Shown one piece after another: positions 1 through 56,017 of a stretch of DNA of 56,017 nt. The notes under the pieces are model-generated. The model saw only the letters and a list, made by a program, of their open reading frames with translations. It was not told the DNA's origin and ran no database searches. Made by a program: the position numbers and the translations under genes. Source of the stretch: Spirochaetae bacterium HGW-Spirochaetae-4 (GTDB taxonomy: Bacteria; Spirochaetota; Spirochaetia; Sphaerochaetales; Sphaerochaetaceae); contig PGXU01000018.1 in assembly GCA_002839335.1 (NCBI GenBank), forward strand, positions 2,075-58,091, in the 5' to 3' direction. The number at the start of each line of letters is the position of its first letter. Position 1 is the first letter of the stretch.

Positions 1-1
1 C

Positions 2-124
2 ATGCGCTCGGTCGATATCGGCCTCGCCCTGCTGGCGATGCACTCGATCCGCGAGATCGGTGGAACCGCCGACAACGCCTACATGCACGCGGTGCTCGAG
101 CGCTTCTTCAAACAAGGAAACTGA
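2..124 (+). CDS. M18 family aminopeptidase, C-terminal end (partial)
   Basis: Only the last 40 codons are inside the window, ending with TGA at 122-124. The peptide reads MRSVDIGLALLAMHSIREIG and continues to ERFFKQGN. The segment RSVDIG...AMHSIRE is the typical C-terminal signature of M18 (aspartyl-type) zinc aminopeptidases; the His of MHSIRE is a metal or active-site residue in that family. The upstream gene body is missing, so the start and most domains cannot be judged. The next gene begins 58 bp later, so the two may or may not share a transcript. Confidence 0.75.
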   Translation: MRSVDIGLALLAMHSIREIGGTADNAYMHAVLERFFKQGN

Positions 125-182
125 CTGGATTGTCGTACATACGAACGATTGGAACTGAACGAATGCCACACAGGGGGAAAGA

Positions 183-1805
183 ATGGAACAGGAAATGACT
201 TTTGCGAACTATCTTACCAGGTTCCTTAGGGAACAGGGAGTCAAGCACATCTTCGGCGTCCCGAGCGGGGACTGGATGTCATATATGGAAGCGATGGAAT
301 CGGGTGATCCCGAGTTCGTTCTGGTGGCCAATGAGGCCAGCGGTGGATTCATGGCGACGGTGTACGGTTGGCTGACCGGGGCTCCGGGTGTCTGTTACGG
401 CACCACCGGACCTGGAGCGACCAACCTGTCGACAGGCGTGGGATGCGCATTGCTCGACCGTTCACCGGTTATCGCCCTCACCACCGAACCGCCCGAGCAT
501 ATGGTCGGTAGGACGACCCAGATGGTGATCGACCATCAGACACTCTTCAAGCCGGTGACCAAGCACACATTCCGCATGCGACTGGAGCAGGTGGAGAAGC
601 AGCTGGGTGATGCCGTCACGATAGCGAAGACCGAGGTTCAAGGCCCGGTGCATATCGGACTGCCCGAAGGCATGGGTGACAAGCGCGTCACCGCCGCATT
701 CCCACCGGTCATCGTACCCAAACCGATCGCCGCTGCCGACGACGCTTCGCTGGCACTCATGGAAAAGGTGTTCTCGAAGGCCACCAAACCCCTGCTGGCA
801 ATCGGCCTGACCGCTGTCAGGCTGGGTTTGGGCGAAACGATCGTCAAGGTCGCCGAGCGCCACGATATCCCGGTGGTGTTGACTCCCATGGCCAAAGGCC
901 TGATCGACGAGGACCACCGCAGTTACGCAGGAGTCCTGTTCCACGCTTTGAGCGATATTGTCGCACACACCAATTTGCAGGCCGATCTGGTTGTCGGCGT
1001 CGGGTATGATCCGGTCGAGTTCAACTACGAATCGTGGATGCCCCAGGTACCGCTTGTCCATATCGACACCACTGCGTGCGATATTGATAAGAAGGTATAC
1101 CGGAAGGTGTACGATGTGGTCGGGCACCCCGCTGTCGCCTTGGAGCGCCTGCTCGCACTCGAGCCGATCGCATCCAAGTGGGACATGGAGGCCTTGCGGG
1201 TCCGACGGGAGCACATGTTCTCCCGATTCGTGCCGAAAGCAGGGGTGTTCGGTCCCTTGAGCGTATTGCAGATCCTCCGCGAGATCCTGCCGGATGACGG
1301 TATCATGACGTGCGACGTCGGTGCCCATACCCACTTGATCGGCCAGGCTTGGCGCACGAGACATCCCTTCGGTCAGTTGATGACCAACGGATGGTCCTCG
1401 ATGGGCTTCGGCATACCGGCGGCGCTGGGTGCCAAGTTGGCCCGCCCCGAGACTCCGGTCGTCTGCATCACCGGCGATGGCGGATACATGATGATGGCGG
1501 GAGAGATGGCTACCGCCAAGCGGATCGGCAAGAATATCGTCTTCATCGTCTTGTCGGATACGAAGCTGGAATTGATCCGCTTGAAGCAAAAGAAGCGGGG
1601 ACGGATTACCGAGGGTACCACGCTCAGCAGCGTACAGCCCCAAGTCACCGACTATATGTTCGGTGTCCCCATCCTCCCGGCCGATTCGGCCGACACGTTC
1701 CGTGCGGCCCTGACCGAAGCCTTCGCTAGTGAAGGTCCGGTCATCGTCCAGGCGATCATCGATTCCTCGGAGTATGAGGATTTGATCTTGAGAAAACACA
1801 AATGA
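183..1805 (+). CDS. Thiamine-diphosphate-dependent enzyme (acetolactate synthase / benzoylformate decarboxylase superfamily)
   Basis: 540 aa, with the three-domain layout of the POX/ALS/BFD superfamily: N-terminal Pyr domain (about 1-170) with the conserved Glu in VANEASGG (E51), a middle domain (about 190-320) and a C-terminal PP domain. The ThDP-Mg motif is seen near residue 431 as GDGG, followed about 20 residues on by KN and IVFIVLSD. The GTTGPGATN segment is also typical. The exact substrate cannot be read from sequence; 2-oxoacid decarboxylation or ligation is the family chemistry. A purine-rich ribosome site (GGGGGAAAG) precedes the ATG. It overlaps the following nitroreductase gene by 4 nt (ATGA), so the two are translationally coupled. 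It is the first gene of the catabolic-looking cluster to about 5.9 kb. Confidence 0.85.
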   Translation: MEQEMTFANYLTRFLREQGVKHIFGVPSGDWMSYMEAMESGDPEFVLVANEASGGFMATVYGWLTGAPGVCYGTTGPGATNLSTGVGCALLDRSPVIALTTEPPEHMVGRTTQMVIDHQTLFKPVTKHTFRMRLEQVEKQLGDAVTIAKTEVQGPVHIGLPEGMGDKRVTAAFPPVIVPKPIAAADDASLALMEKVFSKATKPLLAIGLTAVRLGLGETIVKVAERHDIPVVLTPMAKGLIDEDHRSYAGVLFHALSDIVAHTNLQADLVVGVGYDPVEFNYESWMPQVPLVHIDTTACDIDKKVYRKVYDVVGHPAVALERLLALEPIASKWDMEALRVRREHMFSRFVPKAGVFGPLSVLQILREILPDDGIMTCDVGAHTHLIGQAWRTRHPFGQLMTNGWSSMGFGIPAALGAKLARPETPVVCITGDGGYMMMAGEMATAKRIGKNIVFIVLSDTKLELIRLKQKKRGRITEGTTLSSVQPQVTDYMFGVPILPADSADTFRAALTEAFASEGPVIVQAIIDSSEYEDLILRKHK

Positions 1806-2401
1806 ACGGGAGTACCCACGTGACCGGCGCTTCGCGACTGCGGCAATTGGACGGGACGAGCCGGTTCGAGGCAAGTCGTATCAGGCCGCAGGATCTGCAG
1901 GAACTGCTGGAAGCGGTGGGCCTTGCGCCCTCCAACGCGAACTGCCAACCGTGGGAACTTGTCGTCACCGAAGCTTCGGATATGAAGGCCACCATGGCCG
2001 AAGCACTGCTCGATGTGCAATTCCGACCGGGCCATTTTTCGGCGTCGGAGGTACAGTGGTTCACCGATGCCCCGCTGGTACTCACCCTGGCGATCGACCG
2101 GTTGCGTGCCAAGGCCAAAGCCGGTGCTATCGGAGCCGACCGGTTCGCCTTGGTGGATATCGGGTGCGCCTGCACCTGCCTGTTGTTGCGGGCGGCACAG
2201 TTGGGCATGGGGGCAACAATTGTCCGGGAGTTCGACCGTACGCGCATCGCAACGGTGCTCGGACTTCCTTCCCATGTCGATCCGGTGCTGCTGCTGGTGC
2301 TCGGATATTCGGCGGAGGCTCCCCGGGAGCGTCCCCGTCTCCGAGTCGACGAGTATGTCCACCTGGAGAGTTGGGATGGTAGAGCCGATGCAAGGAAGTA
2401 A
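1802..2401 (+). CDS. Nitroreductase family protein (first of two in tandem)
   Basis: 199 aa. The segment LLEAVGLAPSNANCQPWELVV matches the FMN-binding start of the nitroreductase fold (usual form APSAxNxQPW), and GMGATIVREF plus VLLLVLGY matches the second half. Family members are FMN homodimers that reduce nitro groups, quinones, enones or flavin-linked substrates with NAD(P)H. It starts inside the stop of the ThDP enzyme gene (ATGA overlap) and is followed 4 nt later by a second, clearly different nitroreductase. The Arg-rich N terminus common in the family is weak here. Substrate unknown. Confidence 0.8.
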   Translation: MNGSTHVTGASRLRQLDGTSRFEASRIRPQDLQELLEAVGLAPSNANCQPWELVVTEASDMKATMAEALLDVQFRPGHFSASEVQWFTDAPLVLTLAIDRLRAKAKAGAIGADRFALVDIGCACTCLLLRAAQLGMGATIVREFDRTRIATVLGLPSHVDPVLLLVLGYSAEAPRERPRLRVDEYVHLESWDGRADARK

Positions 2402-2405
2402 TGCC

Positions 2406-2960
2406 ATGGATGTGTTTTCATGCATGGCCAGTCGAAGGAGCATACGCTCGTTCACCGGGGAACCGGTGTCCGAAGCGCAGCTGCATGCGATTTTGGAAGC
2501 GGGGACCATGGCTCCCTCGGCCGGAAACATGCAGGCACGGGAGTTTGTGATAGTGCGCAGCGCAGAGGCGAGGCGTGCCGCAGCCGATACGAGCGATGCC
2601 GGCATCACCGCCCGGGGCAAGACCTTGACGCAACAGTGGATCGCGACTGCCGATGTGATCATCGTCATCTGTTACGATCCGCGTAGGATGGGCGCCAGAT
2701 ACGGAGAGAAGGGGCGGACCGACATGAGCAAGCTCGATTGCATGGGGGTCGCCCAGAACATGATGCTTGCCGTGACGGCCCTCGGATTGGGGACCACCTG
2801 TGTGATCGGCTTCGATGCGGTAGCGCTCAAGCACAGCTTGGGCATACCGGCCGAGCTGACCCCCATGCTCATGCTCCCCATCGGGCATCCGGCACCGGCA
2901 GCGCAAGGTGGTCCGGTGTTTCGGCTCACCCCTGGGGAATTGGTTCGTTTCACGTGTTAG
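2406..2960 (+). CDS. Nitroreductase family protein (second of two in tandem)
   Basis: 184 aa from ATG 2406, preceded by CAAGGAAG with 7-8 nt spacing; an open frame extends upstream into the previous gene but the family N terminus (MDVFSCMASRRSIRSFTGEPV) starts here. SRRSIRSF is the FMN-phosphate-binding motif, MAPSAGNMQAREFVIV the second FMN segment, and GLGTTCVIGF the third. Its canonical motifs are stronger than those of the preceding gene. Two adjacent, non-identical nitroreductases suggest either a heteromeric enzyme or two successive reductions in one pathway; that is inference. Confidence 0.85.
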   Translation: MDVFSCMASRRSIRSFTGEPVSEAQLHAILEAGTMAPSAGNMQAREFVIVRSAEARRAAADTSDAGITARGKTLTQQWIATADVIIVICYDPRRMGARYGEKGRTDMSKLDCMGVAQNMMLAVTALGLGTTCVIGFDAVALKHSLGIPAELTPMLMLPIGHPAPAAQGGPVFRLTPGELVRFTC

Positions 2961-2979
2961 GTACGGGACTTTGGATTGT

Positions 2980-3005
2980 GGTTTTAACGATAGGTTTTAA
3001 CGATA
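2980..3005 (+). repeat. Perfect 13-bp tandem duplication upstream of the Gfo/Idh gene
   Basis: The 13-mer GGTTTTAACGATA occurs twice head to tail (2980-2992 and 2993-3005), 30 bp before the next start codon. Directly repeated operator-like sites or replication slippage could both explain it. Confidence 0.85.
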
Positions 3006-3034
3006 GATACGACGATATGATGGAGGAGTAGGAT

Positions 3035-4204
3035 ATGAAGGAAAAATTGAGGGTTGGAGTCATTGGAGCCGGCAGATGGTGCCAGCGGGCGCACTTGCCC
3101 GGGTATGCCGGATCCCCGCTATGTGATATTGTCGCGATCAGCGATCTGCACGAGGATCTGGCGAAGGATGCCGCGTCGAAATTCTCGATCCCCGATGTCT
3201 ACACCGATTACCAGCGCATGCTGGAACGTGAGGATATCGATGTGATCGATGTGGTGACCCGCGCAGGGGACCAATTCGACAACAGCCACGAGCTGCTGAC
3301 CTTCCAGGCACTCGAGGCGGGCAAGCATGTGCTGGTGGAGAAACCCGTATGCCATGACTACAAGGATGTGATCAGGGCCCAACAGCTTGCCGACAGCAAG
3401 AACCTGAAGACAAAAGTCGGCCTGACATTCCGTTACGCACCCGCTGTCCAGTACATGTTCGACCTGGTCAGGGAAGGCTTCATCGGCGATCCGTATGTCT
3501 ACAACGGTTACGAACAGAATTCGCAATGGCTCAGCCCCGACTATCCCATGGACAAGCGCATCCACCGGGTCTATCCGGACAATCCGCCATCGTTCCACAA
3601 GGACCTGACACCCGAAGGGATCGGCATATTCTCCCTCGAAGGCTATGGCGCACCCACGATCGATATCGGCCTGGAACTCATCGGATCCGATCTTGAACGG
3701 GTCTCCTGCATCATGGCGAACATGGTGAAGAAGCGCAAATTGACCAATCTCGACACCGAATATTCACGGATCAACGTGGATGATGCCGACATCTTCATCG
3801 CCGAAGGCATGAACGGCACGCTCTTTTCCCTGCAGTCCAGTATTGTGACGGTGGGCAACTACCCGGGTATCGAAGCTCGGATCTATGGTTCGAAGGGTGG
3901 GCTCCAAGTCCGGCTGGTCGAGGAATTCGGGGTGATCCAGACACTCAAGGGCGCCAAACCGGATGCGGTGGAATACGTCGATATGGAAATCCCCCGTCGG
4001 TTCTTCCCCCCCGCATACGAAAAGGGGCAGTCGTGGGACCAGGTGTTCTACGCTTGTCTTATCCACAACTTCATGGAGGAGATCGTCGCCGGCGGCAGCG
4101 TGAACCAGGGCAATTTCATCCAGAGCGCGCGTGTGCAGAAGATCATCAACATGGCCAGTACCGCACACTACGAGAAACGCTGGGTACACCATTCGGAACT
4201 GTAA
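3035..4204 (+). CDS. Gfo/Idh/MocA family oxidoreductase
   Basis: 389 aa. The N-terminal Rossmann domain has VGVIGAGRWCQRAHLPGY (GxGxxG at residues 10-15), and the family hallmark EKP is present in HVLVEKPVCHDY near residue 100. The C-terminal half is the GFO_IDH_MocA substrate-binding domain. Members are NAD(P)-dependent dehydrogenases of sugars, inositols or related polyols. The start is supported by GGAGGAGTAGG just upstream. It lies 74 bp after the nitroreductase and 35 bp before the DUF885 gene, same strand, so probably the same operon. Substrate not deducible. Confidence 0.88.
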   Translation: MKEKLRVGVIGAGRWCQRAHLPGYAGSPLCDIVAISDLHEDLAKDAASKFSIPDVYTDYQRMLEREDIDVIDVVTRAGDQFDNSHELLTFQALEAGKHVLVEKPVCHDYKDVIRAQQLADSKNLKTKVGLTFRYAPAVQYMFDLVREGFIGDPYVYNGYEQNSQWLSPDYPMDKRIHRVYPDNPPSFHKDLTPEGIGIFSLEGYGAPTIDIGLELIGSDLERVSCIMANMVKKRKLTNLDTEYSRINVDDADIFIAEGMNGTLFSLQSSIVTVGNYPGIEARIYGSKGGLQVRLVEEFGVIQTLKGAKPDAVEYVDMEIPRRFFPPAYEKGQSWDQVFYACLIHNFMEEIVAGGSVNQGNFIQSARVQKIINMASTAHYEKRWVHHSEL

Positions 4205-4239
4205 GATACTGAACCGCAATTTTTTTGGAGGATGCCTTG

Positions 4240-5913
4240 ATGATGCAAAGCGAAACCAATTTCAACCGGTGGATGGACGATTTCTTCCTCCACCTGTTCT
4301 CCCAACGCCCCGTGGACGCCACGTTCGCGGGCTTGCACGGGTACAATGGACAGCTGTCCGACGTGAGTCGGGAAGGGCAGGAGTCGACACTTGGCGAGAT
4401 CACATACTTGTTGAAGAGTTTGGCCACAGTCGATACGACCCGGTTGGATAGGTTTCAGCGCATCGACCGCGATCTGGCGGAAGGCTTTCTGCGCATGCAG
4501 CAATGGGAACGGGAATCGGGGTATCTGTACCGCTACAATCCGGTGACCTATACCAGCGAGGCTGCCTTCGCCCTGATCTCGCTGTTTGTGGCGGACACCC
4601 GTCCGATGGCCGACAAGCAGGCCGATTTCGATGCGCGCCTGAAGGCTTTGCCCGAATTCCTCGAGCAGGGGCGGCTCCAGTTGGAGCGTGCACCGGTGGC
4701 TTGGACCGAACGGGCTGTCCGCGAATGCACCGGCGCCCTGGAGTTCTTGCGCTCCGGAATCCCGCTCTTGTCCGAAACCGAAGGGTTGCTTGTCGATACC
4801 AGCGATCTGGCATCGGCCGTCGCCGCCTTCGAACAATTCTCCCGCTTCCTCTCGGAGGAACTGGTTGGCAAACCGGATGCACCCTACCAGGCGGGGGAAA
4901 CGGTCTTCCGGAACATCTTGGGGTGGGCCCATGCGATCGACAGTGGGTTCGACGTGCACGCCTATGCCGAGCATGCCGATGCGATTGTGCGCGAGTGTAC
5001 CCGTGAATTGGAGTCCCGCGCTGGAGAGTTCGGTGCCTCGTCGGTTGCCGATGCCCTTGCGCAGCTTGCCGATGATCATCCGAGTGCCGATACCTACCTG
5101 TCCAGCTATGGGCGATTGTGGGAAGAGAGCAGGTTGCTGAACGAGCGGGAACAATTGGTCACTTGGACCGACTATCCGATCGAGTATATCCCGATACCCA
5201 CCTGGGCCAGAGGCGCGCAACCGTACCTCTACTACCTCTTCTACCGCTGTCCGCCACGGTGGAACCGCCCAGCGACCTACCGCTACCAGATTTCCCCCCT
5301 GCCCGAAGCATTGTCTGCCGACAAGCGCGAGGCGTTCCTGCGTGCGAACAATACGTTCGTGATCAAGACCAACCATGTGTTGCACCACGGCGGAATCGGC
5401 CACCACGTGCAGAACGGAAATGCGGTCCAGGCTGCATCGCGGATCGCCCAGATTGCGGCGAACGATGGACCGGCGCGGCTCACCATGCTCTGCGGCGGTA
5501 CCTTGTGCGAGGGCTGGGCCTGCTATATTTCGTCGCTAGCGGGCAGCAAGGGCTTCTTGACCCCACTGGAATCCTATGCCGAGATATCCTCGCATCGGCG
5601 GATGGCCGCACGCGCTGTGGTCGATATCAAGTTGCATTGCGGATTGTTCACCTTGGAGGAGGCCGCGGCGTACTATCGGGAGCACGCCATGATGTCGTCC
5701 GAGGCTGCCCATGGGGAGGCGGTGAAGAACAGCCTGTTCCCGGGTGGGGCGATGATGTACCTCTATGGTGTCGAGGGAATCGAGCGGTTGCGCGATACGG
5801 TTGCCGAACAGCAGGGTGATGCCTTCTCGCTCAAACGGTTCCACGACGAGTTCTTGTCGTACGGCACTGTCCCCGTGGCCCGCATAGCCAGGGAGATGCT
5901 GGATCAGTCGTAG
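4240..5913 (+). CDS. DUF885 family protein with an altered metal motif
   Basis: 557 aa from ATG 4240, with GGAGG 8 nt upstream; a TTG at 4225 in the same frame lies over that ribosome site and is unlikely. DUF885 proteins are putative zinc peptidases with HEAxPGHHxQ followed by EGWAxY. Here the first motif reads HHGGIGHHVQ near residues 385-395, so the Glu expected after the first His is His and the Pro is Ile, while the later His-His-x-Gln and CEGWACY are kept. That could mean altered or lost hydrolysis. The N-terminal half (LHLFSQRPVDATFAGLHGYNGQLSD) also fits DUF885. The last 10 bp overlap the end of the convergent SDR gene. Confidence 0.8.
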   Translation: MMQSETNFNRWMDDFFLHLFSQRPVDATFAGLHGYNGQLSDVSREGQESTLGEITYLLKSLATVDTTRLDRFQRIDRDLAEGFLRMQQWERESGYLYRYNPVTYTSEAAFALISLFVADTRPMADKQADFDARLKALPEFLEQGRLQLERAPVAWTERAVRECTGALEFLRSGIPLLSETEGLLVDTSDLASAVAAFEQFSRFLSEELVGKPDAPYQAGETVFRNILGWAHAIDSGFDVHAYAEHADAIVRECTRELESRAGEFGASSVADALAQLADDHPSADTYLSSYGRLWEESRLLNEREQLVTWTDYPIEYIPIPTWARGAQPYLYYLFYRCPPRWNRPATYRYQISPLPEALSADKREAFLRANNTFVIKTNHVLHHGGIGHHVQNGNAVQAASRIAQIAANDGPARLTMLCGGTLCEGWACYISSLAGSKGFLTPLESYAEISSHRRMAARAVVDIKLHCGLFTLEEAAAYYREHAMMSSEAAHGEAVKNSLFPGGAMMYLYGVEGIERLRDTVAEQQGDAFSLKRFHDEFLSYGTVPVARIAREMLDQS

Positions 5914-6716
5914 AGCCAGCTGTAGCGGGTATCGTCCTCGACGACCGTCGTGGTCGGGAAGGTGCCGCTCAGCGATCCACCATCGACCGTGACGACCGAA
6001 CCGGTCATGTAGGACGATAGCGAAGAGGAGAGGAACATGGCCACGTTGCCGACCTCCTCGCTCTGCCCGGCGCGTTGGAGCAGGAGGGTGGGTATCCGTT
6101 TTTCCAGCCCTTCTCGCATCGACGGGGGAAGCGGCTTGGGTTGGGTGTCGATCAAACCTGGCCTGACCGTGTTGACCCTGATACCGTACGGGGCGAGTTC
6201 GATCGCCGCGATACGGGAGAATGATTCCACGGCAGCCCGGCTCGAGGCATACGCTGTGCTTCCCGCGCCACCCTTGACCGCTGCGGCGGAGGAGAAGTTC
6301 ACTATCGAGCCGTGGATTCCCGCTTGTCGCATCACGGCGGCCGCGGCCCGGGTCATGAGGAAGGTGCCCTTGCAATTCACATCGAAGACGCGGTCCCACA
6401 CCGCTGTCGGATACGTTTCGAGACTCTGGTGTGGTGCAACAGCCGCATTGTTGATGCACACATCCAATCGGGAGAAGGTGGTTGCTATGAATTGGAACAA
6501 CCGGTCGACATCCTCGGTATCGCGAATATCGGCAGCCACGGTGTGGCATTCGGGGCAGAGGGCCTTGGTCTCCATGAGCCCTTTCGCATCCCGGTCGACA
6601 GCTACAACGGTCGCCCCCGCATCGCCAAACTGCCGGACCATGGCTTGTCCGATACCTCGGGCGGCGCCCGATACCAGCACCACTTCATTGGTGAAATCGA
6701 ATTTTGCTGTAGCCAT
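5904..6716 (-). CDS. SDR family oxidoreductase with Arg in place of the catalytic Lys
   Basis: 270 aa starting at MATAKFDF; AAGGAG lies just upstream, which decides against in-frame starts further out. Classical SDR features: cofactor loop GAARGIG (18-23), D41 at the end of beta-2 (NAD preference likely), INNAA (89-92), catalytic-region Ser142/143, then YASSR at 156-160. The invariant YxxxK is therefore YxxxR (codon CGG). PGLIDT and TGSVVTVDGG are the usual C-terminal motifs. The gene is divergent from the next DUF885-like gene and overlaps the previous one tail to tail by 10 bp. Substrate unknown; a dehydrogenase in the neighbouring pathway is a reasonable guess. Confidence 0.88.
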   Translation of the reverse strand: MATAKFDFTNEVVLVSGAARGIGQAMVRQFGDAGATVVAVDRDAKGLMETKALCPECHTVAADIRDTEDVDRLFQFIATTFSRLDVCINNAAVAPHQSLETYPTAVWDRVFDVNCKGTFLMTRAAAAVMRQAGIHGSIVNFSSAAAVKGGAGSTAYASSRAAVESFSRIAAIELAPYGIRVNTVRPGLIDTQPKPLPPSMREGLEKRIPTLLLQRAGQSEEVGNVAMFLSSSLSSYMTGSVVTVDGGSLSGTFPTTTVVEDDTRYSWLYD

Positions 6717-6805
6717 AGGGGACTCCTTTTCCGGTCGGGAGACAGTTTCTCCGTTCGGACGATGGGAATGCATGCACTTTTTCTTGTGATGCCATGAGTA
6801 ACAAT

Positions 6806-6833
6806 ATATACTATAGAGTATATCATATATGAT
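6806..6833. promoter_or_regulatory. Adjacent AT-rich palindromes in a divergent promoter region
   Basis: Between the SDR gene and the divergent DUF885-like gene there is ATATACT-ATAG-AGTATAT (6806-6823, perfect 7-bp arms), followed by the perfect 12-bp palindrome ATCATATATGAT (6822-6833). They are placed like operators for one or both divergent genes. No regulator gene lies immediately beside them. Confidence 0.5.
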
Positions 6834-6865
6834 GTAGGCTTGTAGAGCACCAATTGGAGGAAACG

Positions 6866-8077
6866 ATGATGGATAGCAGGGAACTTGGGTATGAGATCAC
6901 CGCCATTGCGGCCGGCTTGGATGACTTCGAGCGCAAGACGTTCGATGGCAAGGGAATAATCGACGATGAAGGCCTGATTCCCCTCTATCTTGGACAGGAT
7001 CTGATCCGCGCCCGCCACTACGCAAGTTGGAACGAGGTCGATGCCGATATCGCGGAAATCGCCGCCGAGATCGATGCCATGGAATTCGGGCCACGCAAGC
7101 TGTTCTTACAGAAGTTGGGCAATTCGCTGCGTTCTGCGAGCACCCTGTTCCAGGGATCGGATCTGCCCTTCACCGAAAAATTGACGAACCTGGTCGGTGT
7201 TCCCGCCGAATCGTTGCATCCCTTGTTCATCGAAGATATGGGTGCGCGTCTGCTAGACAAGCTGAACCAGGCCGGTTTCTCCTCGGGAACACTCCGGGAG
7301 AAGGTATCCGCATGGGAACAGAGTGGGGGAATCCTCCCTGAACATCTGGAGACGGTCTTCACCGAACTGATGGCCCGGGCCCAGGAGCGTACCGACTCGA
7401 TGATCGTGGATACCGACGGGTACACCATGGCATTGAATCCGGTACGCAATATCCATTATTCGGCGCGCTGCAATTTCTCGGCGGGGAAGATGGATTTGAA
7501 TATGGACAACACCTTTTCCCGTGCGGCGCTGAAGCATCTGGTCGCGCACGAATGCTTCCCCGGCCATTCCACCCAGAACATCTACACGCTCAGGAGCTTC
7601 AAGAACGGGACCGCAACCGCCGATGTCCTGCTGTGCAGCCTCAACGGTATCACCGGTGTCATCCAAGAGGGGATCGGGGACCAGGGTGTCGAGATGATCG
7701 ATTGGATCGAGGATATCAACGACGAGATCCAGGCATTGCTGCGCCGGTACCAGAGTTCCGTGGCGACCCAGGCCGCCTGGCGCATCAACATGGAGAATCT
7801 TTCCGATGCCGAGGCGTATGCCTACATGCGCGATATCGGGGCCATGCAGGAACCCCGGATCAAGGGGCGCATCCATATGGCGCGCCATCCGTTCAGATCC
7901 GGTTTCATCAGCTCCTATTTCTACGGAAACGAAGCAGTGCGCAGGGTCCGTTTGGCTGTCGGCGATGATCCGATTCGGCGCAAGGCCTTCGTTGCCGAAC
8001 TCTATGGGAAGATGCATTCATCCGAAAGCTTGTGCCTGGCACTCGGTGTTCCCTACCGAAGTTATGGAGACAAATGA
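6866..8077 (+). CDS. DUF885-related putative metallopeptidase, first of a tandem pair
   Basis: About 403 aa from ATG 6866 (ATGATG; 6869 equally possible), with GGAGG at 6856-6860. The motif HECFPGHSTQ (HExxPGHxxQ) and the later QEGIGDQ match the metal-site motifs of DUF885 proteins, although the N-terminal 200 residues are unlike the 4.2-kb paralogue. The conserved HE is present here. It is shorter than typical DUF885 (about 550-600 aa). The next gene encodes a clear paralogue with ATGA overlap, so the two are co-translated. No signal peptide is seen, so a cytoplasmic role is likely. Peptidase function is inferred from the motif only. Confidence 0.7.
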   Translation: MMDSRELGYEITAIAAGLDDFERKTFDGKGIIDDEGLIPLYLGQDLIRARHYASWNEVDADIAEIAAEIDAMEFGPRKLFLQKLGNSLRSASTLFQGSDLPFTEKLTNLVGVPAESLHPLFIEDMGARLLDKLNQAGFSSGTLREKVSAWEQSGGILPEHLETVFTELMARAQERTDSMIVDTDGYTMALNPVRNIHYSARCNFSAGKMDLNMDNTFSRAALKHLVAHECFPGHSTQNIYTLRSFKNGTATADVLLCSLNGITGVIQEGIGDQGVEMIDWIEDINDEIQALLRRYQSSVATQAAWRINMENLSDAEAYAYMRDIGAMQEPRIKGRIHMARHPFRSGFISSYFYGNEAVRRVRLAVGDDPIRRKAFVAELYGKMHSSESLCLALGVPYRSYGDK

Positions 8078-9240
8078 TGTACGACGATATGGATGTTGGC
8101 TATAGGATCACGGCGGTCGCGTTGGGTATCGATGCGTTCGAACGCAAGGAACAGCAGGGGACGGGTTCGCTCGATACCGAGGGGCTCATTCCCATCTATC
8201 TCGGCGGCGATATGGTCGCCTCCCGCCAGTACACCCGCTGGCAAGCGGTGCAGGATGATTTGGATGCCTTGACGCTTCTGGTCACTGCGTGTCCCGAAAC
8301 CTCCCGCCGGTTTTTTTTCGAGGCCCTGCTGCGTTCGTTGCGCACCGCGGTCGACCTGTTCCAGGGCAAGGCCTCCTCGTTCGCCTACCGCTTGGAGAAT
8401 CTGGTGGGTGTGCCTGCCGCACCGGCCGATGATGCGGTGATCGCCGAATTGCGCGAGGAGATCGACCAGGCCCTGGTACGCAGGAATATCGTGCGGGGAA
8501 GTCTCGCCGAGCGGGTGGCCAGCTGGCAATCCAGCAAGTTCATCCCGATCGACCATCTTGAACGGGAGTACACCCTGTTGCAGGAGGAGGCTGTCCGGCG
8601 CACCGCCAAGACGGTCTTCGATGTCGGTGATTTTCGGATGCGGCTGAGCCTGCGTCCCGGAACCCACTCGGCCGGACGCTGCAATTTCAACGAGGCGACG
8701 ATGGAGATCAACACCGATATCGGATGCACCCGCGCCGCCTTGAAACATCTGGTGACCCACGAGAACTTCCCTGGCCATGCGACCCAACTGCTCTACACGT
8801 TGGATGCCTTCAAGCGGGGTGCCGCTCCGGCCGATATCCTGCTGTGTACCCTGAACGGTATTCCCGGAGTCATCCAGGAGGGTATCGGGGACCAGGCTAC
8901 CGAGATCATCGATTGGGTCGAGGATGACGACGATGTCATCCAGATCGCTTTGCGCCGGTTGCGCATCGCCGTGGCCACCACCGCCTCCTGGAAGCTGATG
9001 GAACTGCACGAGAACGAAGAATCGGTCGTACGCTACATCAAGGAGACCGGCTTCGCGATAAACCCCTATGTGGATGGTCGGATCAGCCAGGCCAAGCACA
9101 TCTACCGCGGTCCTTTCAACGCTTCCTACTACTACGGCAACCAAGCCGTGCGCGCAAAGCGGCTGGCGACACCGAAGGAGAAGTACGCGGAATTCATCAC
9201 GTACCTGTACGGGCGGATGCACTCGCTCGAAGGGTTCTAA
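8074..9240 (+). CDS. DUF885-related putative metallopeptidase, second of a tandem pair
   Basis: 388 aa; ATG 8074 overlaps the previous stop (ATGA) and a second ATG at 8077 has the better distance to GGAGA. It aligns end to end with the preceding protein: GYRITAVALGIDAFERK against GYEITAIAAGLDDFERK at the N terminus, HENFPGHATQ for the metal motif, and NGIPGVIQEGIGDQATEIIDWVED for the second motif. The pair arose by tandem duplication and may form a heteromer. The first 58-bp palindromic element begins 4 nt after its stop codon. Confidence 0.7.
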   Translation: MMYDDMDVGYRITAVALGIDAFERKEQQGTGSLDTEGLIPIYLGGDMVASRQYTRWQAVQDDLDALTLLVTACPETSRRFFFEALLRSLRTAVDLFQGKASSFAYRLENLVGVPAAPADDAVIAELREEIDQALVRRNIVRGSLAERVASWQSSKFIPIDHLEREYTLLQEEAVRRTAKTVFDVGDFRMRLSLRPGTHSAGRCNFNEATMEINTDIGCTRAALKHLVTHENFPGHATQLLYTLDAFKRGAAPADILLCTLNGIPGVIQEGIGDQATEIIDWVEDDDDVIQIALRRLRIAVATTASWKLMELHENEESVVRYIKETGFAINPYVDGRISQAKHIYRGPFNASYYYGNQAVRAKRLATPKEKYAEFITYLYGRMHSLEGF

Positions 9241-9244
9241 AGAA

Positions 9245-9302
9245 CGTACCTGGTACCGGTTTTGCGTTTTGCATACAAAATTGAATTTTGGTGCCAGGCA
9301 CC
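9245..9302. repeat. 58-bp three-palindrome element, copy 1
   Basis: Left arm CGTACCTGGTACC (9245-9257), core TTTTGCATACAAAA (9267-9280), right arm GGTGCCAGGCACC (9290-9302); both spacers are 9 nt. The right arm carries paired changes (A to G and T to C) that keep the palindrome, evidence that arm symmetry itself is maintained. It starts 4 nt after the stop of the DUF885-like gene. Confidence 0.93.
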
Positions 9303-9310
9303 AAAGTTGT

Positions 9311-9340
9311 TTGACTTGCTAAAGGTAGTAATTGTATATC
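9311..9340 (+). promoter_or_regulatory. Probable promoter of the DUF3795 gene, between repeat copies 1 and 2
   Basis: TTGACT at 9311-9316 and TATATC at 9335-9340 with an 18-nt spacer. The promoter lies in the 46 bp between two 58-bp elements, so transcription would run through copy 2 into the DUF3795 gene. Confidence 0.55.
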
Positions 9341-9348
9341 TTAAGGAT

Positions 9349-9406
9349 GGTACCTGGTACCATCCTTAGATTTTGTATACAAAGGAGAACTTCCATGCCT
9401 GGCACG
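9349..9406. repeat. 58-bp three-palindrome element, copy 2 (gives the start of the DUF3795 gene)
   Basis: Left arm GGTACCTGGTACC (9349-9361), core TTTTGTATACAAAG (9371-9384), right arm CATGCCTGGCACG (9394-9406). The left palindrome extends outward as AAGGAT/ATCCTT. The sequence AAAGGAG at the core edge serves as ribosome site, and ATG 9395 inside the right arm is the start codon. Confidence 0.92.
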
Positions 9407-9949
9407 TATGCGGAATTTTCGCTCTGTGGGTTGAACTGCGGGCTGTGTCCCCGGTATCACACGAACGGTCCCTCGCGCTGTCCCGGTTGCAGGGGTCCTC
9501 GGTTCGGGGAGGTGCATCCGACGTGTCCGATCATCAGGTGCAGCGAGCACCATGGCAATGTGGAATATTGCCACCAGTGCATTTCGTATCCGTGCGAACG
9601 CTACCGGGAGACACCTGCAACCGATTCTTTCATCACCTATGTGCCGCGTCTGGCCGATCAACGGCGTGCCTTGGAATTCGGTATGGATACGTATCGGCAG
9701 GAATTGGACGAGAAGATCGGCATCCTCAAACATCTGCTCGCTATGTATGACGATGGACGGCGCAAGGGATTCTACTGCCTTGCGGCAAACTTGTTGGATC
9801 TCCAGTCGTTGCGTGGAACTGTGGAACGTGTCGAGCGGATCGTTGCCCAAACGCCCATGGAACGCAAGGAATGTGTGCGGTTGATGGTCTCGACTATCGA
9901 AGAGACCGCCGGAAAGCGGAACGTATCGTTGCGCTTGCGGGGCAAATGA
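9395..9949 (+). CDS. DUF3795 domain-containing protein
   Basis: 184 aa, Cys-rich N terminus: LCGLNCGLCPRY, CPGCRG, HPTCPIIRC, YCHQCISYPCERY, the pattern of DUF3795 proteins (probably metal or Fe-S binding; function unknown). ATG 9395 with AAAGGAG 9 nt upstream is the start. Both the ribosome site and codons 1-4 (MPGT) come from repeat copy 2, so this gene's translation start is built from the repeat. A decayed partial copy of the gene lies at 15521-15616. The stop codon lies within the left edge of the structured repeat at 9944. Confidence 0.85.
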   Translation: MPGTYAEFSLCGLNCGLCPRYHTNGPSRCPGCRGPRFGEVHPTCPIIRCSEHHGNVEYCHQCISYPCERYRETPATDSFITYVPRLADQRRALEFGMDTYRQELDEKIGILKHLLAMYDDGRRKGFYCLAANLLDLQSLRGTVERVERIVAQTPMERKECVRLMVSTIEETAGKRNVSLRLRGK

Positions 9950-10062
9950 ATGGTATCGCAACCCCAGGGCAAGCCCTGAACCCGGGAGGCTTCACCTCCG
10001 CTGCCGCTCCCAGGGGCGGGGTATCTCCCCCTACGTTCCCGGCACTCACTCGGTAATGGACC
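9944..10062 (+). repeat. Structured repeat B, copy 1 (about 120 bp)
   Basis: Homologous to the reverse complement of 35798-35920. Shared blocks are AATGAA.GGTATC at one edge, a hairpin with GGAGG/CCTCC arms in the middle, GGCGGGGTAT or similar, TACGTT.CC.GCACTC.CTCGG and TGGACC at the other edge. The GC-rich stem-loops suggest a foldable RNA or a mobile non-coding element. Compared with the remnant locus at 15.6 kb, 154 bp are extra here, bounded by two AATGAA copies. Confidence 0.7.
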
Positions 10063-10359
10063 AATAGTAATTGTTCCGCTACCCTCGTTTCGTTGGGGAA
10101 TGAAGAAAGGTATCGGATTCCGTGGTAGGGGACTTATATAACCATTGTTAGCAAGTGCACATATACATCTTTGTCCATACTTTCAAAAACACAGAATAAT
10201 TCTTATCATTTTTCATAGTGAGAATATCCATAGCTAGAAACTGTCATTTTCTTTCATTTGCATATGTATTCGAGTGTATTTTAAAATTGTGGCAAGATTT
10301 CTTACTAAGACACAGATTCGAATTTAATCAAATAATTGAAATTACATAAAAATTAGTTC
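10063..10359. other. AT-rich non-coding stretch upstream of TRAP operon 1
   Basis: No credible gene. 10100-10125 matches the flank of the DUF3795 remnant at 15.6 kb. From about 10140 the sequence is distinctly AT-rich compared with the first 9 kb, with no conserved RNA structure that I can recognise. Confidence 0.6.
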
Positions 10360-10422
10360 TTGACAAGTGGCTGGAATGAGATAGTATACAAGCAGATAGT
10401 CGACTATATACAAACGACTATC
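10360..10422 (+). promoter_or_regulatory. Promoter and GntR-type operator of TRAP operon 1
   Basis: -35 TTGACA at 10360-10365 and -10 TAGTAT at 10382-10387 (16-nt spacer). Just downstream, GATAGTCG-N12-CGACTATC (10395-10422) is a perfect 8-bp inverted repeat; within it ATAGTCGACTAT is a perfect 12-bp palindrome. The 16-mer AGTCGACTATATACAA (10398-10413) recurs in the same position of the TRAP operon 2 promoter. The FCD GntR regulators of these operons are the obvious candidates to bind it. Confidence 0.75.
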
Positions 10423-10450
10423 AAATATTTTACCAAAAGGATGGTATATC

Positions 10451-11455
10451 ATGAAACAAGAAAAAAAGGGGTGGGCGTTGGCTTTGGCCATGTTGCTCGT
10501 TTTCTCCGTCTCACTTTTTGCAGGAGGTAGCCAGGAAGCTGCACCTTCAGGAGATGCACCTGCCAAGAAGTATGTATTTTCCAGTGAGCTTCCAACCGCT
10601 CACATGTACAACAAGGCTTACAACAAGTTTGCTGATGAGCTTGAAGCTCTCTCTGGCGGTCGAATTACAATGGAAGTCTATGACTCTTCCTCGATCGCAT
10701 CGGCTCGTGAAGCTCTCGAGGGCATCAAGATCGGCACAATCCATGCAACCGGGGTGCTCGAAGCGATGAGTTTTTATGTACCTGAAATGGAAATGATGGG
10801 CATCCCTTACCTCTTCAGGGACATGGACCATGTCTCGAATTTCATGAAAAGCCCAGCTGGATTGGAATTCCAACAGCGCATGATCGATGCCGGTTTCCGC
10901 CCGGTAGCCTACTTCCTCAGGACTTCACGTCAGATGACCTCCAATAAGAAAATCGCCAGTTTGGCCGACTTGAAGGGCACGAAACTTCGCGTTCCTGAGA
11001 CTTCTACCGGACCCGCTGCCTGGAATGCCATGGGCGCGAAAACCGTGACGATGCCGTTCGGCGAAGTATTCTCCGCATTGCAGCAAGGAGTCATCGACGC
11101 ACAAGAAAATACGATCGACCAGATTGTCTCCTCGAAGTTCCATGAAGTCCAAAAGTATGTATCCATGACCAATCATCAGTTCCAGGCCTCATTCGTTGTC
11201 TTCTCCGAGAAGGAATGGCAGAGCTTGAGCGAGGCAGACAGGCAGATCGTGCAAGAGGCCGCCAACCGTGCGAAGGCGTTCGAGACAGAACTGAGGATCA
11301 AGGAAACCAAGGAGGCTGAGGATTTCCTCAAGACCTATGGAACTGAAATTCTCTACCCTGATACGAATGAATTCGCCAAAGCAGCCAGCGAAGCCTACAA
11401 GGGCTACAGTCCGCTGATGCAGGAGTGGGTTAAGAAAGTTCAGGCCGTGAAGTAA
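10451..11455 (+). CDS. TRAP transporter solute-binding protein (DctP family), operon 1
   Basis: 334 aa. Signal peptide 1-24 (MKQEKKGW, hydrophobic core, SLFA|GGSQEA); no lipobox Cys, so probably periplasmic after signal peptidase I. DctP features: family Arg in LKGTKLRVPETSTGPAAW and the GVIDAQENTIDQI helix motif. It binds an organic acid or similar solute and delivers it to the DctQM permease. ATG follows AAAAGG. The following hairpin (11483-11514) probably separates its expression from that of the permease genes. The ligand is unknown; a nearby PLP enzyme hints at an amino-acid-like compound. Confidence 0.92.
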   Translation: MKQEKKGWALALAMLLVFSVSLFAGGSQEAAPSGDAPAKKYVFSSELPTAHMYNKAYNKFADELEALSGGRITMEVYDSSSIASAREALEGIKIGTIHATGVLEAMSFYVPEMEMMGIPYLFRDMDHVSNFMKSPAGLEFQQRMIDAGFRPVAYFLRTSRQMTSNKKIASLADLKGTKLRVPETSTGPAAWNAMGAKTVTMPFGEVFSALQQGVIDAQENTIDQIVSSKFHEVQKYVSMTNHQFQASFVVFSEKEWQSLSEADRQIVQEAANRAKAFETELRIKETKEAEDFLKTYGTEILYPDTNEFAKAASEAYKGYSPLMQEWVKKVQAVK

Positions 11456-11482
11456 CGCGTCGTTCATCGGAGTGCTTCAAAC

Positions 11483-11514
11483 ATCCGATCGGATTCTAAT
11501 GGATCCGGTCGGAT
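11483..11514 (+). promoter_or_regulatory. Intercistronic hairpin after the TRAP 1 binding-protein gene
   Basis: ATCCGATCGGAT (11483-11494) pairs with ATCCGGTCGGAT (11503-11514) across an 8-nt loop, with one G-U pair. No U-run follows, so it is more likely an mRNA 3'-end stabiliser or processing site than a terminator. Hairpins sit at the same place in the other three TRAP operons. Confidence 0.6.
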
Positions 11515-11556
11515 ACTTCCTGAACAGAGCATGCGCGCCAATACATGGAGGGTTTC

Positions 11557-12102
11557 ATGCAACAACAATCACCCGGCAGCTCCAAACACCCCAAACCGAA
11601 CATGAAGAGTCGTGGGTTGCGCCTGGAACATATCACACTGATACGTCTTCTGGAGATTTTCGCGAATATACTTATCTGGATCATCCTCTTTTTACTGATG
11701 GTACAGGTAGTTGGCCGCTATGTGCTCAACACATTGCCAGAGTGGAGTAGCGAAGAATCCACACTACTTTTCCTTATGTGGATGGCAGCTGTAGGAGCTT
11801 CCTTAGGGTCGGCAAACAACAGCCACCTTGTGGTTGATTCACTGGTTAAGGTATTCCCGAAAAAGATGCAGCGAGTTATCGAGATTATCGTCTACATAAT
11901 TGTGACGATATTTCTGGTTGTTGCATTCTATGTAACCGCACAGCTCGCTTGGCTTAACCGCGCCACCTTGACCCCGAGACTCCAGATACCTATGAGTCTC
12001 GTACAAGCGAGCATACCGTTCGCGATGGGTATCATGCTCTACTACAACATTAAATACTTCGTACTGTCATTCCGCAAGGAATCCTCGGATAAGGAGCTCT
12101 AG
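11557..12102 (+). CDS. TRAP transporter small membrane subunit (DctQ family), operon 1
   Basis: 181 aa from ATG 11557, chosen because GGAGG sits 6 nt upstream; an in-frame ATG at 11545 lies over that site. Four hydrophobic segments are visible (starting at ILIWIILFLLMVQVVG, about 75, about 110, about 140) with EWSSEESTLLFLMWMAAVGAS, the usual W-EE/DE region of DctQ. It forms the permease with the DctM protein encoded 2 nt downstream. Confidence 0.9.
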   Translation: MQQQSPGSSKHPKPNMKSRGLRLEHITLIRLLEIFANILIWIILFLLMVQVVGRYVLNTLPEWSSEESTLLFLMWMAAVGASLGSANNSHLVVDSLVKVFPKKMQRVIEIIVYIIVTIFLVVAFYVTAQLAWLNRATLTPRLQIPMSLVQASIPFAMGIMLYYNIKYFVLSFRKESSDKEL

Positions 12103-12104
12103 CA

Positions 12105-13382
12105 ATGCTAATACTCATCGGAAGTTTTCTCGTCATGCTTATGGTGAAGGTGCCCGTACTCTTCTCCATGGGAATTTCGTCTGCACTCTATCTACTTTCC
12201 AATGACATCTCGCTAATGGTGATCGGTCAGCGGATGACGACGATGCTCATGTCCTTTACGTTGCTTGCGGTTCCGTTCTTTGTACTGCTCGCCGAGTTGT
12301 TCAATGCAGGGAATTCGACCAAGCGACTTATCCGCTTTGTCCTTTCGCTCGTGGGTTGGGTTCGTGGTGGACTTGGGATAGCGAATGTTGGTATCAGCAT
12401 GCTCTTCGCGGGTGTATCAGGCACCGCGGCTGCCGATTCCTCCGGTCTTGGAACATTCCTCATTCCGGCGATGGAGAAGGAAGGGTATGACAAGGCGTTC
12501 TCCGCTGCGGTTACATCCGCCTCCGCTTCGGTCGGACCAATCATACCGCCTAGCATCGCGATGGTCATCGCTGGTGTTTCGGTTAGCCTCTCGGTTACCG
12601 ATCTCTTTCTGGCCGGCGCGATTCCCGGTCTGATTATGGGATTCTCCATGATGATCGTGACTTACTTCATTTCGGTAAAGCGCAAATACCCTAAGTCCCA
12701 AGGCTTCGATGTCCATGAGGTGTGGGACAGCTTCAAGGATTGCGTTTGGGAGTTGCTGCTTGTCCTATTCATTTTCTTTGGAATCGTCGGTGGGTTCTTC
12801 ACTCCCACTGAAGCCGGTGCAATGGGTGCGGCTGCCACACTCTTTATTGGAGTGGTCATCAAGCGTGAACTGACCGTTCGCAAGATATTCAATGCGATAT
12901 CCAGAAGCGCAGCTTTGGCCGGTGTGGTCATCATCATCATCGGTTTCGCCGGGACCTTCGGATGGGCGGTCGCGAAGGAGCGTGTTCCCGAACAGTTTGC
13001 TGCTTGGATTCTCGGAGTAACTGACAACTGGATGCTTGTGATGCTCTTGGTAAACATCGCTTTGTTGATACTTGGTGCGATCATGGAAACAACAGCAGCG
13101 ATCATAATCACAATGCCTACTTTGATCGCACTTGGAAATGCGATCGGCATGGACCCGATCCAATTGACAGTAATTGTGGTGGTCAACCTTATCCTAGGCA
13201 TGTCGACTCCACCGCTGGGTGTCAGTCTCCTGATAGTCTCAGCAATCAGCAAGGAGGGGATCGGACCAATTGTGAAGGATATGATTCCTTACTATTTGGT
13301 GAACTTCCTGGTACTCGCGGCGCTGGTAATGATTCCTCCGCTAACACTCTGGTTGCCAGAGGTTATGCGAGCACTCAGGTGA
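12105..13382 (+). CDS. TRAP transporter large permease (DctM family), operon 1
   Basis: 425 aa, about 12 transmembrane segments. DctM motifs are clear: GISMLFAGVSGTAAADSSGLG, SVGPIIPPSIAMVIAG, GFFTPTEAGAMGA and LGMSTPPLGVSLL. It carries the Na+-coupled transport path. ATG 12105 has AAGGAG 8 nt upstream inside the end of dctQ. Codon use is more AT-rich than in the TRAP 2 genes. Confidence 0.93.
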   Translation: MLILIGSFLVMLMVKVPVLFSMGISSALYLLSNDISLMVIGQRMTTMLMSFTLLAVPFFVLLAELFNAGNSTKRLIRFVLSLVGWVRGGLGIANVGISMLFAGVSGTAAADSSGLGTFLIPAMEKEGYDKAFSAAVTSASASVGPIIPPSIAMVIAGVSVSLSVTDLFLAGAIPGLIMGFSMMIVTYFISVKRKYPKSQGFDVHEVWDSFKDCVWELLLVLFIFFGIVGGFFTPTEAGAMGAAATLFIGVVIKRELTVRKIFNAISRSAALAGVVIIIIGFAGTFGWAVAKERVPEQFAAWILGVTDNWMLVMLLVNIALLILGAIMETTAAIIITMPTLIALGNAIGMDPIQLTVIVVVNLILGMSTPPLGVSLLIVSAISKEGIGPIVKDMIPYYLVNFLVLAALVMIPPLTLWLPEVMRALR

Positions 13383-13482
13383 ATAGTCGAGTGTTCCAAT
13401 TAAGTCAGGGGATGACAAGTTTTTCACGTTTTGAATTCACATGGACTTTTATTTGAAGCATCACATTTATGAGGAGGCCCAA

Positions 13483-14787
13483 ATGGCAAACCAAACGGAT
13501 ACATCGAAGAAGCTGTTCATCGAGGCACAGAAATATCTGGTGGGAGGAGTGGCGAGCTCGTTGCACAAGGCTGAGCACGAGGAGTACCCAATCTACGCTT
13601 CACACGGGAAAGGCTCCAGGCTGTGGGACGTGGACGGCAATGAGTACATCGACTATATGGGTTCCTTTGGTCCCTCCCTGTTGGGTTTCAGCCCTGATGA
13701 GCTGAACCGTGCGGTGATCGCTCAGATCGAAAAGGGGACTCACTTCGCCTTACCGACAGAGTCGGTGAACAAGTTGAGCCGCCGATTGGTGGAGGTTATT
13801 CCATGCGCGGAGGTGGTAGGCTATCAGAGTTCCGGCACTGAGGCGAACCTGGTGAACTACCGCCTCGCGCGCTCATTCACAGGGAAAAGCAAGATCATCA
13901 AGTTCGAGGGACACTACCACGGGTGGGCCGACGAGCTGAGCGTGAGTGTGAAACCGATGTCGCTTAAATCGATGGGACCGCGCAACAAACCGTGGAAGTG
14001 CCTCGAGAGCGCGGGTCAGTTGGCGGGCTCGGCGGATGAAATCATCGTGCTGCCATGGAATGATATCGATATCCTAGAGAAGACAATCAAGCGATACAAG
14101 CATGAGATAGCAGCGGTGATCACCGAGCCTGTGATGTACAACGCCGAGCCGATCAAACCGTTGCCCGGATATCTGGCTGCGATGCGACAGCTGACGAAGG
14201 ATAACGATATCCTACTCATATTCGACGAGGTGATTACGGGCTTCCGGGTCGCCCTCGGAGGAGCGTCGCAACTGTACGGGGTGATACCCGACCTTGTGAC
14301 GTTTGCGAAAGCGTTCGCCGGCGGCTATCCGATTGCAGGAGTTGCGGGACGCCGAGAGATCCTGGAATGTGGAGTGCACCCCGCGGGGACATTCAATGCT
14401 AATCCGCTGTGCGTCGCCGCTGCGATTGCCACCATGGATATTATCAGCAGACCGGGGACGTACGAAAACTTGGAGCGGATTACCGGAAGGATAAAGCAGG
14501 GTGTGAACGAGCTTGCGGCTCGGTATGGGGTGAAGCTGTGGTGTGATAACCAAGTGTCGATCTGGCAGATGAGCTTCGGCATCGACTCGCCGATGACCGA
14601 TTTCCGGGACAACTTCAAGGTGGACAAGAAGACCTATCTTAACTTCTACAAGCGGTGCTTGGACCGGGGGGTGCGTCTGCACTCTGGACGCGGACGCTTC
14701 TATATCTCAACTGCTCATACTGACAAGGATGTCGACAAGACATTGGAAGTGTTCGAAGAGGTCTTCAAGGAGATGTTTGGAAAGTAG
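13483..14787 (+). CDS. GSA-2,1-aminomutase-like PLP enzyme (class III aminotransferase fold), copy 1
   Basis: 434 aa from ATG 13483, behind GAGGAGG; the alignment with its paralogue at 19725 starts at the same place (DTSKKLF/ETSKKLF), so the longer frame from 13441 is rejected. Motifs: SSGTEANLVNYRLAR, HYHGWAD, LIFDEVITGFR and Schiff-base Lys K276 in FAKAFAGGYPIAG. Annotation as glutamate-1-semialdehyde aminomutase is by homology only; with no haem genes around and a TRAP importer upstream, a catabolic aminotransferase, mutase or amino-acid epimerase of the same fold is more likely. The two copies are about 85-90% identical by eye, although their TRAP genes differ strongly. Confidence 0.85.
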   Translation: MANQTDTSKKLFIEAQKYLVGGVASSLHKAEHEEYPIYASHGKGSRLWDVDGNEYIDYMGSFGPSLLGFSPDELNRAVIAQIEKGTHFALPTESVNKLSRRLVEVIPCAEVVGYQSSGTEANLVNYRLARSFTGKSKIIKFEGHYHGWADELSVSVKPMSLKSMGPRNKPWKCLESAGQLAGSADEIIVLPWNDIDILEKTIKRYKHEIAAVITEPVMYNAEPIKPLPGYLAAMRQLTKDNDILLIFDEVITGFRVALGGASQLYGVIPDLVTFAKAFAGGYPIAGVAGRREILECGVHPAGTFNANPLCVAAAIATMDIISRPGTYENLERITGRIKQGVNELAARYGVKLWCDNQVSIWQMSFGIDSPMTDFRDNFKVDKKTYLNFYKRCLDRGVRLHSGRGRFYISTAHTDKDVDKTLEVFEEVFKEMFGK

Positions 14788-14819
14788 CCTCTAAACATTT
14801 TCCATTCTTAGGTATGCAT

Positions 14820-15491
14820 ATGAAACAGGATTCACCATATTTCAGTCTTTCGGAATTCATTTCCAGCGAGATTTCCAAACAGATTCTGCAAGGTACACTC
14901 AATGCTGGCGAAAAATTGGTTGAGGCTGTGTTCCAGGAAAAATACCAGGTCAGTAAGTCCCCTGTCAGAGAAGCGTTCCAGATGCTGATCTATGCAGGAC
15001 TTGTTGACCATAAGAATAGGCGAGGGTGTTTTGTTAAGGTCATAACTCCAGATGAGATTGAAAATATCTACGAAGTACGGATAACCTTGGAAGGTCTTGC
15101 TGCGAAGGAAGCCTATATCAAGATGTCGCGAGAAGAACTCAAGCATATGATGAGACTCTACAAATTGATGGAAAATGATGTTGCTGCGAAGGACGCGATG
15201 GGATATCATCGCCACCATACAGATTTTCAGCGGTTTTTTGGTGAGGTTAGCGGTAACACGGTATTAGTGGATATCTGCGAAAAACTTCGCGTCCAGAACA
15301 TATGGTACAACACTCAATTCTTCCAAACCGATCTTGAAAAGGATTTTTGCACCCATATGGAACTGATGGGACATTTCACGGACAGGGATTTGCAACCGGG
15401 TCAAGTGGAGAAACTGATGTGCGATCACATCCGCCTTGGACTTGAGAACTTCAAAGCCTATGTGAGAAAAACCGGAGACCGATGTGTCTGA
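14820..15491 (+). CDS. GntR family regulator, FCD type, operon 1
   Basis: About 223 aa (ATG 14820; an ATG at 14814 is also in frame). N-terminal winged HTH (KQILQGTLNAGEKLVEAVFQEKYQVSKSPVREAFQML) and a C-terminal all-helical FCD domain with the expected metal or ligand His residues (HRHHTDFQRFFGE). Closely similar to the regulator at 22763. Probably a repressor of TRAP operon 1, with the site at 10395-10422 as likely operator; binding is inferred. Confidence 0.88.
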   Translation: MKQDSPYFSLSEFISSEISKQILQGTLNAGEKLVEAVFQEKYQVSKSPVREAFQMLIYAGLVDHKNRRGCFVKVITPDEIENIYEVRITLEGLAAKEAYIKMSREELKHMMRLYKLMENDVAAKDAMGYHRHHTDFQRFFGEVSGNTVLVDICEKLRVQNIWYNTQFFQTDLEKDFCTHMELMGHFTDRDLQPGQVEKLMCDHIRLGLENFKAYVRKTGDRCV

Positions 15492-15520
15492 TTGATAGTC
15501 ACCAAATTGATATATTGGAC

Positions 15521-15616
15521 AACGCAAAGGTTTCTACTGTCTTGCGGCAAACTTGTTGAAATTCCATTCGTTGCATGAAACTGTGGAACGTATCGTTGCG
15601 TTTGCGGGGCAAATGA
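15521..15616 (+). pseudogene. Remnant of a DUF3795 gene
   Basis: The segment from CGCAAAGG to GGGGCAAATGA matches the end of the DUF3795 gene at about 9758-9950 with scattered substitutions and an internal deletion of about 80 bp. Both sequences share TTGCGGCAAACTTGTTG and ACTGTGGAACGT. The homology continues into the downstream flank (GAAGAAAGGT.TCGGATTCCG), so the copy came with flanking DNA. No start codon or Cys-rich N terminus is left. Confidence 0.75.
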
Positions 15617-15709
15617 AGAAAGGTGTCGGATTCCGGGGTGGAATGTGAATACTTGATTGATGGGTGGGACCTGACTCGTCAATCTAGACTAGTCGAAAGT
15701 TGGGATGTA

Positions 15710-15743
15710 CCGTTCAATGGTTGGAACCGTTCAATAGTTGGAA
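15710..15743 (+). repeat. 17-bp tandem duplication
   Basis: CCGTTCAATGGTTGGAA (15710-15726) is followed directly by CCGTTCAATAGTTGGAA (15727-15743), one mismatch. It lies in the non-coding stretch 15617-15826 between the DUF3795 remnant and the mazEF promoter; I see nothing else there. Confidence 0.8.
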
Positions 15744-15826
15744 TGGTAGTGTGTATCTCGGATACGTTGCATGCTCCAACGTAAATGGACAAAGGTGAAA
15801 TGCAAAAAAGTCGAAAGACTGTTACT

Positions 15827-15855
15827 TTGACGATGTATATACGTATGTATATACT
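15827..15855 (+). promoter_or_regulatory. mazEF promoter with embedded operator
   Basis: TTGACG (15827-15832), 17-nt spacer, TATACT (15850-15855). Two copies of the palindrome GTATATAC (15835-15842 and 15847-15854) separated by GTAT fill the spacer and overlap the -10, the usual place for autorepression by a MazE-type antitoxin. Confidence 0.65.
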
Positions 15856-15911
15856 TTTCTAAGCATGATGCCTTGTTCAATTGCAGTCGAAGGGGTAATG
15901 GAGTGTGGAAT

Positions 15912-16157
15912 ATGGAGATAGTCGTAAAGAAGTGGGGGAATAGTTTGGGAATACGAATTCCAGCCTCGGTTACTCGAGGATTGCAGTTGGGCGATGGTTC
16001 TATAGTGGAGTTGTCCCAGAGTGACGATCGGATCATCATTGTCCCAAAAAAGAAAGGTCGCGAAGAGGAATTGGCGTTGTTGTTGAGCAGGATAACTCCT
16101 GAAAATATGCATCGTGGGGAATTTTTTGGAGAGGAGTCCGATAAGGAAATATGGTAG
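15912..16157 (+). CDS. mazE: MazE-type antitoxin (AbrB/SpoVT swapped-hairpin)
   Basis: 81 aa from ATG 15912. MEIVVKKWGNSLGIRIPASV and LQLGDGSIVELSQSDDRIIIVPKKK form the AbrB-like DNA-binding domain (1-50) with the canonical KWGNSLGIRIP motif; the acidic C-terminal tail (about 52-81) would wrap the toxin. Its stop overlaps the start of the mazF frame by 7 nt. The antitoxin is intact whereas the toxin frame has a stop codon. Confidence 0.88.
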   Translation: MEIVVKKWGNSLGIRIPASVTRGLQLGDGSIVELSQSDDRIIIVPKKKGREEELALLLSRITPENMHRGEFFGEESDKEIW

Positions 16158-16501
16158 TAAAAACCCAATACGTACCAGATGAAGGGGAAATAGTGTAGTT
16201 GGATTTTTCTCCACAAAGCGGGCATGAGCAGGCCGGCCGTCGTCCCGGTCTGGTGATTTCTCCAAGGGAATATAATTTTCGTAGCGGTTTGGCATTGATT
16301 TGCCCGGTGACCAATCAGAAGAAAGGGTACCCCTTTGAGGTTGTGATTCCTTCCTTTGGTGGCAAGACAACCAGCGTTGTGCTTGCTGATCAGGTCAGGA
16401 GTTTGGATTGGGTTGCCCGAAATGCCGCACCACGGGAAATTGTCGATACCATGGTCTTGTCAAAGGTTATGGAAAAACTGGCGATCCTGCTTGGATTCTA
16501 A
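16151..16501 (+). pseudogene. mazF: MazF/PemK-type endoribonuclease toxin with an in-frame amber codon
   Basis: The frame from ATG 16151 reads MVVKTQYVPDEGEIV, then TAG (16196-16198), then LDFSPQSGHEQAGRRPGLVISP and on to a normal C terminus. MazF proteins have Trp at this place (DIVWLDF), so one TGG to TAG change explains it. The rest of the frame (100 codons) is intact, with RRPGLVISP and CPVTNQKKGYPFEV as expected. Either the toxin is inactivated, the codon is read through, or translation restarts at TTG 16199, which would lose the first beta strand. A sequencing error is the main alternative. Confidence 0.8.
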
Positions 16502-16640
16502 GCAACCCGTCAAGATTCTTTCCCATAGCTTCTACAACAGGCACTTTCTGGACATCACATACCCAGCACGACATCCACCGCGGCATCGAGTCCCGCCAGC
16601 ATCTGTTGGACGGTAGGGGCTTGGATCTGTTTTCGGTAAA

Positions 16641-16698
16641 CGAACCTGGTACCAATTTTCAATTTTGTATACAAAAACCAACATCAGTACCTGGTACG
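16641..16698. repeat. 58-bp three-palindrome element, copy 3
   Basis: Left arm CGAACCTGGTACC (16641-16653), core TTTTGTATACAAAA (16663-16676), right arm AGTACCTGGTACG (16686-16698). It separates the mazEF region from TRAP operon 2. The 139 bp before it (16502-16640) show no gene or recognisable motif. Confidence 0.92.
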
Positions 16699-16748
16699 AT
16701 CTTGATGATACGTATAAAACCAGAATGAATAAAAACATGAACTTTTCA

Positions 16749-16802
16749 TTGACATATAGCACGATTGCCCGTATGATATCTGAAACAGTCGACTATATAC
16801 AA
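16749..16802 (+). promoter_or_regulatory. Promoter and operator of TRAP operon 2
   Basis: -35 TTGACA (16749-16754), 17-nt spacer, -10 TATGAT (16772-16777). The 16-mer AGTCGACTATATACAA (16787-16802) follows 10 nt after the -10, identical in sequence and nearly identical in position to the TRAP operon 1 promoter. AGTCGACT is palindromic. Predicted target of the FCD GntR regulators. Confidence 0.8.
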
Positions 16803-16820
16803 TCGATAAAAGGAGCAATT

Positions 16821-17834
16821 ATGAAAAAGGTAATCATGTCCATTTTCATCGTTATCGTGGGAATTTCCATGGTATTCGCAAGCGGCGCAGCCGAAACGGC
16901 GACCGCGGCATCACCGGTGATCTTGAAGGGAGGCCTGGTGGCAGCCCCCGAGACCACACAAGTTAGGACACTCAACAACTGGGCAGCCATGGTCAAGGAA
17001 CGCACGAACGGTGCGGTCATCATCGAAGTGTATCCTGCCGAACAGCTTGGAAACGAACGGGCACTGCTCGAGAACACCAACCTGGGAACCATCGACTGGA
17101 CCCTGATCGGCCCAAGCGGTGCTGAGCGGTTCACTCCGGAATTCGGTATGTTCGAGAACGCCTATACCTTCCAGAGCACCAACCACATCAAGAACAGCGT
17201 ATTCAATCCTGAATTCATCGACTACTTGAGCGGGATCCTTGAAAACAAGTCGAACCTCAAGCTCCTTGGCTTCCAATGGTTCGGTAGCCGCCATGCGATC
17301 GCAGACAAACCCATTCTGACACCAGAAGACGGCAAGGGCGTGTTGATGCGGACCCCTGAAGTCCCGGCGTACAAAGTCGCGACCTATGCAATGGGCGCCA
17401 CAGCGACCCCGATGGCCTACGGTGAAGTCTACATGGGCCTCAGCCAGGGCGTTATCAACGCAGCCGAATGCCCGCTCGAGAACATCAATGTCATGAAGTG
17501 GTATGAAGTCAAGAAGGAACTCACCTTGACCAGCCACGTAGAAGGTTTGACCACCGTTTTCATGAACAAGCAGTCCTTCGAGAAGAAGCTTTCCGCAGAA
17601 CAGCAGAAGATCGTGTATGACAGTGCCATCGAAGCTTGGAACGCGCAATTCGCCGCCTACCAGGATGTCGAAGCCAGCTTCCTCAAGATTTTGCAGGACA
17701 AGGGTGTGACCGTGCACACGCTCTCGGCTGAACAGAAGGCCGTGTTCGTGAAACGTGCCCAGGACATGCTCGCCAAAGACTATATTCCGAAATGGGGCGA
17801 AGCCTGGACCAAGTTCCAAAGCTACGCGAAATAA
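16821..17834 (+). CDS. TRAP transporter solute-binding protein (DctP family), operon 2
   Basis: 337 aa from ATG 16821 (AAAAGGAGC ribosome site). The frame is open back to 16665, but that part runs through the promoter and the 58-bp repeat and is not a real extension. Signal peptide 1-20 (MKKVIMSIFIVIVGISMVFA|SGAAETA), no lipobox. DctP motifs: GKGVLMRTPEVPAYKVA with the ligand Arg, and SQGVINAAECPLENI. Only distantly similar to the operon 1 protein, so the solute may differ although the downstream PLP enzyme is nearly identical. Confidence 0.92.
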   Translation: MKKVIMSIFIVIVGISMVFASGAAETATAASPVILKGGLVAAPETTQVRTLNNWAAMVKERTNGAVIIEVYPAEQLGNERALLENTNLGTIDWTLIGPSGAERFTPEFGMFENAYTFQSTNHIKNSVFNPEFIDYLSGILENKSNLKLLGFQWFGSRHAIADKPILTPEDGKGVLMRTPEVPAYKVATYAMGATATPMAYGEVYMGLSQGVINAAECPLENINVMKWYEVKKELTLTSHVEGLTTVFMNKQSFEKKLSAEQQKIVYDSAIEAWNAQFAAYQDVEASFLKILQDKGVTVHTLSAEQKAVFVKRAQDMLAKDYIPKWGEAWTKFQSYAK

Positions 17835-17845
17835 GGTAATCCACA

Positions 17846-17876
17846 ACGGGAGATATCCTCATACGATATCTCCCGT
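17846..17876 (+). promoter_or_regulatory. Intercistronic hairpin after the TRAP 2 binding-protein gene
   Basis: Perfect 12-bp stem ACGGGAGATATC / GATATCTCCCGT (17846-17857, 17865-17876) with a 7-nt loop and no U-run. Likely an mRNA stability or processing element that keeps the binding protein more abundant than the permease. Confidence 0.7.
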
Positions 17877-17897
17877 ATACTTCAAGGGGAACTATCC

Positions 17898-18404
17898 ATG
17901 TTGCAAAAGAGTCTACGAATACTCACCCGAATCCTTACCTCACTCGGTATCGCTTCCCTCCTGGGTATTGTTGCGGTCATCGTCATAAACGTCCTGGCCA
18001 GGAAACTATTCAACAAGCCTATCCTATGGTCGCTCGAGATGTGCAGCATCCTCGTCGTGTGGTCGACGTATATCCTCTTTGGAGTCGATTACCATGAACG
18101 CAAGCACTTCCGCATCCCCGTAATCATCATGCTGCTGCCCAAGCGGATGCATGTGGGACTCGAACTGTTCGTCGACATCATGCTTTTTGTCGCCGTGGCG
18201 ATGCTCTCGCTCTCGAACTGGAACGCGATCCAGATGAACGGGTCCATGACCCTTACCGCGATGCCCGTATCGCTGTTGTTGGCATTCTACCTACCGTTCA
18301 CCATCGGACTCGTCTCGCATCTGTTGTATATCATCGTGCGGATAAGCTCTATATTCATGGGCACGTATACTCCCGTCCCAACCGATGGGGAGGTCGTGCT
18401 ATGA
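17898..18404 (+). CDS. TRAP transporter small membrane subunit (DctQ family), operon 2
   Basis: 168 aa, four transmembrane segments (about 12-35, 50-68, 90-110, 125-150). ILWSLEMCSILVVWSTYILFGVDYHERKHFRI matches the DctQ conserved region. The start has AAGGGGA upstream and the stop overlaps dctM by 4 nt (ATGA). Confidence 0.9.
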   Translation: MLQKSLRILTRILTSLGIASLLGIVAVIVINVLARKLFNKPILWSLEMCSILVVWSTYILFGVDYHERKHFRIPVIIMLLPKRMHVGLELFVDIMLFVAVAMLSLSNWNAIQMNGSMTLTAMPVSLLLAFYLPFTIGLVSHLLYIIVRISSIFMGTYTPVPTDGEVVL

Positions 18405-19690
18405 ACAGCGAATTTATCATCACCCTGGTGCTCATGGTGACACTCATGCTCGCCAACGTGCCCATCTGGGCCGCCATCGTGCTCGCCAGCATCCCGTATT
18501 TCTACATAACCGGCATCCCCATAGCCGTATTGGCATCGACCATGGCGAGCGGAGGCATCACCTCCTTCATCCTCCTGGCCTTTCCCCTGTTCAGCCTTGC
18601 CGGGGCATTCATGAACTCGGGTGACATCTCGAAACGTATCTTCAACTTCGCCGAGACCAATGTCGGATGGATGCGGGGTGGACTGGGACAGGTCAACATC
18701 TTGGCCAGCCTCCTGTTCGCCGGCATGTCCGGAAGTGCGGTCGCCGACATCAGCGGACTCGGAAGGGTCGAGATGCAGGGAATGATCGACAAGGGATACG
18801 ACCGCGAATTCTCCACAGGCATCACCCTGGCATCATCCGTGCTCGGTCCCATCATCCCCCCAAGTACTCCCATCATCCTCTATTCGGTGACCTCCGGGGT
18901 ATCGGTATTGAGCCTGTTCATCGGTGGATTCCTCCCCGGATTCCTCATTGCCGCGACACTTATGGTCATGGTCAATATCATCAGCCGCAAACGCAACTAT
19001 GCGCGCCGCAAGTTCCCGACCCTCAAGGAACAGCTGATGAGCTGGAAAGAGGCGTTCTTCTCCCTCATGACCCCCGTAATCATCCTGGTGGGCATGTTCA
19101 CGGGAATCGTCACCCCGACCGAAGCCGCGGCGATCGCCGTGTTGTATGCGGCGGTGATCAGCCTCTTCATCTACAAGACCATGACGCTAAAGAGCTTCAT
19201 CAAGGATGTGCGCGACACCGCGATGTTCTGTGCCAGCACCTATGCGATCATAGCGGCCTCGATGGTCCTGTCGTTCATCTTCACCCGGGAAAACGTCGGA
19301 ATCTACCTGGCGAACATGGTGGTTGCCGCCGGACTCTCCCAGACTTTGGTTATCTTCATGCTGTTGGCGATCGTGTTGCTGCTCGGTTGTTTCATCGAGG
19401 TAAGCGCCATGATCATCCTCATCATACCCATACTGCTGCCGATCGTGAGTGCGGTGGGGTATTCTACCCTGGCATTCGGCTTGATCTTCGTCCTGACTTC
19501 GGTGATGGGTATCCTGACCCCACCGTTCGGTCTGGGCCTGTTCATCGGCGCGGAGATCACCGGCATGGATTTCTGGAAAGTATTCAAATCCGTGCTTCCC
19601 TTCTTCATACCGCTCGTCATCGCGATCTGTGCGATGGTCCTGTTCCCCGATATCGTCACCGTGCTCCCAGACCTGTTGGTACAAGGGTGA
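18401..19690 (+). CDS. TRAP transporter large permease (DctM family), operon 2
   Basis: 429 aa, about 12 transmembrane segments. Motifs: NILASLLFAGMSGSAVADISGLG, SVLGPIIPPSTPIILYS, GIVTPTEAAAIAVL, GILTPPFGLGLFIGAEI. Translationally coupled to dctQ by ATGA overlap. It works with the 16821 binding protein. Confidence 0.93.
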   Translation: MNSEFIITLVLMVTLMLANVPIWAAIVLASIPYFYITGIPIAVLASTMASGGITSFILLAFPLFSLAGAFMNSGDISKRIFNFAETNVGWMRGGLGQVNILASLLFAGMSGSAVADISGLGRVEMQGMIDKGYDREFSTGITLASSVLGPIIPPSTPIILYSVTSGVSVLSLFIGGFLPGFLIAATLMVMVNIISRKRNYARRKFPTLKEQLMSWKEAFFSLMTPVIILVGMFTGIVTPTEAAAIAVLYAAVISLFIYKTMTLKSFIKDVRDTAMFCASTYAIIAASMVLSFIFTRENVGIYLANMVVAAGLSQTLVIFMLLAIVLLLGCFIEVSAMIILIIPILLPIVSAVGYSTLAFGLIFVLTSVMGILTPPFGLGLFIGAEITGMDFWKVFKSVLPFFIPLVIAICAMVLFPDIVTVLPDLLVQG

Positions 19691-19724
19691 TCATTCTCTA
19701 AGCAAACACCGTTAGGAGGTTCGT

Positions 19725-21035
19725 ATGGAAATCCATACAGAGACATCGAAGAAGCTTTTTCAAGAAGCCCAACAGTACCTGGTAGGCGGCGTGGCCAGTT
19801 CCCTGCACAAAGCCGAACATGAAGAATATCCGATCTATGCTTCGCATGGGAAAGGTTCCCGTATCTGGGATGTGGATGGCAACGAATACATCGACTACAT
19901 GGGTTCGTTCGGACCCTCGCTCCTCGGTTTCTCACACGCCGAACTCAACAAGGCCGTCTACGAGCAGATAGAGCGCGGCACGCACTTCGCGTTGCCCACC
20001 GAGTCGGTGAACCAACTCTCCAAGAGACTGGTCGAGATCATCCCCTGTGCCGAGGTGGTAGGCTACCAGAGCAGCGGTACCGAGGCAAACCTGGTCAACT
20101 TCCGTCTTGCACGCTCCTTCACGGGAAAGAGCAAGATCATCAAGTTCGAGGGACACTACCACGGATGGGCAGATGAGCTGAGCATCAGCGTCAAGCCCCT
20201 GTCCTTGAAATCCATGGGACCCCGCAACAAGCCCTGGAAGTGCCTGGAGAGCTCCGGTCAACTCGAGAGTGCCGCTGCCGAGATCATCGTGTTACCCTGG
20301 AACGATATAGATATCTTGGAAAAGACGATCAAACGCTACAAGCATGAGATCGCGGCGGTCATAACCGAACCGGTCATGTACAACGCCGAGCCGATCAAAC
20401 CGTTGCCGGGATATCTGGAGGCCATGCGCGAGCTGACGAAAGACAACGATATCCTGCTCATATTCGATGAAGTCATCACCGGTTTCCGCGTCGGCCTTGG
20501 TGGAGCCCAGGAACTCTACGGAGTCACTCCCGACCTCGTTACCTTCGCCAAGGCCTTTGCCGGCGGGTATCCGATCGCGGGTGTGGCCGGACGGAGGGAA
20601 ATACTCCAAAGTGGTGTCCACCCTGCCGGAACCTTCAATGCCAATCCGCTGTGCGTCGCAGCTGCGATAGCCACCTTGGATATCATCGGCAGGCCCGGCA
20701 CCTACGAGAACATGCAGCGGATCACCGATAGGATCAAGGACGGGGTGAACTTCCTCGCCTCGCGCTACCGGGTCAACCTCTGGTGTGACAGCCAGGTTTC
20801 GATCTGGCAGCTCTCTTTCGGTATAGACGGGCCCATGCGCGATTATCGCGACAACTTCAAGGTCGACAAGCGGACCTATCTCGATTTCTACAAGCGTTGT
20901 CTGGACCGTGGAGTCAGGTTGCACTCGGGACGCGGGCGCTTCTATATTTCGACTGCCCATACGGACAAGGATGTCGACAAGACCCTTCAAGTGTTCGAAG
21001 ATGTCTTCAAGGAGATGTTCAACAACCATGTATGA
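19725..21035 (+). CDS. GSA-2,1-aminomutase-like PLP enzyme (class III aminotransferase fold), copy 2
   Basis: 436 aa, collinear with the 13483 protein and about 85-90% identical by eye; Schiff-base Lys is again K276 (FAKAFAGGYPIAG). The start follows TTAGGAGGTTCGT. It overlaps the N-acyl-D-amino-acid deacylase gene by 8 nt, so the PLP enzyme and the deacylase are made together. This context favours action on an amino acid released by deacylation (transamination, epimerisation or amino shift) rather than tetrapyrrole synthesis. Confidence 0.85.
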   Translation: MEIHTETSKKLFQEAQQYLVGGVASSLHKAEHEEYPIYASHGKGSRIWDVDGNEYIDYMGSFGPSLLGFSHAELNKAVYEQIERGTHFALPTESVNQLSKRLVEIIPCAEVVGYQSSGTEANLVNFRLARSFTGKSKIIKFEGHYHGWADELSISVKPLSLKSMGPRNKPWKCLESSGQLESAAAEIIVLPWNDIDILEKTIKRYKHEIAAVITEPVMYNAEPIKPLPGYLEAMRELTKDNDILLIFDEVITGFRVGLGGAQELYGVTPDLVTFAKAFAGGYPIAGVAGRREILQSGVHPAGTFNANPLCVAAAIATLDIIGRPGTYENMQRITDRIKDGVNFLASRYRVNLWCDSQVSIWQLSFGIDGPMRDYRDNFKVDKRTYLDFYKRCLDRGVRLHSGRGRFYISTAHTDKDVDKTLQVFEDVFKEMFNNHV

Positions 21036-22716
21036 TGTTGTCTTTGTGAATGCGACGGTGGTGGATGGTAGCGGTGCAAGCCGCTATCAGGCGGATGTGG
21101 CAATCGACGGATCCCGGATCGCGGCCATAGGTGATGCCAAGACGATGCAAGGCCGGTTGCTGGTCGATGCCTCCAATCTCGTGCTTGCTCCCGGTTTCAT
21201 AGACTTCCACTCGCATGCCGAGTGGAATTTGACGTTACCCGACCAGGAGGAGTTCTTGCTCCCGTTCCTGCGCCAAGGGGTGACCACGTTCGTCGGGGGC
21301 AACTGCGGGTTCTCTCCGTATCCGGTGGACCGGCACACGAAGGACCTGGTGCTGGCAAACTCGCAGTTCCTCGCCAACGAAGCCTTCGAATTCGCCTGGG
21401 AAACCCAGAAGGAATTCACCGATATGGTGTCGCGCTCCGGCACCTTGCTCAATGTTGCGCTGCTAACCGGACACGGCAGCCTGCGGTCGCTGCTCAAGGG
21501 CAACGATCCCGCTCCGATTTCCCCATTCGAATACTCCCAGATGGTCTATCTTATCCATCAGGCGAAGGAGTCGGGCAGCTACGGCATCTCCTTGGGACTC
21601 TCCTATATTCCCAGCATGTTCGCCGATATGGAAGAGCTTCGGTGTGTATTTGCCGCAGCCGCGCGCGAAGACCTCATTGTCACGATCCATGGGCATACCT
21701 ACAGCTGGATCTCGCCGTTCTTCACCGATACGACCGATTCGGACAAACCTGCGGTCGCGCACAATGTGCGGGATATCGAGCTGTTCATCAAGTTGGCCAA
21801 GGAAGAGGGAACGAAGCTGCACCTGTCGCACGTGTTGCTCAAGGGACGCAAGACATGGGAAACCTTATCGAGTGTGTTGGATACCATCGATCGGGCGGTC
21901 GGGGATGGATGCGATATCACCTTCGGGGTGATCCCGTACCATTGGGGCAATACCCTCATCAAGACACTGCTGCCCAACTGGTTCCTGGAGGATTTCGACC
22001 GCAACAGCAAGGATAGCGGTGCTGTTGCCCGGTTGGGCCGCGAATTGCTCGAGATGGAGGCCAAGATAGGGCGTACGAGCGACGACCTGATCCTCCTGTG
22101 GGGCGGCGAGTCCGACGTGTTGGCACCCTTCGAGGGCAAGACGTTCCGTCAGATCGCCCAAGAAAAGTCGATCGGGGAAATCGAGACGATCCTGTGGATA
22201 ATCGATGAAAGCGACGGCAAGGCCCGTATCCTGACCGCATCCTATTCGGGACAGGAGGGTGTCTATAGCGACCCCTTGCACAAGTTGCTCGGCCATCCCC
22301 GCTCCATCATCGAAATCGATGCCATTGTCACCGACACCTCGGGCCCCCAAACACCCGCGGCATCGGGAGCTTTTCCCCGACTCTTGGGGACCTATTGCCG
22401 GAAAAACCATCTGTTCTCCTTGGAACAGGCGGTACACAAGATCACCGGAAAGCCTGCCGAACGGCTGGGACTCGTCGATCGGGGTCGCATCACCGTAGGA
22501 GCCATTGCGGATTTGGTCCTCTTCGATCCGGACAGGATCGCCGAACATACATCGACCGGACAACCGTCTTCCGACGGGGACGGGCCCACAACGGTGCATG
22601 TGGAGCAGGGTACAGGGCCGGTTGGAATCGAACAAGTATGGATGGGCGGTACGAAAGTGGTTGAAAAAGGCAAAAATGTGTTGAAAAAAAGAATTGGAGC
22701 AGTGATTATAAACTAA
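21028..22716 (+). CDS. N-acyl-D-amino-acid deacylase family amidohydrolase
   Basis: 562 aa from ATG 21028 inside the end of the upstream gene; an open frame further upstream is a shadow of that gene. Motifs of the D-aminoacylase branch of amidohydrolases: PGFIDFHSHAEW (HxH metal site), TTFVGGNCGFSPYPV (the usual GNCGxS segment), VTIHGHTYS, LHLSHVLLKG, and GRITVGAIADLVLFDPDRI near the end. The reaction expected is N-acyl-D-amino acid + water to D-amino acid + carboxylate; D-glutamate deacylases and dihydropyrimidinase-like enzymes are alternatives. Confidence 0.82.
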   Translation: MYDVVFVNATVVDGSGASRYQADVAIDGSRIAAIGDAKTMQGRLLVDASNLVLAPGFIDFHSHAEWNLTLPDQEEFLLPFLRQGVTTFVGGNCGFSPYPVDRHTKDLVLANSQFLANEAFEFAWETQKEFTDMVSRSGTLLNVALLTGHGSLRSLLKGNDPAPISPFEYSQMVYLIHQAKESGSYGISLGLSYIPSMFADMEELRCVFAAAAREDLIVTIHGHTYSWISPFFTDTTDSDKPAVAHNVRDIELFIKLAKEEGTKLHLSHVLLKGRKTWETLSSVLDTIDRAVGDGCDITFGVIPYHWGNTLIKTLLPNWFLEDFDRNSKDSGAVARLGRELLEMEAKIGRTSDDLILLWGGESDVLAPFEGKTFRQIAQEKSIGEIETILWIIDESDGKARILTASYSGQEGVYSDPLHKLLGHPRSIIEIDAIVTDTSGPQTPAASGAFPRLLGTYCRKNHLFSLEQAVHKITGKPAERLGLVDRGRITVGAIADLVLFDPDRIAEHTSTGQPSSDGDGPTTVHVEQGTGPVGIEQVWMGGTKVVEKGKNVLKKRIGAVIIN

Positions 22717-22762
22717 CGCGTTTTTTGGAGCCATCCGGAACGTTGTTGTCATAGGAGTTGTC

Positions 22763-23434
22763 ATGGAAGAGAATTCACCGTATTTCAGTCTACCCGATTA
22801 CATTTCCGGCAGGATTTCCAAAGACATCCTCCTTGGCAAGCACAAGGCCGGGGACAAGTTGGTCGAAGCCATGTTCCAGGAGGAGTTCCAGGTCAGCAAG
22901 TCGCCGGTCCGAGAAGCGTTCCAGATGCTGATCAACGCCGGACTGGTCGAACGCAAGAACCGTCGCGGTTGCTTCGTGAAGGTCCTGACATCCGAGGAGA
23001 TCGAGAACATCTACGAGGTTCGTATGAGCCTTGAAGGCCTCGCCGCACGGGATGCCTACATGCGGATGTCCGACGGCGATCTCAAGCGGTTGCAGGGGCT
23101 CTACCATGCTATGGAGAAGGATGTCGCAGCGAAGGATACCTTCGGATACCTGCACCACCACAATGATTTCCAGCGCTTTTTCGGCGAGGTGAGCCGCAAT
23201 GGTGTGCTCGTCGAGATTTGTGAGAAGTTGCGGGTGCAGAACATGTGGTACAACATGCAATTCTTTGAAGTCGACCTGGAGGTGGACTTGCACACCCATG
23301 ACGAATTGATGGACCATTTCACCAAACGGGACCTTGATCCCGACCAGGTGCAGCTGCTCATGTACAACCACGTACGTGTCGGTCTGGAGAACTTCAGGGC
23401 ATATATCCGAAACGAAGGAACGTTGAAGGCGTGA
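22763..23434 (+). CDS. GntR family regulator, FCD type, operon 2
   Basis: 223 aa, paralogue of the 14820 regulator (SPYFSLPDYISGRISKDIL against SPYFSLSEFISSEISKQIL). wHTH about 12-80, FCD domain about 85-215 with HHHNDFQRFFGE. It overlaps the LarA-like gene by 4 nt (GTGA). Probably controls the 16749-16802 promoter; cross-regulation of operon 1 is plausible because both promoters carry the same 16-mer. Confidence 0.88.
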   Translation: MEENSPYFSLPDYISGRISKDILLGKHKAGDKLVEAMFQEEFQVSKSPVREAFQMLINAGLVERKNRRGCFVKVLTSEEIENIYEVRMSLEGLAARDAYMRMSDGDLKRLQGLYHAMEKDVAAKDTFGYLHHHNDFQRFFGEVSRNGVLVEICEKLRVQNMWYNMQFFEVDLEVDLHTHDELMDHFTKRDLDPDQVQLLMYNHVRVGLENFRAYIRNEGTLKA

Positions 23435-24636
23435 ACACAAACCAAGAGCTTCCCCAACTCATCAAGGTGCGCCAACGCTTGAAGCGTCCGGTGATGGACA
23501 ACCTCGTGCCCAACGTACTGGTGCAACTGCAACGTCTGGAGAAACTTCCGGCCCGTGGTGCCAGGGTTGCCCTGACAGTCGGCAGCCGCGGCATAACCGA
23601 CCTCGTGCCGATTGTACAAACAGTCGCCGATTTCCTGCGTTCCCGTGATCTGCAGCCTTTCGTTGTTGCATGCATGGGCTCGCACGGTGGCGGTACGGTT
23701 GAAGGTCAGCTGGAAGTCCTGCACGGGTATGGGATTACCGAGGAGACCCTTGGGATCCCGGTGATGGCTTCCACCGAGACAGTGTCCTTCTTCGGTGAGG
23801 CCTATGGCGATGCTGTCCATGTGAACAAGCTTGCATGGGATGCCGATTGCATGGTGGTGATCAACCGGGTGAAAAAGCATACCGATATCCACGCTCCCAT
23901 CGAGAGTGGTTTGTGCAAGATGATCGCTATCGGATTGGGCAACAAGAAGCAGGCGGAGATCCTGCACCACAACGGGTTGGATGTGCTTTCCGATTCGATT
24001 CCTCTGATCGCGACCGACGTGGTCGCTACCGGGAAAGTGCTCTTTGGAGTGGCGATTGTTGAGAACGCCTATGCCGAAACCGCCTTGGTCGAGGTTGTTG
24101 CCCCCGAGGACATGGTGTCGAGGGAGAAGGAGTTGCTCCAGTATGCGCTGGAACTTTCACCCAAGTTGCCGGTGGACCGCCTGGATGTCCTGGTGATCGA
24201 CGAGGGTGGCAAGGACTACAGCGGAAGCTGCATCGATACCCATGTGATCGGACGGATGCGGTTGGAGGGGGAGCGGGACTTGCATACCCCGATTATCCAC
24301 CGGGTGGTGGTGTGCGACCTTTCCGAGCATTCCCAGGGCAATGCGGCCGGAATCGGCTTGGCCGATTTCATCACGCGCCGGTTCTTCGACAAGATCGATT
24401 TTCCATCGACCTATACGAATTGCATCTCCTGCATCTTCCCCGAGCGGGGCAAACTTCCCATCGTCATGGAGTCCGACGAGGATGCCATAGCCGCTGCGTT
24501 GGCAACGTGCCGGGCCAGCTCCCGGGCCAATCCGAGGGTGATTCGTATACACGACACGTTGCACCTGGAAGAGATGTATGTCTCCAAAGCCGTACTGGAC
24601 GAGATACAGGATGATCCGAATATAATTATTTCATAA
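23431..24636 (+). CDS. LarA-like (lactate racemase domain / DUF2088) protein
   Basis: 401 aa starting at GTG 23431 overlapping the gntR stop. LTVGSRGI, VACMGSHGGGTVEGQ and VINRVKKHTDIHAPIESGLCKM match the N-terminal domain of the LarA family. LarA is a nickel-pincer-dependent 2-hydroxyacid racemase; homologues racemise or epimerise other substrates. The pincer Lys/His set cannot be confirmed by eye. In this operon it may epimerise a hydroxyacid or amino-acid-derived intermediate. The stop codon directly abuts repeat copy 4. Confidence 0.72.
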   Translation: MNTNQELPQLIKVRQRLKRPVMDNLVPNVLVQLQRLEKLPARGARVALTVGSRGITDLVPIVQTVADFLRSRDLQPFVVACMGSHGGGTVEGQLEVLHGYGITEETLGIPVMASTETVSFFGEAYGDAVHVNKLAWDADCMVVINRVKKHTDIHAPIESGLCKMIAIGLGNKKQAEILHHNGLDVLSDSIPLIATDVVATGKVLFGVAIVENAYAETALVEVVAPEDMVSREKELLQYALELSPKLPVDRLDVLVIDEGGKDYSGSCIDTHVIGRMRLEGERDLHTPIIHRVVVCDLSEHSQGNAAGIGLADFITRRFFDKIDFPSTYTNCISCIFPERGKLPIVMESDEDAIAAALATCRASSRANPRVIRIHDTLHLEEMYVSKAVLDEIQDDPNIIIS

Positions 24637-24694
24637 AGTACCAGGTACCGTTTTTCAATTTTGCATACAAAATGTAAATATGGTGCCAGGTACC
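24637..24694. repeat. 58-bp three-palindrome element, copy 4
   Basis: Left arm AGTACCAGGTACC (24637-24649), core TTTTGCATACAAAA (24659-24672), right arm GGTGCCAGGTACC (24682-24694). It begins at the base after the TAA of the LarA-like gene and ends 7 bp before the marR operator. Confidence 0.93.
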
Positions 24695-24700
24695 AATATG

Positions 24701-24742
24701 GTTGACAAGTCAACGAATAAGTATAATAGTTGACGTATCAAC
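24701..24742 (+). promoter_or_regulatory. marR promoter with two operators
   Basis: GTTGAC-AA-GTCAAC (24701-24714) and GTTGACGTATCAAC (24729-24742) are two related palindromes 28 bp apart, flanking a perfect -10 TATAAT (24722-24727). The TTGACA in the first site is only 14 nt from the -10, so the true -35 is probably weaker. The layout fits autorepression by the MarR protein encoded just downstream. Confidence 0.7.
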
Positions 24743-24759
24743 CAAAAAGGGGATATGTC

Positions 24760-25176
24760 GTGGCGAAAAGTATCGGTAGGCTGATTTCCATCCTCTATCG
24801 GAAAAGCCTCGTGTATATGAACTCGGCGTTGAAGGAATATGGCTTGACCGCGTCCGAGCAACCGTTCCTCACGTCCCTGTACCATTACAATGGCATGACG
24901 CAGGAACAATTGTCGGAACACTTGAACATCGACAAGGCCGCGACTGCCCGGGTGGTGCAATCGTTGGTCGCGAAAGGGTTCGTGGTAAAGAGGAAGGCCG
25001 TGGACGACAAGCGGTTCAACCGTATTTTCCTTACCGAGAAGGGGAAGGAGAGCAAGCGGTATGTCTTGCCGATCCTATCGCAATGGAGCGAGCTTTTGGC
25101 AGCTGGGATGGATGAAGAGACGCGGGATGCATTGTATGGGACACTCGAAACGATGGTTTCGCACGTAGGGCAGTAG
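24760..25176 (+). CDS. MarR family transcriptional regulator (beside a MATE efflux gene)
   Basis: 138 aa from GTG 24760 behind AAAAAGGGGA. Winged HTH in the middle: GMTQEQLSEHLNIDKAATARVVQSLVAKGFVVKRKAVDDKRFNRIFLTEKGK. The MATE transporter follows 4 nt after the stop, the usual regulator-pump pair. It probably represses its own operon through the two GTTGA/TCAAC palindromes and is released by the pump's substrate. Confidence 0.88.
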   Translation: MAKSIGRLISILYRKSLVYMNSALKEYGLTASEQPFLTSLYHYNGMTQEQLSEHLNIDKAATARVVQSLVAKGFVVKRKAVDDKRFNRIFLTEKGKESKRYVLPILSQWSELLAAGMDEETRDALYGTLETMVSHVGQ

Positions 25177-25180
25177 CAGG

Positions 25181-26578
25181 ATGGATACAATGGAGCATAC
25201 TTTAGATGAGGCACAGGGGAACCCGCTTGGATTTGTGAAGGTTTCCCGGTTGTTGGCACAATTTTCCCTACCCGCAATTGTTGGCATGATGATAAACGCG
25301 CTGTACAACGTGGTCGACCGCATGTTCATAGGCAATGCCGCCGACTTGGGTGTCAACGGATTGGCAGGCATCACCATCGGATTCCCAATTATGATCATCC
25401 TCATGTCGATCGGTATTCTGTTCGGGGTAGGGGGAGCCACCACCTTCTCGATCCGATTGGGCGAGGGAAAAGTCGACGAGGCACACAAGGTCTTGGGCAA
25501 CGCTTTTGCTTTGCTGGTGGGCAGCGGTATTCTGTTCATGGTATTGGGTGAAGTGTTTCTCATGCCATTGCTGCGCATGTTCGGTGCGAGCGAGGCTGTC
25601 ATGCCCTACGCATCCAGCTATATGCGTGTGATTTTCCTCGGTGCGATCTTCCAGGTGACCAGTATGGGAATGAATAATTTCCTGCGGGCCGCCGGCCAGC
25701 CGAAACGGGCGATGATCACCATGTTCGTGGGGGCTGGCATCAACATCATCCTCGATGCCCTCTTCATCTTCGGTTTCAAGATGGGGATGGTCGGAGCCGC
25801 CTTGGCAACAATTATTGCCCAGTGCATCTCCATGATCTGGATACTCTCCTATTTCCTCAACAAGAAGAAGAGTCGGCATGTGATCACATTGAGCTCCATG
25901 CGGCTGAAACGGGCAATTGTTGCCAGTATTGTGGCATTGGGGCTGCCGGGATTCCTCATGCAACTGGCTAACAGTGTGTTGAATGTGACGCTGAACAAGA
26001 ATCTTCTGCTCTATGGTGGAGACCTCGCGGTATCGGCCATGGGTATTGTCAACAGTGTCCAGACGATGCTGTTGATGCCTATCATCGGGTTGAACCAGGG
26101 CGTCCAACCGATTGTTGGGTTCAACTACGGTGCGAAGAAATTCGGGCGGGTCAAGACAACCGAGGCCCTTGCCATTACCGTCGCAACCATTATTGTTACC
26201 ATCGGATTCCTCGTGGTGCAGTTGTTTTCCAGGGAATTGGTGTCGATATTTACCAGCGATGCCGAACTTGTTGAATTCGGTAGCTATGCACTGCGGTCCT
26301 GGTTCCTGATCCTTCCTGTCATCGGCTTCCAGGTGATCGCGGCCAACTTTTTCCAAGCCACGGGGCGGCCCCGTTCGGCATTGTTCCTGATATTGTTGCG
26401 GCAAGTGATCCTACTCATACCGGCAATTGTGATTTTTCCCAAGATTTGGGGGATGCCGGGACTCGTGCATGCGGCACCGTTTGCCGACGCCATATCATCG
26501 ACGGTCACCGGCATCTGGTTCTATTTCGGGATCAAGCGTTTGGTGAAGGTCTCCCCGACAGACAAGGAACACGATTGA
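25181..26578 (+). CDS. MATE family multidrug/toxin efflux transporter
   Basis: 465 aa, 12 transmembrane segments in two repeats. LLAQFSLPAIVGMMINALYNVVDRMFIGNAADLGVNGLAGITIGFP is the MATE N-lobe signature and GLNQGVQPIVGFNYGAKKFGRVKTTEALA the C-lobe one. Na+- or H+-coupled drug export is expected. Co-transcribed with marR. The ATG at 25181 has only a weak ribosome site, consistent with translational coupling; ATG 25190 is an alternative. Confidence 0.92.
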   Translation: MDTMEHTLDEAQGNPLGFVKVSRLLAQFSLPAIVGMMINALYNVVDRMFIGNAADLGVNGLAGITIGFPIMIILMSIGILFGVGGATTFSIRLGEGKVDEAHKVLGNAFALLVGSGILFMVLGEVFLMPLLRMFGASEAVMPYASSYMRVIFLGAIFQVTSMGMNNFLRAAGQPKRAMITMFVGAGINIILDALFIFGFKMGMVGAALATIIAQCISMIWILSYFLNKKKSRHVITLSSMRLKRAIVASIVALGLPGFLMQLANSVLNVTLNKNLLLYGGDLAVSAMGIVNSVQTMLLMPIIGLNQGVQPIVGFNYGAKKFGRVKTTEALAITVATIIVTIGFLVVQLFSRELVSIFTSDAELVEFGSYALRSWFLILPVIGFQVIAANFFQATGRPRSALFLILLRQVILLIPAIVIFPKIWGMPGLVHAAPFADAISSTVTGIWFYFGIKRLVKVSPTDKEHD

Positions 26579-26623
26579 GGAACCATATGTATTCCCGGTT
26601 TGAAGGGTTACGTCCCGGAAATA

Positions 26624-27229
26624 TTACAGGAACCAGTATATCGCCGATGCGCCGATCCTTGCCTTATCAAAATTCGGCTCGATATCGTCTGCTGTAGTGC
26701 TGCTGAACGTGTACCCATACGACGGGACGTCGAGCGAAATGCCGAATGACAGGTTCCCCAGCCTCACATCGGCATGGGCGCGGTATCCGACCACCGAATC
26801 GGTAAGCAGTTCACCATAATTGTCGACTTGGCGGTATGACCAATTGGCAGAATCATTCGGGTTGATGAAGTGGCGATAGGTAACTACTTCATCATTATCA
26901 AAATGAACCAAATAATAGGGCCCCATCCCGATACCGATGTCCAGCAAACCGAACAAGGGAAGATTGACCCCTATGGTGCCGATTCCATTAAGATACTCAT
27001 TGGTGTTTGTTAAAACCCCGGTCATCGCCACTTCAATAAAATCCAATCGTAAGCGCAAGTCGGTTCCGAATTGATAGCTTGCCGGGTTGACCATCTCGTT
27101 CATGGGGAAACCATGTTCGATGAGCATGGAACCCCGGGCATAATTACCAACACCAAAAGAGAAAGCACTTGCAGCCAGGGCGACACACACCATACTTGCA
27201 AGCACGACGGCACACACAATCCTTTTCAT
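26624..27229 (-). CDS. Predicted outer-membrane beta-barrel protein
   Basis: 201 aa from ATG at 27229 behind GGAGGTTCTTC. Signal peptide about 1-23 (MKRIVCAVVLASMVCVALAASAFSF), then alternating hydrophobic/aromatic strands (LRLRLDFIEVAMTGVL, GIGTIGVNLPLFGLLDIGIGMGPYYLV, GYRAHADVRLGNLSFGISLDV) and the C-terminal aromatic IGASAIYWFL typical of barrel insertion signals. No named family recognised. It lies alone on the minus strand, downstream end facing the MATE gene. Confidence 0.7.
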   Translation of the reverse strand: MKRIVCAVVLASMVCVALAASAFSFGVGNYARGSMLIEHGFPMNEMVNPASYQFGTDLRLRLDFIEVAMTGVLTNTNEYLNGIGTIGVNLPLFGLLDIGIGMGPYYLVHFDNDEVVTYRHFINPNDSANWSYRQVDNYGELLTDSVVGYRAHADVRLGNLSFGISLDVPSYGYTFSSTTADDIEPNFDKARIGASAIYWFL

Positions 27230-27374
27230 GAAGAACCTCCTGGAATCGGTCAAAGCCGGCACCCAAGCGGTTCCTGATGATAGGATTTCAGATGCTTGAT
27301 AACACGGATGCGCCTCCTGGAGCATAAACGCGATTATACCCCATGTCAAATGAAAAAACCTTGTCGCCAACGTT

Positions 27375-27432
27375 GGTACCTGGCACCAATTTTCAATTTT
27401 GTATACAAATTGGTAAAACGGTACCTGGTACC
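27375..27432. repeat. 58-bp three-palindrome element, copy 5 (encodes the GGDEF protein tail)
   Basis: Left arm GGTACCTGGCACC (27375-27387), core TTTTGTATACAAAT (27397-27410), right arm GGTACCTGGTACC (27420-27432). Read on the minus strand it supplies the last 12 codons (VPGTVLPICIQN) and the stop of the diguanylate cyclase gene. 27230-27374 otherwise holds only the upstream region of the barrel-protein gene. Confidence 0.93.
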
Positions 27433-28967
27433 GTGCAGTTCCTTCCGTTCGCTTTTGCTGTATACATGGCGGTATCGGCTTGGTTCAATGCTGTTTCCCA
27501 AGAAATGCCCATGTGTGGAGAATAGATGCTTACCCCGAAACTGGCGGTGATGCCCACTGGTTGTCCTCCATGGGTAATGCTGGTCTCGGCGATTCCGAGC
27601 CGAAGTTCCTCGGCGAACTGGAAGGCATCGTACAAGGATGTTCCACGGCACAACAGGATAAATTCCTCACCGCCGTACCGTGCGCACAAATCGGAAGGTC
27701 TCGCATGTTCGGCAACCAGTTGGCCAACCTTCTGCAACGCAAGGTCTCCCGCGCTGTGCCCATAGGTGTCGTTGATTTCCTTGAAATTGTCGAGATCGAA
27801 GATGATGAGGGAGAACATGCCGTTACGAACTTGTTCGAGCCGTGTTGCCTCCTCGGTAGCGAGTTCCATGAATTGGCGGTGGTTGAGTAGGCCCGTAAGC
27901 CCATCCGATGCCGCCAACCGTTCCAATTCCTTCACATAGGAGCGCAATTCCGTGATGTCGTGCAAGAGATACAACATTCCCATGTTTTCTTGCCGTTTGT
28001 CGGTTATCGGCGATTTGGAGATGGTGAACGTTCGCTGTTTTCCATCGACCGGCAAGACAACCTCGCCCGCCTGGGATGCGTTGGTGAATGAATCCCACAA
28101 TTGGGGATGCGACTCGGAGAGTGTTTTTCCGTAGACACCAGCATCATTTTGCAGGAACAGCTCCCTTGCCTGGTGGTTGCTGTCGATCAGGCGATGCTTG
28201 TTATCAAGTACGAATACCGCTTCGTGCATCGCGTTGAGCACCATGGTCCGGGCAATCGGTACCAAGTCGAACAACTGCATCTTGGCCATCCCCCAGTACA
28301 GCAGCAAGCCGGAGAGTGTGAACGATATCGGCACGATGTCGAGATTGTAGGGAACCACCTGTTTCAACAACAGCAGATGGGTGAATATGGGAAGAACGGT
28401 GGCTAGCATGAGCAGGAGATATTGTGTCCTGAAACTTCCTTTTGCCCGGACCAAGTTGTATACCATGCGGATTGATCCGCTCAAGTACAATATGATGATG
28501 GTGGCATTGATGATCCAGAAACCTGTTGCCCTGTCGAATTTTATGGCAGTGATCGGAAGATTCTCCTGCAAAGTGAGGCTGTGGTAGACTAATCGATGCC
28601 ATCCGTTCGTCCATACGAAAAGGCAAATCAGTACCGGTATTATATAGAGGATCTGCAGTTGCTTCACAATTTCCTGTTCACTCTTCAGGTCTTGCGGCTT
28701 ATAGGACCATGCTATCAAAATCCAGAAGACAGGAATGAACGACAATCCCAAATATTCGAGATTCAAGAAGAATATCGCTCCTTTTAGTCCCGGGGATATG
28801 ATTTCAAAGAGATAACTTGTCGCATAGACGGCATTTGCAAAGAACATGCCTGATAGGAAACGCAACGGTTGGGAGCTTGCCCGCTTCCTGTACACCAACA
28901 TGGAAAGGACGGTTGAGATGATAGCCGAAGCAAAGATGGCAATTTCAAATGCTGTAATGAATCCCAT
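27393..28967 (-). CDS. Membrane-bound diguanylate cyclase (7TM-PAS-GGDEF)
   Basis: 524 aa from the ATG at 28967 (GGAAG just upstream). N-terminal seven-helix region (about 1-225) of the type found in membrane histidine kinases and GGDEF proteins, a PAS domain (about 230-345), then GGDEF (about 350-512) with SDGLTGLLNHR and the active motif GGEEF. The inhibitory I-site RxxD is present as RPSD exactly five residues before GGEEF, so product feedback is likely. It makes c-di-GMP from two GTP. The C terminus VPGTVLPICIQN is encoded by repeat copy 5. Confidence 0.88.
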   Translation of the reverse strand: MGFITAFEIAIFASAIISTVLSMLVYRKRASSQPLRFLSGMFFANAVYATSYLFEIISPGLKGAIFFLNLEYLGLSFIPVFWILIAWSYKPQDLKSEQEIVKQLQILYIIPVLICLFVWTNGWHRLVYHSLTLQENLPITAIKFDRATGFWIINATIIILYLSGSIRMVYNLVRAKGSFRTQYLLLMLATVLPIFTHLLLLKQVVPYNLDIVPISFTLSGLLLYWGMAKMQLFDLVPIARTMVLNAMHEAVFVLDNKHRLIDSNHQARELFLQNDAGVYGKTLSESHPQLWDSFTNASQAGEVVLPVDGKQRTFTISKSPITDKRQENMGMLYLLHDITELRSYVKELERLAASDGLTGLLNHRQFMELATEEATRLEQVRNGMFSLIIFDLDNFKEINDTYGHSAGDLALQKVGQLVAEHARPSDLCARYGGEEFILLCRGTSLYDAFQFAEELRLGIAETSITHGGQPVGITASFGVSIYSPHMGISWETALNQADTAMYTAKANGRNCTVPGTVLPICIQN

Positions 28968-29067
28968 ATTCTTCCATTGTGGTGCCACAAGGGCCGAATC
29001 GGTATCGCCTCTCTGTGCCCCTCAAATTTTTTCCAAAATACCACGAATGTCCAACGCAAGCAAGAGC

Positions 29068-29125
29068 GGTACCTGGTACCATTTTTCAATTTTGCATACA
29101 AAACGAAAAACAGGTACCTGGTACG
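29068..29125. repeat. 58-bp three-palindrome element, copy 6
   Basis: Left arm GGTACCTGGTACC (29068-29080), core TTTTGCATACAAAA (29090-29103), right arm GGTACCTGGTACG (29113-29125). The stop codon of the minus-strand SLC13 gene (29126-29128) directly abuts it. Confidence 0.93.
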
Positions 29126-30505
29126 TTAGAGCAAACCGATCACCTTCCACCATCCGACTTCCACGAACGTGGTCATGAGGTATACCACCGCGGTGAGGGG
29201 GATACCGAGCCGTATCGTTTCCTTCTGTGAGTAGAGGCCATTTCCTTCGCCTTGTCCGACCAGTGTGTTCATGTGGTGGAAGGGGAGGATGTAGTGGCTT
29301 CCGATGACCGAGTAGGCCCAGAGGGATGTAACCAGCGGACTTATCCCCAACGGCTCGGTGAACACCAGGAGCGCTGGAATGGCCACGCCCATCACCGCCA
29401 GGACACTTCCGAGGAGCATGTGTACCAGTATGGTGAAGCTGGTGACCAATGCGGCAAGCACGAATATGTTGGTCGGAACATAGGAGGGTAAAACAGCTTG
29501 GGCAATCCATGCGTTCATGCCGGTTTGGGCTCCCACTTTTCCTATCGCCACCGCCGCGGTGATGAACAGCAGCACGTGGATCGGAACATCCTTCCAGGAT
29601 TTGCCATCGACAACACCGCCGATTACAGGCAGGCTCATCAGCATGGCGAGAAGGAACGTGACCCATCCGATATCGATCTTGTGGATCGAGTCGGTAGTCC
29701 AGAGTGCTATCGCAATCACCAGCCATACGATGATCCGCTTTTCCTTGCTTCCCAAGGTGCCCAGTTCCTGCAGCTTCCTGCCGATCGCCGCCTTGTCGAC
29801 AACCAAGGGTTTGCTTGGTTTGAAGAGCAGCAGGATAAGCAGGCAGGTCATCACACTCGCGAAAGCGGCGGGAAGGCCCATCACCTGTAGCCATCCCATC
29901 CATCCCAACTCGACTCCCGCGTACTCGATAGCGAGGGGGTTGGTGACGCTTGCTCCGGTAAGGAAGATCATGGAGACGGGAACCGATGCCGCAAAGACCG
30001 TGAAGCCGATCTTCACCGCATCGACCCGTGGCACTTTGGCCGTGTCTATGAGTACCAGCATGACCGACATGATGAGGAATGCGCGTGGCCAGGCATGCGG
30101 AATGATCAGGCTGAGGCCGAAAGTGAGGAGGAATATCGAGACGATCAGGCTTTTGAAGGTGGTGACGAAACGGAGCATGAAGAGATAGGCGATGCGTTCC
30201 CCCAGCCCCGAGGATTTTACTGCTCCGGCGATCAGATAGGCTCCGATGATGAGGTAGATGCTGGAATTCAGCCAGGTGGAGAAGACTGTCTTGGGTTCGG
30301 CAACCTTCAGGATCACGAGCAGCACCAGATAGAGTCCCGAGGTGTAGCCGGTTTGGGCTATCTGGAAGGCCCAGAAGGTGACGGTCATGAGCGAGAGTGC
30401 CAGTCCTACACGTCCATTGTTGCCCAATCCTTCGAGAGGCAGCAACATGCAAAGTGCGGCTACCAAGATTCCAGCGACCAACCCCCACGTTTTCATCCGA
30501 GTCAT
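29126..30505 (-). CDS. SLC13/DASS family anion:Na+ symporter
   Basis: 459 aa from ATG at 30505 (GGGAG 6 nt upstream; GTG 30517 is an alternative). About 11-12 hydrophobic segments; LNSSIYLIIGAYLIAGAVKSSGLGERIAYLF, FLTGASVTNPLAIEYAG and HVLLFITAAVAIGKVGAQTGMNAWIA are typical of the ArsB/NhaD-SLC13 superfamily. Di- or tricarboxylates or sulfate are the usual substrates. The gene is bracketed by repeat copies 6 and 7 and has no partner genes. Confidence 0.8.
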   Translation of the reverse strand: MTRMKTWGLVAGILVAALCMLLPLEGLGNNGRVGLALSLMTVTFWAFQIAQTGYTSGLYLVLLVILKVAEPKTVFSTWLNSSIYLIIGAYLIAGAVKSSGLGERIAYLFMLRFVTTFKSLIVSIFLLTFGLSLIIPHAWPRAFLIMSVMLVLIDTAKVPRVDAVKIGFTVFAASVPVSMIFLTGASVTNPLAIEYAGVELGWMGWLQVMGLPAAFASVMTCLLILLLFKPSKPLVVDKAAIGRKLQELGTLGSKEKRIIVWLVIAIALWTTDSIHKIDIGWVTFLLAMLMSLPVIGGVVDGKSWKDVPIHVLLFITAAVAIGKVGAQTGMNAWIAQAVLPSYVPTNIFVLAALVTSFTILVHMLLGSVLAVMGVAIPALLVFTEPLGISPLVTSLWAYSVIGSHYILPFHHMNTLVGQGEGNGLYSQKETIRLGIPLTAVVYLMTTFVEVGWWKVIGLL

Positions 30506-30558
30506 GGCATCTCCCACATTCCTTTTTCATACCATAGCGGAATCGCGAGGGGTTGTCA

Positions 30559-30616
30559 TGTACCAGGTACCGATTTTCGATTTTGTATACAAAGTTCGAA
30601 ACCGGTACCTGGTTCG
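30559..30616. repeat. 58-bp three-palindrome element, copy 7
   Basis: Left arm TGTACCAGGTACC (30559-30571), core TTTTGTATACAAAG (30581-30594), right arm GGTACCTGGTTCG (30604-30616). The stop codon of the minus-strand barrel-protein gene (30617-30619) directly abuts it. The spacers GATTTTCGA and TTCGAAACC make this copy symmetric beyond the arms. Confidence 0.93.
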
Positions 30617-31231
30617 TCATAGATACGCTTTGAAGGAAACCGTGTTGAACGATCCGCTGAGAGAGTCGGCGGGTATGCCCATAACTTCTCCATGGGGTAC
30701 GTAGCGGTAACCGTGCAGGAATGCGATCGACAATCCCCGGAATATGTTGACCTCGAGGCCGGTTGCTGCTTCGCTGAAGAAATAGTTGTTCAATTCCTCG
30801 ACTCTGTATTCCTCGCCGTCGGCGGACTCTTGGAAGTACCCGACCGCCATATTACCGATTCCGAACTGGATGAACGGGTTGAACGCAGCGTCGCGGAAAA
30901 GCCGTGTCGTCACGGTTGCGCCTGCCATGAAAGCAAAAGCCGATTCGGTATCGGCGATTTCCAATCCGAGGTTTGATTCGGGGAAATCGGAGAGGGCTTG
31001 GGCCCTGACGTACCCTTCCATCGAAGTTCTCGATGAAACCTTGGATCCGAACATAATCCCAACAAATGGGGCGTCCTCGCCTTCGATTTCAGACGAGCCG
31101 TGTTCGAATCCAATGTATGAACTGTACGGGTAGGGTTCGCAACCGCTACTGTTCGGTGATGCGAAGACGAAAGCCATGCTGCTGATGGCAATGATTACCA
31201 ATGCCACGATTTTCTGTGTTGTTTTCTTCAT
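30617..31231 (-). CDS. Predicted outer-membrane beta-barrel protein
   Basis: 204 aa. Signal peptide 1-25 (MKKTTQKIVALVIIAISSMAFVFA|SPNSS). The rest is rich in short amphipathic strands (FVGIMFGSKV, SAFAFMAGATVTTRLF, NPFIQFGIGNMAVGYF, AATGLEVNIFRGLSIAFLHGYRYV) and ends NTVSFKAYL, as in OmpA/OmpX-like barrels. No specific family recognised. The ATG at 31231 has only a weak purine stretch upstream. Confidence 0.68.
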   Translation of the reverse strand: MKKTTQKIVALVIIAISSMAFVFASPNSSGCEPYPYSSYIGFEHGSSEIEGEDAPFVGIMFGSKVSSRTSMEGYVRAQALSDFPESNLGLEIADTESAFAFMAGATVTTRLFRDAAFNPFIQFGIGNMAVGYFQESADGEEYRVEELNNYFFSEAATGLEVNIFRGLSIAFLHGYRYVPHGEVMGIPADSLSGSFNTVSFKAYL

Positions 31232-31526
31232 GTTGAGTCCTCTATATTATGAAATTCTGACGCTCAGGCGCCTATGGGGATATATGCAAGAATCGTGCCA
31301 AATTTTGCTGGAAGTTAAATATTCGCTCTTTTTGTATCTATTGTACTAGTGGATGGTGGAATCGGTTCCCGTTTGAATCGTGTTATAGGTGGTATTCACC
31401 ATCGAAGAAAAGTTTCCATGGTTGAAAATACCATGATTCTGGTATGCCAGGTACAACGTACCACCCATTCGCTGTGCAACCATCTAGGACCCTGAACCGG
31501 AAACATCAGAAGTATTTTTATTTTAA
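31232..31526. other. Non-coding stretch between the barrel-protein gene and the nrdDG promoter
   Basis: No gene seen. Contains the divergent upstream region of the minus-strand barrel gene and, at about 31440-31465, TGCCAGGTAC-AA-CGTACC, which could be a badly decayed arm of the 58-bp element. Confidence 0.5.
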
Positions 31527-31555
31527 TTGACAATAGTTGACCAACGGATTACTAT
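31527..31555 (+). promoter_or_regulatory. Promoter of the riboswitch-nrdDG transcript
   Basis: TTGACA (31527-31532), 17-nt spacer, TACTAT (31550-31555). This predicts a leader of about 270 nt carrying the cobalamin riboswitch. Confidence 0.7.
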
Positions 31556-31597
31556 CACTAGCGTACCGTATGGTACAACTACACCATATATTGTGTA

Positions 31598-31733
31598 TGC
31601 AGGACAGGGAAGTTGGGTGTATATGCCCACGCGGTCCCGCCGCTGTGAAGGTGAGGAGCTGCCGAGATACCACTGGAAGAATCCGGGAAGGTGGCAGTAT
31701 TCCGAGGAACCTGAGCCAGAAGACCTCCCTGCA
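31598..31733 (+). ncRNA. Cobalamin (B12) riboswitch in the nrdD leader
   Basis: Closing stem TGCAGG (31598-31603) / CCTGCA (31728-31733). Conserved blocks in order: AGGGAAG, GCGGTCCCGCCGCTGTGA (the hallmark B12-box region), CACTGGAAGAATCCGGGAAGG-type stem and GAGCCAGAAGACCTCCCTGC at the 3' side. Downstream, CCTCC (31795-31799) can pair with the ribosome site AGGAGG (31824-31829), suggesting translational control. B12 would switch off the B12-independent class III reductase. Confidence 0.88.
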
Positions 31734-31834
31734 TAGACACGCCGCCACGGAGCATGGCAAAGGCGTGGAATAGACAGGACTATCCCCCTGTCCACCTCCC
31801 GCGTCCATAGTATCCAAGGCGGCAGGAGGAAGCA

Positions 31835-33949
31835 ATGCTCACCCATATCCTGAAACGCGACGGACAAATGGTTTTCTGCGATGGACAGAAGATCGCCAAC
31901 GCCATCGCCAAGGCCGCCAAAGCGGCGGGCGAAGCCATCGACACCGAAACAACGACCCGTCAGGTGCTCAATGAGGCTGCGGCGCTCGGAACCGAACAAC
32001 TGGATGTCGAAACCATCCAAGACCTCGTGGAAAAGCAACTCATGCATGATGGCGCCGTAGCGACCGCGAAAGCATATATCCTGTATCGCGAGGAGAGGCG
32101 GAAGGTGAGGGAAGGACGAATTCTGATAGACGCTACACAACAGCTGTTCCATGACTATCTGGACGACAAGGATTGGTTGATCAAGGAAAATGCCAATACC
32201 CGCAAGTCTGTCAACGGCATGAACAACTACATCCGCGAATCGTTCACCAAGCGGTATTGGTTACATGAAGTGTACCCCCAGAACATCAGGGAAGCCCATC
32301 TCTCCGGTGCCTTCCACATCCACGACCTCGGGTTTTTCGGCACCTATTGTTGCGGATGGGATTTGCACCAGTTGTTGACCATGGGATTCGGTGGCATCTC
32401 CGGGAAAGTCTCCTCACAACCGGCCAAGCACTTGCGATCCTTGCTCGGGCAATTGGTGAACGCCACATTCACCACCCAGGGGGAAAGTGCCGGAGCACAA
32501 GCCTGGTCTTCAATCGACACCTATTGTGCTCCCTTCATCAGGCGAGACAAGCTTTCCCAAGTCGAAGTCAAGCAAGCGGTCCAGGAATTCATCTTCAACC
32601 TCAACGTTCCCACACGGGTAGGTTTCCAATGCCCGTTCAGCAATCTCACCTTCGACTTGACTGTCCCGAAACGGATGCGCGATCAGAGTGTGGTTATCGG
32701 TGGAGAAGCCCAGGAAGAAACATACAAGGAATTCCAACACGAAATGGACATGTTCAACCTCGCCTTTTGCGAGGTGATGATGGAAGGTGATGCGAGCGGC
32801 CGGGTCTTCACATTTCCCATTCCCACGATCAATGTCACCAAGGATTTCCTCTGGGAGGGGCCGGTCGCAGATGCGATCATGGAGATGACCTGCAAGTACG
32901 GCATTCCCTATTTCTCCAATTACATATCGAGCGACTTGTCGCCGGAGGATGCGCTTTCCATGTGTTGCCGACTGCGCCTCGATACCACCGAGCTCCGCAA
33001 GCGCGGGGGCGGATTGTTCGGATCCAACCCACTGACCGGATCGATCGGGGTGGTCACATTGAACTTGCCCCGACTCGCCTTCCAGTCCGAAAGTGTAGCG
33101 GATTTTCATATGCGGCTGTTGGAATTGGCTGATCTTGCTTCCGAGAGTCTCGAGTTGAAACGCAAGGTCGTCGAGAAGGAGACCGATCGGGGCATGTACC
33201 CTTTCAGTGCCCGCTGGTTAGCCGGTATCAAGCAACGCGAAGGCTCGTATTGGGCGAACCATTTCAGTACCATCGGGTTGGTCGGTATGCAGGAGGCGTG
33301 TCTGAATCTATTGGGTGATGCCGGAGCCCTGACAACTATGCAAGGACAGCAATTCGCTCTGGATACGATGGAGATGCTACGGGATCGGATCACTACCTAC
33401 CAAAGCATGACCGGCCATTACTACAACCTTGAGGCTACTCCCGCCGAGGGAACCAGCTATCGGTTGGCCAAGCTCGACAAGGAAACCTTCGGCGATATCG
33501 TCACCGCCGGTACCGATGTTCCCTACTATACCAACTCCAGCCAACTTCCGGTCGGATACACCGACGATTTGTTCGAGACGTTGGATTTGCAGGATGCGTT
33601 GCAGTGCCAATATACCGGAGGTACAGTCCTGCACCTTTACCTGGGTGAACGTATTCCCGATATCTCTGTGGCCAAGACCTTGCTACGAACAATCTTTTCC
33701 AAATACAAGCTTCCTTATGTATCATTGACTCCGACCTTCTCCACCTGCGAAGACCATGGGTACCTGGTCGGCGAACAGCTCGTGTGTCCCACATGTGGCA
33801 AGGAAACCGAGGTCTGGACTCGTGTCGTCGGCTACCTCAGGCCGGTTCGCGACTTCCACCCGGGGAAGAAGGAAGAGTATCGTGAACGCAAGCTCTACTC
33901 GGTCCCTCTCGGAACCACAGCCGATGGGAATCTGGCGCTATGCGAATAG
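31835..33949 (+). CDS. nrdD: Anaerobic (class III) ribonucleoside-triphosphate reductase
   Basis: 704 aa. N-terminal ATP-cone (about 1-95: ILKRDGQMVFCDGQKIANAIAKAAKAAG), catalytic barrel, and C-terminal zinc/glycyl-radical region: STCEDHGYLVGEQLVCPTCG and then RVVGY, with radical Gly G666. It reduces NTPs to dNTPs under anaerobic conditions after activation by NrdG. The start has AGGAGG 5 nt upstream. It overlaps nrdG by 10 nt. Expression is predicted to fall when B12 is present, which implies a B12-dependent class II reductase elsewhere in the genome. Confidence 0.95.
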   Translation: MLTHILKRDGQMVFCDGQKIANAIAKAAKAAGEAIDTETTTRQVLNEAAALGTEQLDVETIQDLVEKQLMHDGAVATAKAYILYREERRKVREGRILIDATQQLFHDYLDDKDWLIKENANTRKSVNGMNNYIRESFTKRYWLHEVYPQNIREAHLSGAFHIHDLGFFGTYCCGWDLHQLLTMGFGGISGKVSSQPAKHLRSLLGQLVNATFTTQGESAGAQAWSSIDTYCAPFIRRDKLSQVEVKQAVQEFIFNLNVPTRVGFQCPFSNLTFDLTVPKRMRDQSVVIGGEAQEETYKEFQHEMDMFNLAFCEVMMEGDASGRVFTFPIPTINVTKDFLWEGPVADAIMEMTCKYGIPYFSNYISSDLSPEDALSMCCRLRLDTTELRKRGGGLFGSNPLTGSIGVVTLNLPRLAFQSESVADFHMRLLELADLASESLELKRKVVEKETDRGMYPFSARWLAGIKQREGSYWANHFSTIGLVGMQEACLNLLGDAGALTTMQGQQFALDTMEMLRDRITTYQSMTGHYYNLEATPAEGTSYRLAKLDKETFGDIVTAGTDVPYYTNSSQLPVGYTDDLFETLDLQDALQCQYTGGTVLHLYLGERIPDISVAKTLLRTIFSKYKLPYVSLTPTFSTCEDHGYLVGEQLVCPTCGKETEVWTRVVGYLRPVRDFHPGKKEEYRERKLYSVPLGTTADGNLALCE

Positions 33950-34653
33950 CGGGTATCCAAAAGACCACACTGCTCGACTTTCCCGGGCGTGTGGCTTGTG
34001 TGGTGTTCACACAAGGGTGTCGGTATGATTGCTATTACTGCCATAATCGCACGATGGTACCTGGTACCAATTTGGGATTTTGTATACAAAATTCATTTTC
34101 GGTACCTGGTACCGACTTATTTTCCTTCCTTACCAGCCGGGTAGGGTTGCTCCAAGGCGTGGTGGTCAGCGGTGGTGAGCCTACCGAGCACGAGGACCTT
34201 CCCGAACTTGTGGATGGGATCAAGCGGCTGGGCTTCGAAGTCAAGCTTGATACCAACGGATCATCGCCGATGATGGTCGATGAGTTGTTGAGCCACCATC
34301 TGGTCGATTATGTTGCGCTCGATGTAAAAGCTCCGTGGAACCGGTATCGAGAAATATGTGGAGTTCGGGCCGATCCGGATACAGTAGAGCAAACATTGCA
34401 TCTTTTGCAGCGGTTAGACATCGGTTGGGAGGTGCGGACAACAGTCTGTCCAACGTTGGACGAGTACGATATGCGAAAGATTTCGCGTCAGATCGGGCAA
34501 GTCCCTACATGGCGATGGAATCCCTATCGGATCCCGCCGCTTTACAAGAAATCTGATGCCGACCGGGTGATGGCAACGTGTGCATCTGCCGAAACCTTGC
34601 GAAAGTGGTCAATCAAACTCCAGGTTGTGCATAGGAAAATTGTCGTTGGATAG
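33940..34653 (+). CDS. nrdG: Anaerobic RNR-activating protein (radical SAM) with a repeat-encoded loop
   Basis: 237 aa. Radical SAM cluster motif CRYDCYYC at about residues 28-35, then VVVSGGEP (SAM-binding GGE) and KLDTNGSSP. It generates the glycyl radical on NrdD from SAM with its [4Fe-4S] cluster. Right after CYYCHNRT the sequence is MVPGTNLGFCIQNSFSVPGT, encoded by repeat copy 8 (34056-34113), and the normal sequence resumes at LFSFLTSRVGLLQG. In usual homologues this linker is a variable loop of similar length, so the fold may tolerate it. Frame is kept throughout. Confidence 0.92.
   Translation: MRIAGIQKTTLLDFPGRVACVVFTQGCRYDCYYCHNRTMVPGTNLGFCIQNSFSVPGTDLFSFLTSRVGLLQGVVVSGGEPTEHEDLPELVDGIKRLGFEVKLDTNGSSPMMVDELLSHHLVDYVALDVKAPWNRYREICGVRADPDTVEQTLHLLQRLDIGWEVRTTVCPTLDEYDMRKISRQIGQVPTWRWNPYRIPPLYKKSDADRVMATCASAETLRKWSIKLQVVHRKIVVG
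34056..34113. repeat. 58-bp three-palindrome element, copy 8, inside nrdG
   Basis: Left arm GGTACCTGGTACC (34056-34068), core TTTTGTATACAAAA (34078-34091), right arm GGTACCTGGTACC (34101-34113). It is entirely within the coding sequence and read without stop as VPGT...FCIQN...VPGT. Both arms and the core match the consensus perfectly, so this copy is either young or under constraint. Confidence 0.95.
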
Positions 34654-34674
34654 GTAAACTTTCCTGTGAATTTC

Positions 34675-35310
34675 CTATGCCAGTACGTGTAAAAGCCCGT
34701 CGATCCGATCGATTTTGGCATCAAACTCCCGCAAGTCACCAAACCCGTACGACGCGTAAATAAAGGGCAGATTGTTCAGACGTGCCGCATCATAGTCGCT
34801 ATGCATGTCTCCGACCATTACAGCATCGACAATCGAATTTCGCGCAATCAACATCCCCAGGTTGATGCCTTTGCCCTGCGATGTATCTCCCGAGCATATG
34901 GAATCGACAAACATTTTCTCCAATCCATAGGTGAGCAGGAATGCCTCGATGTAACCCGATTGGCAGTTGCTGCACAGAAACAGCCTTCTTGACCGGGCCA
35001 AATGCTCCAAGGTTGTCTTCACACCATCAAACAACACGCCGAGACTTGTTCCGATCAGCTGGACTTCCAGTTCGTTGGCCGTATCGAGCACCTTGGTTTG
35101 CAGAGACTTGCTCACCGCAGGCAACACGATTTCTCCGACAACGCTGGCGGGGTGTCCGAAAGCGCGGGCAAACCGTTCCCGTACAAGGAGCTTTGGATCG
35201 ACCCCATGTTCGAGGCAGGCTTGGCGCCATGCCTCCATGCTCAACTCCATGGGATCCCACAGCGTACCATCCAAATCAAGAACCACATTTTGACATGCTA
35301 TTCGCTCCAC
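34675..35310 (-). CDS. HAD superfamily hydrolase (phosphoglycolate-phosphatase-like)
   Basis: 211 aa from GTG at 35310, chosen because AAGGAG lies 7 nt upstream; the frame is open further but without a better ribosome site. Motif I DLDGTLWD (nucleophile Asp), motif II LCSNCQSG, motif IV VMVGDMHSDYDAA; an alpha-helical cap lies between I and II. Phosphatase or related phosphotransfer on a small metabolite. It converges with nrdG (21-bp gap). Confidence 0.82.
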   Translation of the reverse strand: MERIACQNVVLDLDGTLWDPMELSMEAWRQACLEHGVDPKLLVRERFARAFGHPASVVGEIVLPAVSKSLQTKVLDTANELEVQLIGTSLGVLFDGVKTTLEHLARSRRLFLCSNCQSGYIEAFLLTYGLEKMFVDSICSGDTSQGKGINLGMLIARNSIVDAVMVGDMHSDYDAARLNNLPFIYASYGFGDLREFDAKIDRIDGLLHVLA

Positions 35311-35520
35311 AACGATACTCCTTCGAACCACCATGGCCACATCGTAGCGCCAATTCGTGATCTTCACAATAAATGCACGATGACTCGACGATTTTTATCC
35401 TAACACCATAAGAGGTGTTGGTACGATAACTTATACTTGCAATAAAACTTTTGTCATATGACCTTGCATTTTTCATTAATTGTGACAAGATATAGTCAAT
35501 TGTCATTGAAGGATTTCTCC

Positions 35521-35706
35521 ATGTATGAAGAAATATTGAAACGTATAGTTGAGCTGCAAAAGCAACCGTGCAACCAATCATGGCTACATGAGATCTTGAA
35601 GAAGGAATTCCACGACGCAGAAGTCGCTTTGGTGGTGCTGCACGAACAGAAGATGATCCATTATCACCCGATGCGCGACGGCCGGAGTATCATAAAACCC
35701 TTGTAA
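35521..35706 (+). CDS. Small hypothetical protein, 61 aa
   Basis: MYEEILKRIVELQKQPCNQSWLHEILKKEFHDAEVALVVLHEQKMIHYHPMRDGRSIIKPL, broken here by eye into a helix-helix-beta pattern (1-15, 18-30, 36-58) suggestive of a small winged-helix-like fold. AAGGA 7 nt before ATG 35521. I do not recognise the family. It stands alone between the HAD gene and repeat B copy 2. Confidence 0.5.
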   Translation: MYEEILKRIVELQKQPCNQSWLHEILKKEFHDAEVALVVLHEQKMIHYHPMRDGRSIIKPL

Positions 35707-35797
35707 AGAATACCATAAAGACAATTGGGAATAATCTATACACAAACTTTGAAAGTTTGGATTGCCAAACGGAGCGAGAGGAAAGGGACCATGCAAT

Positions 35798-35920
35798 GGT
35801 CCACTCTCCCGAGCGAGTGCAGGCAACGTAAGGATCCATACCTCGCCTCTTGGGGCGGGGAAGGAGGCGAAGCCTCCACTTTCCAGGACCCGCCCCTGGA
35901 GGTATTGATACCTTTCATTT
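35798..35920 (-). repeat. Structured repeat B, copy 2 (inverted relative to copy 1)
   Basis: Homologous to 9944-10062 in reverse complement. The central hairpin is perfect here, GGAGGCGAAGCCTCC, nested in an outer stem TGGGGCGGG / CCCGCCCC. Copy 1 keeps the hairpin with one pair fewer. It lies directly upstream of the marR promoter at 35927. No protein frame is conserved between the copies. Confidence 0.7.
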
Positions 35921-35926
35921 GTTTCC

Positions 35927-35955
35927 TTGACGATTTGAGTGTTTAGTACTAAACT
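35927..35955 (+). promoter_or_regulatory. Promoter of marR-pirin-nitroreductase with palindromic operator; leaderless start
   Basis: TTGACG (35927-35932), 17-nt spacer, TAAACT (35950-35955). The perfect palindrome TTTAGTACTAAA (35942-35953) overlaps the -10, as expected for MarR autorepression. ATG 35962 is 7 nt after the -10 and has no ribosome site, so the transcript is predicted to be leaderless. Confidence 0.7.
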
Positions 35956-35961
35956 AAAAGT

Positions 35962-36402
35962 ATGGACACTACACAAGGACAAAAGAAACAGTTGGTGCGG
36001 GCTTGGACGAGACTCATGAGAGTCTATCAACGCATGTCCGCATCGGGAGAACGGCAGTTCAAGACTCTGGGCATCAACACCGCATGGTTCGATGTTTTGG
36101 CCCAATTGTACGGCAGGGAAGGGGTGACACAACAGGAACTTTCCAACCGTTTGCTGGTGACCAAGGGCAACGTAAGTCAACTGTTGGTGAAGATGGGCGA
36201 TGCGGGATTGGTCGATAGAAGAAACGAGGGTCGTTGCCGGTACGTCTGGCTTACCGAAAAGGGGCGTCGATTGGCGGAAACCGCCATCCCCCTTGAAGAG
36301 GAGCGGATTTCCCAAAGCTGCACTGGACTTACGGATGTGCAATTGGAAGAGTTGGTGGACCTGCTCGGCATATGGGAACGACAAACAAGGAGTTTGACAT
36401 GA
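35962..36402 (+). CDS. MarR family transcriptional regulator (pirin/nitroreductase operon)
   Basis: 146 aa. HTH and wing: GVTQQELSNRLLVTKGNVSQLLVKMGDAGLVDRRNEGRCRYVWLTEKGRRLA. Overlaps the pirin gene by 4 nt (ATGA). MarR proteins that control pirin-like and nitroreductase genes commonly sense quinones or other electrophiles; C residues that could act as a thiol sensor include one near residue 93 (EGRCRY) and one in QSCTGL. Its likely operator is TTTAGTACTAAA. Confidence 0.87.
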   Translation: MDTTQGQKKQLVRAWTRLMRVYQRMSASGERQFKTLGINTAWFDVLAQLYGREGVTQQELSNRLLVTKGNVSQLLVKMGDAGLVDRRNEGRCRYVWLTEKGRRLAETAIPLEEERISQSCTGLTDVQLEELVDLLGIWERQTRSLT

Positions 36403-37100
36403 AACGGACTATACGGGAGAAGGAATTTGGCCGATCGGATCTCGGATGGCTGTATTCGAGATTCCACTTCAGCTTTGCAGATTACCACAACCCTGAGAAT
36501 ATGCGTTTCGGGGTGTTGCGGGTACTGAATGACGACCTGGTGAAAACCGGAGGCGGGTTCGATATGCACGGGCATAGGGATATGGAGATCATATCCTATG
36601 TGGTCGATGGTGAATTGACCCATGGGGACAGCATGGGGAACCGTCGGACGCTGAATCGGGGGCATGTGCAATACATGAGTGCCGGTACAGGAATCCGACA
36701 TTCGGAGCACAATCTTGGCGCATCAACCCTCAGGTTCCTGCAATTGTGGATATATCCCGATGAAAAGAACCTGCCCGGCAATTACGGTGACCATCTGTTC
36801 GGATGGGATGAACGCAAGAACACTTTGCTCCACATGGTGGGCCCGAAAGGTTCGGGAGCACCGATCGCGTTGCATCAGGATGCGTCGGTCTACGCCAGCT
36901 ATCTGGAATCGGGAACGGAATTGCGGTATTCGGTACAACAGGGACGCCAGGTTTATTTGGTGAACATCGAGGGGACCCTGCTGGTGTCGGGTGACGTGTT
37001 GGAAGCCCGGGATGCCATGGAAATCATCGATGAGGATGTGGTTTTCACAACCACCGAAGGTGCGCATTTCCTTTTTGTTGAAATGCCGCGTGAACTGTAG
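36399..37100 (+). CDS. Pirin family protein
   Basis: 233 aa, bicupin. FGVLRVLNDDLVKTGGGFDMHGHRDMEIISYVVDGELTHGDSMGNRRTLNRGHVQYMSAGTGIRHSEHN is the pirin/YhaK N-terminal cupin; metal ligands are probably the His/His pair of MHGHRDMEI, the His of LTHGD-type position or IRHSEHN. Some pirins are quercetin dioxygenases, others redox sensors. Translationally coupled to marR and followed by a nitroreductase, which fits a quinone or electrophile response. Confidence 0.88.
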   Translation: MKRTIREKEFGRSDLGWLYSRFHFSFADYHNPENMRFGVLRVLNDDLVKTGGGFDMHGHRDMEIISYVVDGELTHGDSMGNRRTLNRGHVQYMSAGTGIRHSEHNLGASTLRFLQLWIYPDEKNLPGNYGDHLFGWDERKNTLLHMVGPKGSGAPIALHQDASVYASYLESGTELRYSVQQGRQVYLVNIEGTLLVSGDVLEARDAMEIIDEDVVFTTTEGAHFLFVEMPREL

Positions 37101-37137
37101 GTCAATGAATTGTTATTTGTAAAAGGAGGGCCGAACC

Positions 37138-37713
37138 ATGGCCATAGTACATGAGCTCGAGGTGCGACGTGCATACCGCGCATTTAGTCCGGAACCGGTG
37201 GGGAAGGACGTGCTCGTCCGCCTCGCCGAAGCTGCCCATCTCGCGCCATCGAGTGCGAACAACCAACCGTGGCGGATTGTCACCGTGGTGGATACCCAAA
37301 GGCTTACAGCCCTGAAGGAAACACTCTCGGCGGGAAACTATTGGGCAAAACAAGCCCCGGCAATCGCTGCTTTTGTCACAAATCCGAAGTGGAGCATGAG
37401 TCTGGGAGACCGCGATTTCGCTTTCTTCGAATTGGGGATGGCCGCGATGGCGTATCAGATGCAGGCCGTTGCCGAGAATCTGATCGTACACCCCATAGCG
37501 GGTTTCAATGCGCTGGAGGCCAAGAAGGTGTTGGGAATTGCCGATGATGCGGTATTGGAAGTCCTCATGGTTGTCGGGAAGCGGGGTGATGGCGATGGTT
37601 TGAATGAGAAACATTTGGAGATCGAACGTTCGGCGCGCGATCGGAAACCGCTTGACCAGATCATGTCGTTCGACTCTTGGCACACTTCTTTGGTTCCACC
37701 ACCGAAAAATTAG
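37138..37713 (+). CDS. Nitroreductase family protein (MarR-pirin operon)
   Basis: 191 aa behind AAAGGAGGG. VRRAYRAFSPEPV (FMN phosphate site) and HLAPSSANNQPWRIVTVVD (FMN site) are canonical, and GDRDFAFFELGMAAMAYQMQAVAENLIVHPIAGF covers the third. Likely quinone or nitro reductase with FMN. Third nitroreductase-fold gene of the window, unrelated in position to the pair at 1.8-3 kb. Confidence 0.88.
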   Translation: MAIVHELEVRRAYRAFSPEPVGKDVLVRLAEAAHLAPSSANNQPWRIVTVVDTQRLTALKETLSAGNYWAKQAPAIAAFVTNPKWSMSLGDRDFAFFELGMAAMAYQMQAVAENLIVHPIAGFNALEAKKVLGIADDAVLEVLMVVGKRGDGDGLNEKHLEIERSARDRKPLDQIMSFDSWHTSLVPPPKN

Positions 37714-37765
37714 GCTATACTTGTAACCAAAGACAACCGCACCAGCGGTCAGGGGGAACAAGAGG

Positions 37766-38161
37766 ATGAAGGAAGACAAGGTACCGTTCATGAATACGGA
37801 GGCACCGACTCCGTCGGGTCCATACTCTCAGGCGATTATCGCCAACGGTTTTATATTTGTTGCCGGACAGCGTCCACAGGATCCGGTAACCGGTGCCATA
37901 AGCGACGATGTACAGGATCAGACCAGGCAATGCTTGCAAAATGTGAAGGCAATATTGGATGCCGCGGGTTCTTCGATGGCGAACGTCGTCAGAACCAACG
38001 TCTACCTTTCCGATATCGCCGATTTTGCGGCGATGAACGAAGTCTATAGCGCAATGATTCCCGAACCTTATCCAACCCGAACCACCGTCGGTGCCCAGTT
38101 GCGGGGGATCAAGGTCGAGATCGAGGTTATTGCGTTGCAAGGTACCAGGTACGAAAAATGA
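37766..38161 (+). CDS. ridA: RidA family enamine/imine deaminase with a repeat-encoded C terminus
   Basis: 131 aa. APTPSGPYSQAIIANGFIFVAGQRPQDPVTG and RTNVYLSDIADFAAMNEVY with TRTTVGAQLRGIKVEIEVIAL (catalytic Arg) are standard RidA. It hydrolyses reactive enamines/imines formed by PLP enzymes. After the natural end (VIALQ) the last residues GTRYEK and the TGA lie in repeat copy 9. The TGA overlaps the dapB ATG (ATGA at 38158-38161). Confidence 0.92.
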   Translation: MKEDKVPFMNTEAPTPSGPYSQAIIANGFIFVAGQRPQDPVTGAISDDVQDQTRQCLQNVKAILDAAGSSMANVVRTNVYLSDIADFAAMNEVYSAMIPEPYPTRTTVGAQLRGIKVEIEVIALQGTRYEK

Positions 38162-38198
38162 ATTTTGTATACAAAACTGAAAATCGGTGCCAGGTACA
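38141..38198. repeat. 58-bp three-palindrome element, copy 9, forming the ridA-dapB junction
   Basis: Left arm GGTACCAGGTACG (38141-38153), core TTTTGTATACAAAA (38163-38176), right arm GGTGCCAGGTACA (38186-38198). The left spacer AAAAATGAA contains both the ridA stop and the dapB start. The dapB frame runs through the core and right arm (NFVYKTENRCQV). Confidence 0.95.
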
Positions 38199-38994
38199 TT
38201 GCAAAGCAATACTCTCCGGTGCATGTGGCAGGATGGGAACCAAGATACTCGCCGCTGCCGCCCAAACGGATGATATCAGGATCGTAGCAGCCATCGGCCG
38301 TTCGGGTAGCGATTGCATCGGCAAGGAGCTTGCCGGTGGGATTGTCGTGCAAGATGCATTGGTTCCCAGTCTCGCGGGCGATGAAATCCTCATTGAATTT
38401 TCGACACCACAAGCGACGATGGACCACCTCAAGATCGCTGTCGCCTCAAGAATACCGGTGCTTATCGGAACGACCGGACTCTCAGCGGCCCAGACTGCCC
38501 TGATCAGCCAAGCAGCACAGAGTATTCCCGTGTTGGTCTCCCACAATTATGGCATTGGGATGAACGCGTTTTGGGAAATCCTCAAGGTCGCCACCCGATA
38601 CTTGGGACATGATTACGATATCGAGGTCATCGAATTCCACGCGAACAACAAGCCGGATGTGCCCAGCGGTACAGGTGGAACCATCGCACGGATCATTGCG
38701 GAGGAGCGGGGTGATGCCTTGGAGGACGTGATTCGCTACGGCCGTGACAAGAACACGGCAAACACGAGGAAACCCAAGGAAATCGGTATGCATTCCCTTC
38801 GTGCCGGCAGCTATCGCTCGGACCACACGGTGATTTTCGCAGGCAATGGGGAACGCTTGGAGTTCACCCATCGTGAAGAGGACTCTTCCATTATCGCCAG
38901 AGGTGTTCTATGGGGCCTGCGATTCCTCAACGGACGTGCTCCCGGCCTCTATTCGATGGGCGATGTGCTGAAATACGTGCCTGGCACCAATTAA
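38158..38994 (+). CDS. dapB: 4-hydroxy-tetrahydrodipicolinate reductase with repeat-encoded termini
   Basis: 278 aa. NAD(P) loop SGACGRMGTKI, IGTTGLS, the DapB signature EVIEFHANNKPDVPSGTG, and RAGSYRSDHTVIFAGNGERLEFTHREEDSSIIARG. Lysine/DAP pathway. The family normally starts a few residues before GACGRMG; here MNFVYKTENRCQVHC precedes it and comes from repeat copy 9. No other ATG, GTG or TTG lies in frame between the repeat and the Gly-rich loop, so the repeat ATG must be used. The end (YVPGTN, then TAA) lies in repeat copy 10. Confidence 0.93.
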   Translation: MNFVYKTENRCQVHCKAILSGACGRMGTKILAAAAQTDDIRIVAAIGRSGSDCIGKELAGGIVVQDALVPSLAGDEILIEFSTPQATMDHLKIAVASRIPVLIGTTGLSAAQTALISQAAQSIPVLVSHNYGIGMNAFWEILKVATRYLGHDYDIEVIEFHANNKPDVPSGTGGTIARIIAEERGDALEDVIRYGRDKNTANTRKPKEIGMHSLRAGSYRSDHTVIFAGNGERLEFTHREEDSSIIARGVLWGLRFLNGRAPGLYSMGDVLKYVPGTN

Positions 38995-39033
38995 TGATTT
39001 TGTATACAAAATCGAAATTCGGTACCAGGTACT
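38976..39033. repeat. 58-bp three-palindrome element, copy 10 (end of dapB)
   Basis: Left arm CGTGCCTGGCACC (38976-38988), core TTTTGTATACAAAA (38998-39011), right arm GGTACCAGGTACT (39021-39033). The left arm has compensating G/C changes that keep the palindrome. It supplies the dapB stop and ends 4 nt before the stop of the convergent dehydrogenase gene. Confidence 0.94.
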
Positions 39034-39037
39034 TGCG

Positions 39038-40003
39038 TTAGTACTTCCTATCGAAATCCACCAGGTTCTTCATGTTCCTGTCGCCCAGGTACTGCCCGAG
39101 ATTATCAAGGAAGATTTCGAACACCTTGTGGGGATCGCTGGGCGAGAGCCCGGAAGAGTGGGGTGTTATGAGCACATTGGGGAACGACCAGAGCTTCGAT
39201 TCCTTCGGTAGCGGTTCCGGTTCGGTCGCATCGAAGCCCGCACCGGCCAAATGCTTGCTCTCGAGCGCCGCAACTATCGCATCCTGGTCGGCCAGGGCAC
39301 CACGGGCAACATTGATCAGGTAAGAGCCCTGCTTCATGAGCCCGATCCGCCGGGCATCCATCAGGTTCTCCGTCTGGGGAGTGGATGCCGTGCACAAGAC
39401 CACATAATCGGCCTTTGGCAGCATCTCGTCCAACCGGTCGGTGGTGTACAACTCGTCCACGTAGTCGGGCTTGTCGGTGATGGTGCGTTTGATCGCCACC
39501 ACATGCATCTCGTGGGCTTTTGCCCGCTTGGCCACATTGGTGCCGATATCACCGAGACCGATGAGGAGAATCGTGCTCTCCCACAAGTCGGTGACGGAAA
39601 AGTACCGTTCCCAGCGTTTTTCCTTCATCTGGTCATGATAGGTGAGGAACAGGTGGTTGAAAGCGATCACCATTCCCATGACATGGTCCCCGATCTGCCG
39701 CCCGTAGGTGCCGACGGCGGAAGTCAGCATGAAATCGCTGTGTTGGTACAGGTTCTTGTCGACATATGGGCCGACACCCGCACTCGGAGTCTGCAACCAC
39801 CGCAGGTTCTTGGCCTTGGGCAAGTCCTTGGCCTTGGGAAAACCCACGATAATCTCAGCCGATGCAAGTTGCACGTCGGTATAGGCCTGCTCGTCGGTCA
39901 CCGTCACATCGAGTTGGGGATACGATGCAGCCAGGCGACGCAGTTCGTCATCGGTAGGGTTGAAGTGGGAACAACGGAGGAACAATGTGTCAATCTTGCG
40001 CAT
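39038..40003 (-). CDS. D-isomer-specific 2-hydroxyacid dehydrogenase
   Basis: 321 aa from ATG at 40003 (AAGGA upstream). NAD loop LIGLGDIGTNVAKRAKA, catalytic Arg in NVARGALADQDAI, Glu in FDATEPEPLP, His in ITPHSSG. Reversible 2-oxoacid/2-hydroxyacid conversion. Its start lies inside the end of the GntR-LacI regulator gene (14-nt overlap), so regulator and enzyme are coupled and probably belong with the sugar-acid cluster to the right. Confidence 0.9.
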   Translation of the reverse strand: MRKIDTLFLRCSHFNPTDDELRRLAASYPQLDVTVTDEQAYTDVQLASAEIIVGFPKAKDLPKAKNLRWLQTPSAGVGPYVDKNLYQHSDFMLTSAVGTYGRQIGDHVMGMVIAFNHLFLTYHDQMKEKRWERYFSVTDLWESTILLIGLGDIGTNVAKRAKAHEMHVVAIKRTITDKPDYVDELYTTDRLDEMLPKADYVVLCTASTPQTENLMDARRIGLMKQGSYLINVARGALADQDAIVAALESKHLAGAGFDATEPEPLPKESKLWSFPNVLITPHSSGLSPSDPHKVFEIFLDNLGQYLGDRNMKNLVDFDRKY

Positions 40004-41159
40004 CTTGCATTTCCTTGGCTTGTGGTTGTGGCGATCTTTGTATCCGGGGTGCGACCGCCGGGGGTGCCGCGGCCGACTCACGGAGCATGAGGGTACAGGG
40101 GACATAGATTTTCAAGGTCTTGAGGTTGTCGGGTTCGTGCATTTGGGAGAACAAGCCCTGGATTGCTCCGAGGGCCAGTTCCCGTATGCTGCTGTGCACG
40201 GTGGTGAGCGAGGGAATCGAGTAGCGGCTCTGTTCGATATCGTCGAAACCTACCACCGAGAGGTCCTGCGGAACCCTGAGCCCGAGCTCGTTGGCGGCAC
40301 GGAGGCACCCGATGGCGATATTGTCGTTGAATCCGACAATCGCGGTCGGCAGTTCGTCGACACTGGTCAACAGTTCCTTTGTGATCTGGTAGGCGGTATC
40401 GGGTTCCCAATCGCAACTGACAATATACGGGGCGGCTATCCGGTTCTTGAGGAACGAATAGGTGCAGCCGATCATGCGCTCGCGGGAGGTAAGGTAGGTG
40501 CTGATTCCGGTTACCAGGGCGAACTTCCGGTGCCCCAGCGCCACCAGATGATCGCACATGTTGATCATGCCGGTCACGTTGTCAGGCAGGTACGAAAGGA
40601 TGCTCGGATTGTGTTCGTTCACCAACACGCAGGGGATTTTGGCTTGCAAAGCCATTTGGATGAATTTGTCGGCGGCATTGCTGACAAAGATGATCCCGTC
40701 GAAGTGCTGCCGTTCCAGCATGTTCTCGAAGTCATCGTTCTCATCGAGCGTGGAGTAGAAGCAAGCATACCCCTTGGCCCTCGATTCCTTTTCGGTGTGG
40801 TAGAAGAGGGTGGAGTAGAATGGTTGGCTGATGCGGTCGGTGCGGTGGACGGATGGCGGAAGGAAAAAACCGATCGTACCATGGGCTTTCTTTCGGGACT
40901 GCAGCGGCCGGGCATCCTCCGCGAGCATGGATGCACCACCATCGCGCACCACCTTGGTTCCGATACCCGCAAGCTTGACCACGAGGCGGTCGTCGACCAG
41001 CATCTGCAATGCCTTGCGCACCGTCGTACGGTCGACACGGTGCTGTTCGCCGATCTCGCGTTCGGATGGAAGCAGTTCGCCGTCTTGGTAGGAGCCGGAG
41101 AGAATCCTGGTCTTTATGGTGTCATAGACTTGTTCATACAACAATTTGGTGTTGGCCAC
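39990..41159 (-). CDS. GntR-LacI hybrid transcriptional regulator
   Basis: 389 aa from a GTG at 41159 with GAGGAGAG upstream. N-terminal GntR wHTH (about 1-75: YEQVYDTIKTRILSGSYQDGELLPSEREIGEQHRVDRTTVRKALQMLVDDRLV), then a LacI/periplasmic-binding-type sugar sensor domain (about 95-375: IGFFLPPSV, DGIIFVSN, YSFLKNRIAAPYIVSCDW, AIVGFNDNIAIGCLRAANELGLRVPQDLSVVGFDDIEQSRYSIPSLTTVHSS). Such hybrids resemble AraR and sense sugars. Probable regulator of this divergent cluster, with the site at 42712-42731 as candidate operator. Confidence 0.9.
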   Translation of the reverse strand: MANTKLLYEQVYDTIKTRILSGSYQDGELLPSEREIGEQHRVDRTTVRKALQMLVDDRLVVKLAGIGTKVVRDGGASMLAEDARPLQSRKKAHGTIGFFLPPSVHRTDRISQPFYSTLFYHTEKESRAKGYACFYSTLDENDDFENMLERQHFDGIIFVSNAADKFIQMALQAKIPCVLVNEHNPSILSYLPDNVTGMINMCDHLVALGHRKFALVTGISTYLTSRERMIGCTYSFLKNRIAAPYIVSCDWEPDTAYQITKELLTSVDELPTAIVGFNDNIAIGCLRAANELGLRVPQDLSVVGFDDIEQSRYSIPSLTTVHSSIRELALGAIQGLFSQMHEPDNLKTLKIYVPCTLMLRESAAAPPAVAPRIQRSPQPQAKEMQDAQD

Positions 41160-41197
41160 TATGGTTCTCTCCTCTCTGAAAACTACCGCGTTATCCG

Positions 41198-42343
41198 CTA
41201 TAATGCAAGATTGAATATCTGCTGGTATACATTCGCATCGACTGGACGTGGATTGCAGGTGATGTGGCCGGTGGTCCGCTTGACGGTATCGAGCATGTGC
41301 TCCATATCGGGCAGTGCGCCCTTCAGATAGGGTTTCAGCGAATCCGGGGCACCGATTGCGGCGCGGATCCGCTTGACCTCCTCGACAGCCTTCCGTGCAT
41401 TCTCCCCGTCGGTTGCACCCTGGTCGGCTACTCCCAACGCTTCGGCGATCTGCGCATATTTCCTGGTGGCATGGTCGAGGTTGAACTCCATGGCCAAGGG
41501 AAGGAATATCGAGCAGGCATCGCCATGGGGAATGTCATACATGGCTCCTATCGGCTGGGCCATGATATGGGCGATGCCGATACCCGCCGAAATCGCGCAT
41601 CCTCCGAAAAAGCTGGCAACCAACAGGTCTCCCCTGGCTTCCGGGTTGTCGGGGTTTTCGCATGCTTCGACCAGGGACTTGCCGATCAACCGGATCGCCT
41701 GCAGACCGTTCATTTCAGATATGGGCGTCGCGTTGAGCGATACATACGATTCGATCGCATGGCTGAGGGCATCCATTCCCGTGGCTGCGGTGAGTCGTTT
41801 GGGAAGGCCGGTCGTGACAGACGGATCGAGAATGACGATATCGGCGATCATCGTATTGTGGTACAGGCTTTTCTTGAGCCCGTTGTAGTTGTTCTTGACA
41901 ACCGAAACCTTTGTGGCCTCGGCACCGGTTCCCGCGGTGGTCGGAACAGCAATGAAGAACGGCGGAAGTTTGGTGACTTGCCGGCCCTGCATCTGGTAAT
42001 CCTCGACCAGACCGCCATTTGTAGCCATCATCCCAATCGCCTTGGCTGCATCGATAACGCTGCCACCACCGATCGCGAGGGTGCAATCGCAGGCGCTCTC
42101 GACATAGAGGTCACGCCCCTCGTTGATCACATGCAAGTCGGGTTCGCCCTTGACCTTCTGGTAGAGCACGTATCCTATGCCTTTCGCATCCAGTCCGGCG
42201 CAGACACGCTCACGGATTGACGGATTTGCGTTGAAGCAGGCGAAAAAGACCTTCTTCAGGCCATACCATTCCAATATGGCGGGAATTTCGTCGATCTTCC
42301 CTTCACCGAACAGTATTCTTCTATTGTTAACCATTTCCCACAT
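41198..42343 (-). CDS. Iron-containing alcohol dehydrogenase
   Basis: 381 aa from the ATG at 42343, which has GGAGG 7 nt upstream. NAD site GGGSVIDAAKAIG, VPTTAGTGAEATKVSVV, and metal ligands in DPSVT, MDALSHAIESY, IAHIMAQPIGAMYDIPHGDA (Asp-His-His-His set of Fe-ADHs). Family reactions include lactaldehyde/propanediol (FucO), glycerol and butanol oxidoreduction. Beside a FucU-like mutarotase and a dehydratase, lactaldehyde or a related aldehyde is a reasonable guess. Confidence 0.9.
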   Translation of the reverse strand: MWEMVNNRRILFGEGKIDEIPAILEWYGLKKVFFACFNANPSIRERVCAGLDAKGIGYVLYQKVKGEPDLHVINEGRDLYVESACDCTLAIGGGSVIDAAKAIGMMATNGGLVEDYQMQGRQVTKLPPFFIAVPTTAGTGAEATKVSVVKNNYNGLKKSLYHNTMIADIVILDPSVTTGLPKRLTAATGMDALSHAIESYVSLNATPISEMNGLQAIRLIGKSLVEACENPDNPEARGDLLVASFFGGCAISAGIGIAHIMAQPIGAMYDIPHGDACSIFLPLAMEFNLDHATRKYAQIAEALGVADQGATDGENARKAVEEVKRIRAAIGAPDSLKPYLKGALPDMEHMLDTVKRTTGHITCNPRPVDANVYQQIFNLAL

Positions 42344-42676
42344 GTGCAAGCCTCCAGCCATTTGTATCGTGTAGAGATGTCATACGAAATTCATAAATCC
42401 GGCATGATACCACCTGTAGCATACCTGTTGTTAATACTCTTGCATTGAAAATTCGAAAAGTCAATAAAAAATACCGGATTATTCCCCGCTACCCCAACGG
42501 GAGACGCCACCGGTTGCAATGAATCTTCAAGAATTTCCAGGTGATGCTGGCCCGCAAGATATGAAAATTGAAGCGATTTGCTCAGCTGAAATATTGATAT
42601 ATACATATTAGATATATAAATAAAATGAATTCGGCAGTGTTTTACCGCTACTACCGGCATTTCACGAAAAAAACTG

Positions 42677-42731
42677 TTGCCAAAACAGAAACCTATGCTA
42701 TGCTGTATGCAAACATGTAGTAACACATGTT
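42677..42731 (+). promoter_or_regulatory. Promoter and operator of TRAP operon 3
   Basis: TTGCCA (42677-42682), 16-nt spacer, TATGCT (42699-42704); then the perfect inverted repeat AACATGT-AGTAAC-ACATGTT (42712-42731) over the start of transcription. The rest of the 439-bp divergent gap (42344-42782) is AT-rich and shows no gene; it must also hold the Fe-ADH promoter. Confidence 0.72.
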
Positions 42732-42782
42732 GGTTCCCTGAAGTGGAGTTTTAGATTTCACGAATCACAAAAGGAGAAGAAA

Positions 42783-43784
42783 ATGAAAAAAACGCTCGTG
42801 TTTTTACTGGTTCTTGGTCTTTTTTCGACCATGGTATTCGCCCAAGGTGGAAAAGAAGCCCCTGCGGCAGATGCGAAGGGACAATATGTCATCAAGATGG
42901 GTACACCCTCGAATCCCGAGGACAACTGTGTAAAGGCATTCTTCGAGTTCGAGAAGCTGGTCGAGGAACGGACGAACGGTCGTGTCGACGTACAGGTCTT
43001 CCATAGCGCTCAGCTTGGAGCCCACCGCGACTATATCGAGCAGATGCAAATGGGAAGCCTTCAGGCAGCGGAAATCAACACCGCCGTGCTTTCCGGCTTC
43101 GATTCCAAGTTCATGGTCTTCGACCTTCCCTACCTTTCCCGGAATGTCGAGCACTTGCAGTCGGTCCTCGCAGGTGGATTGCAGGAAAAGCTCAATGCTT
43201 CGTTGGAAGAGAGCACCGGTTTGAAGATCCTCGGCTGGATGATCCGTTCACCACGTAACATCTACAACTCACGCAACGCCATCACCACTGCCGCCGACTT
43301 CAACGGCATGAAGATCCGTGTCATGGAAAGCCCGATCATGACCAGAACCTTCGAGTTGCTCGGTGCGGTTCCCGTTCCCCTTTCGGCTGCTGAACGCTAC
43401 ATGGCCTTGCAGACCGGTGTCGTACACGGTGCCGAGAACTCGGTTGGTATCATCGTTTCCGAAAAGGAATACGAAGTCACCGACTATGTCTCGCTGACCG
43501 CTCACAACATCACTCCGAACATCATCGCCTTCGACAAGAAGTACTTCGACAAGCTTCCCGCAGACATCCAGGAAGTCCTGTTGCAGGCAGGTGAAGAGGC
43601 CGGTGCTTTCGCAACCAGACTCGACTCCGAGAGCCAGCAGGCGACTTTGGACACCCTCAAGAGCCTCGGCATGAAAGTCAACGACATCGCCGACAAGTCT
43701 TCGTTCACCAAGGCCGTTTCTCCGATCTATGCACAGTATCGTGATGAGATCGGTGGTGATATCATCGACGCTTTCTTGAAATAA
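42783..43784 (+). CDS. TRAP transporter solute-binding protein (DctP family), operon 3
   Basis: 333 aa, signal peptide about 1-21 (MKKTLVFLLVLGLFSTMVFA|QGGKEA), no lipobox Cys. Core DctP motifs: FNGMKIRVMESPIMTRTFELLGAVPVPLSAAERYMALQTGVVHGAENSVGII with the ligand Arg in KIRV. It has the shape of the sugar-acid-binding DctP branch, in line with the mutarotase and dehydratase downstream; that is inference. The start follows AAAGGAGAAGAAA. Confidence 0.92.
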   Translation: MKKTLVFLLVLGLFSTMVFAQGGKEAPAADAKGQYVIKMGTPSNPEDNCVKAFFEFEKLVEERTNGRVDVQVFHSAQLGAHRDYIEQMQMGSLQAAEINTAVLSGFDSKFMVFDLPYLSRNVEHLQSVLAGGLQEKLNASLEESTGLKILGWMIRSPRNIYNSRNAITTAADFNGMKIRVMESPIMTRTFELLGAVPVPLSAAERYMALQTGVVHGAENSVGIIVSEKEYEVTDYVSLTAHNITPNIIAFDKKYFDKLPADIQEVLLQAGEEAGAFATRLDSESQQATLDTLKSLGMKVNDIADKSSFTKAVSPIYAQYRDEIGGDIIDAFLK

Positions 43785-43796
43785 TTGCTTAATGAG

Positions 43797-43828
43797 AAGG
43801 GGATAGGGTACCACCTGTCCCCTTTTTT
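43797..43828 (+). terminator. Partial terminator / hairpin after the TRAP 3 binding-protein gene
   Basis: AAGGGGATAGG (43797-43807) pairs with CCTGTCCCCTT (43814-43824), 11 bp with one G-U, loop 6 nt, followed by a T-run to 43828. It is a good intrinsic-terminator shape and would reduce transcription into dctQM. Confidence 0.75.
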
Positions 43829-43849
43829 CAAATTCAAAGGAGTTGGGAA

Positions 43850-44359
43850 ATGGACAAGTTCATCCATGTCCTGTATGACTACATAGTCGAGTACCTCGTG
43901 CGTATCATAGGCGTGCTGTTGATCGTGACGGTTCTCATGCAGATATTTACCCGCATATTCTTTAAGGTCCCGTTTTCCTGGACTGATGAATTCGCCCGTT
44001 TCACTTTCATCTGGTACTGCTTTTTAGGGAGTGTGTTGACCATGCATCGCAAGATGCACCTGGGTATCGACTACTTTGAAAGCAAGATGAAGCCAAAGAA
44101 CCAATTCGTGAACAGGATATTCGTCTACTCAATGCAGATATTCTTCGCGGCCCTCCTGGCCTATTACGGCTTCAAGTTGTTGGGGATCGTAGGTCGGCAG
44201 AAATCACCGATCATGCGTGTGAAAATGCAGTATATCTACATGGTGCTTCCCATCAGCGGGGTACTCTATCTCATCTTGAGTTGCAACGAGATGCTCAAAC
44301 ATGTGGTGCACGGACGATCGCAAAACGCTGTCGAATCGAACATGGCGCAGGGAAGGTGA
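43850..44359 (+). CDS. TRAP transporter small membrane subunit (DctQ family), operon 3
   Basis: 169 aa, four transmembrane segments. VPFSWTDEFARFTFIWYCFLGSVLTMHRKMHLGIDYFES is the DctQ signature. Ribosome site AAAGGAG. The dctM start follows 4 nt after its stop. Confidence 0.9.
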   Translation: MDKFIHVLYDYIVEYLVRIIGVLLIVTVLMQIFTRIFFKVPFSWTDEFARFTFIWYCFLGSVLTMHRKMHLGIDYFESKMKPKNQFVNRIFVYSMQIFFAALLAYYGFKLLGIVGRQKSPIMRVKMQYIYMVLPISGVLYLILSCNEMLKHVVHGRSQNAVESNMAQGR

Positions 44360-44363
44360 GGAC

Positions 44364-45641
44364 ATGATAGCAGCAATCGTATTTGTCATAATGATCGGAT
44401 TGATGGTATTCAACGTCCCTATCGCCATCTGTACCGCGCTGGCTACTGTCGGAGGCATCGCCTATACGCAGGATGTTCCCATGATGGTGTTTGTCCAGCG
44501 CATGTTCACCGGCATGGACACCTTCACCCTCATCGCGGTGCCCTTGTTCATCCTGTGCGGTCGGTTCATGGCGCTTGGAGGCATCACCAACGACCTCATC
44601 GCCATGTCCCGGGTAATGGTCGGCTATTTCAAGGGTGGGCTCGCCTATATCAATATCGTCGCCAGCATGCTGTTCGCAGGTATCACCGGATCGGCGGCAT
44701 CCGACACATCGTCGGTCGGAGCGATCCTGATCCCGGCCATGGAGGAACGCGGATTCGACAAGGACTTCTCCGTTGCCGTCACCGCCACTTCGTCCACCAT
44801 CGGCGTCATGATTCCCCCATCCATCCCCATGGTCGTCTATGGAGCGTCCTCGGGTGCTTCGATCGGAAAGCTGTTCCTCGGGGGCATCGTGCCAGGAATC
44901 CTAACCGGGGTCGCGCTCATGATTGTCTCGGGAATCATAGCACGTAGGCGCAATTATCCGAGCGATGCCTTCGTAGGAATAAAAAAGAGCATCATCATTA
45001 CCCTCAAGGGTGTTCCTGCGCTCATGACAGTCATCATTATCCTGGGAGGAATCGTCGGTGGTGTGTTCACACCCACGGAGGCCGCTGGAATCGCGGCGTT
45101 GTACTCCTTCCTGCTCGGAAAGTTCTACTACAAGGAATTGAAGTTCAAGGATATCCCCAAGATGTTGGCCGAAGTCGCCTTGACCACAGGTCAGGTCGCC
45201 CTCATGATCGCCACCGCATCATCCTTGGCATGGTTGTTCGCGCAGCAGGGAGTTCCCGGTATGATCGGTGGATTCATCACCGGCATCACCACCAACAAAT
45301 TCGCCTTGTTGCTGATAATGAACGCTTTGCTGCTGTTCGTCGGTACGTGGCTCGACTTGAGCCCCGCGGTCATCATCTTCACGCCGATTCTGTTGCCCAT
45401 TGCCATGAGCGTCGGTATCGATCCGGTCCACTTCGGGGTCATCATGGTCGTCAATCTCGCCATCGGGTTGTTCACACCACCAGTGGGAGTCTGTCTGTTC
45501 GTCGCATGCGGCATCGCCAAGTGTTCGATCAGTTATGTGGTGAAGGCTTTCATACCATTCTTGATTGTGATGATTTGTGTCCTGTTGGCGATCACCTATG
45601 TGCCCGCTTTGGTCATGACAATCCCGAACCTGCTCATGTAG
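44364..45641 (+). CDS. TRAP transporter large permease (DctM family), operon 3
   Basis: 425 aa from ATG 44364 (GGTGAGG upstream); the frame is open earlier only as a shadow of dctQ. Motifs: NIVASMLFAGITGSAASDTSSVG, STIGVMIPPSIPMVVYG, GGVFTPTEAAGIAALY, IGLFTPPVGVCLFVACGIA. About 12 transmembrane segments. Confidence 0.93.
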   Translation: MIAAIVFVIMIGLMVFNVPIAICTALATVGGIAYTQDVPMMVFVQRMFTGMDTFTLIAVPLFILCGRFMALGGITNDLIAMSRVMVGYFKGGLAYINIVASMLFAGITGSAASDTSSVGAILIPAMEERGFDKDFSVAVTATSSTIGVMIPPSIPMVVYGASSGASIGKLFLGGIVPGILTGVALMIVSGIIARRRNYPSDAFVGIKKSIIITLKGVPALMTVIIILGGIVGGVFTPTEAAGIAALYSFLLGKFYYKELKFKDIPKMLAEVALTTGQVALMIATASSLAWLFAQQGVPGMIGGFITGITTNKFALLLIMNALLLFVGTWLDLSPAVIIFTPILLPIAMSVGIDPVHFGVIMVVNLAIGLFTPPVGVCLFVACGIAKCSISYVVKAFIPFLIVMICVLLAITYVPALVMTIPNLLM

Positions 45642-45702
45642 CCGGCCTGGGAGACCTTGTAATGAAACAGATGCGTATCGAAGCCTAGAGGAAGGAACCA
45701 CC

Positions 45703-46149
45703 ATGGTCTTGAAACATTTGAACCCGCTGCTCTCTCCCGAACTGATGACCGTGCTCATGTGTATGGGTCATGGGGACGAGATAGTCTTTTCCGACCGCAA
45801 TTTTCCCTCATCATCGAATGCGAAGCGTTTGATTACCTATCAGGGAACGACGATAGAGCCGTTGTTGCATGCTGTGCTCCACCATCTGCCGATTGATTAT
45901 CTGGTGGAACACCCGGTGCATATGATGCGCATCCCCTCCGATTCCGATTATACGGGGAACATCCTGGGCGATTACCAGCGGATACTGGATACGTACAACA
46001 GCAAACCAACGAATATCGGCTTGCTGGATCGCCAGGATTTCTACGACCGGGCGGCACGCGCGTATGCGATCGTGGTCACCGGCGAATCAGCCCGCTTCGC
46101 CAACGTCATCATCCGCAAAGGTATCGTGCACATTGGTGAAGAACTGTAA
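45703..46149 (+). CDS. RbsD/FucU family sugar mutarotase
   Basis: 148 aa behind GAGGAAGGAA. LSPELMTVLMCMGHGDEIVFSDRNFPSSS is the FucU/RbsD active-site region (catalytic His in MGHGDEI, Asp in SDRNFP), and YDRAARAYAIVVTGESARFANVIIRKG matches the FucU C terminus. L-fucose mutarotase is the best guess (anomer conversion of the pyranose), which points to a free sugar as pathway substrate. Confidence 0.88.
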   Translation: MVLKHLNPLLSPELMTVLMCMGHGDEIVFSDRNFPSSSNAKRLITYQGTTIEPLLHAVLHHLPIDYLVEHPVHMMRIPSDSDYTGNILGDYQRILDTYNSKPTNIGLLDRQDFYDRAARAYAIVVTGESARFANVIIRKGIVHIGEEL

Positions 46150-46272
46150 GAATTTTGGCTTTTATAATGCGGAATTTTAATTCTGCTGGTAGAATATAAC
46201 GAATGTGTCCGAGAATGTACCGGAAGAACGTATGCTGGTGCGGCTGTGGATGCTTGGTATAGGAGGAATCTC

Positions 46273-47931
46273 ATGATTCGGCAATGGAATGAAGAATCGC
46301 TCGACCACCGCAACGCTCTGTTGTATGCAATGGGAATCACTGAGGACGATGCGAAACGTCCGGTGATCGGTATCATCAACTCATGGAATGAAATGAACCC
46401 CGGCCACTTTCCCTTCAAGGATGTGATCGCCGAATTGAAGCAGGAGATATACGATGCCGGAGCATTGGCGCTCGAATTGCCGGCTTCGGGAATCTGCGAC
46501 GGTATCTGTTCCAATACCCCGGGCGACCGCTATACGCTTCCTGCGCGCGATCTGGTTTCCACAGAGGTGGAGACCCTTGCCGAATTGAATATGCTCGAGG
46601 GCATGTTGTTGCTCTCCACGTGCGACAAGGTGGTTCCCGGCATGATCATGGGCGCCATGCAGGTCAATATTCCCACTGTGATGTTCACCGGCGGCTATAT
46701 GGCCGCGGGGCATTACGATGGCGAGATGTTGACCCTTACCCATACCAAACAGGCCTACGCCGCCTATATGGGTGGCCAGATGTCCCAGCAGGACTACAAG
46801 GGGATCGTGCGCAATGCATGTCCGACTCCCGGTGCCTGTCCGTTCATGGGAACCGCCAACACCATGTGCGCGACCGCCGAAATCCTCGGGCTCTCCCCGT
46901 TCGGCAACGCGAGTGTCCGTAGCCAAACCGAAGAATGGCACAAGCTGGCCAAGGAAGCCGCCCGCAAGATCGTGGAATTGGTGCGGGAGCAGGTTCGCCC
47001 GCTGGACCGCATCACCAAGGACAATTTCGAGAATGTGGTCCGCTACATGATGGCCACCGGAGGTTCGACCAACTCCATCCTCCATATCCCTGCTATGGCG
47101 CACATGGCCGGTATCGATATCGATCCCAAGTTCTTCGACGATATCAGTGCCGTCGTTCCCTGGATCAGTGCGATCTATCCCAACCACAAGACCTACACCA
47201 TGGAGGAGTTCGACCGCGCCGGTGGGCTCAATGCGGTAGTGGGCGAGATGCTTGCGGCCGATACGATCATAGGAACAGCAAAAGGTATGTTCGGTACCGT
47301 CGAGGATATGGCTCTGGGCAGGCGCTCGACCGATCTCGATGTGATCCATACCTGTGACGAGCCCATCAACGCACATGGCGGCCTTGCGGTGCTCAAGGGA
47401 AATATCGCTCCCGAAAGTTGTATCGTGAAGTTCGCGGCGATTCCGCGGGGCTTGTGGTCCTTCTCCGGACCGGCCAAAGTCTACGAGTCGCAGGATGATG
47501 CCTGGCATGCCATGCTCGATGACGAGATTGTTGCCGGCGATGTGGTCGTGATCCGCTATGAAGGACCGAAGGGGTCCCCCGGCATGCCCCACATGGAGAC
47601 CTTCATGGCTGCCGTACTCGGCAAGAAGATGGGTTCGACCATCGCCTTGGTCTCCGACGGTCGGTTCTCCGGTGCAACCGGTGGGTTGGCAATCGGGCAT
47701 GTGAGCCCCGAAGCCTTCGACGGTGGTCCGATTGCTTTTATCCGCAATGGTGATATGATCCATATCGATATCGAGCACCGCTCCCTCATGGTCGAGGTCA
47801 GCGAACAGGAATTCGAGAAACGTAGGCAAGGGTGGCAGCCGATTGTGAAACCGGCGAGCGGGTATCTGGCGCTGTATCGCAAGATGACCTCGTCTGCCCA
47901 TCGTGGCGCTTCGATCTATTGGGACTTGTAG
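46273..47931 (+). CDS. IlvD/Edd family dehydratase (sugar-acid dehydratase likely)
   Basis: 552 aa from ATG 46273 behind AGGAGGAA. Fe-S Cys residues in LLSTCDKVVPGMIMGAMQ and NACPTPGACPFMGTANTMCA, an earlier GICDGICSN, and the C-terminal SDGRFSGATGGLAIGHVSPEA loop are all family motifs. The family includes dihydroxyacid dehydratase, 6-phosphogluconate dehydratase and arabonate/xylonate/fuconate-type dehydratases. With FucU and dehydrogenases alongside and no branched-chain genes, a sugar-acid dehydratase forming a 2-keto-3-deoxy acid is most likely. Confidence 0.88.
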   Translation: MIRQWNEESLDHRNALLYAMGITEDDAKRPVIGIINSWNEMNPGHFPFKDVIAELKQEIYDAGALALELPASGICDGICSNTPGDRYTLPARDLVSTEVETLAELNMLEGMLLLSTCDKVVPGMIMGAMQVNIPTVMFTGGYMAAGHYDGEMLTLTHTKQAYAAYMGGQMSQQDYKGIVRNACPTPGACPFMGTANTMCATAEILGLSPFGNASVRSQTEEWHKLAKEAARKIVELVREQVRPLDRITKDNFENVVRYMMATGGSTNSILHIPAMAHMAGIDIDPKFFDDISAVVPWISAIYPNHKTYTMEEFDRAGGLNAVVGEMLAADTIIGTAKGMFGTVEDMALGRRSTDLDVIHTCDEPINAHGGLAVLKGNIAPESCIVKFAAIPRGLWSFSGPAKVYESQDDAWHAMLDDEIVAGDVVVIRYEGPKGSPGMPHMETFMAAVLGKKMGSTIALVSDGRFSGATGGLAIGHVSPEAFDGGPIAFIRNGDMIHIDIEHRSLMVEVSEQEFEKRRQGWQPIVKPASGYLALYRKMTSSAHRGASIYWDL

Positions 47932-47932
47932 G

Positions 47933-48982
47933 ATGCATATGGAACAGAAGAACAGGCTCGGGCGGGTAGTGTCTCCAGGTGTCGTCGACTATATCGAACG
48001 GCCGGTTGCCGCGTTGTCGGCGACGCAGGTGCGCATTGCCGTCAAGGCAAGTGCCATCTGTGGTTCCGATTTGCATATCTTCAAGGGAATGCATCCCTTC
48101 TGCAAACTGCCGGCAACGGTCGGCCACGAGTTTTCGGGAGTCGTAACCGAGGTTGGCAGTAGCGTCTCCCGGTGGAAAATCGGGGATCGGGTGACTGTGG
48201 AACCGTGCATCACCTGTGGGGTGTGTGAAGAATGCCGCAGTGGGAGCTATAGCTATTGCGAGCATATCACGTTCCTCTATCGCAATGGCGATGGGGCCAT
48301 GGCCGACCATGTGGTTGCCGAGGGCGACCATGTCTTCGCCTTGCCGGATGACCTTTCCTTCGAGGCTGGTGCACTGATCGAGCCGCTTGCTGTGGCTACC
48401 CATGCCGTACGTCGGGCCGATATCGCTCTCGGCCAGTCGGTGGTGATCATCGGGGCCGGTGCGATCGGCGTGTTGGTTGCCGCCATGTGCCGGCACTCTG
48501 GTATCAGCAGGGTCGCGGTGGTAGATACGGTCGATAACCGGTTGGACCTGGCCCGGGCTTTCGGAGCCAGCCATACGATCAACGCGATGCGAGAGGATGT
48601 CGAGCAAAGGATCCGCGAATTCGGTGGTTCTGCCGGTGTGGACCGTACATTCGAATGCGTGGGACGGCAAGAGACCTTCGTGCAGGCTATGATGTGGTTG
48701 CGCAAGGGTGGCTTGGCGACGATGGTGGGCATTTTCGAGCAGACCGAGATCAGCATTCCGGTGACACGGTTCGTTTCACATGAGATCCGTGTACAGGGTG
48801 CGCAAGGTTACTGCTGGGATTTCCCGATAGCTCTCGATGTCGCCAAGGAGCTGGACTTGGAACGGCTGGTCACCCATACGTTCCCCATGGACCGACTCCA
48901 AGAAGCATTCGATACGGCCCTCGACCGGTCCAAGGCTCCAATGAAAATCCTATTGGTGCCAGGTACCAAAGTTGATAATTGA
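47933..48982 (+). CDS. Zinc-dependent medium-chain alcohol dehydrogenase with a repeat-encoded tail
   Basis: 349 aa from ATG 47933 (or 47939). Catalytic zinc: CGSDLHIF and GHEFSG; structural zinc: CGVCEECRSGSYSYC; NAD loop VIIGAGAIGVLVAAM. Sorbitol/threonine/L-galactonate-dehydrogenase-like. It directly follows the dehydratase (2-nt gap). Natural homologues end about MKILL; here VPGTKVDN follows and comes from repeat copy 11, including the stop. Confidence 0.9.
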   Translation: MHMEQKNRLGRVVSPGVVDYIERPVAALSATQVRIAVKASAICGSDLHIFKGMHPFCKLPATVGHEFSGVVTEVGSSVSRWKIGDRVTVEPCITCGVCEECRSGSYSYCEHITFLYRNGDGAMADHVVAEGDHVFALPDDLSFEAGALIEPLAVATHAVRRADIALGQSVVIIGAGAIGVLVAAMCRHSGISRVAVVDTVDNRLDLARAFGASHTINAMREDVEQRIREFGGSAGVDRTFECVGRQETFVQAMMWLRKGGLATMVGIFEQTEISIPVTRFVSHEIRVQGAQGYCWDFPIALDVAKELDLERLVTHTFPMDRLQEAFDTALDRSKAPMKILLVPGTKVDN

Positions 48983-49012
48983 ATACAAAATTGTCAATCG
49001 GCGCCATTTGCG
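48955..49012. repeat. 58-bp three-palindrome element, copy 11 (end of the Zn-ADH gene), diverged
   Basis: Left arm GGTGCCAGGTACC (48955-48967), core AATTGAATACAAAA (48977-48990), right arm GGCGCCATTTGCG (49000-49012). Length and spacing are kept although the right arm is degraded. It supplies the last codons and stop of the Zn-ADH. Confidence 0.82.
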
Positions 49013-49129
49013 TATCATTTGCGTAACAATTGTTGATCTTCTCCCAAGATAGCATCTTCACTTGGTAGGGATAGTCGTACAAGGCTATCCCACATTTCTA
49101 TGCCCTCATCTTAACAACCAAGCAACCGC

Positions 49130-49187
49130 GGTACCAGGTACCGATAATGACTTTTGAATACAAAACCGTAAACGCGTACCAGGTACC
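49130..49187. repeat. 58-bp three-palindrome element, copy 12
   Basis: Left arm GGTACCAGGTACC (49130-49142), core TTTTGAATACAAAA (49152-49165), right arm CGTACCAGGTACC (49175-49187). It shares the GAATAC core variant with copy 11, 117 bp away, suggesting local duplication. 49013-49129 holds nothing recognisable. Confidence 0.92.
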
Positions 49188-49201
49188 ATTGAAAATTTCT
49201 C

Positions 49202-49245
49202 TTGACTCGTTGGAATTTCATGGTAAACTATCACTTGTCAGACAA
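49202..49245 (+). promoter_or_regulatory. Promoter and GntR-type operator of the amino-sugar operon
   Basis: TTGACT (49202-49207), 16-nt spacer, TAAACT (49224-49229); then TTGT-CAG-ACAA (49235-49245), which fits the TNGTNNNACNA pattern known for FadR-type GntR operators. The FCD GntR encoded as second gene of this operon is the likely ligand. Confidence 0.72.
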
Positions 49246-49276
49246 CTGATATTCAACAAGCTGGCAGGAGTTGGAC

Positions 49277-50440
49277 ATGATACTGAAGGGAATCGACATA
49301 TTTGAGAATCTACCCGTTCGTATTACGGTGGAGAAGGGGACGATCGTGGACAAGCAGCCCATTCCACATGAGGCGAACCTTCCCTTCGTCAGCCCTGGGT
49401 TTTTCGATGTGCAAGTCAATGGATACAAGGGACTGGATTATAGCAGAGCGGGACTAACCGCTACAGATGTGGAACAAATGGTTCGAAACCTCGCCCCATC
49501 GGGTACCACGCGTCATGTTCCCACGATCATCACCAACAGCCAGGAGCGGATCTGCCAGAACCTGGAAACCATCGCAAGGGCCGTACGGGAACAGGCATTG
49601 GTGGCGGCGGCGATTCCCGGTATCCATATCGAAGGCCCCTTTATCTCGGCGGAGGACGGTCCCCGTGGAGCCCATGACCCGTCCTTCGTTCGCGATCCGT
49701 CGATCGATGAATTGGACGAATGGATAGAAGCTTCCCACAATCTGCTGCGCGTGGTCACGCTGGCTCCGGAGCGCACCAATGCGATTCCGTTCATCTCGTA
49801 TGCGGTTTCCAAAGGTCTTGTGGTATCGATCGGACACACGGCGGCCACACCTGAACAGATCCGGGAAGCCGTTGATGCGGGTGCCACGCTTTCCACGCAT
49901 TTGGGCAACGGTAGCCACGCCATGCTCCCCCGGTTGAAGAATTATCTGTGGGAACAATTGGCGGATGAACACACCTGGGCTGGCATCATTGCCGATGGAT
50001 ACCATCTTCCGGACAGCGTGTTGAAAGTCTTTGCAAAAGCCAAGGGATTGGACCGCATCGTGTTGGTGAGCGATGTCGCATTCCTTGGAGGATACGACCC
50101 CGGGCGCTACAACTGGGGCAATATCGCTGTCGAGGTGTACGCGGATGGGCATTTGGGTCTTACCGATACCCCGTTCCTTGCCGGAGCAGGGCACTTGCTG
50201 GATACCTGTATCCCCAGGTTCGCCGCTGCGGCAGGCATCCCATTGGCACAATCTGTCGCCTTGGTTACCGGCAATCCCGAGAGGCTGCTCGGTCTTGGAG
50301 AGGGCAAACAGGCGATACGTGTCGGCTCCAGGGCGGATCTGGTACTGTTCACCGTCACCGGACCGAAAGTCGCACTGAATATCGAACGGACTGTGCTCGC
50401 GGGAGTAACCCTATATGAACGCAAGGAGGCCAGGGCATGA
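49277..50440 (+). CDS. nagA: N-acetylglucosamine-6-phosphate deacetylase family protein
   Basis: 387 aa from ATG 49277 (GGCAGGAG upstream). PGFFDVQVNGYKGLDY, GIHIEGPFISAEDGPRGAHDP (metal Glu), SIGHTAATPEQIREAVDAGATLSTHLGNGSH (His ligands), IIADGYHLP, and LVSDVAFLGG (catalytic Asp) follow NagA motif order. It removes the acetyl group from an N-acetylated amino sugar (phosphate). Some motifs deviate from typical NagA (SDVAF instead of TDAM), so a related substrate is possible. Overlaps gntR by 4 nt. Confidence 0.82.
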   Translation: MILKGIDIFENLPVRITVEKGTIVDKQPIPHEANLPFVSPGFFDVQVNGYKGLDYSRAGLTATDVEQMVRNLAPSGTTRHVPTIITNSQERICQNLETIARAVREQALVAAAIPGIHIEGPFISAEDGPRGAHDPSFVRDPSIDELDEWIEASHNLLRVVTLAPERTNAIPFISYAVSKGLVVSIGHTAATPEQIREAVDAGATLSTHLGNGSHAMLPRLKNYLWEQLADEHTWAGIIADGYHLPDSVLKVFAKAKGLDRIVLVSDVAFLGGYDPGRYNWGNIAVEVYADGHLGLTDTPFLAGAGHLLDTCIPRFAAAAGIPLAQSVALVTGNPERLLGLGEGKQAIRVGSRADLVLFTVTGPKVALNIERTVLAGVTLYERKEARA

Positions 50441-51171
50441 TTTCCAAGGAATATGGCAACGGCATGCAGCGGATTACCCATGACAAGATTTCCGAGACCG
50501 CATTGCAGAGCATTAAACTCTACATCCTGGACAACAATCTCAAGGCCGGGGATCTGCTGCCGTCAGAAACCGAGCTGTCGGGAACCCTTGGCATCAGCCG
50601 GGCATCGATCAGGGAGGCCTTCCGGTCACTCGAGGCACTCGGCATCATCGTTACCGCCCAAGGCAAGGGACGGTATATCAGGGATTTCAATTATGAGGCG
50701 ATGGTCGAGAATCTCAGCTATAACCTGAAGATCCATGTCGACGATTTTCGGCAGATCATCGACGTCCGCATGGCATTGGAAGAATCGTTTCTCAAGAAAT
50801 CCATGGAAATCCTGAACGAGGACGACTATAGGGAATTGGAACTATTGCTGGAACGGATGCAGCGGCAAGTCGACGACAACCTCTCCGAGGAAGAACTGGT
50901 CAAGACCCACACCCTGTTCCACCAAAAGCTGTATGCGAAGCTGAACAACAACCTGTTGGAGAGCCTGATCGGCATGTTCTCCACATTCCAGCGGTTCCTG
51001 ACCGTCATGAAGCGGTACAAGACGAGCAACTATGTCGAATTCATAGCCTTGCACCGCGACCTGATCACCATGTTGCGTTCACACGACCCGTCCCAAGTCC
51101 ACGATTGCCTCAAACAGCACTTCAAGGACGTCATCAATTGGAGTTCTGAACATCAGGATCACATGATCTGA
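50437..51171 (+). CDS. GntR family regulator (FadR/FCD type), amino-sugar operon
   Basis: 244 aa. wHTH about 15-85 (SIKLYILDNNLKAGDLLPSETELSGTLGISRASIREAFRSLEALGIIVTAQGKGRYI), helical FCD domain about 95-235 (DVRMALEESFLKK, HTLFHQKLYAKLNN, HRDLITMLRSHDPSQVHDCLKQHF). Second gene of the operon, overlapping nagA. Probably autoregulates through 49235-49245. Confidence 0.9.
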   Translation: MISKEYGNGMQRITHDKISETALQSIKLYILDNNLKAGDLLPSETELSGTLGISRASIREAFRSLEALGIIVTAQGKGRYIRDFNYEAMVENLSYNLKIHVDDFRQIIDVRMALEESFLKKSMEILNEDDYRELELLLERMQRQVDDNLSEEELVKTHTLFHQKLYAKLNNNLLESLIGMFSTFQRFLTVMKRYKTSNYVEFIALHRDLITMLRSHDPSQVHDCLKQHFKDVINWSSEHQDHMI

Positions 51172-51201
51172 TGCAGACAATATCACTAAGGAGGAATTGA
51201 G

Positions 51202-52197
51202 ATGAAAAGACTACTTCTTGTCATCTGCATGGTTGCCATCGCCCTGACGATGGTGTTTGCCCAAGCTCAAACAGAGAAGGCAATGACTATCAAACTCGGA
51301 CATATCCGGGATGCCGAACATCCGACCCACAAGGGCGCGTTGCTGTTCGCCGACCTGGTGAAGGAAAAGTCAGACGGTCGCATCACCGTGAATGTGTATC
51401 CCAACAGCCAGTTGGGTGGAATCCAGGAAATGTTCGCCCAAATGAAGACCGGGGATCTTGAACTCGTGTACGGTGGCATCAACACCCTCGCGTTCATAAA
51501 GGGTGGAGAGGCGTATGAGATCACGGCCATTCCGTTCTTGTACCGCGACTACGAGCATATGCGCAAAGCCATGCTTTCCGATGCTTTCAAACCGATCATG
51601 GCCGAGGCAGAGAAGGCTACCGGGGTAAAGATACTGAACATCACCGGCGATACAGCCCCGCGCGGATTGACCGCAAACAAAAAAATTCTGAGCCCGGCCG
51701 ATTTCAAAGGATTGAAGATCAGGACAGCAGCCAGCGAAGTCGTGTTGCGTGTCATGAAGAAGCTCGGAGCGCTCCCACAGCAAGTCCCGTTCGCCGATCT
51801 GTATGTCTCGCTGAAGACCGGAGTGGTGGATGCCCAGGAGAACGGAGCTATCACCGTGGCCAACACCAGTATGTTCGAAGTCCAGAAGTTCTACATGAAG
51901 ACCGACTATATCCGCGATATCGAAACGTTCTACATGAGCCCTTCGTTCTACGATTCGCTGTCGGAAGCCGACCGCCAGATACTGCTCGATGCGAGTGAGG
52001 AAGCGGGAGAACTGGTCACACAGTTGACCGTAGAGCAGTTGGATACCGCGTACGACAAGCTTGCCGAGCATATGACCGTGGTCACCGAACCTGAGATGCG
52101 CTTGGGTGAGATCCGCTCGGCATTGGAAGGTGTCTTCGACGATTGGGAAGGCGTGAAATGGCCGGCCGGTCTACTTGAGAAGATCCGGAACATGTAA
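51202..52197 (+). CDS. TRAP transporter solute-binding protein (DctP family), operon 4
   Basis: 331 aa, signal peptide about 1-21 (MKRLLLVICMVAIALTMVFA|QAQTEKA). FKGLKIRTAASEVVLRVMKKLGALPQQVPFADLYVSLKTGVVDAQENGAI is the DctP core with the ligand Arg. Ribosome site AAGGAGG. Solute presumably an amino sugar derivative or acidic amino sugar, judged from nagA/nagB-like neighbours; TRAP systems for sialic acid are a known precedent. Confidence 0.92.
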   Translation: MKRLLLVICMVAIALTMVFAQAQTEKAMTIKLGHIRDAEHPTHKGALLFADLVKEKSDGRITVNVYPNSQLGGIQEMFAQMKTGDLELVYGGINTLAFIKGGEAYEITAIPFLYRDYEHMRKAMLSDAFKPIMAEAEKATGVKILNITGDTAPRGLTANKKILSPADFKGLKIRTAASEVVLRVMKKLGALPQQVPFADLYVSLKTGVVDAQENGAITVANTSMFEVQKFYMKTDYIRDIETFYMSPSFYDSLSEADRQILLDASEEAGELVTQLTVEQLDTAYDKLAEHMTVVTEPEMRLGEIRSALEGVFDDWEGVKWPAGLLEKIRNM

Positions 52198-52205
52198 TGC
52201 TTGAA

Positions 52206-52256
52206 CTGTGGGTGCTGTGGGAACAGCCGGAGTCTTATCCGGATTGTTACCCACAG
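52206..52256 (+). promoter_or_regulatory. Intercistronic nested hairpin after the TRAP 4 binding-protein gene
   Basis: Outer stem CTGTGGGT (52206-52213) / ACCCACAG (52249-52256) encloses CCGGA / TCCGG (52227-52231, 52238-52242). No strong U-run. It occupies the same place as the hairpins in TRAP operons 1-3. Confidence 0.68.
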
Positions 52257-52285
52257 CCCTTCACATGTGTCGATAGGGAGCCTGT

Positions 52286-53563
52286 ATGATTCTTATAATG
52301 TTCTTCCTTCTGTTTTTCATGATCGGACTCGGATTCAGCATCTGGTTCTCCATGGGCGCGAGCGGCGTGGCCTATCTGTTGATACGGGGAGATGTTTCGC
52401 TGCGTCTCATCGTCTCGCAGATGGTGGCGGGGGTCAACTCCGACACCTTGATAGCCATACCCTTCTTCATCTTGGCCGGTAACCTCATGAGCGTGTCCGG
52501 AATCACCAGGAAACTCACCGACTTCGCCGATTTCTTCGTGGGGCAGTTCAGGGCCGGCCTAGCGTATGTGTCCATTGTCGTGAGCATATTCATGGCCGGA
52601 ATCTCCGGTTCGGCGGTTTCCGATGCCAGCAGCACCTCAGCGGTCCTGCATCCCATCATGAAGCGTCGTGGTTACGACGATACCTTCTCAGCCGCGATCA
52701 ACTCGAGTTCCGCAGTAATCGGCCCTATCATTCCGCCGAGCATTCCCATGCTCCAGATCGGTATCATCAGCGGTATTTCGATAGGGAGGATGTTCATCGG
52801 AGGTTTCATTCCCGGCCTGCTTATCGCGGCAATCCTGTGGATCCTGGTCACCTACCAAGCCAGGAAACGCGGGTACAAAGCGGTGGTTGTACAACGGTCC
52901 TGGCCGAAATTCAGGGGATTGGTCAAGGATACCATCCTTGCCTTGTTGGCCCCGCTTATCATAATCAGCGGTGTGGTGTTCGGCTTCGTCACCCTGGTGG
53001 AGGTTGCTGCGCTGTCGATCATCTATATCCTGGCCATTTCTGTATTCGTGTACAAGAGCATCACTGTGAAGTCCTTCTTCAAGACCATCACCGATACGGC
53101 GGTATTCTGCTCATCGATCATGGTGATCTTCGCCGTGGTCGGCATCTACCAATACATCGTCTCCAGCGAACAGCTTGGACAACAACTGCTCGCGCTTATC
53201 CAGACGATGAACCTGTCCAAGAATATGTTCCTGCTCGTCTCGTTGGTTTTTTTCCTGCTCATGGGTTGCATCCTGGATGCGGTTCCCGTCATGTTGATTT
53301 TTTTCCCCGTGCTGCTGCCGGTTGCCCTGGAACTGGGTATCGACCCGGTGCATTACGGTGTGATCGTGGTGTTCAACCTGATGATAGGGTTGGTCACACC
53401 ACCGGTCGGGGCATTGCTGTTCATCCAGACAAAGATCGCGAAGGTCGGTATCAACGAGTTGATCAAGGAGATGTGGCCGCACATCGGCGCTCTCGTCTTC
53501 GTGTTGGTCCTCATCACCTATGTTCCCCAGTTGGTCACGTGGTTGCCCAGCTTGATATTTTAG
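52286..53563 (+). CDS. TRAP transporter large permease (DctM family), operon 4
   Basis: 425 aa, about 12 transmembrane segments. Motifs: SIVVSIFMAGISGSAVSDASSTSAV, SAVIGPIIPPSIPMLQIG, GFVTLVEVAALSIIY (in place of the usual TPTEA) and IGLVTPPVGALLFIQTKIA. It precedes dctQ, the reverse of the usual P-Q-M order. A purine-poor region precedes the ATG (GGGAGCC at 8 nt). Confidence 0.92.
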   Translation: MILIMFFLLFFMIGLGFSIWFSMGASGVAYLLIRGDVSLRLIVSQMVAGVNSDTLIAIPFFILAGNLMSVSGITRKLTDFADFFVGQFRAGLAYVSIVVSIFMAGISGSAVSDASSTSAVLHPIMKRRGYDDTFSAAINSSSAVIGPIIPPSIPMLQIGIISGISIGRMFIGGFIPGLLIAAILWILVTYQARKRGYKAVVVQRSWPKFRGLVKDTILALLAPLIIISGVVFGFVTLVEVAALSIIYILAISVFVYKSITVKSFFKTITDTAVFCSSIMVIFAVVGIYQYIVSSEQLGQQLLALIQTMNLSKNMFLLVSLVFFLLMGCILDAVPVMLIFFPVLLPVALELGIDPVHYGVIVVFNLMIGLVTPPVGALLFIQTKIAKVGINELIKEMWPHIGALVFVLVLITYVPQLVTWLPSLIF

Positions 53564-53572
53564 GAGGTGCGC

Positions 53573-54043
53573 ATGTTCAGTCGAATAATGAAAAGATGCG
53601 AATCGATCATGACCATGTACACCGGCGCGTTGTTCTTCGGTGTGTTGTTGATAACTGTCACAAACATCGTATTGCGCAACGTGTTGAGCGTTTCCTGGCT
53701 GTTCATGGATGGACTGCTGCGGCTGCTGTTCATCTGGATGGTGTTTTCCGGCACCGCTGTGCTCTATTACCGCAACGACCACCTGGTCATGGATTTCTTC
53801 AGCGGCAAGTTCTCGCCCAAGATGGCCCGCAGGATCGATTTGATCCAGCAGCTGCTGTTCCTGGTGTTCATGGCAATCCTGGTGTTCTATGGGATGCAGA
53901 TAACGAAAGTCCGCATGGGGATTCCCTTCGAAACGTGGGATCTTCCGACCGGGTACGCCTATGTGGCGGTTCCCGTGAATGCCCTGGTGATGGGTTTGTT
54001 CTGTATAGAGAAAATTCTTACATTGAGAGGTAACGAAGTATGA
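53573..54043 (+). CDS. TRAP transporter small membrane subunit (DctQ family), operon 4
   Basis: 156 aa from ATG 53573 with AGGAGG 5 nt upstream. Four transmembrane segments; VSWLFMDGLLRLLFIWMVFSGTAVLYYRNDHLVMDFF is the DctQ region. It lies after dctM and overlaps the SIS gene by 4 nt (ATGA). Confidence 0.88.
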   Translation: MFSRIMKRCESIMTMYTGALFFGVLLITVTNIVLRNVLSVSWLFMDGLLRLLFIWMVFSGTAVLYYRNDHLVMDFFSGKFSPKMARRIDLIQQLLFLVFMAILVFYGMQITKVRMGIPFETWDLPTGYAYVAVPVNALVMGLFCIEKILTLRGNEV

Positions 54044-54798
54044 CCAAAGAGACACAAACGTACCTGGATACCACCAGTTCCTTGTTCCAGAAGATCGCAA
54101 CCGACAATCCTCAGCTCGAGGCGGCCGGCAAGGTGATAGCAGACGAGATCGCCCGTGGTGGACTGATCCACGTCATCGGCCCGGGTGGACACTCGAATAT
54201 TGCCGTCGAAGAGGTCCTGTGGCGTGCCGGAGGATTGGTCCCCATCAATTCGATCCTCGATGCGGGAACAAACCTGATCCACGGGGCCAAACGCTCCAAT
54301 TATGTCGAACGGACAGTCGGGTATGCGAAGCAGGTGCTGGATTCGTACCGGGTCGGACGCGTGCCGGGCGAGGTGATTGTCATTGTGAATGCATATGGCA
54401 TCAACCCCATGACCATCGATACCGTGGAGGAAGCCCGCAAGCGCAAGATGAAGTCGATCGCGATCACATCACGGTCCTTTGCCGATGCCTTGGCTCCCGA
54501 CCATCCTTCCCGTCATCCGTCGGGCAAGAACCTCTACCAGGAAGCCGATTATTTCATCAACTGCCATCTGCCCTATGGCGATGCGGTCGTGGATGTCGAT
54601 GGTGTCTCCCAGCGGGTAGGGCCGACAGCGACCCTCTGCAATGTATTCAGCATCAACCTGTTGATGATCGAAGCGATCCGGCAACTGGCACTCATGGGGA
54701 TCGACCCTCCGTTGTGGATGAGCGCGAATCTTCCCGGTGGCGATGCGGCGAACAAAGCCAACGAAGAGGCGTACATGCCTCGTATAAAACATTTGTAA
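54040..54798 (+). CDS. SIS-domain protein (UPF0309-type sugar isomerase-like)
   Basis: 252 aa. GGLIHVIGPGGHSNIAVEEVLWRAGGLVPINSILD is the sugar-phosphate-binding SIS start, GEVIVIVNAYGINPMTIDTVEEARKRKMKSIAITSRSFADAL the second half. It resembles the UPF0309/YhhW-type SIS proteins; MurQ-like etherase motifs are not seen. It probably handles a phospho-amino-sugar, as isomerase or as sensor. Coupled to dctQ and followed by the NagB-like gene. Confidence 0.8.
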   Translation: MTKETQTYLDTTSSLFQKIATDNPQLEAAGKVIADEIARGGLIHVIGPGGHSNIAVEEVLWRAGGLVPINSILDAGTNLIHGAKRSNYVERTVGYAKQVLDSYRVGRVPGEVIVIVNAYGINPMTIDTVEEARKRKMKSIAITSRSFADALAPDHPSRHPSGKNLYQEADYFINCHLPYGDAVVDVDGVSQRVGPTATLCNVFSINLLMIEAIRQLALMGIDPPLWMSANLPGGDAANKANEEAYMPRIKHL

Positions 54799-54811
54799 AG
54801 GTGGTAGGACA

Positions 54812-55786
54812 ATGGGCATGAAAGCGGGTGGGACAAATCTCACCATAGTCGCCAATGAACAGGCGATGGGACTCCAAAGTGCGGCATTGGCTGTCGCTTC
54901 CCTCAAGCAAGCGGTCACAGCGGGAAAGCATCCGGTCATGTGGATGATGGCGGCCCCCAGCGGTTTCTCCTTCTACAAGGCCTTCGCCGATGCTGCAAAG
55001 CACGATGAAAAGCTGCAATCCATACTGAAGGAGACGGAGTTCTACCAGTTCGACGATTATCCGGTAGGGCCCCAGGATCCACGGTTTCCGATAACATTCC
55101 GCCATTTGCTCGAAACCAGCTTCTTTGGCCCCTTGGAGCAGTTGCTTGGACCATTGCCCGGCAAACACCTGCTGGACCTCCAAGGCGATGCGAACGACGA
55201 CCAGGTTGCCCGCGACTACCAGGACCGCTTGCAGGCGGCATGCTCCGATCCGAAGAGCTATGTGCTGGAGATCAAGGGGATCGGTATGGATGGACACTGG
55301 GGATTCCATGGAAGCGAGACACCCCTTGATGATCCGGCCGCCTATATGCGGGTAACGATGAATGCCCTGAATGTGCAGCAACAGATGCTCGATTGGCCGC
55401 AATACTTTCCGACTGCCGAGTCTGTTCCGACAGAGGCGTATACTGCGAACGTAGCGTTGTTCATGCAGGCCGACATGGTGATTGATCTGGTTCCCCAAGC
55501 AGGCAAGGCGTTCGCTGTACTGGCCTGTTATGGACCCGAGGAGGTCTCAAACCTGGTGCCTTCGTCCAAATTGAAAGACCACCCGAATTCCCATGCGTTC
55601 TTGACCGAGGCCGCCTCATGGGCATTGATGGAATACCGCAGGCAACAGAAGCTTGATCCGAAGGCGGTGGGGTTGGACAGCTCGATCGTCGAGCGGTTGC
55701 TGCCGATTTGGCGAAATCAGGAGAACACGGCCTTGGAAAAACATAACAAGGAAGAGATGTTGGCAGTCATTGGCAAGCTCTTCTAA
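54812..55786 (+). CDS. Glucosamine-6-phosphate deaminase-like protein (NagB/6PGL superfamily)
   Basis: 324 aa, longer than usual NagB (about 240-270). The key segment LEIKGIGMDGHWGFHGSETPL matches NagB GxGxDGHxAFNEP, with Asp-Gly-His kept and the following Asn-Glu-Pro replaced by His-Gly-Ser-Glu. ADMVIDLVPQAGKAFAV matches the late NagB core. It probably deaminates and isomerises a phosphorylated amino sugar; the altered loop argues for a substrate other than GlcN-6-P. The stop codon lies in the loop of a terminator-like hairpin. Confidence 0.7.
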   Translation: MGMKAGGTNLTIVANEQAMGLQSAALAVASLKQAVTAGKHPVMWMMAAPSGFSFYKAFADAAKHDEKLQSILKETEFYQFDDYPVGPQDPRFPITFRHLLETSFFGPLEQLLGPLPGKHLLDLQGDANDDQVARDYQDRLQAACSDPKSYVLEIKGIGMDGHWGFHGSETPLDDPAAYMRVTMNALNVQQQMLDWPQYFPTAESVPTEAYTANVALFMQADMVIDLVPQAGKAFAVLACYGPEEVSNLVPSSKLKDHPNSHAFLTEAASWALMEYRRQQKLDPKAVGLDSSIVERLLPIWRNQENTALEKHNKEEMLAVIGKLF

Positions 55787-55798
55787 TAAGAGCTTGCC
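55772..55798 (+). terminator. Hairpin spanning the NagB-like stop codon
   Basis: Perfect 11-bp stem GGCAAGCTCTT (55772-55782) / AAGAGCTTGCC (55788-55798) with loop CTAAT. No U-run; the split repeat follows at 55801. Confidence 0.6.
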
Positions 55799-55800
55799 AA

Positions 55801-55836
55801 AGTACCAGGTACCATTTTTGAATTTTGTATACAGTT
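55801..55836. repeat. 58-bp element, copy 13, left part of a split copy
   Basis: Left arm AGTACCAGGTACC (55801-55813), spacer ATTTTTGAA, core TTTTGTATAC then divergence. The expected right arm is absent at the normal distance. Confidence 0.8.
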
Positions 55837-55847
55837 TGAACAATAAG

Positions 55848-55889
55848 ATACCCCAAATCTACACCTGAAGGTGAATCTGGGGTATTTGT
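55848..55889 (+). terminator. Intrinsic terminator between the two parts of repeat copy 13
   Basis: ATACCCCA...CACCT pairs with AGGTG...TGGGGTAT (55848-55885), with two small internal mismatches, followed by T-rich TTTGTT. It is a good end for the amino-sugar operon. Confidence 0.7.
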
Positions 55890-55895
55890 TGGCGA

Positions 55896-55909
55896 ATTTG
55901 TATACAAAA
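55896..55909. repeat. 58-bp element, copy 13, second core
   Basis: ATTTGTATACAAAA (55896-55909) is the core palindrome again; no clear GGTACC arm follows. Together with 55801-55836 it looks like one element interrupted by the terminator segment. Confidence 0.6.
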
Positions 55910-55923
55910 ACGAAAGTTGGGGG

Positions 55924-56016
55924 TCATCCGCATTTTGCGTGGTCAAGGGGTCCGAGAAGTGCTTGGGAGGAATTGGTCCATAACGTTTGCTTGGCCAGTT
56001 GCTTGATGTGGTCCGG
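55924..56016 (-). CDS. Possible C-terminal end of a gene entering from the right (partial)
   Basis: On the minus strand a frame runs from the window edge to TGA at 55924-55926 and reads PDHIKQLAKQTLWTNSSQAL and then LGPLDHAKCG. It looks protein-like but is only 30 residues long and matches no family I know. Confidence 0.3.
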   Translation of the reverse strand, partial: PDHIKQLAKQTLWTNSSQALLGPLDHAKCG

Positions 56017-56017
56017 G

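Follow-up and report, generated by a model that had tools for sequence, protein, structure and literature searches.

A 58-nt imperfect palindrome of REPIN-like structure lies within the reading frame of nrdG in Spirochaetae bacterium HGW-Spirochaetae-4, and the copy at the same codon of nrdG in its sister species HGW-Spirochaetae-2 lies in the opposite orientation. Comparison of the two genes strongly supports an inversion of the element in place. Taken as a whole, we consider it likely that a RAYT-associated, REPIN-like copy entered nrdG in the common ancestor of the two species and was inverted later. We analyzed a 56,017-nt stretch of the HGW-Spirochaetae-4 genome (the window, to which positions refer unless a locus is named) and stretches around element copies in this genome (G000) and in the sister species (G001). 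A congener of the same genus (G002) was also searched. G000 and G001 are both fragmented draft genomes, and G001 is a MAG.

A palindromic element is part of the nrdG reading frame

The nrdG gene (33940..34653, + strand) was recognized from its open reading frame and by profile. It encodes a 237-residue, intact NrdG2, the radical SAM protein that activates anaerobic ribonucleotide reductase, and its start is overlapped by its upstream partner nrdD, which codes for anaerobic ribonucleoside-triphosphate reductase (31835..33949, +). The product scored 174 bits against the NrdG2 profile (TIGR02495), for which the curated cut-off is 131, and its CxxxCxxC motif (CRYDCYYC, residues 27-34, 34018..34041, +) is intact. 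No second full nrdG copy was found in the G000 genome, so that the pseudogene with an intact copy elsewhere, which a first-pass annotation had raised as an objection, is not what we found. The same annotation had placed a palindromic element at 34056-34113 inside nrdG, beside the radical SAM motif, and this placement was confirmed: the element lies at 34056..34113 (+), and the residues HNRTM separate the motif from the residues that the element encodes.

The element consists of two 13-nt arms of the form GGTACC-W-GGTACC, variable 8-nt spacers and a core, ATTTTGTATACAAAAT. In nrdG, the left arm (34056..34068, +) reads GGTACC-T-GGTACC with a CCWGG centre, the palindromic core (34077..34092, +) encodes FCIQN in the nrdG frame, and the right arm (34101..34113, +) again reads GGTACC-T-GGTACC. 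In the hairpin, the central T of the left arm stands opposite that of the right arm as a T.T mismatch. Read in frame, the element gives GTA-CCT-GGT-ACC, AAT-TTG-GGA, TTT-TGT-ATA-CAA-AAT, TCA-TTT-TCG and again GTA-CCT-GGT-ACC, which is translated as VPGTNLGFCIQNSFSVPGT. This segment is preceded by CRYDCYYCHNRTM and followed by DLFSFL...VVVSGGEP. The claim that the whole 58-bp copy lies in the nrdG frame thus held for the frame and for the encoded residues, but only 57 of the 58 bases form whole codons (19 in number), because the first G closes the preceding ATG. Compared with shuffled sequences, the nrdG copy folds into a strong hairpin both as DNA (z -4.3) and as RNA (z -5.2, -28 kcal/mol), and no shuffle folded as well. 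The RNA hairpin starts 116 nt into nrdG and is kept in both species. Given these z scores and the roughly 70 family copies per genome described below, we conclude that the nrdG palindrome is not a product of chance.

We compared the gene with NrdG relatives at 80 loci, which a search through 84,980 species genomes had yielded. The element occurs at the same codon in the sister species (locus L134), with identical boundaries on both sides, and the palindrome is absent from 79 other NrdG genes of the set. None of the 80 NrdG carries the same residues without the palindrome; the sister species has both. Between the third Cys of the motif and GGEP, 62 relatives have 35 residues and this NrdG has 43; among spirochaete relatives the distance ranges from 34 to 43. 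The 19 element codons occupy the place of about 11 loop residues in the relatives, a net gain of 8 codons, and the element therefore stands in for part of the variable loop. Judged from the alignment, the event was not a clean insertion but either a replacement or an insertion coupled to the loss of about 33 nt. This agrees with the proposal of the first-pass annotation that the frame was kept by loop replacement or by a small deletion. When we joined the flanks of element copies to search for empty sites, one clean site was found (L060 compared with L115, net about +60 nt), and it had no clear target duplication and no simple insertion boundary.

Another spirochaete nrdG (L135:1539-2219, from the genome of L006 and L219) carries a perfect 12-bp palindrome, CAGCTGAGGGGT-8-ACCCCTCAGCTG, in frame in the same loop. 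Because this palindrome is unique in its genome, it appears to be locally made and not a member of a repeat family. The NrdG loop has inverted repeats in 10/78 cases and control stretches of nrdG in 19/312, only a mild excess for the loop.

The predicted NrdG fold matches that of pyruvate formate-lyase activating enzyme. In the AlphaFold2 model, mean pLDDT was 91.5 and fell below 50 only at residues 43-57, within the element-encoded part. The segment is thus predicted to be a floppy loop, disordered in an otherwise confident model. The extra Cys that it had noted in FCIQN is present as C49, inside the segment predicted as disordered.

The element belongs to a repeat family that looks REPIN-like

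The window holds 13 copies of the 58-nt palindrome, including the one in nrdG. On the + strand, copies lie at 9245..9302, 24637..24694, 27375..27432 and 30559..30616, along with a diverged copy at 48955..49012. Those on the - strand lie at 9349..9406, 16641..16698, 29068..29125, 38141..38198, 38976..39033 and 49130..49187, and a partial copy of about half the element lies at 55801..55858. The copy at 38141..38198 is on the 5' side of the neighbouring gene, and its G001 ortholog (L056) lies upstream of a DapB domain. Searching both strands with a sequence model of the family returned 141 matches in G000 and 148 in G001. Since each palindrome is counted on both strands, these numbers correspond to approximately 70 copies per genome, an approximate figure because the number of candidates scored was capped. 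The stretches that we read contained 58 and 57 distinct copies, respectively. The density of copies in the window is about ten times the genome average (13 of about 70), and copies are confined to a limited set of contigs. The model matched nothing in the congener G002, nor in 26 of 28 other relatives searched; borderline matches (E about 0.004) were obtained in G008 (3) and G014 (1).

Most copies lie between genes or at gene edges. Among the orthologous pairs tested, nrdG alone has its element clearly in the interior of a gene, flanked left and right by conserved coding sequence. Other open reading frames that span elements were considered as intragenic cases and rejected: their recognized domains begin after the element, and the spanning parts are therefore probably 5' extensions. 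The copies are unusually free of stop codons, with a mean of 4.4 of 6 frames open as compared with 2.2 in dinucleotide shuffles, a difference to be read in light of the copies not being independent. As single-stranded DNA, element copies fold into hairpins with z scores of -2.8 to -4.4. The arm centre was A or T in 66/66 copies for both arms, and a central W.W mismatch is kept in the hairpin in 27/33 and 22/33 copies. The CCWGG motif is retained in nearly every copy of both species. The arms have drifted jointly between species, with GTACC dominant in G000 (89% A at the variable base) and the G001 copies nearer half GTGCC (59% A). In REP systems, a GTAG tag is thought to guide cleavage. We found no GTAG or CGTC tetranucleotide beside the palindrome, where the closest positions outside the arms carry no more than 0.18 bits, and the flanks of the elements have no conserved sequence. 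No relevant paper came to light when the literature was searched for the arm sequence.

Several other repeats were noted in the stretches examined. Where G001 has an element at L054:8481-8538, G000 (C103:11556-11623) holds a different palindrome of similar length, GGAACCAC...GTGGTTCC, which had no repeat in the stretches searched. An 80-nt repeat of 85% identity (9754-9833 and 15516-15595) and shorter repeats near it (9918, 10086, 15585 and 15599) are unrelated to the palindrome. The segments 13472-14083 and 19714-20325 are diverged duplicates, 72-79% identical, and are probably paralogous genes.

Both genomes encode one ortholog of a Y1_Tnp protein of the RAYT type (L003 in G000 and L035 in G001), and no RAYT ortholog was found in the congener G002. 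These proteins match PF01797 and, over its full length, the NF047646 (REP_Tyr_transpos) profile, although their NF047646 scores of 73.8 and 67.3 bits are under the NCBI cut-off of 80, and they keep the HxH motif (HYH) and the tyrosine region YIAWNPVKAG. A TAG closes the G000 frame (L003:202-906) about 36 codons short of where the G001 ortholog ends, and the G000 RAYT may therefore be truncated and that of G001 full-length. In both genomes, the RAYT gene is bordered by element copies. A distant RAYT of about 30% identity, in the family relative G007, has GTGCCWGGCAC on either side. The G007 genome contains 333 CGTGCCWGGCACG sites (at most 1 mismatch) as opposed to 3 for the reversed control, and this arm motif occurs at background counts in G002 and G009. 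Some of the G007 arm motifs form inverted pairs about 31 nt apart, as a large REP population. The flanks of the G007 RAYT and these motif counts are good grounds for associating the arms with this RAYT lineage. Taken together, the family looks REPIN-like, with a doublet of REPs and an associated RAYT transposase. Mismatches in the stem matter for TnpAREP of E. coli (PMC8266576), and by analogy the W.W mismatch may mark the strand here.

The nrdG element appears inverted relative to its ortholog

The nrdG elements of G000 and G001 are identical at 53 of 58 positions when one is inverted, and at 43 of 58 when they are compared directly. At the 20 asymmetric positions of the G001 element, 15 bases fit inversion only and 5 fit only the direct orientation. 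The arm-centre bases, too, both agree with inversion. The 100-base flanks are 99/100 and 93/100 identical between the species. Codon changes between the two genes are concentrated in the element, with 10 changes in residues 41-56 and two in codons 1-37. From whichever end it is read, the element keeps the same relative frame. Either orientation therefore encodes VPGT-x3-FCIQN-x3-VPGT, and only the six spacer residues change (NLG/SFS in one species and EKE/LKL in the other).

We also compared 26 orthologous pairs of single elements. In 24, the direct alignment was better; the nrdG pair was better inverted; and the pair at 16641 gave 4 against 5 and is uninformative, because its copy looks replaced. 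There was no convincing inversion in the 25 orthologous G000/G001 pairs other than nrdG. At 38976-39033, the arms appear exchanged relative to the G001 copy (L053:3367-3424), while the interior keeps its orientation; recombination, either inside a copy or between different ones, may show itself here as well.

An inversion in place has to be weighed against the possibility that elements of opposite orientation were acquired independently at the nrdG site, or that gene conversion overwrote one copy. Such an origin gains some plausibility from the small margin by which the inverted ortholog (53) exceeds the next-best copies, which score 51 and 50 of 58, and from the sites at L068:2093 and at 16641, which look replaced by other copies. 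It is nevertheless unlikely, as each nrdG copy, with one of the two inverted, has the other as its best match among all copies read, only 1 of 2076 non-orthologous comparisons reached 53, and the left and right boundaries of the element are identical in both species. Wrong orientation of the palindrome in one of the drafts would produce the same picture, and palindromes and repeats do stress assemblers, particularly in fragmented genomes of which one is a MAG. We regard such an artefact as highly improbable: a read of ordinary length exceeds the 58 bp of the element, and the other 25 pairs lack a comparable inversion. We conclude that inversion in place is strongly supported by the comparison of the two species. 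The mechanism would most likely be template switching, which between inverted-repeat arms is known to invert intervening DNA inside yeast coding genes (PMC8604942).

Two further explanations concern the reason for the element's presence in nrdG. It could be kept for a function, with the mRNA hairpin or a protein-binding site tuning translation or stability, or with the Cys acting near the cluster. The strength of the RNA hairpin and its retention in both species fit this idea, but the same element occurs at about 70 unrelated places, and the two species do not share the spacer residues, which are predicted to be disordered. The extra Cys derives from the TTTTGTATAC core, which is common to nearly all copies, and so need not be selected in nrdG. 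We consider retention for function quite improbable. A Rickettsia-type palindromic element, selected for in-frame insertion into proteins, would account for the stop-free copies and for an in-frame insertion in a conserved enzyme. Most copies, however, lie outside genes or at their edges, with nrdG as the single clear internal pair, and the element is 58 bp in length as compared with about 150 bp for RPEs (PMC10969869) and belongs to a RAYT-linked family, which together make that origin very unlikely. The parallel to Rickettsia elements drawn by the first-pass annotation therefore holds for the outcome, an in-frame element in an intact nrdG, and fails for the kind of element, which looks to be of REPIN type and is RAYT-linked, 58 nt long and mostly extragenic. 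Overall, its interpretation was partly supported, and the inverted sister copy lay beyond the letters of the window.

A model for the origin of the nrdG loop

We propose that the RAYT encoded elsewhere in the genome most likely recognizes a single-stranded DNA hairpin with GTRCCWGGYAC arms and spreads the element. Before G000 and G001 diverged, a copy would have been inserted into nrdG in the loop that follows the [4Fe-4S] motif, and an accompanying loss of about 33 nt would have left the frame intact. The outcome would be a flexible, presumably neutral 19-residue loop that NrdG appears to tolerate. A later inversion of the element in place, in one lineage, would most likely have come about when a polymerase switched templates between the two arms. 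A rather unlikely extension of this model is that the nrdG palindrome flips repeatedly, by template switching or through the RAYT, so that the loop alternates between two peptides without a frameshift; palindromes of non-GTAG RAYTs would then be a recurrent source of reversible in-frame loops.

The nrdG gene is thus a natural example of a REP-like mobile palindrome that was built into a conserved radical SAM enzyme and outlasted a species split, apparently being inverted in place while still translatable. Two aspects are new: the apparent flip of an intragenic copy, and a spirochaete RAYT lineage with non-GTAG arms. With repeats that lack GTAG, strand and target choice becomes testable in this lineage, and the conserved CCWGG with its frequent W.W mismatch is a candidate for that role in non-GTAG RAYTs.

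Comparison with known systems

Among the closest parallels are the REPIN/RAYT systems of P. fluorescens SBW25 and E. coli TnpAREP (PMC3116915, PMC8266576). As in those systems, a short inverted doublet forms a single-stranded DNA hairpin with a stem mismatch and is present in many, mostly extragenic copies; a single-copy HUH-tyrosine RAYT is flanked by copies; and the repeats are absent from the congener G002, which lacks the RAYT. Unlike those systems, the family described here has no GTAG tag, has GTRCCWGGYAC arms and a ATTTTGTATACAAAAT core, is strongly clustered (13 copies in the 56-kb window) and is accompanied by a divergent spirochaete RAYT that scores under the NCBI cut-off.

Intragenic GTAG/CGTC REPs can lie wholly inside genes and add residues in frame, sometimes as the only coding gene hit per species (PMC3733652). 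The nrdG element resembles them in being inside a gene and in adding residues in frame, whereas they carry GTAG or CGTC tags and it does not; the word "inversion" is absent from that paper. Rickettsia palindromic elements, about 150 bp long and nearly half intragenic in R. conorii (PMC10969869), resemble the nrdG element in that a palindromic repeat within a conserved enzyme gene is translated in frame; the 58-bp, mostly extragenic and RAYT-linked family differs from them in all three of these respects. Template-switch inversions in yeast involve perfect repeats with spacers of 2-5 bp (PMC8604942). The likeness to nrdG is that DNA between inverted arms is flipped within coding sequence, which produces clustered amino acid changes without a frameshift, and the difference is that in nrdG nearly the whole of a 58-bp mobile element appears to have been inverted.
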